IMG/VR virus record: IMGVR_UViG_3300019132_000061
Span: 1-39,168 of that record
Direction: 5' to 3' (one strand)
DNA from: a virus
Length of the DNA: 39,168 bases
Both the position numbers and the translations under genes were made by a program. The notes under the pieces were generated by a model, which was not told the DNA's origin, did not search any database, and was given only the letters and a program-made list of their open reading frames with translations. Every line of letters begins with the position of its first letter. The stretch's first letter is position 1. Below are positions 1-39,168 of this stretch, piece by piece.

Positions 1-534
1 ATGCCAAGTGTTGAGGAAATTCAAAAGCAAGTTGAACTACTGGAATATGGTAACAAGCTAGGCAAAAAAGCAGAAATCAAAGAACTGAGCAAATTATTGC
101 TTCCTGAAGAAAAGATCATTGCGATTGCACGCGGTCGGTATAGCAAGGTAACGGGGAGTATTGTGCTTACGGATAGCAGGGTAATTTTGATTAACAAAAT
201 TACATTCGGGGGTTCTAAATTCGAGGACTTCCACTATAGCAAAATTACTTCAATTGAGAATGAAAAAGTGCCGCCGCTGCTGCTGGGAAAAATCAAAATT
301 AATGTCGCGGGTAACGAAGCATTTATAGACCAAATGAAATATGAAGAATCGCAATACATATCCAAGTTAATTCGGGAACGTATTGAGCAACTGGCTTCCG
401 GTACCAATCAAGTTAAGTCTCCGGACAATGATGCATTCATCAAACTAGAAAAATTAAAAGAGCTTTACGAGAAAAAGATTCTAACTGAAGAAGAGTACCA
501 AGCCAAGAAGAACGAACTTCTGTCTTCAATATAA
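1..534 (+). CDS. PH-like domain protein with C-terminal SHOCT motif
   Basis: A 177-residue protein without signal peptide or membrane span. Residues about 25-130 look like a bacterial PH-like beta domain (alternating short strands around VTGSIVLTDSRVILI). Residues about 147-177 form a SHOCT motif (LEKLKELYEKKILTEEEY), a short helical tail common at the C-terminus of bacterial and phage proteins and thought to mediate oligomerisation. The biochemical role is unknown. The ATG is the first base of the window, so the true start could lie upstream. A bidirectional terminator follows at once. It sits between the unseen left prophage end and the toxin-antitoxin pair, so I read it as an accessory prophage gene; that placement is inference. 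Confidence 0.7.
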   Translation: MPSVEEIQKQVELLEYGNKLGKKAEIKELSKLLLPEEKIIAIARGRYSKVTGSIVLTDSRVILINKITFGGSKFEDFHYSKITSIENEKVPPLLLGKIKINVAGNEAFIDQMKYEESQYISKLIRERIEQLASGTNQVKSPDNDAFIKLEKLKELYEKKILTEEEYQAKKNELLSSI

Positions 535-537
535 TGT

Positions 538-573
538 AAAAAAGACCCGCCGTTCCGGCAAGGGTCTTTTTAA
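538..573. terminator. bidirectional intrinsic terminator
   Basis: AAAAGACCC (540-548) pairs with GGGTCTTTT (562-570), with an inner GCCG/CGGC stem. Runs of A on the left and T on the right let it work on both strands, between the plus gene ending at 534 and the minus gene ending at 570. Confidence 0.85.
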
Positions 574-842
574 TACGTCCAATAGTTAATATTCCTATTC
601 AGGCTTTTCTTGGGGGACGGATCGCTGTCAAACTTCAAAACAACAATCCCCTCAGTCGTTGATTTGTCAGGCCAAATGATGTATCCCTCAGCTTCGAGGT
701 ACTTGAGCCCTTGGATTATTTCTTGTTTTCTCCGTCCAGTTTTGATCTCCAGCAGCTTAAAACCGGGCATCCGGTGACGATTTTGAGGCGCGGGGAAATT
801 GACCAGAATCCGATGTAATTTACGTTCCTGATCAGGAAGCAT
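570..842 (-). CDS. small winged-helix-like hypothetical protein
   Basis: A 90-residue protein I do not recognise by name. The pattern (an N-terminal helix, then KTGRRKQEIIQGLKYLEAEG and a strand-like end EGYIIWPDKSTTEGIVVLKF) resembles a small winged-helix fold, in which the EGYI segment would lie in the wing; this is a fold guess, not a family assignment. Its start overlaps the end of the next upstream minus gene by 11 bases, so the two are probably cotranscribed. It ends in the shared bidirectional terminator at 538-573. Confidence 0.6.
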   Translation of the reverse strand: MLPDQERKLHRILVNFPAPQNRHRMPGFKLLEIKTGRRKQEIIQGLKYLEAEGYIIWPDKSTTEGIVVLKFDSDPSPKKSLNRNINYWTY

Positions 843-1035
843 TCATCCCTGCCCCCTTCGATGGCCTCCAGGATAAGACATTATCCATTCTGAAAACTCT
901 TGGTTGATTGGTATTTAGACAAGTCGCACGAATCAAGTTATTTCGGATCCCCTGCAGCCTAATTTTTCGTTGTGTAATCTTGCCTTTGCGATCCACGTAA
1001 ATGAGTTCAATAACTTCACCGATGTATTTCCTCAT
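832..1035 (-). CDS. small WYL-like hypothetical protein
   Basis: A 67-residue basic protein starting MRKYIGEVIELIY. The start is set by a ribosome binding site (CCTCC on the plus strand, 1044-1048) eight bases before this ATG; a second ATG lies one codon upstream, and the longer open frame to 1176 has no such site. The two-strand pattern VIELIYVDRKGKITQRKI followed by a short helix ending in RVFRMDNVLSWRP resembles the small WYL-like/Sm-like proteins common in Paenibacillus genomes, often found near a partner like the plus-strand gene at 1175. Function is unknown. Confidence 0.65.
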   Translation of the reverse strand: MRKYIGEVIELIYVDRKGKITQRKIRLQGIRNNLIRATCLNTNQPRVFRMDNVLSWRPSKGAGMNAS

Positions 1036-1174
1036 CATGCTCGCCTCCGGAAAAGAACGTTTGTTTGTATTATATTCGAACATTAGTTCTTGATTCAATG
1101 TAAAAAGAAGGATAGAGAAAGCAGTTGCCGAAAAAGACGTAAAGGACAAACTTATGAAGGGGAGATAATCGGAC

Positions 1175-1390
1175 ATGTGGCAAAGAGAATTGAAAGCAGC
1201 AATCTACAATAAACAAACAATAACGATTCGGTTGGAAGATGGTGAAGTAATGCATGGCGTCCCAGAACAATATACCGATCGCGTAAAGTTGCGGGGTGAT
1301 TACGGGGTTGTTTGGATACCTACAGCTGACATTGAACATGTAAGCCGTCTAATACAATTTCAACCTAAAAAAGACCCTTCCAGCACATAG
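1175..1390 (+). CDS. small Sm-like beta-barrel hypothetical protein
   Basis: A 71-residue protein with the strand pattern TITIRLEDGEVMHGVPEQY then DRVKLRGDYGVVWIPTADI, which suggests a five-stranded Sm-like or SH3-like barrel. The start has a purine-rich AAGGGGAG site about ten bases upstream. It is divergent from the 832-1035 gene. The stop lies inside the stem of the terminator at 1366-1403. No function can be given from sequence. Confidence 0.6.
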   Translation: MWQRELKAAIYNKQTITIRLEDGEVMHGVPEQYTDRVKLRGDYGVVWIPTADIEHVSRLIQFQPKKDPSST

Positions 1391-1403
1391 CCGGTAGGGT
1401 CTT
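1366..1403 (-). terminator. terminator of the toxin-antitoxin operon
   Basis: AAGACCCT (1371-1378) pairs with AGGGTCTT (1396-1403). On the minus strand the stem is followed by TTTTTTAGG, a good T-run, so it mainly stops transcripts coming from 2331 through 1427. The plus-strand tail (CTTATAA) is weak. Confidence 0.75.
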
Positions 1404-1426
1404 ATAACGCCTTGAATTATTGAGTC

Positions 1427-1876
1427 CTAAGATACACTTTCCTGCTTTTTTGCTATATTGGAACCGTTTCTATCACGTACCCATTTTTCATTTAACTCTA
1501 GGATCTTTTCAAACATTTCAGGGAATTCACTCGCTAAATCTCCTATTTCGGAATCGATTTTCATATGCTTGCAGTGATTCCAAGTAGTTTTATGAGTCCT
1601 TATATAGCTGGTTTTGTCTAACCCCAAACCATTTTGAGTCGTCGGAGGAATTAAAAGGTCAAAATCTGGGTCAGGTTGAATATTATTTAAGCTAGATATC
1701 GGTAGAAGTTCATAGTCAATATTCAAATAAGATGGAGCATGCTTCTCATAACCGATAACCAGTACAGGGCGGCTCTTCACCTTTATTCTTCCTGCCTTAG
1801 GATCAAAGTACTTCTCTAACGACTTAAATATTTTACCCACATTACATTTTGGATCAGTCAAATTCCGACACCTCAC
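1427..1876 (-). CDS. MazF/PemK-like toxin (putative)
   Basis: A 149-residue protein. The segment VKSRPVLVIGYEKH matches the first core strands of the MazF/PemK (CcdB-fold) family, where the RPVLVI strand follows a loop with a catalytic Arg; family members are mostly sequence-specific endoribonucleases. It is longer than a typical MazF (about 110 residues) and the rest is divergent, so the assignment is moderate. It lies directly downstream of a Panacea-domain protein and overlaps its stop by four bases (GTGA), the usual antitoxin-first order. A TTG at 1861 behind GAGGTG is an alternative start. The gene is AT-rich relative to the late genes, suggesting separate acquisition. Confidence 0.6.
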   Translation of the reverse strand: MRCRNLTDPKCNVGKIFKSLEKYFDPKAGRIKVKSRPVLVIGYEKHAPSYLNIDYELLPISSLNNIQPDPDFDLLIPPTTQNGLGLDKTSYIRTHKTTWNHCKHMKIDSEIGDLASEFPEMFEKILELNEKWVRDRNGSNIAKKQESVS

Positions 1877-2331
1877 TGCAGTACACTATCTTCATCAATA
1901 TCCAACATGTCCATGATCATGTTTTCTTTAGCTATAATTACATTGCCCTGATCATAATCACTCAATCCTAGTCGAGAAATCTTATAACATTCATCATTAT
2001 GAGATAATTCCCTCAGAGTCCATGCAGGGAGAGACCCTAATTCATGAATTATTTCTCTAATTGTGTATTCTTCCTCGTCACTAGTAACTACGTTTTCATC
2101 CAGAAAATGAAAATTATTACGTACCTTTTTATTTACAGGTCCGTGTACCCAACCTTCAAAGTCATCGGCAAAAAGCCAGACCCCGAAATTCTCATAATGC
2201 CTCTTTTGACAAAAATAAAGCAGCTTATGCATTTTCATCTCTGTCAGATCATTTTCTATTTCGGTCATTTTGAATATTGATAGGTACAGTTTTTTTACTG
2301 CTGCAGCGATTTCTAATATATCGCGCGGCAT
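1873..2331 (-). CDS. Panacea-domain antitoxin (SocA/GepA-like)
   Basis: A 152-residue protein with the Panacea (formerly DUF4065) signature: the helix MKMHKLLYFCQKRHYENFG followed by the FEGWVHGPVNKKV motif at about residues 65-85. Panacea proteins act as antitoxins to unrelated toxins, and are also known as SocA and phage GepA. I chose the ATG at 2331 because AGGAGGTG lies six bases before it; the open frame continues to 2394 without such a site. It is first in a two-gene operon with the MazF-like toxin. Autoregulation is likely in such pairs, but I see no obvious operator. Confidence 0.82.
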   Translation of the reverse strand: MPRDILEIAAAVKKLYLSIFKMTEIENDLTEMKMHKLLYFCQKRHYENFGVWLFADDFEGWVHGPVNKKVRNNFHFLDENVVTSDEEEYTIREIIHELGSLPAWTLRELSHNDECYKISRLGLSDYDQGNVIIAKENMIMDMLDIDEDSVLQ

Positions 2332-2456
2332 AAAAAACACCTCCTCGATGTATCTATCGCAATTATTGCACACTGATACCATGATGTAAACCACATTTTT
2401 CCATAGATTAGCTTATGAGAACAAAGATTCCGCTAGCAGTCAGTAGGGTATTGTTC

Positions 2457-3179
2457 TTACTTCTTTTTTTCCATCCGCATGATGAGAACGGCCGCTTCCT
2501 CACGGGTAATCGGCGCGCCTGGGCGCGTCCCATCGAAATACCCTTTCTGTGTAGCTGCTTCCCACGCCGGCGCAGCCCACGAGCTGACAACGTTGATATC
2601 CCTTTCTTTAGTCATCGGCTTCCCCTCCTTCCGTTTTAGTCCCAGATACTTCGCGGTCCCGGAGACATGGCCGGCGATCAAGGCGTCAATAACTTCCTGG
2701 CGCTTGAGTTTGGCGGCGTCCGTTGTAACGTCGATAAACAGGTTCTCGGTCAGGACTGCCGGCATACGGCTTTCGCGGCACATGTGGAGATTCTTGGCCA
2801 GCTGTCCGCGATCGATCACATTAAACGGCTTCAATGCAGCCATGATCTCGGTGTGAAGCACGTTCTGCAGTGAACGAGCTGCTGCAGAAGCGTTGGTATA
2901 TCGATAAGATTCAAAGCCCCCAGCCCCTCCAGCGGCGTTACAATGAATCGAGACGAGGAGATCCGCGCCGGCTTTGTTGGCTGCGTGGGTCCGCTCATCG
3001 AGCTCCAAGAATACATCCGTTGACCTGGAGAGAAGCACCTGCACGCCCTCGTATTCGGCTTCCAGGCGTTGCTTGACGCCAAGGGATACCGTCAAGGCGA
3101 TATCCTTTTCCTGCAGGCCATTTCCGACTGCTCCCGGATCCTTGCCGCCATGGCCGGCATCAATCCATACTTTCTTCAT
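2457..3179 (-). CDS. endolysin: N-acetylmuramoyl-L-alanine amidase (Amidase_3) with SLH-like tail
   Basis: A 240-residue endolysin. Residues 1-178 form the zinc-dependent Amidase_3 fold: zinc ligands His10 (DAGHGGKD), Glu24 (LQEKD) and His79 (SIHCNA), and catalytic Glu145 (LTENLF). It would cut the amide between N-acetylmuramic acid and the stem peptide. Residues about 193-240 (WAAPAWEAATQKGYFDG ... ITREEAAVLIMRM) look like a single SLH repeat, probably for binding wall polysaccharide. There is no signal peptide, fitting release through the holin. Its ATG overlaps the holin stop (ATGA). It is the last gene of the late operon. Confidence 0.92.
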   Translation of the reverse strand: MKKVWIDAGHGGKDPGAVGNGLQEKDIALTVSLGVKQRLEAEYEGVQVLLSRSTDVFLELDERTHAANKAGADLLVSIHCNAAGGAGGFESYRYTNASAAARSLQNVLHTEIMAALKPFNVIDRGQLAKNLHMCRESRMPAVLTENLFIDVTTDAAKLKRQEVIDALIAGHVSGTAKYLGLKRKEGKPMTKERDINVVSSWAAPAWEAATQKGYFDGTRPGAPITREEAAVLIMRMEKKK

Positions 3180-3637
3180 TCAGATGCTCCCCCTTTCCGC
3201 TGCTCGGCACGTTGGATCTTTTTGTCCAGCTCCGATTTGACCCATTCAATTATCGCGTTTAAGACCGGCAATGGTAGATGGTCGCCCCAACCCGCACGGA
3301 TCGAGTTAGCTGTCATACTTTGCACAACATGGTATAGAGTACCGATGGCCAGCGCGCCGAAGATGATACCCGGCAGTTTGAAGACAACGTCCAGGAGATG
3401 GCCGCCGGCTGGAAGCAAGAGGATGAAGAACGTTCTGGCCACGCCATCGAGGCCGTACCTGCTGCCATACGTATTGTCACGCTTAGCGGCGCGAACACCG
3501 GACAGCCAATCCATAATGATGAAAAAGAGCAAGGCGGTCATAATGGCGATTACGGCTTCCCCCTCACCATACATAAAATCAAAAACCGGAACCAAAACGG
3601 CCCCGGCTGAGCTGAATATTGCTTTCCATTTATCCAA
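3176..3637 (-). CDS. phage holin (phage_holin_4 / TcdE-like family)
   Basis: A 153-residue membrane protein with about three hydrophobic segments (near residues 9-24, 30-46, and 68-105) and a charged C-terminus (KSELDKKIQRAEQRKGG). The segment ALLFFIIMDWLSGVRAAK is typical of the phage_holin_4 family, where a D-x-x-S/T-G element follows the second span. Holins open the membrane at a set time so the amidase reaches the wall. It directly precedes and overlaps the amidase gene, the usual lysis pair. Confidence 0.9.
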   Translation of the reverse strand: MDKWKAIFSSAGAVLVPVFDFMYGEGEAVIAIMTALLFFIIMDWLSGVRAAKRDNTYGSRYGLDGVARTFFILLLPAGGHLLDVVFKLPGIIFGALAIGTLYHVVQSMTANSIRAGWGDHLPLPVLNAIIEWVKSELDKKIQRAEQRKGGASE

Positions 3638-3663
3638 GTGGATTCCCCCTAATTATAAGATGA

Positions 3664-3710
3664 AAGCCCCTGGACGATTCCAAGGGCATAAAAAATACGC
3701 CTTTCGGCGC
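3664..3710 (-). terminator. possible weak terminators before the holin gene
   Basis: On the minus strand a small CGCC-GAAA-GGCG hairpin (3698-3709) is followed by TATTTTTT, and a second imperfect stem follows at 3667-3687. Both are short, so partial read-through into the lysis genes is expected. Confidence 0.45.
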
Positions 3711-3721
3711 TACTGGTCAAA

Positions 3722-3853
3722 CTATTCTTCGATCAGGAATTCCAGTCCACTATCAACCAGGATGTCACGCACGCCTGGCTGCAGGGATGTCGGTACCTCG
3801 CTAAACTTCGTCTTATTCAGGATTACACGTTGTGCAAAAAACATCGCCATCAT
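3722..3853 (-). CDS. CD1375-family small phage protein
   Basis: A 43-residue protein matching the pattern of the CD1375/XkdX-type small proteins found after tail fibre genes in Firmicutes phages: one helix with FAQRVILNKTKFSEVP and the end VDSGLEFLIEE. An AAGGAGG site ten bases before the ATG pair at 3848-3853 sets this start; the longer frame to 3904 overlaps the preceding gene and lacks a site. Role unknown. Confidence 0.65.
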   Translation of the reverse strand: MMAMFFAQRVILNKTKFSEVPTSLQPGVRDILVDSGLEFLIEE

Positions 3854-3900
3854 TTCACCGTCACCTCCTTTCGAGAATATCCAGTAAAGGAACCGGCGAA

Positions 3901-4185
3901 TCACTGGTAAACCTGCTGAGCCATCTCGGCAATGACGTCTTCAATAAACTCAGTTCTTTCAGTCAATGCGCTATTCTGAGCTTTCAATAAGGTGTTTTCT
4001 TGTTTAAGTTCAGCAACCTGTTCAGAAAGGGTTAGTTCTGGACCAGGGAGCTCAGGATAATCATCAGCGAAAACAAGAAAATTCCCCTCGAATATGTTGT
4101 GTTCTTCGATTAAGAACAGGTCGGAATTCTCCTGAATAAGTGATTCGCGTTCTTCTAAAGTGGTATATTGTTTTTTTACCCTCAT
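3901..4185 (-). CDS. hypothetical tail-region protein with coiled coil
   Basis: A 94-residue acidic protein. The C-terminal half (LSEQVAELKQENTLLKAQNS) is a clear coiled coil with leucines at heptad spacing, suggesting oligomerisation or attachment to the trimeric fibre. It lies between the fibre gene and the CD1375-like gene, the position of XkdW-type proteins in PBSX-like phages. It may be a fibre chaperone or an accessory virion protein, but the sequence does not decide this. Confidence 0.6.
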   Translation of the reverse strand: MRVKKQYTTLEERESLIQENSDLFLIEEHNIFEGNFLVFADDYPELPGPELTLSEQVAELKQENTLLKAQNSALTERTEFIEDVIAEMAQQVYQ

Positions 4186-4205
4186 CTAAAAATCACCCTC
4201 CGTGT

Positions 4206-5405
4206 TTAAGTTCGCGAACTCCAAACTTCAATATCTGTTGAAACTGTAAAATCTCGAAGGCGAACATAGCCTCCGCCACTCTGATTTGTCCAAGCATAAA
4301 CCTGAATTTTGTCATTTCCATTAATAGAAATATCCTCTATATACCCAATGTAAGATGACGTGACTGATCGCAATGTCCCCCTTGGTGAGCCATTAACATA
4401 GATCTGGCCATACCCAATTAACCCATCATCTACACCTAAATAAAATACGACGCGATACGTACCGGCTACAGATATAGTACATCCTACCGCTATTTGAGGG
4501 GTGGTCCCAAACAAGCCAGTAGGTCCTAGGTCTTGAAAAAATCGCATCTTATCGCCTGGACCAATTGTTTTGAGAGTACCTGTAATCGGCCCGAATGACA
4601 CGCCGTCCCTAAGATTCTCAGGTTTAATACCAGTTGCCGGGGCTGTTACCCAGGAACTGCCGTCATAATAACCCCGAGGGGGGGCGATAAACACGCGGTC
4701 CCCAGCCCATACAGTCATATCCTGACCCGGCATATGATGATTTTCAGCGCTTCGGTTCGCTATCCCTCCGGGTACCCCAAAAATAGGATGACCATTCAGA
4801 ATGTAGTTGGAATTTAAATTAGCTTCAGCAGCCTGTAATTGTGCAGTTGTGACTTTTATTTCTCCATCACCGGCACCACCTTTTTGATACCCCTTTTCCG
4901 GATATACAGCAAGCGAACCATCAGGCCATTTAGCCGCGCCTGTAGCCGTCCTGATACCGGTTAGGACGGGGATTGTTCCGGTTATTTTTCCGTTTGGGCC
5001 ATATGCTGTTTTAGGTGCCAAGACATCCCCGGCACCAGCCGTTGCATCACTCGTATCCGTTCCGGTAGGAATCGAGCGAATACCTGTATCCAGTTCGGCA
5101 AAAGTTGCAACCTGCCCCTGCTTGGAAACCGTTCCTTCTTTGGCGATGATGGCGGTCTCCAATAGGTTTTTCCCATCAACGCCAGATTGCTTTAAATAAT
5201 CGATCTCACCGTTAATCGTTGTAATATCGGTCTTTTCTGCTGCTTTATCCTGCAATTCCTTGATAGACTCAGAAGACGACGTCATGAACCAGTTCCACCA
5301 TGCTGCAGGCGGCTTGTCATTCACTTGCCATCCTTCCTGTTTCTTTGATTCGGGAGGCTCCACGCCGGGCGCTCTCCATGTTGGTGCCTTCTTCTCGAAT
5401 GCCAA
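4206..5405 (-). CDS. tail fibre / receptor-binding protein
   Basis: A 399-residue protein. The N-terminal part (residues 1-60, with APGVEPPESKKQEGWQ and a Trp-rich PPAAWWNWF) resembles the baseplate-anchoring end of Firmicutes phage fibres. The middle (about 120-300) has Gly/Thr-rich blocks with the TGTI(P/L) spacing of fibre shafts. The last 100 residues, from about 305, look like a beta-sandwich tip of the carbohydrate-binding type. It is placed after the baseplate genes and before lysis, as expected. The 3' third is more AT-rich than the surrounding genes, consistent with exchange of the host-specific tip. Confidence 0.8.
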   Translation of the reverse strand: MAFEKKAPTWRAPGVEPPESKKQEGWQVNDKPPAAWWNWFMTSSSESIKELQDKAAEKTDITTINGEIDYLKQSGVDGKNLLETAIIAKEGTVSKQGQVATFAELDTGIRSIPTGTDTSDATAGAGDVLAPKTAYGPNGKITGTIPVLTGIRTATGAAKWPDGSLAVYPEKGYQKGGAGDGEIKVTTAQLQAAEANLNSNYILNGHPIFGVPGGIANRSAENHHMPGQDMTVWAGDRVFIAPPRGYYDGSSWVTAPATGIKPENLRDGVSFGPITGTLKTIGPGDKMRFFQDLGPTGLFGTTPQIAVGCTISVAGTYRVVFYLGVDDGLIGYGQIYVNGSPRGTLRSVTSSYIGYIEDISINGNDKIQVYAWTNQSGGGYVRLRDFTVSTDIEVWSSRT

Positions 5406-5416
5406 GTTAATCCCTC

Positions 5417-6058
5417 CTATATCGGTAATGGATAATCATCACCCGGGACATAAACCTCTCCCAAGGTTCCGCCGGTTGTCATTTCTTCATCTGCAAATCC
5501 TGTCGGCCCGGTTTCAAGCTGGTCATACTGTGAAGAGAATTGAAACGTCCCGGTCAACTCTATTTGAGCGACTCGGACACCCGCCGCCACCGTCTTCTGA
5601 ATGATCTGGCCGAATTGCAAAGGCGACATACCAACTTCATTAAGGCGTTTGGTGGGCACCTTGATTAGCGATATAGCAGCCGGTTCCGGCTCGGCAGGAT
5701 CATTAAATTTAGGGACAATGCGGATATCCGAATATGGACAATCCAGAGCAAGGGAAAGGACCTGGATGATCGTATTCACATCTGTTTTGGACAAATTTCG
5801 GGCGATTTTTGATTTCAAGAGAACGCGGTATACCTCGTCCGTTGACGCCCCCCTCGTCTGCACGATATTTTCCCCGATCCTGTCCAACGTAGTGCCTTGA
5901 GCCTCGTCAATGGATCGCCAGTCCCGGACGCGCTCAAGGGTGTCGTTCACCTGCCGCAGTTGATCGTAAAGAATGCCGATGAGCTTCCCAAGGTTGCTTT
6001 GCGGATCTTTGTTATAGACATCGGCAAAACACCGCAGCATGTCCTTTAGGCTAAACAT
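5417..6058 (-). CDS. baseplate/tail-end protein (tail protein I / DUF2612-like)
   Basis: A 213-residue protein. Its N-terminal half, with GTTLDRIGENIVQTRGAS and RVLLKSKIARNLSKTDVNTI, matches the pattern of tail protein I/DUF2612 proteins, which link the baseplate wedge (gpJ) to the fibres in myoviruses. Its start overlaps the end of the gpJ gene by eight bases. The acidic C-terminus (VYVPGDDYPLPI) may contact the fibre; this is inference. Confidence 0.75.
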   Translation of the reverse strand: MFSLKDMLRCFADVYNKDPQSNLGKLIGILYDQLRQVNDTLERVRDWRSIDEAQGTTLDRIGENIVQTRGASTDEVYRVLLKSKIARNLSKTDVNTIIQVLSLALDCPYSDIRIVPKFNDPAEPEPAAISLIKVPTKRLNEVGMSPLQFGQIIQKTVAAGVRVAQIELTGTFQFSSQYDQLETGPTGFADEEMTTGGTLGEVYVPGDDYPLPI

Positions 6059-7223
6059 GGCTTGTCACCTCGATGTCCTCCGCCTTCACCTGGGCCACTT
6101 GAAACGGCTCAATGTGGACGTTCTCGGTTCCCATTGTGCCGCCAGTGCCGACCCGAATGACAACATCCTCCACCCCGGTCACACTATACACTGCGCTGAT
6201 CAGGCGGGTATAAACGACTGGGGCGCCCATATTCAGGCCGTTGTAATAGCTGCCGCCGTCCTCTCCGCCGACATAACGGACCAGGGCAGACCGGATTAAA
6301 TCGTCACCGTCAGCCGGGTAACTGTCGTTTTTGGTGACATCGACCTGGATTTTCAAGGCGACTTCCTCCGCCCGGCTAAACTTGACGATATGCGGATAAC
6401 CGCCCAGGTCCGTGACCTCCACAGAAATGTCGCCGTACGATTCAATGCCAGCCGCGCCTTTATCAAAGATCGTTTTGGCGATGGTCTGATCGTCACCCCC
6501 AAGCACGTATGCCTGATACGACTTTGGCGGCCGTCCGGCGCTGTCCGTCTGTATAGTGTTATTCTCAATCACGGCGGCCGCACGTACATTTTCCAGCCGC
6601 AGAAGTGCCCCGCGAAGGGCATCCAGGGACGCAGCCCCACCGCCGGCCACCGCCTGATCCATCCGGTCCCGGAATTCGGCATCGGTTTCCTTTTCCCGAC
6701 CGCCTTGTGTGCGCTCCGGGTTTGTGACCGCTGTAATATCCGGATTGGGATTCACGATGATGGTAATGGAACCAGCGGCTACATTTCCCTGGGAGCCCGG
6801 CGCTAGGGCTTCGATTTTTACGGTCGCCGTTCCATTGGTTCCAATCGTGAAAGGATCGATCGTTTCAAAATAAACGCCCGTCTTCGTCGCCACCTGAAAG
6901 CCCGCTTCTTCGGTTCTTCCCGGCGTTCCGGAAATGATGACGGAGCCAGTCGCCCATTGCTCTAGGATTCGCGTTACCCCCGAATAGGGTCCGAGTCGGT
7001 CCAGGTTGTTTCCTCCTGCAGTGTTCTTATAGGCACTGTTGTATACATCTTCAGCAACTCCCCAGATCATTGCCAAAAACCATGCAAAAAGCCGCAGGAT
7101 GATTCCCAGCGGCGAACGTTCAGATGTATTAATATTTTCCCCGAAGGCTTCTTTGGCTTTATCCTCGATCTCGTCATACAAGTCTTGGAACCGCCTACGC
7201 TTGAATCCGGTTCTATCCAGCAC
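6051..7223 (-). CDS. baseplate J / gp47 family wedge protein
   Basis: A 390-residue Baseplate_J protein. The N-terminal helix (RFQDLYDEIEDKAKEAFGE), the LDRLG...GVTR segment, the beta-rich middle (SGTPGRTEEAGF, VKIEALAPGSQGNVAAGSI) and the ERTQGGREKETDAEFRDR motif are typical. It forms the baseplate wedges of contractile tails. I chose GTG at 7223 because AGAGGGGGTGG lies just upstream; the frame stays open to 7283 but that part overlaps DUF2634 without a site. It overlaps the DUF2634 gene by 11 bases. Confidence 0.93.
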   Translation of the reverse strand: MLDRTGFKRRRFQDLYDEIEDKAKEAFGENINTSERSPLGIILRLFAWFLAMIWGVAEDVYNSAYKNTAGGNNLDRLGPYSGVTRILEQWATGSVIISGTPGRTEEAGFQVATKTGVYFETIDPFTIGTNGTATVKIEALAPGSQGNVAAGSITIIVNPNPDITAVTNPERTQGGREKETDAEFRDRMDQAVAGGGAASLDALRGALLRLENVRAAAVIENNTIQTDSAGRPPKSYQAYVLGGDDQTIAKTIFDKGAAGIESYGDISVEVTDLGGYPHIVKFSRAEEVALKIQVDVTKNDSYPADGDDLIRSALVRYVGGEDGGSYYNGLNMGAPVVYTRLISAVYSVTGVEDVVIRVGTGGTMGTENVHIEPFQVAQVKAEDIEVTSHV

Positions 7224-7575
7224 CGATTTCCACCCCCTCTTGTATGGTTTCGCCATCGATTCCGGTCGCCGTGAAAGTGACAAGCATCGTCCGGGATTTG
7301 CGATTTATCGTAAATTCCACATTTTCGACCGACTGAATCCGGCTCTCCTGCAGCAATCCGGCCGTCAGCTCATCGCGCATCTGTGCCTCGTCGATCTCCT
7401 TGCCAAGGAACAGCTTGAAATCAATCCCCATATCCGGGTTCAGGAACCATTCATTCTTGTTCGTCCCGATCCCGAGCCGGCAGCATTGCGCCAATTCCTC
7501 TGGTCCTTCGATTGTTACCATCTCGCCGCCAGCAAAAACAAGATCGCCAGTATGATCGACTTTCAGCGATATCAT
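7213..7575 (-). CDS. DUF2634 baseplate protein (XkdS/gp25-like)
   Basis: A 120-residue protein with the DUF2634 pattern: GDLVFAGGEMVTIEGPEELA, then CRLGIGTNKNEWFLNPDMGI, then a helix and a C-terminal beta pair. It is the Firmicutes counterpart of T4 gp25, which sits at the baseplate-sheath interface. It precedes gpJ, as in PBSX-like operons, and its start overlaps the spike gene stop by four bases. Confidence 0.9.
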   Translation of the reverse strand: MISLKVDHTGDLVFAGGEMVTIEGPEELAQCCRLGIGTNKNEWFLNPDMGIDFKLFLGKEIDEAQMRDELTAGLLQESRIQSVENVEFTINRKSRTMLVTFTATGIDGETIQEGVEIGAG

Positions 7576-7952
7576 ACAAACATCCCCACGATGACGGCGT
7601 CATTGATGTCGTGCATGCGGGCGCTGTCAGGCGCTGCCACTTGGCCGCCGAGCGTGTTCTTGATTTCCCGATCCGCACAAACGACATATACCAAATCGCC
7701 CTTCTCATAAAACGGCTTCTCGATCTCAATCTCCGGTCCGATCCTCCGTTTTCGGCCAAGGGCAGGAACGTTTTGAATGACGGCCGGGGCATCGTCGCCG
7801 GTGCGGACCAAGGACTGCACATCTGCCCGACAGGTGGATTCGTCAAACGACACCACCCGGCAAGGTAGCGCCACTTGTACCCCGGACATTGCGCGATTGA
7901 CGAGCCCCTCGATAAGCCTCGATAATGTACCTGCTGCATCCGCTTTGCTCAT
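7572..7952 (-). CDS. Gp138/DUF2577-like membrane-puncturing spike protein
   Basis: A 126-residue protein with the Gp138 N-terminal OB-fold signature: CRVVSFDESTCRADVQSLV, then KGDLVYVVCADREIKN, then PDSARMHDINDAVIVGMF. The R-M-H-D-x-x-D-A-x-x-x-G end is diagnostic of Gp138/DUF2577 proteins that carry or form the membrane-puncturing spike. It is short and ends right after this domain, so the beta-helical tip seen in longer homologues is missing. Overlaps of four bases on both sides place it in a tightly coupled baseplate block. Confidence 0.82.
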   Translation of the reverse strand: MSKADAAGTLSRLIEGLVNRAMSGVQVALPCRVVSFDESTCRADVQSLVRTGDDAPAVIQNVPALGRKRRIGPEIEIEKPFYEKGDLVYVVCADREIKNTLGGQVAAPDSARMHDINDAVIVGMFV

Positions 7953-8737
7953 AACAATGCCTCCATTTCCGTTGAAAAGTCCCCGGTCCGGCTAATACGA
8001 TGGCTGCCGCTTCGAACGTGCAGCCTGCCGCTAAACTGTTCGCTTTCCAGGTCGATGACCGAGGCGGTCGTGATTCGGTACTGCAGCTGGGATTTAAGGT
8101 TATACCCTTTAGTGCTCCCGTCCTCGAAATACTCAGGGGATTCAATCAACCCGGTTCTCTTGGTCAGATTGAAGACACTATCCCCGCCTCTGCGAAGGCT
8201 GCGAACATAAAGCTTACCTTTGTTGATGTAAACGGACGTGCCACAGTCCTTTGCCACCTTGGATATGATCTCGGTTACCGGCCCTTTGGCCGTATATCCG
8301 TCCTGGTACCGGTAATCCTGGTTGAGGTGCATCTGAGCCACCGGCAGGCCGATGTACCGGGCCATTTCCTTAATGATGTGGCTGGCAAGCGTATTCTTGG
8401 CGTAGGCTATCTCCTTCACAACCCGTTTGGAAAGGTCTTCTGAGTCAAGTACGTTTATGACCGTAATTTTGTCCACGCCGTCCCGCTGCGTCTTTACGCT
8501 GGAGATATAGCCGTGAAGCACGACCCCCGAATCATCCCGGTAGCCGGCGTTCATCATCAGCACTTTGCCGCGCTTTATATTGTTCAGGGTATCGCTCGAA
8601 AGGTTCCATATCTTGATTTCTGCCTCATTTGGCAGCGTGTCGTTATCGAACGGGATGGTCGCCTCGATGTTGAAGTCGTCCATGGAAAATTTCATATTTT
8701 CGGTCATGACTTCGGCCACCCGACCAAAATTATTCAT
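7949..8737 (-). CDS. tail hub protein (gpD/XkdQ-like)
   Basis: A 262-residue protein. The early strand block (IEATIPFDNDTLPNEAEIKIWNLS is split here as IEATIPFDNDTL and EAEIKIWNLS) and LHGYISSVKTQRDG match the gp27/gpD-type hub found before the spike in simple contractile tails. The middle (HIIKEMARYIGLPV, TAKGPVTEIISKVAKDC) is the LysM/hub helical part. ATG at 8737 has AAGGTGAGG directly upstream; the TTG at 8752 is less likely. It is predicted to form the trimeric hub that joins tube and spike. Confidence 0.82.
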   Translation of the reverse strand: MNNFGRVAEVMTENMKFSMDDFNIEATIPFDNDTLPNEAEIKIWNLSSDTLNNIKRGKVLMMNAGYRDDSGVVLHGYISSVKTQRDGVDKITVINVLDSEDLSKRVVKEIAYAKNTLASHIIKEMARYIGLPVAQMHLNQDYRYQDGYTAKGPVTEIISKVAKDCGTSVYINKGKLYVRSLRRGGDSVFNLTKRTGLIESPEYFEDGSTKGYNLKSQLQYRITTASVIDLESEQFSGRLHVRSGSHRISRTGDFSTEMEALL

Positions 8738-9050
8738 CGTCCTCACCTTCAATCACATATAAAAAGACGCTTGTTCCAAGCGTCTCCCAGGTCACAGCAG
8801 TGCTTATTTCGGATTCGTCATAAGGCACGATAGGCAGCTTTGGGAACCGGTTATCCATGACGTCATAAAACAGAGGCATGCCGTATACCAGCTTTTCCCC
8901 GACCGCCAGCACGTCGCCATCTCGCTCAAGATCCACTGTAAAAAAATCATATTCAGCGTTGTAATGGACCTCAAACGTGAAAACTTCGTCCGCAATCGAA
9001 ATATCAAAGCGATACGGAATTTGCTCTTTTTCAATGTCGATGTACTCCAT
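8730..9050 (-). CDS. baseplate plug family protein (DUF6983/Pam3 gp18-like)
   Basis: A 106-residue protein with the baseplate plug pattern: MEYIDIEKEQIPYRFDI, then FEVHYNAEYDFFTVDLERDG, then GMPLFYDV and a C-terminal TLGTSVFLYV. Its family is known from the compact baseplate of cyanophage Pam3, where a plug lies next to the hub. It sits between the Dit-like and hub genes, as expected. An intrinsic terminator (8761-8785) lies within its last codons, which is unusual. Confidence 0.8.
   Translation of the reverse strand: MEYIDIEKEQIPYRFDISIADEVFTFEVHYNAEYDFFTVDLERDGDVLAVGEKLVYGMPLFYDVMDNRFPKLPIVPYDESEISTAVTWETLGTSVFLYVIEGEDDE
8761..8785 (-). terminator. intrinsic terminator inside the 3' end of the plug gene
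   Basis: On the minus strand a perfect 9-bp stem AGACGCTTG/CAAGCGTCT with a 3-base loop is followed by TTTTATATG. It overlaps the end of the plug coding sequence and would reduce transcription of hub, spike and the remaining baseplate genes. Confidence 0.8.
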
Positions 9051-9058
9051 AATTCACC

Positions 9059-9595
9059 TCATTGCGCCCACGGGCTTCCCGGCTTGAATTTCACCCTTTT
9101 CACTTGCTCTTTTGTGGCTGCCTTGGACGCCTTTTTATTCTTTGTTTTCGATTTGGAACTGCTCTTGCTTTTCTTTTTGTTCTTGGTCTGTTTGGTACCG
9201 GAATTGACGATTTTCACCGTTTGCGCCTTGATCGGCACCGGCAAATCATTCACGTATGATGTTGTCGCAATACGAATTTCCTTAATGGACAGGGAGAAAT
9301 CAAAGCCGGTCGCATTCCGATAACTCCGGGTCGGAGCAAACCCGGTAATGAGGCCCGAGAAGGTCGTCCGGCCAACGTACCGAACAAGAGTCCCTTTCTC
9401 GCTGGCTTCCTTCAAAAAGGCCTCAATCTTGGCCGAGTTTTCCACTACGGATCCGGCCAGGGAAAGTACCCGAGGTTTACGCTGCACGTGATCCGTTACG
9501 TCGATATCCTTCTCCACCGGTTGCTCCGTGACATCTACTGAAAAATCATACGATTCATCTTCCACCATGAGGTAATGCCCATTGATCGTTGCCAT
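9059..9595 (-). CDS. Dit-like tail/baseplate protein with Lys/Ser-rich C-terminus
   Basis: A 178-residue protein. Residues 1-115 match the Dit-like phage tail domain: MATINGHYLMVEDESYDF, DHVQRKPRVLSLAGSVVE, GTLVRYVGRTTFSGLITGF. It would form the ring joining tube to hub. Residues about 130-167 are a low-complexity, strongly basic Lys/Ser tail (KKKSKSSSKSKTKNKKASK), then a short end. The tail may contact DNA or anchor in the tube; its role is unknown. Its ATG overlaps the tape measure stop (TAATG). Confidence 0.8.
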   Translation of the reverse strand: MATINGHYLMVEDESYDFSVDVTEQPVEKDIDVTDHVQRKPRVLSLAGSVVENSAKIEAFLKEASEKGTLVRYVGRTTFSGLITGFAPTRSYRNATGFDFSLSIKEIRIATTSYVNDLPVPIKAQTVKIVNSGTKQTKNKKKSKSSSKSKTKNKKASKAATKEQVKRVKFKPGSPWAQ

Positions 9596-11802
9596 TAGTC
9601 CGCAGCCACCTCCAAGCCGTTTCGACGGGCCACACTCTCAAATAAAGCGTTGATCTCAGCCAGCAGAACTGACTTTTCGGATGGTGCCAGCGAGGATCCG
9701 TTAAGATTGATATTTAGGCTGATTTCTTGTCTGGATGTTGTACCGCCTGAACTGCTTGCACGCGCCGGGGCCAAAGGTGCCGACCCGCCGCCAGAGGAAT
9801 ATGCTTTGTTCTCTTCGGCCGTCAAGACTCGCTCGCCTTCGTGCAGCTCTGCGATGTATCCGTCAAATGGAACATTTGCAAGGCCGTTTGCGTGGCTGCC
9901 ATCCACCGGGATTTCTGGGATTTCTGGAATGTTAATGGCGAATTCTTTTCCACCCAACCAGTCCGGCAACTTGATCGATAAGGCACTGTTGATTTTTCGA
10001 ATCATGCTATTGATCAGGCCAGTGATAAAGTTAACGCCGTTAGCGAAGTTATTTTTGACATTCGTCCACATATTCGTAAGCCCTGTGGATATCCCTTCCC
10101 ATGTGCTGGTTGCCGTGTTTTTGATTTTGTCCCAAACCCCGGTAACAAACGAAGCGATATTGTTCGCAATTGTTGAAATGGTGTTCCAAATCGTATTCCA
10201 TGTATTGGTGAAGAAAGCAACTATCGCATTGAATACGGCCCTTGTCATTTCGCCAAAGGCGTTCCAATTTGCCACCACGGTATTGACGATACTCATGACG
10301 ACAGAGGTAATGGCGTTCCAGGCAGCAGTTCCCCAGGTGACGAAAAACTCCACTATGGAATTGAAGAGACCAACAACCCAGGTTTTAAAGGCGTTCCATA
10401 CGTTGGTCAACCAGGTACTAACTGCACCCCAATTTTTGAAGATCAGGATAACGCCAGCTACTGCAGCAGCCACACCAAGTGCAATTGCGACAAATGGCAA
10501 CCATGGTGCAACCGCAGCCCATCCGGCCGTAGCCATAGCCCACATGGTTGGAACAAGTTTAATGCCCATTACCAAAGCGAAGGCACCTAATGCAGGGCCG
10601 ATAACATCAATATTGTCTGCAAGGAATTTTGCAGTGTCACCAGCAATACTGAATCCCGCAGCTAAAGAGTCCATAACAGCGCCGCCAACCTCTGTTATTT
10701 TAGGTCCGGCTTGCTCTAACCATTGGGAAAACTCAACAAGGTATGGCAATAACTTATCACCCAAAGGCTGCAGAATCCCTGTCTCCATCTGCCGTCCGAT
10801 TCGGGCGAATGCTTCTCCAGGGGAATTCATCTTGATTGCATTCAACTCGCCCATTTTATCGATCGTCATATCGAACTCGTTGCGAGCTGAACCCATTGCT
10901 AGAATGACATCCGATTGCAAGTCCTCGAATTGGGTTCCGAACAATCCAAGCGCTACCGTGTTCTGATCCACGGGGTCGGCAATATCTCCAATCATCGAAA
11001 TGATTTGATCAAATGCCGCCTTCGCTTCCGGCCCGCCTTCCGCAAACGTCCGCATCATTTTTTCAGCGTTGAGCCCCAGCATTTCGTAGGCCTCTATTGC
11101 TCCGGTGTCGCCGGCATCCTTGGACCGGATGGTGAATTCCTTCACGGCATCATTGATTTTGTCTAGGTTGAAGGCCCCTTCCTTGGCACCCGCCGCCATG
11201 ACATCGAACATCGATTCTGCGTCGAAGCCAAGTTCCTTATAATGGACCGAGTACTCATCTAGGGAATCGAGTAATTCCCCAGAATAGTCCAAGCCCTTTT
11301 GCGAGCCTTGAGCAATCAGTGAAAAGGCTTGTTCGGTGGTGATGCCGAAGTTTTTCATCATGGTATCAACCGATCGTACCGATTCAGACACCTCATATCC
11401 AAAGGCTTCCCGCAAAAGAAGAGCATCCTGGGTCATTTCCTTGAGTGCTTCGCCTTGCGTTTGCGTGATTTTGGCTGTTTCGGCTATGGCGCTCCCAAGG
11501 TCCTGCCAGTTCTCCCCAAAGTTATCGTTGTACAGGTCCGTAGCAATGGCCTTCGTTTCTTCCATCTGTTCGGCCGTCATACCAGTTGCCATTTGGACGG
11601 TCTTCATCGAGTCGTTAAATTCGTTGGCCGCATTCACCGCAGCCACACCGATTCCAACAACCGCAGCCGTTACCGCACCGGCAGCCACCCCGACAGCGGC
11701 CCAATTCGTCTCCATCTCCTGCACTTGCTTGTCGGCCTTCCTCAAAGCTCCATCAGCTACCTTGAAGCCAACCGCAAACATGAGGTTACTTATAACAGCC
11801 AC
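9595..11802 (-). CDS. tail tape measure protein
   Basis: A 735-residue tape measure protein. The N-terminal TMP core (about 40-340) has GMTAEQMEETKAIATDLY and the ADPVDQNTVALGLFG region typical of phage TP901-type minor tail proteins. A hydrophobic stretch (about 395-470) is followed by Trp-rich helical repeats (WNAITSVVM, WNAFGEMTR, WNTIWNTIS), and the end is a Gly/Ser linker plus helix. By the usual rule of about 1.5 angstrom per residue the tail would be near 110 nm. The start is GTG with AAGGGGGGTG upstream. A terminator at 11826-11849 precedes the gene. Confidence 0.93.
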   Translation of the reverse strand: MAVISNLMFAVGFKVADGALRKADKQVQEMETNWAAVGVAAGAVTAAVVGIGVAAVNAANEFNDSMKTVQMATGMTAEQMEETKAIATDLYNDNFGENWQDLGSAIAETAKITQTQGEALKEMTQDALLLREAFGYEVSESVRSVDTMMKNFGITTEQAFSLIAQGSQKGLDYSGELLDSLDEYSVHYKELGFDAESMFDVMAAGAKEGAFNLDKINDAVKEFTIRSKDAGDTGAIEAYEMLGLNAEKMMRTFAEGGPEAKAAFDQIISMIGDIADPVDQNTVALGLFGTQFEDLQSDVILAMGSARNEFDMTIDKMGELNAIKMNSPGEAFARIGRQMETGILQPLGDKLLPYLVEFSQWLEQAGPKITEVGGAVMDSLAAGFSIAGDTAKFLADNIDVIGPALGAFALVMGIKLVPTMWAMATAGWAAVAPWLPFVAIALGVAAAVAGVILIFKNWGAVSTWLTNVWNAFKTWVVGLFNSIVEFFVTWGTAAWNAITSVVMSIVNTVVANWNAFGEMTRAVFNAIVAFFTNTWNTIWNTISTIANNIASFVTGVWDKIKNTATSTWEGISTGLTNMWTNVKNNFANGVNFITGLINSMIRKINSALSIKLPDWLGGKEFAINIPEIPEIPVDGSHANGLANVPFDGYIAELHEGERVLTAEENKAYSSGGGSAPLAPARASSSGGTTSRQEISLNINLNGSSLAPSEKSVLLAEINALFESVARRNGLEVAAD

Positions 11803-11825
11803 CCGCTACACCCCCCTTCCAAACC

Positions 11826-11849
11826 AAAAAAGAGCGCCCGGGGGCGCTC
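11826..11849 (-). terminator. intra-operon terminator between tail chaperones and tape measure
   Basis: On the minus strand the stem GAGCGCC-CCCG-GGCGCTC (11832-11849) is followed by TTTTTT. It starts at the stop codon of the gpT-like frame and lies about 24 bases before the tape measure start, so it should lower tape measure and baseplate output relative to sheath and tube. Confidence 0.85.
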
Positions 11850-12126
11850 ACTTCTTTTGCTGGTCTTTTTGCTGTTGTTTGATGTGGATGTCTAGGGCCG
11901 CATTCGCTTCCATGATGTCGTCAAAATCCATCCGGTCTAAATCGCTGTAGGTGATGTTCATATCCGACAGCAGCAGCCGCCACATGGGCCAGCGTTCCCT
12001 AGCCCTCCGCTCCGCCTCCGCCTTGCTGATCGTCACTGTCCTCACCGTCCTGATCTTGCCCGGATACGAACGCATACGCGGCGTTGATGACCTCGGAATA
12101 TTCTTTGTAGGTTGGAAAATCGTCAA
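11848..12126 (-). CDS. gpT-like tail assembly chaperone frame (frameshift extension)
   Basis: An open frame of 92 codons overlapping the last 128 bases of the gpG-like gene. The coding part is the end: ERRARERWPMWRLLLSDMN then DLDRMDFDDIMEANAAL and a Gln/Lys tail, a typical gpT pattern (Trp-rich helix plus acidic helix). In most tailed phages it is made as a fusion by programmed frameshift from gpG. Here it lies in the +1 (equivalently -2) frame relative to gpG, not -1. I see no convincing independent start: the ATG at WPMW has only a distant AGGG. Confidence 0.65.
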   Translation of the reverse strand: MTIFQPTKNIPRSSTPRMRSYPGKIRTVRTVTISKAEAERRARERWPMWRLLLSDMNITYSDLDRMDFDDIMEANAALDIHIKQQQKDQQKK

Positions 12127-12310
12127 TTTTCAGTTTCGGAGACACGATAACGTGCTTGAGCATTTCATCAGCCAACCGTTCCTCCATGACAACACCGAAT
12201 TTATTTTTGCTGGCATCGTTGATTTTGGATACGGCCCGGACGCCTGGAAATTGGAATACGTACTCCGTACCGGATTTGGATGTATAGGTTTTCTGTCTGA
12301 AATTTGTCAT
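11999..12310 (-). CDS. tail assembly chaperone (gpG/XkdN-like)
   Basis: A 103-residue protein between the tail tube and the tape measure genes, the fixed position of tail assembly chaperones. It starts MTNFRQKTYTSKSGTEYVFQ, has a helical core (LADEMLKHVIVSPKLKIDDF) and an acidic, Gly/Gln-rich end (DGEDSDDQQGGGGAEG). The chaperone coats the tape measure protein during tail assembly. Its stop codon lies in a G-rich stretch inside the gpT-like frame, consistent with recoding. Confidence 0.8.
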   Translation of the reverse strand: MTNFRQKTYTSKSGTEYVFQFPGVRAVSKINDASKNKFGVVMEERLADEMLKHVIVSPKLKIDDFPTYKEYSEVINAAYAFVSGQDQDGEDSDDQQGGGGAEG

Positions 12311-12343
12311 TTGGATTACCCCTTTTCTTTAATTCGGATTGAT

Positions 12344-12739
12344 TTAGCTAATATCTGCGTCAAGACATTGAACTTCGTATTCTCGATCCCCAGCCTCGGT
12401 ACCGTAGGACCGTGCTGCCGGCTTCTTGATATAAGCCTCCGTCACCGTGATGGTCTCCTTCGGTTCGCCATTATAGATAACGGATACCGGAACCAGCTCC
12501 CCAGACACGGCAAGTTTGTCTAGCATTGATACCTGCGGGCTTGTTGCAAGGAGCGTGATGGACAACGTTGCCAATGGGTTATTGATTTTGGCCCTCACTA
12601 CATCCCCTTGCGCTCCAACCTTCGTCTCATATCCGTCTTCGTCCTTTTCAAATTCGGCCATGTCTTCGCCAAATCCGGTAAGGTACACGCCGTTAACCAT
12701 GACCGTTAAATCTTTCGGATCGTATGTTTTTACTGCCAC
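12344..12739 (-). CDS. tail tube protein (DUF3277 family)
   Basis: A 131-residue protein with the DUF3277 pattern: MAVKTYDPKDLTVMVNGVYL, GFGEDMAEFEKDEDGYETKVG, GDVVRAKINNPLATLSITLL. The GDVVR...NNP...ITL element is common to contractile tail tube proteins. It follows the sheath gene directly, and is expected to be the most abundant tail protein with it. Confidence 0.88.
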   Translation of the reverse strand: MAVKTYDPKDLTVMVNGVYLTGFGEDMAEFEKDEDGYETKVGAQGDVVRAKINNPLATLSITLLATSPQVSMLDKLAVSGELVPVSVIYNGEPKETITVTEAYIKKPAARSYGTEAGDREYEVQCLDADIS

Positions 12740-12753
12740 TTCGTTTCCCCTCC

Positions 12754-13758
12754 TTAATAGGTCACTACGCCGCGAATGGTGGTTTCGTGGATCGCTCCAG
12801 CCAACTCAAATGCAAACGTACCGCCGTTATAGACCCGGCTCGCCCGCTCAAGTGGCGTTGTTTGCTCCCTCGTCTTGAACGTGGTGCTGTACAATCCAAC
12901 GCCGTCCGCTCCCCGGGCAATAATGCCTTGATTCAAGCAGCGCTGCAGCACGGTGCGCACAACGCCCTCGATTTGAGCAATGCCGGTGTTGTCATACCCA
13001 ATCTTCCGGTCCCTAGCGTTGTTGAACAGCTTCTGCACCTCATATTCCAGTGTGTGAATGACAAAGTGCTTGGAATGGATGACATCGATATACTCACCGG
13101 AGACGGTTTTGCCTTCCGATGTGACCGGGTCGCCCGCTTTGGTTACGTAGGTGAGGGCGCCAAGGTCATGAATCTCCCGCAGCTCGGCTGCCGTAATGTC
13201 CAAAGGTTGAATCCCTTTCAGGCGCTGGCCCTTCCAAGTGATGCTTCCAACCGGCTTCGATCCCGCTTCCCCGACCAATGCCGCCTCTGGGTAATTGTCG
13301 ATATTGGTGTGATAGAACACGAAGGTATTTTTGTATTCCTTGGCTTTAATCGCGGTCATATCATCCTTGCTGCTTGTGCTGACCGCAAATTGCCGGGCAT
13401 CCGCCGCCTCAATGGCATCGGCGATGGCCGTGATGTCCTCCAACGTGCTGCGTGTGCATACCGCAAAGTACCAATCTTTATCGAAGATCGTTGGCAGGAA
13501 ATCATCCCATGTGCCGGCCGTCGCCCGCAGCATCACCGCAACCTCTGGCGGTCGGTTGTCTTGGTCGAGAATTGCTTTAGCCGCCTTGTAGACCTCCGAA
13601 CCTGTAGTGAATTCGGCTGCCACTTCGGATAGTTCCGTGTAGGTTTTGTACGGCTTTGCCGTTGCAGACGTGCCGATGATCAACGGTTTACCGAAACCGA
13701 CTACCGGCGTTGGCTTCTGAATGTCAATAATGACGTTTACGTCTTTAATTGCTGACAA
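12754..13758 (-). CDS. tail sheath protein (DUF3383 family)
   Basis: A 334-residue DUF3383 protein. The start MSAIKDVNVIIDIQKPTP, the middle block (DWYFAVCTRSTLEDITAIAD) and the C-terminal domain (GVVRTVLQRCLNQGIIARG, YSTTFKTREQTTPLERASR) match the family, which acts as contractile sheath in compact myoviruses. Sheath plus gpJ show this is a myovirus. TTG start with AAGGAG nine bases upstream. It overlaps the preceding gene by 14 bases. Confidence 0.88.
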   Translation of the reverse strand: MSAIKDVNVIIDIQKPTPVVGFGKPLIIGTSATAKPYKTYTELSEVAAEFTTGSEVYKAAKAILDQDNRPPEVAVMLRATAGTWDDFLPTIFDKDWYFAVCTRSTLEDITAIADAIEAADARQFAVSTSSKDDMTAIKAKEYKNTFVFYHTNIDNYPEAALVGEAGSKPVGSITWKGQRLKGIQPLDITAAELREIHDLGALTYVTKAGDPVTSEGKTVSGEYIDVIHSKHFVIHTLEYEVQKLFNNARDRKIGYDNTGIAQIEGVVRTVLQRCLNQGIIARGADGVGLYSTTFKTREQTTPLERASRVYNGGTFAFELAGAIHETTIRGVVTY

Positions 13759-14242
13759 TGGTACCAGCTCCTTCTATATTTACTTTTTCAATCGGATACA
13801 GCTTGCTTCGCGAAACTTCCGGCATTCGGAACACCACTTCGAACCCATGCCGGCGCTCCCATTCGGCCTCAACAGCAATATCCCGGTTCTCCACGCGGCC
13901 GATTTCATGAACGATGATCCAAAAGGCATCCTTCAAGATGTCGTGACCGTCCGTTTTGAACCATTCCCGCGCCCGCAGCGCGTTGTTCATGCTGGTCGGG
14001 GGATCGTCGGCATAAGACAGAAAAGAGACGGTAAATTCCACCGTCTCAATCTGTTCAATATGATCCCCGCTGTGGATCTCGACCGGGAAGCCGCGAACGC
14101 GCTCAAAACTGGGTTCGAAATGATACGTCAAGAATGCCGTTTGCGGAATGCTGCCGCCGCCGTTCATGTGAATAACCTGCAGGCCGGTATACTCGGATAA
14201 ACTTTGCACCAGCAGCTTTCGAATGTCATTATACGGGATCAT
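13745..14242 (-). CDS. phage neck/tail terminator protein (LIC_12616/gp12-like)
   Basis: A 165-residue protein. MIPYNDIRKLLVQSLSEYTG and GSIPQTAFLTYHFEPSFE fit the neck terminator family found directly before DUF3383 sheaths; it would cap the tail tube. I chose ATG at 14242 (GAGGG eight bases upstream) over the frame start at 14308. Confidence 0.72.
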   Translation of the reverse strand: MIPYNDIRKLLVQSLSEYTGLQVIHMNGGGSIPQTAFLTYHFEPSFERVRGFPVEIHSGDHIEQIETVEFTVSFLSYADDPPTSMNNALRAREWFKTDGHDILKDAFWIIVHEIGRVENRDIAVEAEWERRHGFEVVFRMPEVSRSKLYPIEKVNIEGAGTIVSN

Positions 14243-14576
14243 TGACAACCCTCTTTTTGGCAATGTATTTGTTCGTATCCCGGTAGTCCCGGTCTTCCGG
14301 CATATCAATGGTGTATTGAACGCCTTGATATTCGATCAGGTCCCCAGGCTCGTGCTGATGCGCCGTAAAGAGCGCTCGGTCGTCAGCCGTGTAATTGCCA
14401 CCTTCGGCCAACTGCAACTCCGCCGAAACTGGCTGGAAATGCCCCTTTAGCGCAACCCGGACAGGCTCGGCGGGGATCGGATCGCCGTATTCGTCATACC
14501 CTTGACCATCGCCCGGCCGCACCAGGAAATAGGGCTTTTCGTATTTCTTGATGATTGAGTTAAAACGGAACATCAC
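14229..14576 (-). CDS. head-tail adaptor / head closure protein
   Basis: A 115-residue beta-rich protein: LVRPGDGQGYDEYGDPIPAE, then VRVALKGHFQPVSAELQ, then LIEYQGVQYTIDMPEDRDY. The order connector, this gene, HK97-gp10-like and neck terminator, and the GDLIEYQGVQYTI strand pattern, fit a head-closure protein of the gp16/DUF3599 kind that seals the portal and binds the tail. Overlaps of 1 and 14 bases with neighbours show a tight operon. Confidence 0.68.
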   Translation of the reverse strand: MMFRFNSIIKKYEKPYFLVRPGDGQGYDEYGDPIPAEPVRVALKGHFQPVSAELQLAEGGNYTADDRALFTAHQHEPGDLIEYQGVQYTIDMPEDRDYRDTNKYIAKKRVVNDPV

Positions 14577-15061
14577 TACCGCCGTCCTCCCCTCTTCGGT
14601 ACAATGACCGCTGTGATCGATTCCCGAAGCTGCTCTTCATCCCGCAGGATCTTCTTATTCCCCTTCCGCTTGGCGTAGATCGGAGATAAAGGCGGAGTGC
14701 GGAGCTTGTCGAAGTTTTTGAGCACTCGCTCCTTTCCGACATCGCCAATTTTTCGCAGCAAGTCATCGGCATCGAGGTTTCCAGTCACCAGCTCGACTAC
14801 ACCCTCTTTGACCACGCGGGCGATCGGAGTTTGTGCCTTTTTCTTCCCGGAGCCTATGAAGGACCGGGCCGGAATGCCGGCCTTGATCGATCCGTATTCA
14901 TGGATGCCGGCGATCATCGCCAGTTCTTCGTCACCTTGAGCCCCGATATGAACCTCACGCGTGACCAAGTCCTGCAGCGATTCGATGATCCCCGGCAGAT
15001 ACGTTTCCTCTGTCACCTCAATGTTTGCCCGGCGGTAGCTCCGGCGCCTCTTCTTCGGCAT
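14576..15061 (-). CDS. HK97-gp10/virion morphogenesis-like tail completion protein
   Basis: A 161-residue basic protein. The AMIAGIHEYGSIKAGIPARSFI block, with the I-H-E-Y/F-G and P-x-R-x-F elements, is the hallmark of HK97-gp10/gpS-like tail completion proteins. The end (LSPIYAKRKGNKKILRDEEQLRESI is split as LSPIYAKRKGNKK and LRDEEQLRESI) also matches. It helps to finish the tail so it can join the head. Confidence 0.82.
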   Translation of the reverse strand: MPKKRRRSYRRANIEVTEETYLPGIIESLQDLVTREVHIGAQGDEELAMIAGIHEYGSIKAGIPARSFIGSGKKKAQTPIARVVKEGVVELVTGNLDADDLLRKIGDVGKERVLKNFDKLRTPPLSPIYAKRKGNKKILRDEEQLRESITAVIVPKRGGRR

Positions 15062-15072
15062 CCTAAATCACC

Positions 15073-15624
15073 TCACAACTGAATCAGCGCTTTGACGACA
15101 TCCGGCAGCCCCTTGCTCTCGTCATAGGTCACGGAAATATCTCCGACCCGCTCCGACTTCACGCCCGGGGAGCGCAGCAGTATTTGAGCGAACATGATGC
15201 AGGCCAGCTCAATATTTTCCGGCAGTGTGGCCGGCGGTGCGCCTTCCTCGTCGCTTGGCAGGATATACCCGGCCAAATACTCCACCTCGACCAAACGCGC
15301 CCCACAGGGCCAGCCACAGCGCCGAAACAGCATGCCATTTTCGGGTTCGATGACAAAGGAATCGGGATCCTGTTGTTTTCCCTCGACTCGGAGCATGAAA
15401 ACCTCATGAACGGGATAATTTCGGAGTCGGAGGAATTGGGTTCCAGAGCCGTCCAGCGTTTGCCGATATGGCTTGTATGCGTAACTCCGATTTGTTTCCC
15501 GTTCAATGGCTGCCGATGCTGCTTTCAAGACCGTTATGATTTCAAGGTCCTGGGATGTGTCATCTTCCGGAATGCCAAGAAATCGTTTAGCTTTTTTCAG
15601 ACTTGCCAGCATTTTTATCACCAT
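15073..15624 (-). CDS. head-tail connector protein (gp6-like)
   Basis: A 183-residue protein. LASLKKAKRFLGIPEDDTSQ, a helix ending AIERETNRSY and LDGSGTQFLRLRNYPVHEV are typical of HK97 gp6-like connectors, which form the ring under the portal. Two in-frame starts are possible: ATG 15624 (GAAGGG six bases upstream) and ATG 15612. It overlaps the preceding small gene by 38 bases. Confidence 0.85.
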   Translation of the reverse strand: MVIKMLASLKKAKRFLGIPEDDTSQDLEIITVLKAASAAIERETNRSYAYKPYRQTLDGSGTQFLRLRNYPVHEVFMLRVEGKQQDPDSFVIEPENGMLFRRCGWPCGARLVEVEYLAGYILPSDEEGAPPATLPENIELACIMFAQILLRSPGVKSERVGDISVTYDESKGLPDVVKALIQL

Positions 15625-15820
15625 CTGCGCCCTTCTCGGCCGCTTTCTTGGCTTCCTCGATTTCGCCTTTGCTTGCTTCCTTACCGATCACATCCGCGGC
15701 CTTCAAGACGGCTGCCCGGTCCTCGTCAGCTTCATAAATGGAGCCCTTCGTGATGACTTCGTTCGTTTCCTTGTCTACGAAATCATTCGTGACATGGTAA
15801 TGCTTTGTTTTCTCAGTCAT
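15587..15820 (-). CDS. small acidic/basic head-region protein
   Basis: A 77-residue protein. The first half (HYHVTNDFVDKETNEVITKG) is beta-like, the second half is a charged Lys/Glu/Ala helix (EIEEAKKAAEKGADGDK). It lies between the capsid and connector genes; short proteins here may be head-decoration or fibre-like proteins, but I do not recognise a family. The ribosome binding site is weak (AAGTGAG); GTG at 15829 is an alternative start. Confidence 0.6.
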   Translation of the reverse strand: MTEKTKHYHVTNDFVDKETNEVITKGSIYEADEDRAAVLKAADVIGKEASKGEIEEAKKAAEKGADGDKNAGKSEKS

Positions 15821-15848
15821 GATAATCACTCACTTTCTAAATAAGATA

Positions 15849-15870
15849 AAGCCCGGGCAAAGCCGGGCTT
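15849..15870 (-). terminator. intra-operon terminator after the capsid gene
   Basis: AAGCCCGG (15849-15856) and CCGGGCTT (15863-15870) form a perfect 8-bp stem with a 6-base loop; on the minus strand TTTATCTTATTT follows. It is upstream (on + coordinates, left) of the capsid stop at 15875, so it would lower transcription of the connector and tail genes relative to capsid. Confidence 0.7.
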
Positions 15871-15874
15871 AGGG

Positions 15875-17104
15875 TTACGGTGCAGGGATGCCCAGCTTCA
15901 CAAACGGCGATACTTCGTAACCATTCTTGAGTGTCAGCGGACCATTAAGCCAAGGCTTGCCGTCTACGTTCCAGAACGCCTTGATGATCGTTTTGTTCTG
16001 CTTGAACAACGGATGTTCGGAAGCCTGGATGAAGATCCCCGCGCCATCTTTTATTACGTAGTAACCAAAGTCCGTCAGTACCAGATCGCCGTCCTCGCCC
16101 AGGATTGGGGAGTTTTCAGAGAATCGGATCGGATAGCCCAGCAAGGTGCCTGTCATTTTATCCGCAATATTCGGCTGGAAGATCAGATTTCCGGCATCGT
16201 CCTTCATCGTCAGCAATTGCGGCAGGATCGATTGCGAACCAGCCCATACCAGATTTCCGCCGAGCTTCGCTTTCGCCAACATGCCGACAATATCGGCATA
16301 GGTGATAGTGCCGGCTGTCTTCCTTGCCACCGTCACGGTTGCCGGGGAGCTAATCGCGCCAAGCGGCTTCGCCGTACCGTTGCCGTACAAGAACGCATCA
16401 TCCTCGGCTGCAGCAATGGCCCCGCGGAACAATCGGGTGACAATTGTATTGATGGCCGACGAGTTCCGGAGCAATTTGTCCGTAACGACGATATGGCCGG
16501 CTACTTCATGAGGTGTCAAGTTCAGGTCTTTAAACTTGGCATTGGTTTCCGGCTTTTCATCGCCCTCACCGATCCAGTTGACTTCAACGCCGCCGTACAT
16601 GTTGCTTCCCGCCCCTTGATCAAGCGCCGGGAACGTCATGCTTGCATCCGGCGTATCCTCGCCGGCAGGAATCACCAGTGCACGCGGGCGCACGATTGCC
16701 GATTCTGGTGTTACTTCGAAGAGCTGCGCCGAAAATTGCGTAGGAACAAAAATACCGCCGCTGGTGTTATTCTTCATCGCCAGCTCGCGGTATTCTTTAA
16801 GGCGTTCATCATGCGGATTTTCTCGATAGGTTTTCACCATCTCTCCAAAGCTGCGGAATTCAGATTCATGCTGTGGATCGTCCGGTGTGCGCTTGGTGCC
16901 GCCGCCAGACATCGCAAGGGCTTGCGAACGCTCTTCCAATTTGATTTCACTTTCTAAATCCCTTGCCTCAGCTTCCAACCCCGTGAATTTCGTCTCTTCT
17001 TCATCCGTGAAGCCGCGTTTCTCGCCTTGGGCAGCCTCGATCATCGAGCGCATTTCATCTTTCTTTGCTGCAAGTTTCTTTCTCAGTTCGATCAGGTTTT
17101 TCAC
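15875..17104 (-). CDS. major capsid protein (HK97 fold)
   Basis: A 409-residue HK97-type capsid protein. Residues 1-90 are a charged coiled-coil delta/scaffolding domain (LIELRKKLAAKKDEMRSMIE, then LEAEARDLESEIKLEERSQ), which the adjacent protease should remove. The mature part has GGIFVPTQFSAQLFE, the E-loop region, VVTDKLLRNSSAINTIV and the ending WNVDGKPWLNGPLTLKNG. GTG at 17104 is preceded by AGGAG nine bases away; the open frame runs nine bases further. It directly follows the protease gene. Confidence 0.95.
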   Translation of the reverse strand: MKNLIELRKKLAAKKDEMRSMIEAAQGEKRGFTDEEETKFTGLEAEARDLESEIKLEERSQALAMSGGGTKRTPDDPQHESEFRSFGEMVKTYRENPHDERLKEYRELAMKNNTSGGIFVPTQFSAQLFEVTPESAIVRPRALVIPAGEDTPDASMTFPALDQGAGSNMYGGVEVNWIGEGDEKPETNAKFKDLNLTPHEVAGHIVVTDKLLRNSSAINTIVTRLFRGAIAAAEDDAFLYGNGTAKPLGAISSPATVTVARKTAGTITYADIVGMLAKAKLGGNLVWAGSQSILPQLLTMKDDAGNLIFQPNIADKMTGTLLGYPIRFSENSPILGEDGDLVLTDFGYYVIKDGAGIFIQASEHPLFKQNKTIIKAFWNVDGKPWLNGPLTLKNGYEVSPFVKLGIPAP

Positions 17105-17116
17105 AATGACCAACTC

Positions 17117-17734
17117 CTATAAGTTCAATTTTTTTAATCGCATTTCCAAATCCAGCAATGCAGCATCGCGCTGTTCTTCGTCATTTGCTGTATGGGTGTT
17201 CGGTTGAGGCCGGGAATTGAAAATATCCTCTGCCGAGCGAATACCGACCGACGACTGAGGGTAAGCCGGGGTAGTAACCGGACTTACTTCGAACAACTCC
17301 GCTTCAATAATGGAACGGATCGGCATATCCGAATTCGTTTCGTCCCATTCCTCCACGACCGAGCGAAAAATAAAAGACGACCCTCGGACGTCTCCGCGCT
17401 CGATCGTCTCAATGTGTTTTTCCGCCCAGCTTGGCGGCGTAATCTCGTACCTGAGCCCAATGTCATCCTCAATGAGCGCAAGCGTGTTCGGTGTTCTTCC
17501 CAGGACTTCCCGTGAATCATGCTGCCAAGAGGCGTAAACATCGGGGTTAATCAAGCTGGCCGTGAATGCTCCGCGCTTGAATCGCTCCTGGAACATACCA
17601 AAAATCGGGTGTGATAACTGATCCCAGCGGACCGCATACCCTACAATTTTTGTCGGTTCGCCGTCAACCTTCCGGACTTCCGGCCGACTCTCCGGCAGCA
17701 CCCATTCCCTCTGCTCCTTCTTGTTCTCCTTCAT
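17117..17734 (-). CDS. HK97 prohead protease (peptidase U35/S78)
   Basis: A 205-residue prohead protease. The sequence IVGYAVRWDQLSHPIFGMF, the catalytic His72 in WQHD and the catalytic Ser119/120 in RGSSFIF, and the AELFEVSPVTTPAYPQSSV segment match HK97 family protease. It cuts the capsid delta domain during head maturation. ATG at 17734 follows GGAGGTGAT at a good distance. Its first 71 bases overlap the portal gene in another frame. Confidence 0.93.
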   Translation of the reverse strand: MKENKKEQREWVLPESRPEVRKVDGEPTKIVGYAVRWDQLSHPIFGMFQERFKRGAFTASLINPDVYASWQHDSREVLGRTPNTLALIEDDIGLRYEITPPSWAEKHIETIERGDVRGSSFIFRSVVEEWDETNSDMPIRSIIEAELFEVSPVTTPAYPQSSVGIRSAEDIFNSRPQPNTHTANDEEQRDAALLDLEMRLKKLNL

Positions 17735-18998
17735 CGTTATCACCTCCCTTCAATGCTTCTTTTGGCGCAAGCTTGCCCTTGTAATACTCGTCCAAGAGAT
17801 CCAGAGGAATCATATTCAACGGCGCAAAGTATCGGTCTCCGCCCGGAATAGGGTTTTCGTTCTCCTTCTCCCGGATGTCGTTTTGCGAGTACACGCCGAT
17901 GTTGAACATTTCTTTATAGAAGGCAGCTCGGGCCGCGGAATCGCCCCGAAGGTAGCCTTCGATAAGAAACTCAGCAAATAGACGTTGCTGCTCTGTTTCG
18001 CTGAACAGCTTCCAGTTGATTGTTTGCTCCCACCGGATCAACCAAGGGCGGACCGAATGAACGATGAAATCCGTGCTTTGATGCTCAATGTTTGAGAATG
18101 TGGCCCGCTCCAAATCCGCCATCATATGCGGAGGAACGCGGAAGATCCGGGCAATTTCTAGAATCTGAAATTTCCTCGTCTCCAAAAACTGAGCATCATT
18201 CGGCGGTATGGTATTCTTCGAGAATGTCATGCCTTCCTCAAGCAGCATAAGCCGGTGCGCCTTTCCTAATCCTTCGTACTTCTCACGCAGGGATTGTTTT
18301 AAACGTTCAAACGCTTCGTCCGTTAAGGTGCCGGGATGGGTCGCGACAGCGCCCACATTTGTACCATTTTCGAAGAAGTCGGCTCCGAATTGTTCCGTAG
18401 CTAGCGCAAGTTCAATAGACCGCTTTGCCCACTGAATAACGGATATCCCCTTTTTTCCGTCAAACCCGAGGCCTGGAATATGAAACATAGCGTAAAAAGG
18501 GACATTATGCTGCTTTCCATCTGAAGTCGTCACCCTAAAGAATGGGTCACCCGCTTCCGTTTCCATATGTTCTACCCGGTGCGGCGGTATCGGCCATAAG
18601 GCCTTGATATCTCCCTTGCCGTCATACTCGATTTCGGCGTAACAGTTCCCCCATAATAAAATATGGGTCATCATGGTTTCTCGAAAAGTGAAAGCTGTCA
18701 TCCTTGGATTTGGTCTCCGTTGCAACAGGTCGCCTACAGGGTGACTCACTCGCTCTCTTCCTCGTGGTTTAAGGCGCTTATACACGGGTAGAGGTAACGA
18801 CGCCACAGTTTCGGCCAAAATACGAACGCATGTCAGGACGGCTGTAGACCGCATAGCCGACCGTTCAGTGACAACAATGCTGTTCCCGTAGGGAATTCCT
18901 AGCGCATTGTAAAGCCAGCGCTTCGGATTGCTCAGATCGCTCGATTCACTTCGTTTCTCTAACCAACGTGAGATAATAGGAATCCTCAGTGTTTTCAC
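17664..18998 (-). CDS. portal protein (HK97 family)
   Basis: A 444-residue portal protein. The core (AVLTCVRILAETVASLPLPV, HILLWGNCYAEIEYDGKGDI, IPGLGFDGKKGISVIQWAKR and ILEIARIFRVPPHMMADLE) matches the HK97 type. It forms the dodecameric ring at the vertex where DNA enters. The Gly/Glu-rich last 30 residues are disordered-looking and overlap the protease start, so this sequence is constrained by two frames. Confidence 0.94.
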   Translation of the reverse strand: MKTLRIPIISRWLEKRSESSDLSNPKRWLYNALGIPYGNSIVVTERSAMRSTAVLTCVRILAETVASLPLPVYKRLKPRGRERVSHPVGDLLQRRPNPRMTAFTFRETMMTHILLWGNCYAEIEYDGKGDIKALWPIPPHRVEHMETEAGDPFFRVTTSDGKQHNVPFYAMFHIPGLGFDGKKGISVIQWAKRSIELALATEQFGADFFENGTNVGAVATHPGTLTDEAFERLKQSLREKYEGLGKAHRLMLLEEGMTFSKNTIPPNDAQFLETRKFQILEIARIFRVPPHMMADLERATFSNIEHQSTDFIVHSVRPWLIRWEQTINWKLFSETEQQRLFAEFLIEGYLRGDSAARAAFYKEMFNIGVYSQNDIREKENENPIPGGDRYFAPLNMIPLDLLDEYYKGKLAPKEALKGGDNDEGEQEGAEGMGAAGESAGSPEG

Positions 18999-19010
18999 CC
19001 CCTTCCAGCG

Positions 19011-20768
19011 TTAAATCGTCCGGACCCCTCGTTCTTCGTACACGGACCGCTTCGTTCTGTTCGCCATGCAAAGTTTGTGCGCATTGATGACAGCGTCAAT
19101 CGGGTCGATCCGCTTGGTCTTGGCTTTCGGATCCTTATCGATCTTGATTTCGCCGAAGCTGTTGCTTACCGTCTTGGCGTTGACCATGGACCATGTCAGC
19201 AGCTTATTGTTTCGGTCATAACTCACGTTGCCCGCTTCCACTTCCAGCCGGAAATCGACGGTGGCATCGTTCAAACTGCGCGCGCTCTGGACGATCTCGA
19301 CACAATCCACACCGAACTCTTCCAGGTCAGACAAAAAGGCATCCGCATTATGTGGGTCATAAGCGATGCCTTTGAGTTTCAATTCGTATTTTTTAATTAG
19401 GTCTTTGTAGTACCGGATGATGTATTTATAGTCCGTCTTCACGCCGCCCAAGGTTTCGGTCACCGTGATCAAGTCGTCCATGATCCACATATCATACGGA
19501 GCATCATCCGACTGCACATGCTCGTCAACCCGAGCCGCCGGCATGAAGCTGTGGGAATGCACGTAGTATTGCCGGTGCGGACCATCGTCCAAAGGGAACT
19601 CCAAGCATCCAGATGTCAGGTCGCCGCCGGACGAAAGGTCGAGCCCGAGATAGCATTCTCGGCCCCGCATCGCTTCAAGCGTGGTGTCGGATTCGCATTG
19701 CTTCCAGTGCTCCATGTTCATGTACTGGTTATCTGCGAATTGCACCCAAATGTTGAGGCCCTTTGTCATGAAATCTCGGAGATCCGCGCCGCGTTTCTTC
19801 TTCGCTTTGATGGCATCGGCGCGCAGGCTGGCTAACGTTTCCTCGGTCCAGAGTGGGTTCGCCTTCGGCCAGTTGCCTTCATCCCAGATGTCATCGCCTT
19901 TATCCAGCTCACATATGAAAACGAAATGAGTTTCGTCCACATGGAGCCCGGCCAGGATCATCTTACCGTACTCATATTCCTCGTAGCACGGCAGATTCAA
20001 GTCAAAGCCGGCGGTTGTTATGATTGAGGTCAAACATTGTTTAAGCTTGCGTTGTCCGCCCGTTAGCAGCTTGTACATTTGGTTCGTCTTATGCTTGTGA
20101 TATTCATCGACGGACGCAAAATAAGGCCGGAAACCGTCAATCGTCTCGGTATCTCGACCTATCGCCTTGATTTCCCCGCGGGTGATGTTGCAGAGAATCG
20201 TACTCTTATATTCCTTGGAAGTGAATAGCCCTTCCTCGTACTTACTGCCGCCGAGTTCCGGATCCGCATTGATGAATTTAAGACATTCCTTCAAAACAAT
20301 GCGTGCCTGGTCCTCTTTCGTCGCTGCGCAGTAGATTTGCGGGTAATTATAGCCGTCAAAATTGCCATAAAACAGTGCCGGAACCGCATTCCCGAGTGAT
20401 TTCCCGTTTTGCCGGGCCACTTGGACGTAGGATGTGCGGAATCTTCGGTACCCGTCCATGTTCAGCCAGCCGTTCCAGCATCCGAAAATGAAGTCCTGGA
20501 AGCCCCAAAGCCTGAGCGGTTCGGGCTCTTCCCCCTCGGCAAGCGTCAAGCTTTCGGCGAAATCGATGATTTCATGAGCCTTTTCCGGGTCGAAAACGAA
20601 TGGAAATTCGTCCGTTCCTTGCCGCTCAAGGTCTTTTAAGTGTCGTTCGCATGCCTGCCGCTGCGTCTGGCCGGCAATAATCCTGCCTGAAACCACCTCT
20701 TGAGCGTAGGCGGTGACCCGATCTAGCTCCGTAACCGTGTTATAAGGGTAAATCTGAGCGCTAACCAC
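19011..20768 (-). CDS. terL: terminase large subunit
   Basis: A 585-residue terminase large subunit. The ATPase domain has the Walker A-like VARQNGKS, the Walker B FASVDEYH and the coupling motif IITTAG; the nuclease domain has GLDLSSGGDLTSG (first Asp) and DPIDAVINAHKL (last Asp). It packages DNA into the prohead and cuts it. I chose GTG at 20768 (GGGG nine bases upstream), just past the small subunit stop; TTG at 20792 is possible but lacks a site. Confidence 0.94.
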   Translation of the reverse strand: MVSAQIYPYNTVTELDRVTAYAQEVVSGRIIAGQTQRQACERHLKDLERQGTDEFPFVFDPEKAHEIIDFAESLTLAEGEEPEPLRLWGFQDFIFGCWNGWLNMDGYRRFRTSYVQVARQNGKSLGNAVPALFYGNFDGYNYPQIYCAATKEDQARIVLKECLKFINADPELGGSKYEEGLFTSKEYKSTILCNITRGEIKAIGRDTETIDGFRPYFASVDEYHKHKTNQMYKLLTGGQRKLKQCLTSIITTAGFDLNLPCYEEYEYGKMILAGLHVDETHFVFICELDKGDDIWDEGNWPKANPLWTEETLASLRADAIKAKKKRGADLRDFMTKGLNIWVQFADNQYMNMEHWKQCESDTTLEAMRGRECYLGLDLSSGGDLTSGCLEFPLDDGPHRQYYVHSHSFMPAARVDEHVQSDDAPYDMWIMDDLITVTETLGGVKTDYKYIIRYYKDLIKKYELKLKGIAYDPHNADAFLSDLEEFGVDCVEIVQSARSLNDATVDFRLEVEAGNVSYDRNNKLLTWSMVNAKTVSNSFGEIKIDKDPKAKTKRIDPIDAVINAHKLCMANRTKRSVYEERGVRTI

Positions 20769-21360
20769 TGCGATTTGCCCCGAATCGTCCAAATTTGCTT
20801 GGCAGCTTGTCTTCTTTCTTCGGTTTCGGTACGTTCTTGATCTTGGCGAGTGGATTCAGGAAAAGACGGTCCTGCATTTTAAGCAGCATATCCATTTTCT
20901 TGTTGATCGCCGTCTCGATCTTCAAGATTCCCTCGATGGACGCGAGCTGTGATAAATACATCTGAGCCCTAGCTTCAAATTCGTTCGCTTCCTCGAATTT
21001 CTCAAAATATTCGAGCAAAACGTCCTCATTTATCGCTATTTTTTCAATCCTTTGATATTGTTTCAGCAGCCTTTCATACTCCGAATACGTCTTGCAATAC
21101 ATCGCCAGCAGCCCGACATCCGAAGACGTTAAAAGCTCAACGCCCTGCTGAGCTGCTGCCTTGTATTCCTTTAAGCAATCCTTCCACTGCTTATAGGCGA
21201 TGGTGTCGCTCTTCACGTATTCCGGGGGTTTGAGCTTGTCGAGCTCCGTTTTTCCAAGCTTGATTTCGCTCTCTTGGCGCTGCCGAATTTCCTCTTTTGT
21301 TAATCGGTTCGGATTCCCCTCTGCGAGGTGAAGGCCTATCGGCTTTCCGTTCCGTCCCAT
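20761..21360 (-). CDS. terS: terminase small subunit (P27-like)
   Basis: A 199-residue protein. MGRNGKPIGLHLAEGNPNRL with the KEEI...E helix and the TSDVGLLAMYCKTYSEYERL segment are characteristic of P27-family small terminase subunits, which bind the packaging signal. The start follows GGGAGGTGA; the GTG nine bases upstream lies in that site. The gene ends KFGRFGANRSG, overlapping terL. Confidence 0.88.
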   Translation of the reverse strand: MGRNGKPIGLHLAEGNPNRLTKEEIRQRQESEIKLGKTELDKLKPPEYVKSDTIAYKQWKDCLKEYKAAAQQGVELLTSSDVGLLAMYCKTYSEYERLLKQYQRIEKIAINEDVLLEYFEKFEEANEFEARAQMYLSQLASIEGILKIETAINKKMDMLLKMQDRLFLNPLAKIKNVPKPKKEDKLPSKFGRFGANRSG

Positions 21361-21417
21361 CGGGTTCACCTCCCAAAATCTCAGAAAATTTCAAAAAACG
21401 AATTTTTGCGCGAATAA

Positions 21418-21480
21418 GGGGGCGCGCGGTCAACTAGGCAAAAGCCCCCAGAGATTTGCCCCCCCTCCCCCCTCCGCACC
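21418..21480. other. candidate cos region
   Basis: Between the HNH and terS genes lies a stretch with GGGGGC (21418-21423) and GCCCCC (21444-21449) as inverted arms around 20 bases, followed by a C-rich tract (21459-21473). HNH nucleases next to terminase are required for cutting in 3'-cos phages, and cos usually lies beside terS. Location is inference; no overhang can be read from a prophage. Confidence 0.4.
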
Positions 21481-21609
21481 CTCAGACGTGCATTCGGGAG
21501 GGTCAAGTGATGGACGCCTCTATACCCCCTTAGAATCGCTCTCATGAGGCGCTCGTTTTGCCTGGCTTCACATATATGACCCGATTTCAATGTACCACCT
21601 TCATGCAGC

Positions 21610-21960
21610 TTAATGTCCATTACCGAACCCTCCATCCTCTTTGGCCGTCTTGCGGCTGTGGCAGCTGTGGCAGCGTGCCCGCCAGTTACTTTTATCCCAG
21701 AACAGAACCGGATCGCCGCGGTGCGGAATCTCGTGATCAACGTCTGTAGCGGGTGTCAGCTCCCCCGCTGCGTAACAGTCGATACAAAGCGGGTTCTCTT
21801 TAAGGAACTTTTTCCGCTCCCGCCTCCAAATGTGATCATATCCCCGCTCCGCTGATGTGCCCCGCTTCCGATCATACATCTGTTTGGGATGGTCTTCACA
21901 GTAACCGGTTGTGGTTAGTTTCTTACAGCCTGTGTGCCGGCAAAACTTCTTTAATGCCAT
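21610..21960 (-). CDS. HNH endonuclease (packaging-associated)
   Basis: A 116-residue HNH nuclease. The N-terminus has Cys/His residues (FCRHTGCKKLTTTGYCEDH), the core is NPLCIDCYAAGELTPATDVD-HEIPHRGDP, and the ending WRARCHSCHSRKTAKE supplies the second half of the beta-beta-alpha-metal fold. Such genes sit just upstream of terminase in many Firmicutes phages, and help specific DNA cutting at packaging. Confidence 0.92.
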   Translation of the reverse strand: MALKKFCRHTGCKKLTTTGYCEDHPKQMYDRKRGTSAERGYDHIWRRERKKFLKENPLCIDCYAAGELTPATDVDHEIPHRGDPVLFWDKSNWRARCHSCHSRKTAKEDGGFGNGH

Positions 21961-22052
21961 CGCTTATAGTTTCCTTTAGCTTCCCTGCGGGCTTGTCGGT
22001 TTAGAGCATCCCAGCCCCTTGTCACCCTAATAAGCCACTGTAAGATTTTCAT
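21951..22052 (-). CDS. small basic ORF, first gene of the late operon
   Basis: A 33-residue basic peptide (MKILQWLIRVTRGWDALNRQ and ARREAKGNYKRWH), with AAAAAAGGATGAG upstream of the ATG at 22052; a second ATG at 22061 would add three residues. The stop overlaps the HNH start by ten bases, so translation is probably coupled. No known family. I rate it as likely coding due to the site and overlap. Confidence 0.5.
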   Translation of the reverse strand: MKILQWLIRVTRGWDALNRQARREAKGNYKRWH

Positions 22053-22076
22053 ACTACTCATCCTTTTTTAGAAAAT

Positions 22077-22102
22077 AAAAAAAGCCGCCAAAAAGGCGAC
22101 TT
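22077..22102 (-). terminator. terminator at the head of the late operon
   Basis: On the minus strand, AAGTCGCC-TTTTT-GGCGGCTT is followed by seven T. It stops minus-strand transcription entering the late genes, about 16 bases before the first late ORF. Confidence 0.8.
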
Positions 22103-22127
22103 GGACGGTGCAATTTTCCATTATTTA

Positions 22128-22157
22128 TTGACGCACGTAAACAAATAATGGTATAAT
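22128..22157 (+). promoter_or_regulatory. strong sigma-A-type promoter
   Basis: TTGACG (22128-22133) and TATAAT (22152-22157) with an 18-base spacer. It reads plus strand into the small-peptide ORFs, 26 bases before the first ATG. Confidence 0.8.
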
Positions 22158-22182
22158 AAATACATAAGGAGGTGAGAAAAAG

Positions 22183-22299
22183 ATGAAACCAAGAAGAGTA
22201 AGGCGCAAAGAGGAAAGAGAGCTAGACATCAAGTTAGCGATTGCAGTCGTTACCTTGATAAACTCAATCCTCACCTTCATCCTCCTGCTGGTCAAGTAG
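22183..22299 (+). CDS. small single-span membrane peptide (38 aa)
   Basis: A 38-residue peptide with a strongly charged N-terminus (MKPRRVRRKEERELD) and one membrane span (IKLAIAVVTLINSILTFILL) ending LVK. AAGGAGGTG lies ten bases before the ATG, and a consensus promoter lies just upstream, so expression is likely. The architecture resembles small type I toxins and the holin-like peptides of Bacillales, but I cannot assign a family. Confidence 0.6.
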   Translation: MKPRRVRRKEERELDIKLAIAVVTLINSILTFILLLVK

Positions 22300-22315
22300 G
22301 AAACCCCGAAACCTC

Positions 22316-22331
22316 GGCCCCGAAAGGGGCC
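22316..22331 (+). repeat. GAAA-tetraloop hairpin in the peptide operon
   Basis: GGCCCC-GAAA-GGGGCC is a very stable 6-bp hairpin in the RNA between the first and second peptide ORFs. No T-run follows, so it is more likely an RNA stability or translation element than a terminator. Confidence 0.6.
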
Positions 22332-22343
22332 AGGGAGTAGGTC

Positions 22344-22409
22344 ATGAAATATAAAGGTGCGCCTTACCTTCGATTATACCATAAAGGAGTGATAAGCTGT
22401 GACACGTAA
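22344..22409 (+). CDS. possible 21-aa leader peptide
   Basis: ATG at 22344 has GGGAG seven bases upstream and encodes MKYKGAPYLRLYHKGVISCDT. It overlaps the start of the next peptide ORF by 11 bases, so it could couple translation. It may be only an accidental frame. Confidence 0.3.
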   Translation: MKYKGAPYLRLYHKGVISCDT

Positions 22410-22491
22410 AGAAAAAGCCACTACGGTTATAACTTATGCTGCCTTGGTGATAAGCATAGTAAATAGCATTATCTTGGTGGTGAAGTGGTAA
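22399..22491 (+). CDS. small single-span membrane peptide (30 aa)
   Basis: A 30-residue peptide starting with GTG after AAAGGAGTGATAAGCT. It has the same layout as the first peptide: basic start (TRKEKATT), one span (VITYAALVISIVNSIILVV) and the end KW. Its TAA overlaps the ATG of the HTH gene (TAATG), so it is cotranscribed and probably cotranslated with it. Confidence 0.55.
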   Translation: MTRKEKATTVITYAALVISIVNSIILVVKW

Positions 22492-22715
22492 TGTATTCGT
22501 TCAAAAGCAAAGAAGAGTTAGCTGCTTGGATCTCTAATGAGCTTGTCAGCACCGCTGAAGCTATAGAGATCCTGGAGTGTACACGCCAGAATCTGCACTC
22601 GTTCGTGAAGCGCGGTAAGCTTACACCAGTTAAAGAGACAAACCGCGAGCGTTTATTCTGGCGCTCTGACGTTCTCGCTCGTAAGGAAGAAGCTGCTATT
22701 TACAACCGTAAGTAA
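22491..22715 (+). CDS. HTH DNA-binding protein (excisionase/MerR-like)
   Basis: A 74-residue DNA-binding protein. VSTAEAIEILECTRQNLHSF and VKRGKLTPVKET form the HTH_17 winged motif, as in excisionases and phage activators. It is third in a plus-strand operon with two membrane peptides, opposite to the flanking late and early genes, and ends at a strong terminator. Roles could include control of the peptides. Confidence 0.75.
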   Translation: MYSFKSKEELAAWISNELVSTAEAIEILECTRQNLHSFVKRGKLTPVKETNRERLFWRSDVLARKEEAAIYNRK

Positions 22716-22739
22716 CCCGTCAACTGACGGGTCTTTTTT
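22715..22739 (+). terminator. terminator of the small-peptide/HTH operon
   Basis: ACCCGTCA (22715-22722) pairs with TGACGGGT (22725-22732), followed by CTTTTTT. It lies at the HTH stop and separates it from the convergent minus gene at 22738. Confidence 0.88.
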
Positions 22740-23061
22740 ATTTCGCTTGATACTCTTCAATTAATCTTCTGAAATTCTCTTCATCAAGTAGTTCTATGAA
22801 TTTTTCTAACGGTTGCCATGGCATATCGGGATCCTCACGGTAAGTGTTAATCATCTGAATCAACTTTCTCTCTGCTCTCACCTTATCTTCGATGGTCTTA
22901 GCTTCCTTGAATATTTTATAGCGTCCAAATACATTATTGCCACCAGGCATACGCATTATTTTGCCAGTAGATACGATATAGTAATCATCTTCCAAGCTTT
23001 CAACGACATGAACGCCTTTTTTTCTCATTGCATTGTACAAACTTTTCCTGTCTTCAACCAT
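22738..23061 (-). CDS. hypothetical early phage protein
   Basis: A 107-residue charged protein with AAAGGAGGAGAG before its ATG. The N-terminal half has a strand-like VHVVESLEDDYYIVSTGKI; the second half is helical (DKVRAERKLIQMINTYRED, PLEKFIELLDEENFRRLIEE). No known family. It is convergent with the HTH operon. Confidence 0.7.
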   Translation of the reverse strand: MVEDRKSLYNAMRKKGVHVVESLEDDYYIVSTGKIMRMPGGNNVFGRYKIFKEAKTIEDKVRAERKLIQMINTYREDPDMPWQPLEKFIELLDEENFRRLIEEYQAK

Positions 23062-23141
23062 GCTCTCTCCTCCTTTAGTGTTTAGTACATTTTACCATAG
23101 AGGATATGATAGAGCCGCGCTTTCTTTTTCACTGTTATTCA

Positions 23142-23273
23142 TCAATGACGGTCCTCTTTTTTTTGACATACCAACCGCATGCACGTTTGTTTCGTACCGG
23201 TCCATGTGCCCCATACACAACATTTGCACTTCTTCGGCTGCCGGAACACTGATTCGTCTTGCTTAGGCTCCAT
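23142..23273 (-). CDS. small Cys-rich zinc-finger-like phage protein
   Basis: A 43-residue protein with GAAGGAG seven bases before the ATG at 23273. Cysteines in KKCKCCVWGTWTGTKQTCMR and LVCQK suggest zinc binding (C-x-C-C ... C ... C). Similar small 'C-V-W-G-x-W-x-G-T-K' proteins occur in the early region of Paenibacillus and Bacillus phages; function unknown. Confidence 0.65.
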   Translation of the reverse strand: MEPKQDESVFRQPKKCKCCVWGTWTGTKQTCMRLVCQKKEDRH

Positions 23274-23289
23274 ATCGAAGCTCCTTCGT

Positions 23290-23330
23290 TCATTTTATGG
23301 CCTTGACAGGATTCGAACCTGTCGTATACC
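23290..23330 (-). other. tRNA-like T-arm and acceptor 3' end fragment
   Basis: On the minus strand ACAGG-TTCGAAT-CCTGT is a perfect T stem-loop followed by CAAGGCCA, like the last 25 bases of a tRNA. No matching 5' acceptor (GGCCTTG) or clear anticodon arm lies upstream within a normal distance, so it is a fragment or a tRNA mimic. Confidence 0.5.
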
Positions 23331-23448
23331 ATGAAAGCCGTAATCAAATTGCAGTGATCTTAACTGCATTCCCCGCTTGCTACATCACCGGCGATAGACG
23401 CCTAGGCATAAGCCCACAATGTAACCGAGTCCTGCGACGATAAGGGGC

Positions 23449-23486
23449 AGCAGGGACACCCGAGCAGTCAGCTCTATGTCCCTACT
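23449..23486 (-). repeat. long nested hairpin
   Basis: AGCAGGGACA (23449-23458) and TGTCCCTACT (23477-23486), with an inner GAGC/GCTC stem. In minus-strand RNA all outer pairs are satisfied (one G-U), but not in plus-strand RNA, so it is probably formed in a minus transcript. A weak 40-codon frame (23385-23507) with a hydrophobic C-terminus also crosses it. The stretch 23274-23663 otherwise holds no gene I can support. Confidence 0.5.
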
Positions 23487-23663
23487 GTAAGACTGGTCTT
23501 TTATCAAATTAGTACCACTATTTCCTCACTTTAGTGTCAAATTTTCTTTTTACATGGATATTTCCAGTTCTCATACTTCGATATAAATCTCGATTTTCAA
23601 AGTATCCAAGATATGGATAGTGTGATAACTTATTTATTAATGTTTGATTACTAGGAGGTTACT

Positions 23664-24062
23664 ATGCTTAAAGTAAGAACTGATAAATATGAAATCTGGG
23701 AAAGCGGTGTCATCCTCATCAAAGATAATGAGCGTTTTGAATTCGTTATTTATGATGATAAAGAATTTGCAGAGCAAAACAAACATAAATCGGATTATAA
23801 AGACCACATGATAGTTCAGTGCGTTTTTTTAAAAGATACTTTTAATAATGAACCTCAGTTATCATATGATGTGGTTAACGATAATACCGGTCGAATAATC
23901 TTTATTAACTTCGATAAAGGGATACACGGCGTTACAAACCTGAAACCAATTGATGTTGGAATAAGAAACGGAAGACGCCTCCTTTTGGATTTTCGTATTG
24001 TAACCTACGGAGAAAAAGACTTGTCATTCTACTACAATTGGTATATTGGGGAGGAAGTCTAG
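23664..24062 (+). CDS. DUF6864-like protein
   Basis: A 132-residue beta-rich protein without signal peptide. The pattern IIFINFDKGIHGVTNLKPID followed by RRLLLDFRIVTY and LSFYYNWYIG matches my memory of DUF6864 proteins, whose function is unknown. AGGAGG lies six bases before the ATG. It forms a two-gene plus-strand unit with the next gene, distinctly more AT-rich than the flanking phage genes. Confidence 0.68.
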   Translation: MLKVRTDKYEIWESGVILIKDNERFEFVIYDDKEFAEQNKHKSDYKDHMIVQCVFLKDTFNNEPQLSYDVVNDNTGRIIFINFDKGIHGVTNLKPIDVGIRNGRRLLLDFRIVTYGEKDLSFYYNWYIGEEV

Positions 24063-24063
24063 A

Positions 24064-24387
24064 ATGAGTAAAGTTACTTTACCAACTTCAACTGATGATC
24101 CTCGGGCTCGAAAACAATTGATCGATTACAATCTAAAAGAGAAGGAACTGAACCTCAAAGCTGGAATATTAGGTAGATTTTTTGGTTCGAATAGCAACAC
24201 TCCTATTTATATAGTGGGTGCGGTATCACTTTTCCTATTGATTATCGGCGCTTTCTATACATTTATCCCAGAGTCCAATCGCTCCCCTTCTTTACCACTT
24301 GATAGATACTGGTCATTCACTCTTCCAATTGTTACTACAATAATTGGTTACCTCTTTGGTTTGAACTCAAAAAATAGAGAAGAATAG
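24064..24387 (+). CDS. small two-span membrane protein
   Basis: A 107-residue protein. A hydrophilic N-terminus with a helix (RKQLIDYNLKEKELNLKAGI) precedes two membrane spans (about 52-70, IYIVGAVSLFLLIIGAFYTF, and 84-99, WSFTLPIVTTIIGYLFG). The start is one base after the upstream stop; GGGGAGG in the end of the DUF6864 gene is its site. No known family. In context it may be the membrane effector of a two-gene system. Confidence 0.7.
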   Translation: MSKVTLPTSTDDPRARKQLIDYNLKEKELNLKAGILGRFFGSNSNTPIYIVGAVSLFLLIIGAFYTFIPESNRSPSLPLDRYWSFTLPIVTTIIGYLFGLNSKNREE

Positions 24388-24435
24388 AAAAGGATAAATC
24401 CCCCACTAGAAAATATGCGGGGGATTTATCCTTTT
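24388..24435. terminator. 17-bp bidirectional terminator
   Basis: A perfect 17-bp stem: AAAAGGATAAATCCCCC (24388-24404) and its complement at 24419-24435, with a 14-base loop. A/T runs at both ends act for the plus cassette and the convergent minus gene. Confidence 0.92.
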
Positions 24436-24450
24436 AAACCACTCATTTTT

Positions 24451-24828
24451 TTATATAATACCAGCTAATTTCAAACATTCTGCAATGGTCTTCACACCAG
24501 CCTCAATTCTTCGATTAATTGTGGATATACTGTATGCCGATTCGAATCTCATACGAGTGTACTTGTGTCTATTGCCTTTGATGTATCGATGTTCCAAAAT
24601 ACGTTTTACTTGGTCATCAAGGATAAGTTTAAATCCCGCTTCAATCTCGGATTTCTTACGAATATCATCAAGTAAAGCGGATTTTTCCATTGGCGACAGA
24701 TTTTCTTTCTCAGAATAAACTTCTATTCGCCTACAAATTAACGGGTACATTTGCAATAATTTCTTAGCAGCCTTTATATCTTCTTCCGTTACTCTAGGCC
24801 ATATTTCCATTTGTACCACCGCCCCCAT
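24451..24828 (-). CDS. ArpU/sigma-70-like late transcription regulator
   Basis: A 125-residue protein. The C-terminal half (RILEHRYIKGNRHKYTRMRF, SAYSISTINRRIEAGVKTIA) is a region-4-like HTH as in the ArpU/RinA family of phage late regulators. It is the last gene in the early operon, where late activators usually lie. AAGGAG lies seven bases before the ATG at 24828. It could act on the late operon head near 22060-22130. Confidence 0.78.
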   Translation of the reverse strand: MGAVVQMEIWPRVTEEDIKAAKKLLQMYPLICRRIEVYSEKENLSPMEKSALLDDIRKKSEIEAGFKLILDDQVKRILEHRYIKGNRHKYTRMRFESAYSISTINRRIEAGVKTIAECLKLAGII

Positions 24829-24841
24829 ATGCCCGCTCCTT

Positions 24842-25054
24842 TTAGATATATTCGAATAAATCAGCCTGCCCTTCTTTTACAACTTCTGATGAATCGCAAA
24901 TCAACCCTTGCTCTAGCCAGTCGGCCGGTGCCTCATATTTATAATGCGGCCAGATCGGATCACCTGCTCTTGTGTGCTTGGGGTTCTTCTCCTGCGCCAG
25001 CTCCGTCCATACCCAATAAGTTTGCGCTTTTACTTTTTTATTAGCCGTCGTCAT
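24842..25054 (-). CDS. hypothetical early phage protein
   Basis: A 70-residue protein (start MTTANKKVKAQTYWVWTELA, with GAGGTGG before the ATG at 25054). A Trp/Tyr-rich middle (DPIWPHYKYEAPADWLEQG) suggests a small globular domain. Overlaps the preceding gene by four bases. Not recognised. Confidence 0.62.
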   Translation of the reverse strand: MTTANKKVKAQTYWVWTELAQEKNPKHTRAGDPIWPHYKYEAPADWLEQGLICDSSEVVKEGQADLFEYI

Positions 25055-25251
25055 ACAACCACCTCGCATTGAACTGCTACCGCAAACCCTCTGATATTTG
25101 CCCATCTCATTTCGCCCTCATTGCCTTTACGGTCAATCGGGATATATCCGACCATTGTATCGCCGCTTCTGGTTTCAATTTTTACAAGCCGGCGCTGCAA
25201 TCCGTTTCGAACAACATATGTGCGCCCTGCTTTAATTGAACTAGCTTTCAC
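25051..25251 (-). CDS. small basic early protein
   Basis: A 66-residue protein. GTG at 25251 follows AAGGAGG nine bases upstream and overlaps the preceding stop. The strands IKAGRTYVVRNGLQRRLVKI and SGDTMVGYIPIDRKGN suggest a small barrel of the kind found in early phage genes; function unknown. Confidence 0.62.
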   Translation of the reverse strand: MKASSIKAGRTYVVRNGLQRRLVKIETRSGDTMVGYIPIDRKGNEGEMRWANIRGFAVAVQCEVVV

Positions 25252-25573
25252 TTTTGATTTCCTCCTTAATTGCCTCAAGATTAGAAGGATCAGACCAAGC
25301 AGTTAATGTTCCGTTGAAATATTTCGCTTTGATACAGTCTTGAGTATCAAATACCTCCCCAATACCGTAGTATGGGTGGCGTACCTTATCCCCCGGCTTA
25401 ATGGTGGGTACTGGTGGGTTGTCGGGGTCAAACGCTCCGTTATCAATCGCGAAACATAAGTTTGAAAAGGCATCACTTGAGTCTACGGATTCCATAAATG
25501 CCTCGGCAGCATCATTTTGAAGAATCCACATTTTCAACTTCTCAGCGTCTATTAGCTTTACTTGGTTATTCAT
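25241..25573 (-). CDS. hypothetical protein with KOW/CarD-like segment
   Basis: A 110-residue protein. The N-terminus is helical and acidic (LIDAEKLKMWILQNDAAEAF); the C-terminal part (IKPGDKVRHPYYGIGEVFD) has the GDxVxHPxYGxGxV motif of KOW/CarD-like barrels. GGGGTGG precedes the ATG at 25573. No specific function assigned. Confidence 0.65.
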   Translation of the reverse strand: MNNQVKLIDAEKLKMWILQNDAAEAFMESVDSSDAFSNLCFAIDNGAFDPDNPPVPTIKPGDKVRHPYYGIGEVFDTQDCIKAKYFNGTLTAWSDPSNLEAIKEEIKSES

Positions 25574-25582
25574 ATCCACCCC

Positions 25583-25774
25583 TCATCCCCACGCCTCAAC
25601 ATCTGCAAACGCTGCAGACGGATTGGTATCAATTGTGCTTGGTTTAACTTCACATTTATCGTTATCGCAAAACACGGTCATTGACGGACCAAATCGCGGT
25701 TTCATTCGGTACGTTTCCATTTTGAGACGTTCTCCACAAAATGGGCATTGTATTCCTAAGGATGTCTCTTTCAT
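25583..25774 (-). CDS. Lar-like zinc ribbon protein
   Basis: A 63-residue zinc ribbon: IQCPFCGERLKMETYR and VFCDNDKCEVKPSTIDTN, ending AFADVEAWG. The two CxxC-type knuckles and the N-A-x-x-x-W end are characteristic of Lar-like (restriction alleviation family) phage proteins. Actual antirestriction activity is unknown. Confidence 0.75.
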   Translation of the reverse strand: MKETSLGIQCPFCGERLKMETYRMKPRFGPSMTVFCDNDKCEVKPSTIDTNPSAAFADVEAWG

Positions 25775-25838
25775 ATCTTCTCTTCTTCCTCTCTAAAGGG
25801 GATGGAAAACCTTATACGGCCCCCGGCTTCGCCTGGGA

Positions 25839-26168
25839 TTATTCGGTCGCCTCGGAGCTATCCAATTCTTGCTTGTACGCTTCAAGCCAGCATTCTCTGC
25901 AAACTTTTTTACCGACCAATGCTTTTGGAAACGGGAATACCCTGCCATCTTCGTAAGTGTCTCTTGTCTCTTTTCCGCAGCTATCACAGTTAGTAATTAC
26001 AATCTCGCTCGCACTGTAACTCGGTTCAAACTCAACGTAAACTTCAAACTCTTTCTCGCAGTTCTCGCATTCCCAATCAAATTTATTGTCGCTCGGCACA
26101 CCATCACACAAGGCATCTGACATATCGTTTTCATGTTCGCAATAAGGGCAATCAACTGATTCACGCAT
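25839..26168 (-). CDS. double zinc ribbon hypothetical protein
   Basis: A 109-residue acidic protein with two pairs of zinc knuckles: DCPYCEHEN with ECENCEKEF, and TNCDSCGKE with KVCRECWLEAY. It belongs to a run of small zinc proteins in the early operon. Possibly nucleic-acid binding or an inhibitor; not resolved. Confidence 0.7.
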   Translation of the reverse strand: MRESVDCPYCEHENDMSDALCDGVPSDNKFDWECENCEKEFEVYVEFEPSYSASEIVITNCDSCGKETRDTYEDGRVFPFPKALVGKKVCRECWLEAYKQELDSSEATE

Positions 26169-26209
26169 GTTTATTTCCTCCTTTGGTTTTGCGGCAAAGC
26201 CGCCAACGA

Positions 26210-26536
26210 TTAATCAAGCATTTCCTGTCTTTGCTTAACTTTCTGCCGATTCTGATATTTTCTTAATTTGTCTGGTAAACAGGTTTGTTTGTGCAACTTG
26301 TTATGATGAGGGCAAAAGTCAACGCCATCGGTTATATGGTTTGCGCATTCATCACACATCGGAAGATCACATGTGTCATACCGCGGCCCTGAATTAGCTG
26401 CTTTGAATGCTTGATAGTCCCCTTTGACGAAAATGACTGCGTTACTGTGATAATCCGTTATATAGTCACACAGCAACGTAGCCGGCCGGACTCTACATAT
26501 GGCACATGGGTTTTCGAATACATCTGGACTATTCAT
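26210..26536 (-). CDS. Cys/His-rich hypothetical phage protein
   Basis: A 108-residue protein with CAICRVRPATLLCDYITDY, then DLPMCDECANHIT and DFCPHHNKLH, giving two zinc sites. The opening motif is conserved in proteins of Firmicutes phages near methylase genes, but a function is not known. The basic end (RKYQNRQKVKQRQEM) could bind nucleic acid. Confidence 0.72.
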   Translation of the reverse strand: MNSPDVFENPCAICRVRPATLLCDYITDYHSNAVIFVKGDYQAFKAANSGPRYDTCDLPMCDECANHITDGVDFCPHHNKLHKQTCLPDKLRKYQNRQKVKQRQEMLD

Positions 26537-26585
26537 CCCTGTACCCCCTTATAGTTAGGTAGGGGAGGATTACCCTCCCCTAGGG

Positions 26586-28187
26586 TTAAAGCGAAAACTC
26601 CAATTGCCCAGCGCCGACCGCTTCCTTGTATCGCTCTAAAGTAAGAGCGTTCCCAGACCCGGTGCAAAGCTCCGGCAGATTCGCGCGGACTAAAGCCTTA
26701 GCAAACGGCGGCGGTACGGCGTTGCCGCAGCGTGCAACCTGAGCGCTCTTTGGATATCGTTTACCGTCAGCATCCACGTCGATGATGTAATTCGGCGGGA
26801 AGCCCTGTGCGGCAAACAACTCGTGTGGTTCTAGCATCCGCATGCCGATGTCAACGATTTGGTAATCTACACCGTGTATCGTAACCAAGCCGAACCGATC
26901 CTTTGTTGTGATCGTATGCAGCGGCTCGCCCAAGTTCTGGCCGTTATCAGCACTGCCGTAGTATTTGAGCAGGAAGGCTCGAACCTCTCCGACGTGCAAT
27001 CCGCCGGCTGTGATTGTCGGCATCGGCTCCGTAACCGGTTGCCCGTCTCGGCAGGTGCCCCGCAGCTTGACCAAGTGGCTCGATACCAAGCCATAACGAT
27101 TCGAAGTGTCCTGTGTCAGTAGTGGTCGGTCGATCGTTTGCCCACGGGCGCTGTCGTCGTAAGAGTGATATTGGGTCAGGAAAGCGGCAACTAAGCCCAT
27201 TGCATGTGCGGCTCCTGCCGGACGTTCAGCGCCCGCGCCGGATGTGATTGTATGGAGTGGGTCAGACATTGGGTGTCCCGTTGCACCACCGCGGAACTTG
27301 GTGATATGCGGAATGACAATTCCCCATCCGTTCTTCGCTGTGATCGTTTGGAACGGCTGGTCTATCTCTTGGCCTCTGAAGGCATCGTCTTTGCTATGGT
27401 TGACTTTGATCACGAATGGCCGCGGATTATCAAAAACGAACTTTTGCAGTCCTCTGGCGATTCGTCGCATAGTGTTCTCGGCCAGCGGTTTCTTTCGTTC
27501 AAATATGCTTGGGCATGGAATCGACCAGTCGATGATTTCCGCTGCCGTCCGCCACGGCTGCAGCTCACCGGACTTAACCGCGTCGCTCTCCGGATCTCCG
27601 TATGTAGGCTCCGGCCAGACAATCGGGCGCGCATCCCGTCGAGCTACAAGGAAGAGACGCTTGCGGATCGTTGGGGCACCGTAATCACAGGCCCTCAGCT
27701 CTCGCCATTCAACTCGGTAGCCCTGCCGCCGCAAAGCATTCACGAAGCATTTAAACGTCCTACCCTTCTGATCAGGATCCGGATACCCGTCTTTCATCAG
27801 CGGGCCCCAGGTTTTAAACTCCTCAACATTCTCCAGCATGATGACCCGCGGCTGGACTGTCGCCGCCCATCGGACGGCTACCCAAGCGAGCCCGCGGATT
27901 CCCTTTTCAACCGGCTTACCGCCTTTGGCTTTGCTGAAATGTTTGCAATCAGGCGAAAGCCAGACCAGTCCCACTGGACGCCCGCCGGTGACTTCACGAG
28001 GATCTACGTCCCAAACGCTCTCGCAGTAATGTTCCGTATCAGGATGATTTGCCCGGTGCATGGCTATCGCTGCCGGATCGTGGTTAATCGCAATGTCTAC
28101 GCTTCGACCGGTTGCAAGCTCTATTCCTGTTGAAGCTCCTCCACCGCCGGCGAAATTATCTACAATTAATTCCTGCGTGTTCTTCAT
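26586..28187 (-). CDS. DNA (cytosine-5) methyltransferase
   Basis: A 533-residue C5-cytosine methyltransferase. Motif I DNFAGGGGASTG (10-21) binds SAM; motif IV is LSPDCKHFS with catalytic Cys81; motif VI is MLENVEEF (118-125); motif VIII is CDYGAPTIRKRLFLVA; motifs IX/X are near PHELFAAQGFP and CGNAVPPPFAKAL. The long variable region has five repeats of a P-x-x-T-[IQ]-T element. No partner restriction enzyme is nearby, so it likely protects phage DNA. ATG at 28187 has GGGAGG upstream; the frame starts at 28220. Confidence 0.92.
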   Translation of the reverse strand: MKNTQELIVDNFAGGGGASTGIELATGRSVDIAINHDPAAIAMHRANHPDTEHYCESVWDVDPREVTGGRPVGLVWLSPDCKHFSKAKGGKPVEKGIRGLAWVAVRWAATVQPRVIMLENVEEFKTWGPLMKDGYPDPDQKGRTFKCFVNALRRQGYRVEWRELRACDYGAPTIRKRLFLVARRDARPIVWPEPTYGDPESDAVKSGELQPWRTAAEIIDWSIPCPSIFERKKPLAENTMRRIARGLQKFVFDNPRPFVIKVNHSKDDAFRGQEIDQPFQTITAKNGWGIVIPHITKFRGGATGHPMSDPLHTITSGAGAERPAGAAHAMGLVAAFLTQYHSYDDSARGQTIDRPLLTQDTSNRYGLVSSHLVKLRGTCRDGQPVTEPMPTITAGGLHVGEVRAFLLKYYGSADNGQNLGEPLHTITTKDRFGLVTIHGVDYQIVDIGMRMLEPHELFAAQGFPPNYIIDVDADGKRYPKSAQVARCGNAVPPPFAKALVRANLPELCTGSGNALTLERYKEAVGAGQLEFSL

Positions 28188-28216
28188 TCTGTTTGCCTCC
28201 CCGCTTATATGAAAAA

Positions 28217-28831
28217 TCAATCATCAAAATAATGTCCGTATCCATGATTAGGGTAATATCCTGCAGCGCGGTTCAATCCGTTTACCACATCTGTCATGAG
28301 ATCCGAGAAGACATCCAACTGCTTCTCCGGAAGGGATTCAATCAAACGGGTTTCCTTCGCTTTCAGCCTCCGGCCGGCTGCCGATGATAACAAGGTCATT
28401 ACCGGCTCGATTCGTTCCGCCTGCAAGCGCTTGGCGGCAGCGGATTGTTTCGCCGTTTCCTCCTTCTGCCGATGCTCTTCCCAATCTTGCTCGTCATACC
28501 AAAAGTAGTCCCCGTAGCGTTCGGTATAGACGGCAATCCAGTATTTCAATTCGTCTTCATTTGCGTGAAACCGTTGATTGCAGACGCCATTCACCCGCAT
28601 TCCGTTTGTTTTGACGCCGCGGCCTCCCCGGGTCCTTGGCATGACATGATGTGTTTCCGTGTCCGGTCTACCGCATCCGCACTGACACCGACCGTCTGCC
28701 TCTTTGATAAGCTCCTTCACAACGCTGACGGGGAACTCTGCGCGGTCCGCCCGGGACGGTCGGCCCTTATGGTGCGAAAGGATATTCTGCCGCCATGGGG
28801 CTACTTCTTTCTTTTTCTTGGGGAATGGCAT
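28217..28831 (-). CDS. HNH endonuclease-like protein
   Basis: A 204-residue protein with CQCGCGRPDTETHHVMPRTR followed by GGRGVKTNGMRVNG, C-NQRFHANEDEL: an HNH motif with zinc-binding cysteines. The remaining part is helical (AAAKRLQAERIEPVMTLLSS). ATG at 28831 fits GGAG; the frame opens at 28846 (TTG). It is next to the methylase, so it may act on recombination or on unmodified DNA; the pair is not a typical R-M system because HNH domains here are generic. Confidence 0.8.
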   Translation of the reverse strand: MPFPKKKKEVAPWRQNILSHHKGRPSRADRAEFPVSVVKELIKEADGRCQCGCGRPDTETHHVMPRTRGGRGVKTNGMRVNGVCNQRFHANEDELKYWIAVYTERYGDYFWYDEQDWEEHRQKEETAKQSAAAKRLQAERIEPVMTLLSSAAGRRLKAKETRLIESLPEKQLDVFSDLMTDVVNGLNRAAGYYPNHGYGHYFDD

Positions 28832-28989
28832 ATCATCACGCTCCAATCCTGGCGATATTCTCTACTAGGAGCGGGAAGCGGGCTGCTGCAGTCTTGACCT
28901 TTTTCCCCTAAACCGAATGCTTCCCGCCCGCGGCGCATGAATTCCTCGAAATCTGTATCAATTAAGTTGAAGTCGAATTCATCGTTCAT
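28801..28989 (-). CDS. small hypothetical protein
   Basis: A 62-residue protein (MNDEFDFNLIDTDFEEFMRR at its start), with GGAGG before the ATG. Its end is basic (CHSPRKRKK) and overlaps the HNH start by 31 bases. No family recognised. Confidence 0.55.
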   Translation of the reverse strand: MNDEFDFNLIDTDFEEFMRRGREAFGLGEKGQDCSSPLPAPSREYRQDWSVMICHSPRKRKK

Positions 28990-28998
28990 GGCTTCCTC

Positions 28999-29802
28999 CT
29001 ATCGGAGCCGGTAATTCAGTTCGATTCCGCCTGTTAGCGTCACTCTGTAATCCCGGCACATCTCGTTGATTCGGCTGCCGATACCTTCATCAATTTCGCA
29101 AAGCCCGGCTATGGTCCGTTCTGAACTAATGAGGGTCGGCTTTTTTTCGAGATATCGATAATTGATAATGGCAAAGACCTGCTCGATTACGAAGTCCGTA
29201 ATTTCCTTACGGCCCTTGAAAAGATCGTCTATAAAAAGGACGTCGGCTTGCTGTAACTGGAAGATTCGAGCCTCAAGTGTATCGAGATTGCTCTTTATCT
29301 CGTTGAACCCTTCCACGAAGGGGAAATATAGAACTTGCACACCTCTTGCTAGTAGGTAATTGGATATCGCCATCAGCAGATGCGTTTTCCCGCTTCCAGG
29401 CCGTCCCAAGAGGGCTATGCTTTGATTCGGTATGCCCTTGTCATTCACGTCCTTCACGTAATTGCATGCTGCCTTGAGGGCTTCGATAACTTGGAGCGGG
29501 CGGCCGTCCTGCACGAAGTTATTGAATCTCTTGCTCTGGAATTCCGCAGTGATCCGGCTGGAGCGCATTAACCTTTCGGCAGCTCGTTCTTTCCGGCATT
29601 CGCAAGGAACGGCGTATTCGTAACCCTCCTCATTGCGGTGAAGGATAAATTCATCATCCTTGCATTTGTTGCAGCGATATTTAGAATGTTCAGCCTCCGG
29701 TTCGGTTCTGTCGGTCGAGGAAAGAGAACTCGCTCTCTCCGCTGCTTTCCGTCTGATCTCGTCCAGGTCGAACCCTTTTAGCGCCTGCTTGAGACTTTCC
29801 AT
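28999..29802 (-). CDS. DnaC-like helicase loader (AAA+ ATPase)
   Basis: A 267-residue DnaC/DnaI-like protein. A zinc site (YRCNKCKDDE and VPCECRKERA) lies at about 45-80; the ATPase has Walker A LLGRPGSGKTHLL and Walker B VLFIDDLFKGR, then the sensor segment PTLISSERTIAGLCEID. It loads the host replicative helicase at the phage origin. ATG at 29802 follows AGGAGG; the gene overlaps the DnaD-like gene by 113 bases in another frame. Confidence 0.9.
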   Translation of the reverse strand: MESLKQALKGFDLDEIRRKAAERASSLSSTDRTEPEAEHSKYRCNKCKDDEFILHRNEEGYEYAVPCECRKERAAERLMRSSRITAEFQSKRFNNFVQDGRPLQVIEALKAACNYVKDVNDKGIPNQSIALLGRPGSGKTHLLMAISNYLLARGVQVLYFPFVEGFNEIKSNLDTLEARIFQLQQADVLFIDDLFKGRKEITDFVIEQVFAIINYRYLEKKPTLISSERTIAGLCEIDEGIGSRINEMCRDYRVTLTGGIELNYRLR

Positions 29803-30586
29803 ACCGTTCCTCCTTCTGCCTATCAAACTCCACGATCAGCGCTTTACAGTCGTCCAAAGTTTTTGCTCCCTCTTTCTGCCATGCATCCAAGGTACGGTTA
29901 ATGTATGACCACTTGCCGGCTCCCTGATCGATTGCCCGCTTCATTGCCAGGATTAAAACTTCGGCATCAAATGTATTTAGCCAGTCATTGACGTATTCGT
30001 ATTGCGCCGGCGGTAGCTGACCAATGTTTCGCTGGTAGAAATCAACCACCCGCGCGTATTGCGCGCTTATATCATCATCTGTATCTATATCTTTAATTTC
30101 ATTTCCTTTACTTTCTTTTCTATTTCCTTTCTTTTCTTTTCCTTGCATTGCATTTGCATTGCTATCGTCATGCATTTGCATGCCATTAGCATTTTCATCA
30201 TCGTCACCGGATGCCTGTTTTTCCTTATCCCATCTAGCCTTAGCGGCTTTTCGACGGGCTTCCGATTTCTGTTCCCGTTTGTCCATCCGCCGCAACAATG
30301 ACGCGCTCCAGAGGTATGCACCATCCGTTTGAAACAGATTAAATTCTTCGATGCAATCGTTTATGAACTCTTCAATCCGTGTTCTATCCGCCTGCAATTG
30401 CAATGCAAATGCATTAAATGCGTATTTCGATTGGATATCCAGCTTATAGGCTTCGGACTCCCTCATCATTTCAATGAGCATCCAGTACCAACCGTAGCCC
30501 TCCGATCCGTAAACAGCACGCATGGCGGTCATCTTCGGATCGTTCCGGGCGTTACAGTCGTGTGAAAAGTAATATGCTTCCTTCAT
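29690..30586 (-). CDS. DnaD-like replication initiator (DUF4373 N-terminus)
   Basis: A 298-residue protein. Residues 1-105 (AYYFSHDCNARNDPKMTAMR, GYGWYWMLIEMMRES) match the Lin1244/DUF4373 DNA-binding domain. Residues 130-170 are low complexity with Asn/Met-rich repeats, coded by iteron-like DNA. Residues 180-245 are a DnaD C-terminal domain (PPAQYEYVNDWLNTF, YINRTLDAWQKEG). Together with the DnaC-like loader it should start phage replication, with the origin inside the gene. Confidence 0.88.
   Translation of the reverse strand: MKEAYYFSHDCNARNDPKMTAMRAVYGSEGYGWYWMLIEMMRESEAYKLDIQSKYAFNAFALQLQADRTRIEEFINDCIEEFNLFQTDGAYLWSASLLRRMDKREQKSEARRKAAKARWDKEKQASGDDDENANGMQMHDDSNANAMQGKEKKGNRKESKGNEIKDIDTDDDISAQYARVVDFYQRNIGQLPPAQYEYVNDWLNTFDAEVLILAMKRAIDQGAGKWSYINRTLDAWQKEGAKTLDDCKALIVEFDRQKEERYGKSQAGAKRVRPGRDQTESSGESEFSFLDRQNRTGG
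30149..30413. repeat. iteron-like repeats inside dnaD-like gene: probable origin
   Basis: TGCATTTGCAT occurs at 30149-30159 and 30171-30181, exactly 22 bases apart (two helical turns), and in inverted form at 30403-30413. AT-rich DNA (30080-30145) lies next to them. Phage initiator genes commonly carry the origin in their own coding sequence, as with lambda O. Confidence 0.6.
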
Positions 30587-30634
30587 TTCGCCACCTGCTT
30601 TTATGGTTTTGCCTAACGCAACCTCACGGGACCC

Positions 30635-30664
30635 TTGACGGGTTATTCCAATTCATGGGATAAT
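30635..30664 (+). promoter_or_regulatory. plus-strand promoter in the antirepressor/dnaD gap
   Basis: TTGACG (30635-30640), an 18-base spacer and GATAAT (30659-30664). An imperfect inverted repeat flanks it (ACGGGTTATTCC at 30639-30650; GGAATACCCGT at 30675-30685), which could be an operator. No convincing protein follows. Confidence 0.65.
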
Positions 30665-30670
30665 GGCGAC

Positions 30671-30738
30671 AAGGGAATACCCGTGTGAAGTGATCACCTT
30701 AACCTGTCTTTGGTCGGACGTTAAGGTGATTTTGCGTT
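30671..30738 (+). ncRNA. candidate small RNA
   Basis: Starting about seven bases after the -10 at 30659, the transcript would reach a perfect 11-bp stem, ATCACCTTAAC (30693-30703) and GTTAAGGTGAT (30720-30730), followed by TTTGCGTTTT. This gives an RNA of about 65 bases, antisense to the leader of the dnaD-like gene. It is inferred from promoter plus terminator only. Confidence 0.5.
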
Positions 30739-30822
30739 TTCTTGGACTTTCGCTTGATATTCCGTACGATAATTGCATGTTGCAGAGGATTGTTGAACCA
30801 GATCCGCGCCAGCACCGGGAGA

Positions 30823-31596
30823 TCAAAATAGTTTCTGTCCATTGAATTCCTCAATCTCCCGCATTAGGTTTGTTGGCGGATTCCAGCGCTGGATATAATT
30901 TAAGCCGCGTTCGAAATCCTTCGTGTACGTGTTGTTGTATGAATTGATCCCAAACCAATCCTGGTAATCGTGCCAAAGTGCTGAATACACCCGGTGGCGG
31001 AGCCCGCTGTCTTTATAGGCGGCCATTTTCTTTCCACCGAGAATACCGATCACCTTGGCGTTGCCGGCCTTTCTCAGTTCCAACTGCTGGCCGTAATCGA
31101 TTGTCGTGCGATTCTCAAGGTGTTCGAGTCGGGAGTCCAGTTGCTGGACCTTGTCATCTACGAACAAGATTGCCTTTAGCTCAGGGCTCATGTTTTCGAA
31201 GTGATGGTTCTTCTGAATGAAGGCCGATGCAAGAGCATCCTTTGCCTTTAGCTGGTACTGAATCAACCTCGCAGCAACTTCCGGTTGGTTTGCTTGCATA
31301 TTCGGAGTTATGGATATTTTGGCGAGCCATAACGGGAGAAAATCAATGTCCATGGTCAGTACGTCTTGAGCTCCACCATTTGTAGGCAATTTCACGAAAT
31401 TTCGTTCCCCTTGTTTAAGAACCACATCTTCCTGGATCCTTTTCCGTTCGTTCTGCATCTGACCTCTGGTAAGACCTATTCCTTCACAAACCCATCTGAC
31501 ACCAACGTAAATCTTTCCGTCACTCGCTTTTATTCCTAAAAGCTCAGATCCGTTAAATGGGACAAGCTTTTGTTCGACTGGTTTTATAAGATTCAT
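30823..31596 (-). CDS. phage antirepressor (P22_AR_N plus ORF6C)
   Basis: A 257-residue antirepressor. Residues 1-115 contain the P22_AR_N pattern (GIKASDGKIYVGVRWVCEGI, TMDIDFLPLWLAKISI). Residues 140-250 fit an ORF6C-type C-terminal domain (AGNAKVIGILGGKKMAAYKD, FGINSYNNTYTKDFERGL). It would relieve CI-like repression. It follows the excisionase-like gene by one base and would be read from the operator-bearing control region. Confidence 0.86.
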   Translation of the reverse strand: MNLIKPVEQKLVPFNGSELLGIKASDGKIYVGVRWVCEGIGLTRGQMQNERKRIQEDVVLKQGERNFVKLPTNGGAQDVLTMDIDFLPLWLAKISITPNMQANQPEVAARLIQYQLKAKDALASAFIQKNHHFENMSPELKAILFVDDKVQQLDSRLEHLENRTTIDYGQQLELRKAGNAKVIGILGGKKMAAYKDSGLRHRVYSALWHDYQDWFGINSYNNTYTKDFERGLNYIQRWNPPTNLMREIEEFNGQKLF

Positions 31597-31597
31597 T

Positions 31598-31921
31598 TCA
31601 GCGCCCCTTTCGCATAGTAAAGTTGAGTTGTTCTTGTTCTTTCCTCCAGTTGTCTATTGTGTTAGAGCTAAAAATAATTCGTTTCTTTTTTGTGCCGTCT
31701 GATCCTAATCTCAAGTGTGGAATAGAACCTTCCGAGCACATCTGATATAGAAGTTCTTTCGATATACCGATGTACGCAGCGGCTTCCGTGGCATCCATTG
31801 TTACATCGGGTTTTTGAGGAGGTATACTTGAAATGCGTTCCATTACTTCGGGTAATAGCTTTGCAGCCACTCTCTCAGCGATTAATTCCAAGAACTCACT
31901 TCCGACACGTTCACTTATCAT
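31598..31921 (-). CDS. excisionase-like HTH_17 protein
   Basis: A 107-residue protein. The motif MDATEAAAYIGISKELLYQM and CSEGSIPHLRLGSDG, followed by FSSNTIDNWRKEQ, is a winged HTH_17 as in excisionases. ATG at 31921 has GGAGGTGG upstream; the open frame up to 32014 would read through operators 1 and 2 and is unlikely coding. Likely functions are excision or early regulation. Confidence 0.82.
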   Translation of the reverse strand: MISERVGSEFLELIAERVAAKLLPEVMERISSIPPQKPDVTMDATEAAAYIGISKELLYQMCSEGSIPHLRLGSDGTKKKRIIFSSNTIDNWRKEQEQLNFTMRKGR

Positions 31922-31937
31922 AGTCCCACCTCCATTT

Positions 31938-32043
31938 GATAATTTAATTATCATTCGACTCAAAAAAAATCCCAGAATAATCCTAATGAATATTGACGAT
32001 AATAAAATTATCACATATAATTACGAGAGATAATTAAATTATC
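31938..32043. promoter_or_regulatory. three repressor operators upstream of the excisionase/antirepressor genes
   Basis: Three 15-bp palindromes: GATAATTTAATTATC (31938-31952), GATAATAAAATTATC (31998-32012) and GATAATTAAATTATC (32029-32043). They match the two in the cro/cI gap, so the same repressor is expected to bind. Confidence 0.85.
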
Positions 32044-32056
32044 GTTTTGGACATAC

Positions 32057-32284
32057 CTAAATTGACCCTAACTTATCAAAGTAATCAGGGAAAAGCTCTT
32101 CAACCGGTCTTCCGAAGTATTCTGAGAACCGAAACATTAAGTCCCTGCCAGGAGTATGGATTCCGTTCTCGATCATTCGAACATAGACTGTTGAAATTCC
32201 GAGTTGTTCGGCAACACTAGACTGAGAGCCTTTAAGTTTGCGGCATTCACTGAACGTAGCTCTTTTTTTAGTTGCGCTATTCAT
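32057..32284 (-). CDS. Cro-like XRE regulator
   Basis: A 75-residue XRE protein. LKGSQSSVAEQLGISTVYVR then MIENGIHTPGRDLMFRFSEY is the HTH. ATG at 32284 follows AAAGGAGGTG; a TTG one codon before is the open-frame start. It is divergent from the CI-like gene, with the promoter TTGACG-17-TATAAT, so it is the Cro equivalent. Confidence 0.88.
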   Translation of the reverse strand: MNSATKKRATFSECRKLKGSQSSVAEQLGISTVYVRMIENGIHTPGRDLMFRFSEYFGRPVEELFPDYFDKLGSI

Positions 32285-32310
32285 CAATTCACCTCCTTTA
32301 GGTACTTCTG

Positions 32311-32339
32311 ATTATATTTGATAATTTAATTATCGTCAA
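32311..32339 (-). promoter_or_regulatory. cro promoter with embedded operator
   Basis: On the minus strand TTGACG (32334-32339), spacer of 17, TATAAT (32311-32316). Operator 4 fills the spacer, so repressor binding would directly block RNA polymerase. Confidence 0.88.
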
Positions 32340-32362
32340 CCCATTTTGATAAAATTATTATC
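32320..32362. promoter_or_regulatory. two operators in the cro-cI intergenic region
   Basis: GATAATTTAATTATC (32320-32334) and the imperfect GATAAAATTATTATC (32348-32362), with starts 28 bases apart. Operator 5 is close to the start of the CI gene and could mediate autoregulation. Confidence 0.85.
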
Positions 32363-32380
32363 ATTAATCAGGAGGCTAAT

Positions 32381-32770
32381 ATGAACATAGGAACAAGAAT
32401 AACGGCTCTTCGTAATAAGAAAGGCCTGACTCAGGATCAAATGGCTGAAATTCTTGGCGTAAAAAGAGCTAGATATAACTCCTGGGAAAACAACATAGCC
32501 AAACCCGATATTGAAATGCTTGGTAAAATTGCGACATTCCATAAAGTAAGCACTGACTACCTTTTAGATGTTCAATCACCTCATGTTGATATACCAGACT
32601 GGGCGACTCAAAAAGATAAACGTGACTTCAAAAAAATGCTTGAAGAAGATGGTGAAGTTATGTTCGATGGAGTTCCAATTTCAAACGAAGATAAAGAGAA
32701 GATAAAAAGGGTCATGGAAGCTATGTTCTGGGATGCAAAGAAAAAGAACAAGAGGAAGCCTACTGAATAA
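32381..32770 (+). CDS. CI-like XRE repressor
   Basis: A 129-residue XRE repressor. TRITALRNKKGLTQDQMAEI and LGVKRARYNSWENNIAKPD form the HTH; the rest is a helical, charged dimerisation part lacking the peptidase S24 domain. RecA-linked self-cleavage is therefore not expected; inactivation likely depends on the adjacent ImmA-like protease. AGGAGG precedes the ATG. Confidence 0.88.
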   Translation: MNIGTRITALRNKKGLTQDQMAEILGVKRARYNSWENNIAKPDIEMLGKIATFHKVSTDYLLDVQSPHVDIPDWATQKDKRDFKKMLEEDGEVMFDGVPISNEDKEKIKRVMEAMFWDAKKKNKRKPTE

Positions 32771-32791
32771 TCTGCTGGAGGTACTGCTGCC

Positions 32792-33226
32792 ATGGAGGAC
32801 ATCATTTCTAAGTTGGTAAAACAGCATAAGACAAATTGTCCTTTTACCATCGCTAGAAATTTGAATATATCAATCTACTTCGAAGATTTAGGCCAAGGCA
32901 CCAGGGGATTCTACTACAAAAAATTACGTCGAAGGTTTATTTGTATACATCGTGATTTATCCGAAGAGTGGAAAAGATTTGTCTGTGCCCATGAATTAGG
33001 GCATGACAGATTACATAAGGGGATGAGTAGATTTTTTATAGATGAAAGATCTTTCTTCTCCCCAGGTAAATACGAGAGGCAGGCAAATGAATTTGCAGTA
33101 TTGCTTTTGCTATCAGGAGCCGACATTAATCAAGAAGATACTTTAACTAATCTGTTATCTAAAACGGGAATCCCGTATGAAATGATTGATTATGTCAAGC
33201 GAAAGGCGGTGATGACTAATGGCTGA
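32792..33226 (+). CDS. ImmA/IrrE-type metallopeptidase
   Basis: A 144-residue protein with the zinc metalloprotease motif CAHELGHDRLHKG (HExxH). Homologue ImmA cleaves the ImmR repressor of ICEBs1 upon induction. It follows the CI-like gene on the same strand. The start ATG at 32792 has GGAGG 12 bases upstream (CTGGAGGTACTGCTGCC). Confidence 0.88.
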   Translation: MEDIISKLVKQHKTNCPFTIARNLNISIYFEDLGQGTRGFYYKKLRRRFICIHRDLSEEWKRFVCAHELGHDRLHKGMSRFFIDERSFFSPGKYERQANEFAVLLLLSGADINQEDTLTNLLSKTGIPYEMIDYVKRKAVMTNG

Positions 33227-34565
33227 TATCTCAAAAAGGGGAGAAAATTCCTGGAGACTAACCGTTAGTTTAGGCAAGGATGCAAAGGGTAAAAAGATTC
33301 GCGAGCGAAGAACTGTTCATGTCACCGACCCTGCAATTTTAAGATCAGAAAGAAAACTAGAACAATATCTTAATGAAGAATGGCTGAAATTCAAAATAGA
33401 AATTGAAAGTGGTGTATATATCGCGCCTGAAAAAATGAAGTTCAGTGATTTTATCAATGAATGGCGCGATAAATATGCATCAGATCCTGAAAACCTTTCC
33501 CCCACTACATTAGATCGATATGAAGGGCATATCAAATCAAGGATCGAACCTGCATTTGGACACTTGAGAATAGATCAGATCAATGCAATGAAAATAATTA
33601 CATTTTTGAAGGATTTAGAAAAGCCAGGATCAAGATTGTCTCCGGCTACTAAAAAAAAATTAACGGAAGAGCAGAAGAAAAAACTACTGGAACCCTTAGA
33701 CGCAAGCACTATCGGATTTATTTATCGGGTGTTGAAAAACATTTTCACTCGAGCAGTAGAATGGAAAGTAATAAAAGAAAATCCTATGGAGGATATTCAG
33801 AAGCCTAAAGAAAAAAACGCGAAAGTTAAAATGCTTGAGCAACGTAAAAACCCTCAATATTATGACGAGAACGAAGCGCAGCTTGTTGTAGACGCGCTGT
33901 ACCAAGAAACACGTAAATGGAGATTATTAATTCTCGGATCAATGATTGGTGGTTGCCGTCGAGGCGAGTTAATCGGACTTGAATGGCACAATGTAAATTT
34001 CGATGATTGTACAATCGAAATTGAAAACAATATACCCCAAACTATTGATGGAAAAGCGGTCGAAAAGGGGCCGAAGTCAATCGCGTCATATCGTACAATT
34101 GATATGCCAGAATGGTATATGGAAGAACTCAAAGCATATTACAGAGAATGGCATCAAGAGAAAGAACAACTGGGTACAAAGTGGTTAGGGGAAGAGCGCC
34201 ATTTCGTATTCCATAATGGAAAAGGGAAACCTTACTACTACAAACACCCATCACGCTGGTGGGAGCGTTTCTGTAAACGCCATGGCTTAAGGTATATTAA
34301 GTTTCATGGACTTAGACACAGCATGGGCACGCTGCTCTTGGAGGATGAAAGCGAGTCTAATTTTGACTCGATCCTCATTGCAATTCAACGAAGAATAGGA
34401 CATGCAAGGTTATCTACAACCTCAGATATTTACGTCCACGTCACCAAAAAAGTAAAACAGCGCACCGCTGGTAAATTCGATAAATTTTCTCGCAAATCAG
34501 ATCAAGTCTTGGGGTCTGATGGGGTCCAATTGGGGTCCAAAACCCAACTAAGAAGGGTAAAATAA
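33219..34565 (+). CDS. int: tyrosine-type site-specific integrase
   Basis: A 448-residue tyrosine recombinase. N-terminal arm-binding domain (about 1-50), core-binding SAM-like domain (65-180), and catalytic domain with GSMIGGCRRGELIGLEW (first Arg), FHGLRHSMGTLL (H-x-L-R-H) and TTSDIYVHVT (Tyr nucleophile). It catalyses integration at the adjacent tRNA-Val site. It overlaps the ImmA-like stop by eight bases, so is in the lysogeny operon. Confidence 0.95.
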   Translation: MADISKRGENSWRLTVSLGKDAKGKKIRERRTVHVTDPAILRSERKLEQYLNEEWLKFKIEIESGVYIAPEKMKFSDFINEWRDKYASDPENLSPTTLDRYEGHIKSRIEPAFGHLRIDQINAMKIITFLKDLEKPGSRLSPATKKKLTEEQKKKLLEPLDASTIGFIYRVLKNIFTRAVEWKVIKENPMEDIQKPKEKNAKVKMLEQRKNPQYYDENEAQLVVDALYQETRKWRLLILGSMIGGCRRGELIGLEWHNVNFDDCTIEIENNIPQTIDGKAVEKGPKSIASYRTIDMPEWYMEELKAYYREWHQEKEQLGTKWLGEERHFVFHNGKGKPYYYKHPSRWWERFCKRHGLRYIKFHGLRHSMGTLLLEDESESNFDSILIAIQRRIGHARLSTTSDIYVHVTKKVKQRTAGKFDKFSRKSDQVLGSDGVQLGSKTQLRRVK

Positions 34566-34653
34566 GACAACATCAGACAATATACATTTTATAAATCCCT
34601 TATATAACAAGGGTCTTAAGAATTCAGACAACACGCAGAAAATCGCCTACCGT

Positions 34654-34697
34654 CCTTGACAGGGTGGGGGTCAGTGGTTCGAGCCCACTACAGATCA
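34654..34697 (+). other. attachment site: 3' half of tRNA-Val(GAC)
   Basis: Starting in the anticodon loop (TTGACAG, 34656-34662; anticodon GAC), this matches the tRNA-Val layout: 3' anticodon stem GGTGG, variable loop GGGTC, T-arm AGTGG-TTCGAGC-CCACT, acceptor ACAGATC and discriminator A. The 5' side (27-31 CGTCC) no longer pairs, so the 5' half is missing. It is therefore the right attachment site, 88 bases after the integrase stop. Confidence 0.78.
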
Positions 34698-34703
34698 TCA
34701 CCG

Positions 34704-34737
34704 AGAGCCCTTGCGCAGCAAGGGCTCTTTTGTTTTT
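34704..34737 (+). terminator. terminator of the interrupted tRNA gene
   Basis: AGAGCCCTTGC (34704-34714) and GCAAGGGCTCT (34718-34728) form an 11-bp stem followed by TTTGTTTTT. It stops transcripts from the integrase gene and originally served the tRNA gene. Confidence 0.9.
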
Positions 34738-34867
34738 GTCTCATTCACTCACCAGTCCAGGCTATCGAATTGGTGCCGAACTGGTTTTATTGAGGGTAAA
34801 GTAAATCTGTTGTTCATTGGTTACGCGGTAAGTTGACACATCACTCCCCTCCGTCAAATCCCATAAA

Positions 34868-34891
34868 AAAAGCACCCGATTAGGTGCTTTT
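34868..34891. terminator. bidirectional terminator in the right flank
   Basis: AAAAGCACC (34868-34876) and GGTGCTTTT (34883-34891) with a 6-base loop. The region 34738-35025 contains no gene I can support beside this hairpin. Confidence 0.75.
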
Positions 34892-35025
34892 CGTATATTA
34901 CACACGATTTCCCGTCAAGGAGTAGAAGGGCACTAGATAAAGCTAAAGTTGTACGCCTTTGTATTTCAAATTCAGAGCTTGCACTCGTAAGTATAGCGCA
35001 GCTCTTTTCTGGTGTATACAGACTC

Positions 35026-35589
35026 TCAATATATAATCTGATAGGTAGGCACGATCACTCCGCTTTCATAAGACTTGATGTCAGTTAATTTCAGATTGAT
35101 TTTCTTCTTGCTGGCTCCAAACAACGGAATGCCTTCACCAAGAATGATGGGATTGACCTTCAAAATCAACGTGTCAATCAATTGGTGGTCGAGGAGCTTT
35201 CCGGCCAGATTTCCCCCTCCGCATAACCATATTTTTTTCTGCTGATTCGTAGTTTCCTGCTTTAGCCTCGCACAAAACGACACCACATCCTCTTTCACAA
35301 GTTCCACTTGTTCATTGGATTCAAATTCCATTTGATTGGAGAAAATATAATGCTTCAGCCCAGGATGAGCCGCCTGCGCAATTCCGGAAGGTTCACCCGG
35401 CTTCAATCCATATTGAAATCCATATTCATATGTTTTTCTACCCATGAATACAGCATGATACTGCCGGACACTTTCGAAGAAATCGCCGCCGTCATCCGCA
35501 TATAAAAATACGGAATCATCCGCAACGCCATTTTTGTCCGCAATGAAAAGATCAGCAGTTACCGCAACATGATACACCAGTTCAATCAT
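35026..35589 (-). CDS. RibD C-terminal/dihydrofolate reductase-family protein
   Basis: A 187-residue protein of the DHFR/RibD_C superfamily. YHVAVTADLFIADKNGVADD, the AVFMGRKTYEYGFQYG region, KIWLCGGGNLAGKLLDHQLI (dinucleotide binding) and KVNPIILGEGIPLFG are typical. The family members are NADPH-dependent reductases of uncertain substrate, common in Bacillales. It is chromosomal. GAAGGGTGG lies before the ATG. The gap 35590-35772 holds no gene I can see. Confidence 0.87.
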   Translation of the reverse strand: MIELVYHVAVTADLFIADKNGVADDSVFLYADDGGDFFESVRQYHAVFMGRKTYEYGFQYGLKPGEPSGIAQAAHPGLKHYIFSNQMEFESNEQVELVKEDVVSFCARLKQETTNQQKKIWLCGGGNLAGKLLDHQLIDTLILKVNPIILGEGIPLFGASKKKINLKLTDIKSYESGVIVPTYQIIY

Positions 35590-35772
35590 AGGATACCACC
35601 CTTCTAATGGTCAGTACTTCCATAACATGGAGCCGATTTGATTTGTCACTCATGTATTTGGTATTTCGACATCGAGAAGTCGATCCCTGCATTTCCCAAA
35701 TAATTATAAACGCAACGCTCGTCGGCAACTGAATCATACCATGCACCTTCTTCCTGCGTTTTTATGTAAAAG

Positions 35773-35796
35773 AAAAAGCCGCCTAAGGGCAGCTTT
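35773..35796 (-). terminator. terminator of the DNA ligase gene
   Basis: On the minus strand AAAGCTGCC-CTTA-GGCGGCTTT followed by TTCTTTT. It lies about 120 bases after the ligase stop; the interval 35797-35916 has no gene. Confidence 0.65.
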
Positions 35797-35916
35797 CTAT
35801 CCTTTCAATCTCCATCAGTTGTATCTCCGTTATAAGTTACTTCAGGTCAAGTAAATCCCTTCTATTTTTCTTACATCCACAGGTTTGATAAGAATAGGGG
35901 ATTTCCCTGCTGCTAT

Positions 35917-36774
35917 TCAAATGACAAATTCAACAAACGCCGGCGACCGCAGCATGCCTGCCTTGGTCCAGTTCCGGGTTTTCACCTTCGCCCGGATCCG
36001 TGGTTGCAGGTGAACGAAATTCTTATCCTCACCCGTTACAAGCTGCTGGCTCACTCCGTAAAAGGCTCGCTTGGCCTTCGGCGGCACGCCCAGCTCGACA
36101 ATACCAGTCGGCCGCAGCCGCCCGTTTTCCGTCATCACAGACGTTAACCAACCGAATTCTTCTTTCCGATAGCCGGTGATAAACACCTCGGCATAGGTCC
36201 AATTGATGACCTTCTGCCAGGCCGGTGATCGGCGGCTCTCGTATCGGCTGCCCTGAAGCTTCCCGACCATCCCCTCAAGCTCCTGGGCCCTCATTTGCTC
36301 AAACAGTGCCTCTCCTGCGCCCTCCACAAAGGGTATGATACCGAAGTGTCTGTTCGGCATGCTGATGCCTGCCAGAATCTCTTTTCGCCGCACCAGGGGC
36401 AATTCTCGAAGGTCCTGCCCCTTGTATCTCAGGATGTCGAACGCAACATAGGTCACTGGCGATATGTCCATTAGCTGCCGGATACGCTGCTCCTTCTTGG
36501 CCTGGAACCGGGTCATGACGTTTTCGAAGTCAACCAGCCCCGTCAGCGGATCGGTACAAGCAACCTCACCATCCAGAAGGATATCATGTTCAAACGGCTT
36601 CAGGAGCTCGGGATACTGCCGCGTGCAGCAAGTCTCATGCCGGGTATACAACTGGATTCGGCCGTCCTCCTGGGAGAACAGAAGCCGGTGCCCGTCGATT
36701 TTGGGCTCAAATATATAATCATTGCGGCTAAATGGGCCACTTGCTGTCTCTAGTAACATCGGGCTAATAAACAT
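35917..36774 (-). CDS. ATP-dependent DNA ligase (LigD ligase-domain type)
   Basis: A 285-residue ATP-dependent ligase. Motif I FEPKIDGHR has the nucleotidyl Lys; motif III is LLDGEVACTD; motif IV AFDILRYKG; motif V EGMVGKLQGSRY and WQKVINW; the C-terminal OB-fold follows. It consists of adenylation and OB domains only, without the polymerase or nuclease parts of complete LigD. No Ku gene is visible. Such stand-alone enzymes are common in Paenibacillus. ATG at 36774 follows GAGAGGTG; the frame opens at 36882. Confidence 0.9.
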   Translation of the reverse strand: MFISPMLLETASGPFSRNDYIFEPKIDGHRLLFSQEDGRIQLYTRHETCCTRQYPELLKPFEHDILLDGEVACTDPLTGLVDFENVMTRFQAKKEQRIRQLMDISPVTYVAFDILRYKGQDLRELPLVRRKEILAGISMPNRHFGIIPFVEGAGEALFEQMRAQELEGMVGKLQGSRYESRRSPAWQKVINWTYAEVFITGYRKEEFGWLTSVMTENGRLRPTGIVELGVPPKAKRAFYGVSQQLVTGEDKNFVHLQPRIRAKVKTRNWTKAGMLRSPAFVEFVI

Positions 36775-37253
36775 AGGAACACCTCTCCATCGATTATACC
36801 GTTTGGCATGTTCTATGAGAGGCGGTAAGTATTGTAAATCATGACATCTTATTATCCAAAACACTTTGTGCGGGAACGGCACGAATGGACGACAATCTTA
36901 TATCAATCCTTTCAGCGGGGGGGATCAAGTATAAAGAGGCTAGACCGTCATTCTCACACCACACCACATATGCAGCAGGAAACTGAAGAAGTATTCGGAG
37001 TTATGTTTATACATTAATGATTACAAAAATTTGTTGGCACGTGCTCATACCCCCCCATTTCACAGTTGATAGGGATTAGGGGACAAGATGGTACCAAAAG
37101 ACGGCTCCGCTCTCTTTTTAATACATTTCCTTTGGACTCATCTGCCCTCATTCCTATGGTCTAGTTTCATACTGAATGCCGTATATACCTTCGTAGCTGT
37201 TATAATTACCCTATAGTAATTGAATGCAAAGATAATTCTGGAGGTTTCTCAAA
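36775..37253. other. intergenic region without recognisable genes
   Basis: No frame with a ribosome binding site or coding-like composition is seen on either strand. A TATAAT (37199-37204) about 50 bases before the 29-residue peptide gene may be its -10, but no good -35 matches it. Confidence 0.5.
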
Positions 37254-37343
37254 ATGAAGCTTATCACCCTGGTTTTTCCATTTATAGCCACGATACTGCT
37301 CGTATGGATTGTTATGATCCTCTTAAAGCGCATGAAAAAATAA
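37254..37343 (+). CDS. small single-span membrane peptide (29 aa)
   Basis: A 29-residue peptide, MKLITLVFPFIATILLVWIV then MILLKRMKK, with GGAGG nine bases before the ATG at 37254. It is almost all one membrane span with a positive C-terminus. The site and composition support expression; the function is unknown. Confidence 0.5.
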   Translation: MKLITLVFPFIATILLVWIVMILLKRMKK

Positions 37344-37477
37344 AAAACTCACAACTGAACCATCGCGACGGGGTACATATTCGTATTTAGCTACGAAACA
37401 ACTTCCCCAAAAATGCATAACCAATCCCGCTCAACAGGCGTTCTAACTATAAAGAGTATGGCGGGAGGAACTCAATC

Positions 37478-37684
37478 ATGGATCTGCTCTTATATGCAGG
37501 CATTGTTTGCATCCTGGTAACGGGGCTCTTATCTGGCGCATGGACGACGGGATACCAGCAAAGGGGGAACTTTTATGCGGATTCGAAGGATGATCGGGCA
37601 TCGAAAAAGAAAGTGGCCAATGGGTTCTTTATAGCCGGGATCGTATTACTAGCAGCGGCCGGGATTGTGTATCTTCTTATATGA
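37478..37684 (+). CDS. DUF5316-like membrane protein
   Basis: A 68-residue protein with two membrane spans (5-22 and 49-67) and a central polar loop (YQQRGNFYADSKDDRASKKK). The loop pattern (S-G-A-W, R-x-N-F, D-S-K-x-D-R) fits DUF5316, a family of small Bacillales membrane proteins of unknown role. GGGAGG lies upstream of the ATG. Confidence 0.72.
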   Translation: MDLLLYAGIVCILVTGLLSGAWTTGYQQRGNFYADSKDDRASKKKVANGFFIAGIVLLAAAGIVYLLI

Positions 37685-37804
37685 TCATAAAAGCATCCCC
37701 CGCCTCCGCATAACCATTTAATGTTTCCAACGATTCTGCCCCATCCCTGCTTTCCAGCCTATTATGGATCCTTCAAAAAAAGATTGTTAGGCGTATCCAT
37801 AACA

Positions 37805-37838
37805 AACAGGAGCCGAATCCCTGGATCCGGCTCCTGTT
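37805..37838 (-). terminator. terminator of the agr-like operon
   Basis: AACAGGAGCCG (37805-37815) and CGGCTCCTGTT (37828-37838) form a perfect 11-bp stem; on the minus strand TTGTTATGG follows. It lies 45 bases after the agrD stop. Confidence 0.7.
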
Positions 37839-37882
37839 AGAATGTTTAAAGATGTGAACGGCAGGACTCCTCTGCCTTCACT

Positions 37883-38023
37883 TCATTTCAGCAATTCTTC
37901 CGGGGTCTCGCCGCGGTACACGAATAATGGGCTTGCGGAATTGACAACAAACACCGCAACCATCGTCAGGGCCGATGCGACACCGCTATAGAAGCGGTGT
38001 TTCGCTTTGCCGATCCGGGACAT
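37883..38023 (-). CDS. agrD: AgrD-like cyclic autoinducer peptide precursor
   Basis: A 46-residue precursor: an amphipathic, basic N-terminus (MSRIGKAKHRFYSGVASALT), a hydrophobic stretch and the core SASPLFVYRGETPEELLK. The end T-P-E-E-L matches the conserved P-x-E-L tail of AgrD. Aligned to S. aureus AgrD, the ring position is Ser31 of SPLFV, not Cys, so a lactone is predicted rather than a thiolactone. GGAGGAGG within agrB precedes the ATG. Confidence 0.82.
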   Translation of the reverse strand: MSRIGKAKHRFYSGVASALTMVAVFVVNSASPLFVYRGETPEELLK

Positions 38024-38546
38024 ACGAGCCTCCTCCTCTCCCGTGAACTAAACTTACCGCTTGGATGAAAAAGACGATCGCTAACGTTGGAGATTGAATC
38101 ACCACATTCATCGCCACAATCAAACAGCTGATCAGGCGAAGTTTAGGGTAATGCACGCTGGATATACGGGATTGGCCCTTAATGCGGCTCGGGGCAAAGC
38201 GGATGACAAGCAGCAGGCTTGTCAAATTCAACAGTTGTATGTATACAAGGCCCGGCTCGAGGAAGGACACCAGGGTGAACATTCCGGTTGTCACGGCAAT
38301 GCATGCAGCTCCGGATTTCAGATGCATCCCTCCCGAGAACTGCCGCAGGAGGGCAAATCCGACCAGGCAGAGTGCAGCCTGCCCCGTATTGCCGGTCAAC
38401 CATGCGATCAGCATCGTTAGCGATACGATCAACACCACATTTAACACAATGGCAACAGCATGTGCCAAGACGGGGAGAGTCGATTTATGTTCGGGTACTT
38501 GTCGTTTGATCCTCTCTGCGATCCGTTTGGCGGTTTCCTCTAACAT
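37986..38546 (-). CDS. agrB: AgrB-like peptide-processing membrane protease
   Basis: A 186-residue integral membrane protein with about five to six spans. The catalytic pair His75 and Cys82 lies in QFSGGMHLKSGAACIAV, at the same spacing as in S. aureus AgrB. It would cut the C-terminal tail of AgrD and form the ring. The N-terminus MLEETAKRIAERIKRQVPEH is typical of the family; the frame is open to 38618 but that part overlaps the upstream gene. It overlaps agrD by 38 bases. Confidence 0.87.
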   Translation of the reverse strand: MLEETAKRIAERIKRQVPEHKSTLPVLAHAVAIVLNVVLIVSLTMLIAWLTGNTGQAALCLVGFALLRQFSGGMHLKSGAACIAVTTGMFTLVSFLEPGLVYIQLLNLTSLLLVIRFAPSRIKGQSRISSVHYPKLRLISCLIVAMNVVIQSPTLAIVFFIQAVSLVHGRGGGSYVPDRQSETPLL

Positions 38547-39168
38547 CACGGCGATCCCGCTCCTCCGATTGGATGGCATAATACAAGAAGATTCCAAAAG
38601 TACTGGCGAAGAAAACAAAATGAAGCCACAAATGGTTTAGATAAAACAAGATGGCGACCAGGACGAGCACGATCGCGATGAGGACAATCAAGAGAACATG
38701 CTCGAATTTCAAGCGCGTCCTCTCCATATTAAAATGAAAGCCGATACGGAACCTATACATGATCCACGCGACCAACAGACCTGTTCCTGCGCTGAGTGCC
38801 TGAAGAATGTATCCGTCAACACGATCGGTTTGCACAGTCTCAATCGAGTCGAATATCAAGGACAAATAGGCAACCTGGATCACGGCATACAGCATGTAAC
38901 CGATCATCGTGCAGACGGCGGACCAGATGACAGGAATCTTGATAATGGTCGAGTATAAGAACAAGAAGATTAGGAGGCTAATTAACGGAACGAGAAAATC
39001 CAAATGATACTCGCTGCGCAAGATGAGGCTCTGAACATTTGCCAAAGTCATAACCAGCAGCGCTTGACCCAGGTGCCGGGATATCGGGATCCGCAGCAGG
39101 CTCATGATCAGCCCATGAATCGCCAGTGTTTCTAATGTTGAAAAGAACATAAATAAGACAGCTTCCAT
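38485..39168 (-). CDS. agr-associated multi-span membrane protein (AgrC-sensor-like, no kinase)
   Basis: A 227-residue protein with about six membrane spans (LETLAIHGLIMSLLRI; ALLVMTLANVQSLIL; LISLLIFLFLYSTIIKI; later spans to about 205), ending in a charged tail (EERDRRDVRGNRQTDRRED). The layout resembles the sensor half of AgrC but there is no histidine kinase domain. It is translated directly before agrB, overlapping it by 62 bases. The ATG is the last base of the window, so the true start or upstream genes may lie outside. Confidence 0.68.
   Translation of the reverse strand: MEAVLFMFFSTLETLAIHGLIMSLLRIPISRHLGQALLVMTLANVQSLILRSEYHLDFLVPLISLLIFLFLYSTIIKIPVIWSAVCTMIGYMLYAVIQVAYLSLIFDSIETVQTDRVDGYILQALSAGTGLLVAWIMYRFRIGFHFNMERTRLKFEHVLLIVLIAIVLVLVAILFYLNHLWLHFVFFASTFGIFLYYAIQSEERDRRDVRGNRQTDRREDQTTSTRT

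Follow-up and report, generated by a model that had tools for sequence, protein, structure and literature searches.

The plus-strand island at positions 22128-22739 of the window, by which we mean the whole 39,168-nucleotide stretch that was analysed, is probably a membrane-peptide cassette controlled by an antisense RNA, in the manner of type I toxin-antitoxin systems. The source is an IMG/VR virus record (IMGVR_UViG_3300019132_000061), read here as a Paenibacillus prophage with its late genes on the minus strand. The island carries a promoter (P1), a 38-aa peptide (peptide 1), a hairpin, a 30-aa peptide (peptide 2), a 74-aa helix-turn-helix (HTH) protein and a terminator. Sequence comparison finds both peptides, the antisense promoter, the mRNA structure and the operator to be conserved; the antisense transcript, the toxicity, the binding by the HTH protein and the biological role are inferred. 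The initial annotation had proposed a compact, independently transcribed peptide unit with its own regulator, possibly a toxin, and apart from its middle ORF this proposal is supported by conservation over 33 sequence clusters. Most of the functional information lies in three features that this annotation did not list: the antisense promoter, the folding of the mRNA and the palindromic operator.

P1 is a sigma-A-type promoter (TTGACG-18-TATAAT, 22128-22157, plus strand) with 11/12 consensus matches and a TG before the -10, and is the top-scoring promoter site within 21-24 kb. This consensus promoter, the HTH_17 protein (which passes the Pfam cut-off, E 3e-6) and the strong terminator closing the compact unit (an intrinsic terminator called at 22715-22732, within the part 22715-22739, plus strand) were all recovered as first described. 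Peptide 1 is encoded at 22183-22299 (plus strand) and is followed by the 3' UTR hairpin GGCCCC-GAAA-GGGGCC, seen in the sequence at 22316-22331; a hairpin at this place is conserved among relatives, but the GAAA tetraloop singled out in the initial annotation is not. Peptide 2 (22399-22491, plus strand) has a GTG start, and the stop/start overlap reported earlier is found where its stop meets the start of the HTH gene (22491-22715, plus strand). The immediate neighbours of the unit are minus-strand genes, and the statement that all surrounding genes lie on that strand is nearly right, the exception being a second plus-strand pair (23664-24387), in which a DUF6864 protein overlaps a membrane-protein ORF and which resembles another accessory cassette. 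The tRNA-like appearance of the sequence near 23303-23400 was discounted, as ARAGORN found no tRNA there. In the Paenibacillus phages examined, the unit occupies the same place, with terminase/HNH genes on one side and a late sigma/ArpU-type regulator on the other, all on the opposite strand.

To sample relatives, the HTH protein was used as the query against viral contigs, GTDB genomes, phage records and Bacillales genomes, and 80 loci with enough upstream sequence were recovered. A locus was parsed as a unit when the sequence before its HTH gene contained a sigma-A-type promoter and a small hydrophobic ORF. The neighbourhood search for small single-span peptides upstream of an HTH gene, suggested at the outset, found the order promoter (an equivalent of P1), peptide 1, peptide 2, HTH to recur in 60 of the 80 loci, which fall into 33 clusters that are related to each other, so that counts over them are not independent. 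The parsed loci belong to prophages of Paenibacillus, Lysinibacillus and B. cereus-like bacteria; in one cluster (L091) peptide 2 was misparsed and entered as peptide 1. A tblastn search of phages with the peptides alone gave no match, an alignment-based search for peptide 1 in viral contigs gave no confirmed relative, and an Rfam scan returned chance-level matches only. Tandem units with different peptide alleles occur inside one phage (L014, L054, L024, L026) and decayed unit copies were also seen (L048, L012, L105), a combination typical of addiction-type modules.

Peptide 1 has a basic N-terminus and one hydrophobic span, and its pairwise pN/pS is 0.27 (16 disjoint pairs; Fisher p 3e-27). 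Peptide 2, also with one hydrophobic span, gives 0.34 (11 pairs; Fisher p 1e-16). Both are read as protein because these ratios are well below 1, and conservation of the peptide reading frames in related phages, named beforehand as a check, is thus borne out for the 38- and 30-codon ORFs. The third small ORF then listed, of 21 codons (22344-22409), was rejected as a gene, since the frame in relatives closes after 3-29 codons and encodes unrelated residues. The motif RTGAAATAY (about 22344-22352 in the window) is conserved 43-53 nt past the peptide 1 stop in Paenibacillus-type units, with no conserved open frame. Peptide 2 has two forms: in the Paenibacillus and Lysinibacillus types it is a single-span peptide of about 30 aa, usually preceded by a Shine-Dalgarno sequence, and in the Bacillus/Solibacillus-like type it has 51-63 aa and two spans, mostly without a Shine-Dalgarno sequence. 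The two-span peptides of L018, L024, L040, L041, L042 and L085 lack a Shine-Dalgarno sequence yet are conserved as protein, and the hairpin 5' of such ORFs often has a purine-rich (GGAGG-like) 5' arm. Neither peptide 1 nor peptide 2 matched any Pfam, NCBIfam or PADLOC family, toxin families included. In the PHROG search, peptide 1 weakly matched a family with no assigned function (E 0.009), and a very weak holin match was also returned (phrog_35473, E 0.7).

The gap between peptide 1 and peptide 2 aligns poorly among relatives with the exception of one block, GATTATACCA. Read on the minus strand this is TGGTATAATC, an extended -10 promoter element (TGG-TATAAT, 22373-22381) with a predicted start at about 22366. 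Within 120 nt past the peptide 1 stop, the exact antisense motif is present in 18 of the 33 clusters, where dinucleotide shuffles predict 0.18, and the plus-strand, reversed and complemented control motifs are present in 0 of 33. In the whole 39-kb plus strand of the window, ATTATANCA has a single occurrence, at 22373. The motif lies 73-90 nt from the peptide 1 stop in the Paenibacillus type and 34-37 nt in the Bacillus-like type. Fifteen of the 33 clusters have no exact motif, some of these being one mismatch off; the main Lysinibacillus type (L033/L035) has no clear motif, and the -35 of the antisense promoter is weak. Close to P1, on its upstream side, lies a minus-strand intrinsic terminator (22102-22082) that could end the predicted antisense RNA, giving it a length of about 285 nt, or may serve minus-strand early genes instead. 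Minus-strand terminators within 160 nt of P1 occur in 13 of the 33 clusters (expected near 0), in most Paenibacillus-type units and almost none of the other types.

Up to the antisense start, the peptide 1 transcript is predicted to fold far more stably than shuffled sequences, with z -6.3 in the window and z -5.2 for the same mRNA in an independent folding run. Over the 33 clusters the mean z is -5.5 and the median -5.6, and z is below -2 in 32 of them. In the Paenibacillus type, codons about 4-11 are predicted to pair with a 3' UTR stretch beside the antisense promoter; in the window, GTAAGGCGCA within the peptide 1 ORF (22198-22207, codons 6-9) would pair with its perfect complement TGCGCCTTAC (22358-22367), where the antisense RNA is also predicted to begin. 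The arms match over 15 nt in L051 and 16 nt in L055, and their sequences differ between units. In a covariation test, in which the score of each 5' arm with the 3' arm of its unit was compared with its scores with 3' arms from other units, own-unit complementarity exceeded that of swapped pairs (permutation p = 5e-6, 15 Paenibacillus-type clusters); judged by this complementarity, the ORF arm and the 3' UTR arm covary within units. In Paenibacillus-type units the 5' arm lies at +11 to +33 of the ORF, over early codons and not over the Shine-Dalgarno sequence; sequestration of the latter by the 3' UTR, considered as a general mechanism, was rejected for this type. The long-distance arms are clear in the Paenibacillus type only; some Bacillus/Solibacillus-like units may instead pair their Shine-Dalgarno sequence with the 3' hairpin. 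Because the predicted antisense start lies inside the 3' arm, the 5' end of the antisense RNA would repeat the sequence of the ORF arm and compete with it for the 3' UTR. From the comparison of relatives it is very likely that a locked mRNA yields peptide 1 and that an antisense promoter opposes this mRNA.

The -35 of P1 is covered by an operator-like palindrome, TTGAC-GCAC-GTAAA (22128-22141), which follows the pattern TTKAC-N4-GTMAA. The right half of this pattern matches at at least 4 of 5 bases in 28 of the 33 clusters and, unlike the left half, is not expected from the -35. The P1 site is the only exact palindrome match in the window. Searched together with the -10, the operator pattern never occurred more than once per phage or genome: 11 of the 14 that were searched, among them a Paenibacillus genome of 7.4 Mb, had it once each, always at this unit, and its reversed control was found 0 times. 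Membership of a CI regulon was rejected as the simplest view of the operator, since the operator-promoter occurs once per phage and at this unit only. Likeness to a Lactococcus plasmid promoter, which has the spacing TTGAC-N3-GTAAA and an unrelated gene, was treated as convergence. L002 has two more membrane-peptide pairs and a different HTH gene in tandem upstream of its unit (2000-3490), and the promoters of these pairs carry TATCGGACATG-type repeats, not TTKAC-N4-GTMAA.

The HTH protein is HTH_17/MerR-like and matches phrog_4691, a family labelled excisionase (E 7.7e-26). Its AlphaFold2 model has a pLDDT of 90, and Foldseek finds the model weakly similar to BldC, MerR-type and Xis proteins, every E being above 0.03. 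A PADLOC match to mad1 (E 9e-5) was taken as a generic HTH match. The HTH domain also occurs, in phi OH2 (L007), L049 and L062, as part of a fusion with a DprA/Smf-like domain of about 340 aa, and peptides are absent from these loci; the fusion genes have palindromes at the -35 of their own promoters (TTGATAATTATCAA, TTGATAATCGACAA and TTGATGATCGTCAA, respectively). The HTH domain is a candidate binder because these peptide-less loci still carry the palindrome at their own promoters, and we regard it as likely that the HTH protein represses P1.

In the mechanism we propose, the mRNA made from P1 would encode peptide 1, the likely toxin, and would be strongly folded, its 3' UTR pairing back onto ORF codons 6-9. 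From about 22366, a convergent antisense RNA would run left over the 3' UTR and the peptide 1 ORF and silence peptide 1. Read-through from P1 would allow synthesis of peptide 2 and then of the HTH protein via the overlapping stop and start, and the HTH protein probably limits its own operon by binding to the palindrome that covers the P1 -35, with TTGACGCACGTAAA as the proposed target. Of the features that mark a type I system, the small hydrophobic peptide on a structured mRNA is found here (38 aa, pN/pS 0.27, z -6.3), and the antisense RNA is predicted from a promoter conserved in 18/33 clusters against 0.18 expected. By analogy with known toxins, the balance of probability leans towards peptide 1 being a membrane toxin. 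The cassette would most likely serve as a prophage addiction (maintenance) element or a stress-triggered toxin, and prophage addiction is favoured over a stress response or exclusion because different alleles stand in tandem and units decay in place.

The tandem alleles within one prophage can also be read as signs of a superinfection-exclusion or immunity cassette, in which constitutive membrane peptides alter the lysogen envelope and the antisense RNA and HTH protein only set the dose. The units are present in prophages and, like lysogenic-conversion cassettes, are oriented opposite to the lytic genes, with a promoter and terminator of their own. Such a role is unlikely: the mRNA lock and the conserved antisense promoter over peptide 1 suggest a peptide that is normally off, unlike a constitutive exclusion protein, and the peptides had no PADLOC match. 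More doubtful still is a reading of the HTH protein as an excisionase or lysogeny regulator whose expression is tuned, by translation or RNA structure, through the peptides as leader ORFs. The phrog_4691 match (E 8e-26), the overlap of the peptide 2 stop with the HTH start and the strong mRNA structure would fit such a regulator, but protein-level purifying selection on two hydrophobic peptides would be needless for leader ORFs. Moreover, the integrase gene (33219-34565) is not adjacent to the HTH gene but about 10 kb off, and the operator is found at the unit's own promoter only.

Lysis timing, raised in the initial annotation, fares worst, and it is very improbable that these are holin-like peptides acting in the lytic cycle. 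The single-span hydrophobic peptides, the phrog_35473 match and the position of the unit beside a holin/endolysin pair in Bacillus phage SDFMU_Pfc are in its favour. Against it, the Paenibacillus phage units lie beside packaging genes, between the terminase/HNH genes and the late regulators, opposite to the lytic genes and outside the lysis cassette; the best family match to a holin has an E of 0.7, and the promoter resembles a sigma-A promoter of the host and carries an operator of its own. The antisense-controlled toxin cassette remains our preferred reading.

Tiny peptides and unannotated antisense RNAs make type I loci hard to find. With the HTH gene as a handle, searches bring up dozens of candidates outside B. 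subtilis, some of them in Paenibacillus, and a full-text literature search gave no paper that had a prophage locus of this kind in that genus as its subject. If our interpretation is correct, it would also explain the recurrent plus-strand island between packaging and regulatory genes.

The initial remark that no described system has this form was too strong, as the yonT/SR6/yoyJ locus of SPbeta has the same order (PMC5848175) and contains a toxic single-span peptide, an antisense RNA and a weaker, two-span second toxin in one operon (PMC5848175; PMC6562991). The SR6 promoter psr6 is reported to have an extended -10 (PMC5848175), and the SPbeta record has ATTATAACA 46 nt past the yonT stop, a position that would fit the published SR6 overlaps. 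The shared features are a promoter, a short, basic single-span peptide, a 3' hairpin, an extended -10 antisense promoter and a second membrane peptide. The Bacillus-like units look almost identical in plan, with a stop-to-motif distance of 34-37 nt compared with 46 nt in SPbeta and a second, two-span peptide without a Shine-Dalgarno sequence that resembles the shortened yoyJ ORFs of other Bacillus species. Such yoyJ-like ORFs without a ribosome binding site were judged unlikely to be functional (PMC5848175), but the purifying selection on their counterparts here suggests that they can be real genes. SPbeta differs in having yonU/yonV, yonU being a different protein, where our unit has the HTH gene, and in having no TTKAC-N4-GTMAA palindrome. 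SR6 also covers the yoyJ ribosome site, whereas the predicted antisense start in the Paenibacillus type does not overlap the ribosome site of peptide 2. In the SPbeta start region of yonT, GTGCTTGA (L110:16490) has an 8-nt perfect complement, TCAAGCAC (16725), downstream of the SR6 promoter, possibly forming a similar long-distance pairing. Profiles of the Bacillus-type peptides score no better than shuffles against YonT and YoyJ, and the likeness may reflect either common descent beyond detectable similarity or convergence.

Other type I systems share parts of this plan. The txpA/RatA, bsrG/SR4 and bsrE/SR5 systems of B. subtilis prophages are likewise prophage-borne, encode membrane peptides of 30-59 aa and have a convergent antisense RNA over the 3' part of the toxin mRNA, but each has a single toxin, with no second peptide or HTH gene (PMC6562991). 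The aapA/IsoA system of Helicobacter pylori and hok/Sok combine a 5'-3' lock of the toxin mRNA with a cis antisense RNA, and in the hok and aapA mRNAs the lock covers the Shine-Dalgarno sequence (PMC6733600). Here a 5'-3' pairing is predicted in 15 clusters and would occupy codons 6-9 in the window in place of the Shine-Dalgarno sequence; those systems belong to another phylum and have unrelated peptides, and the HTH gene is an addition of our unit. The HTH protein shares a winged-helix-like fold with BldC/MerR-like and phage Xis proteins, and differs from them in its proposed palindromic site at its own promoter and in the distance of the integrase gene. Classical type I loci, to our knowledge, include no transcriptional autoregulator, and our reading, if right, would add one to type I control. 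The chances appear evenly balanced that these units form an unnamed, widespread class of Bacillales prophage cassette, in which a locked toxin, a second membrane peptide and an autoregulator are combined under three levels of control: operator, mRNA lock and antisense RNA.
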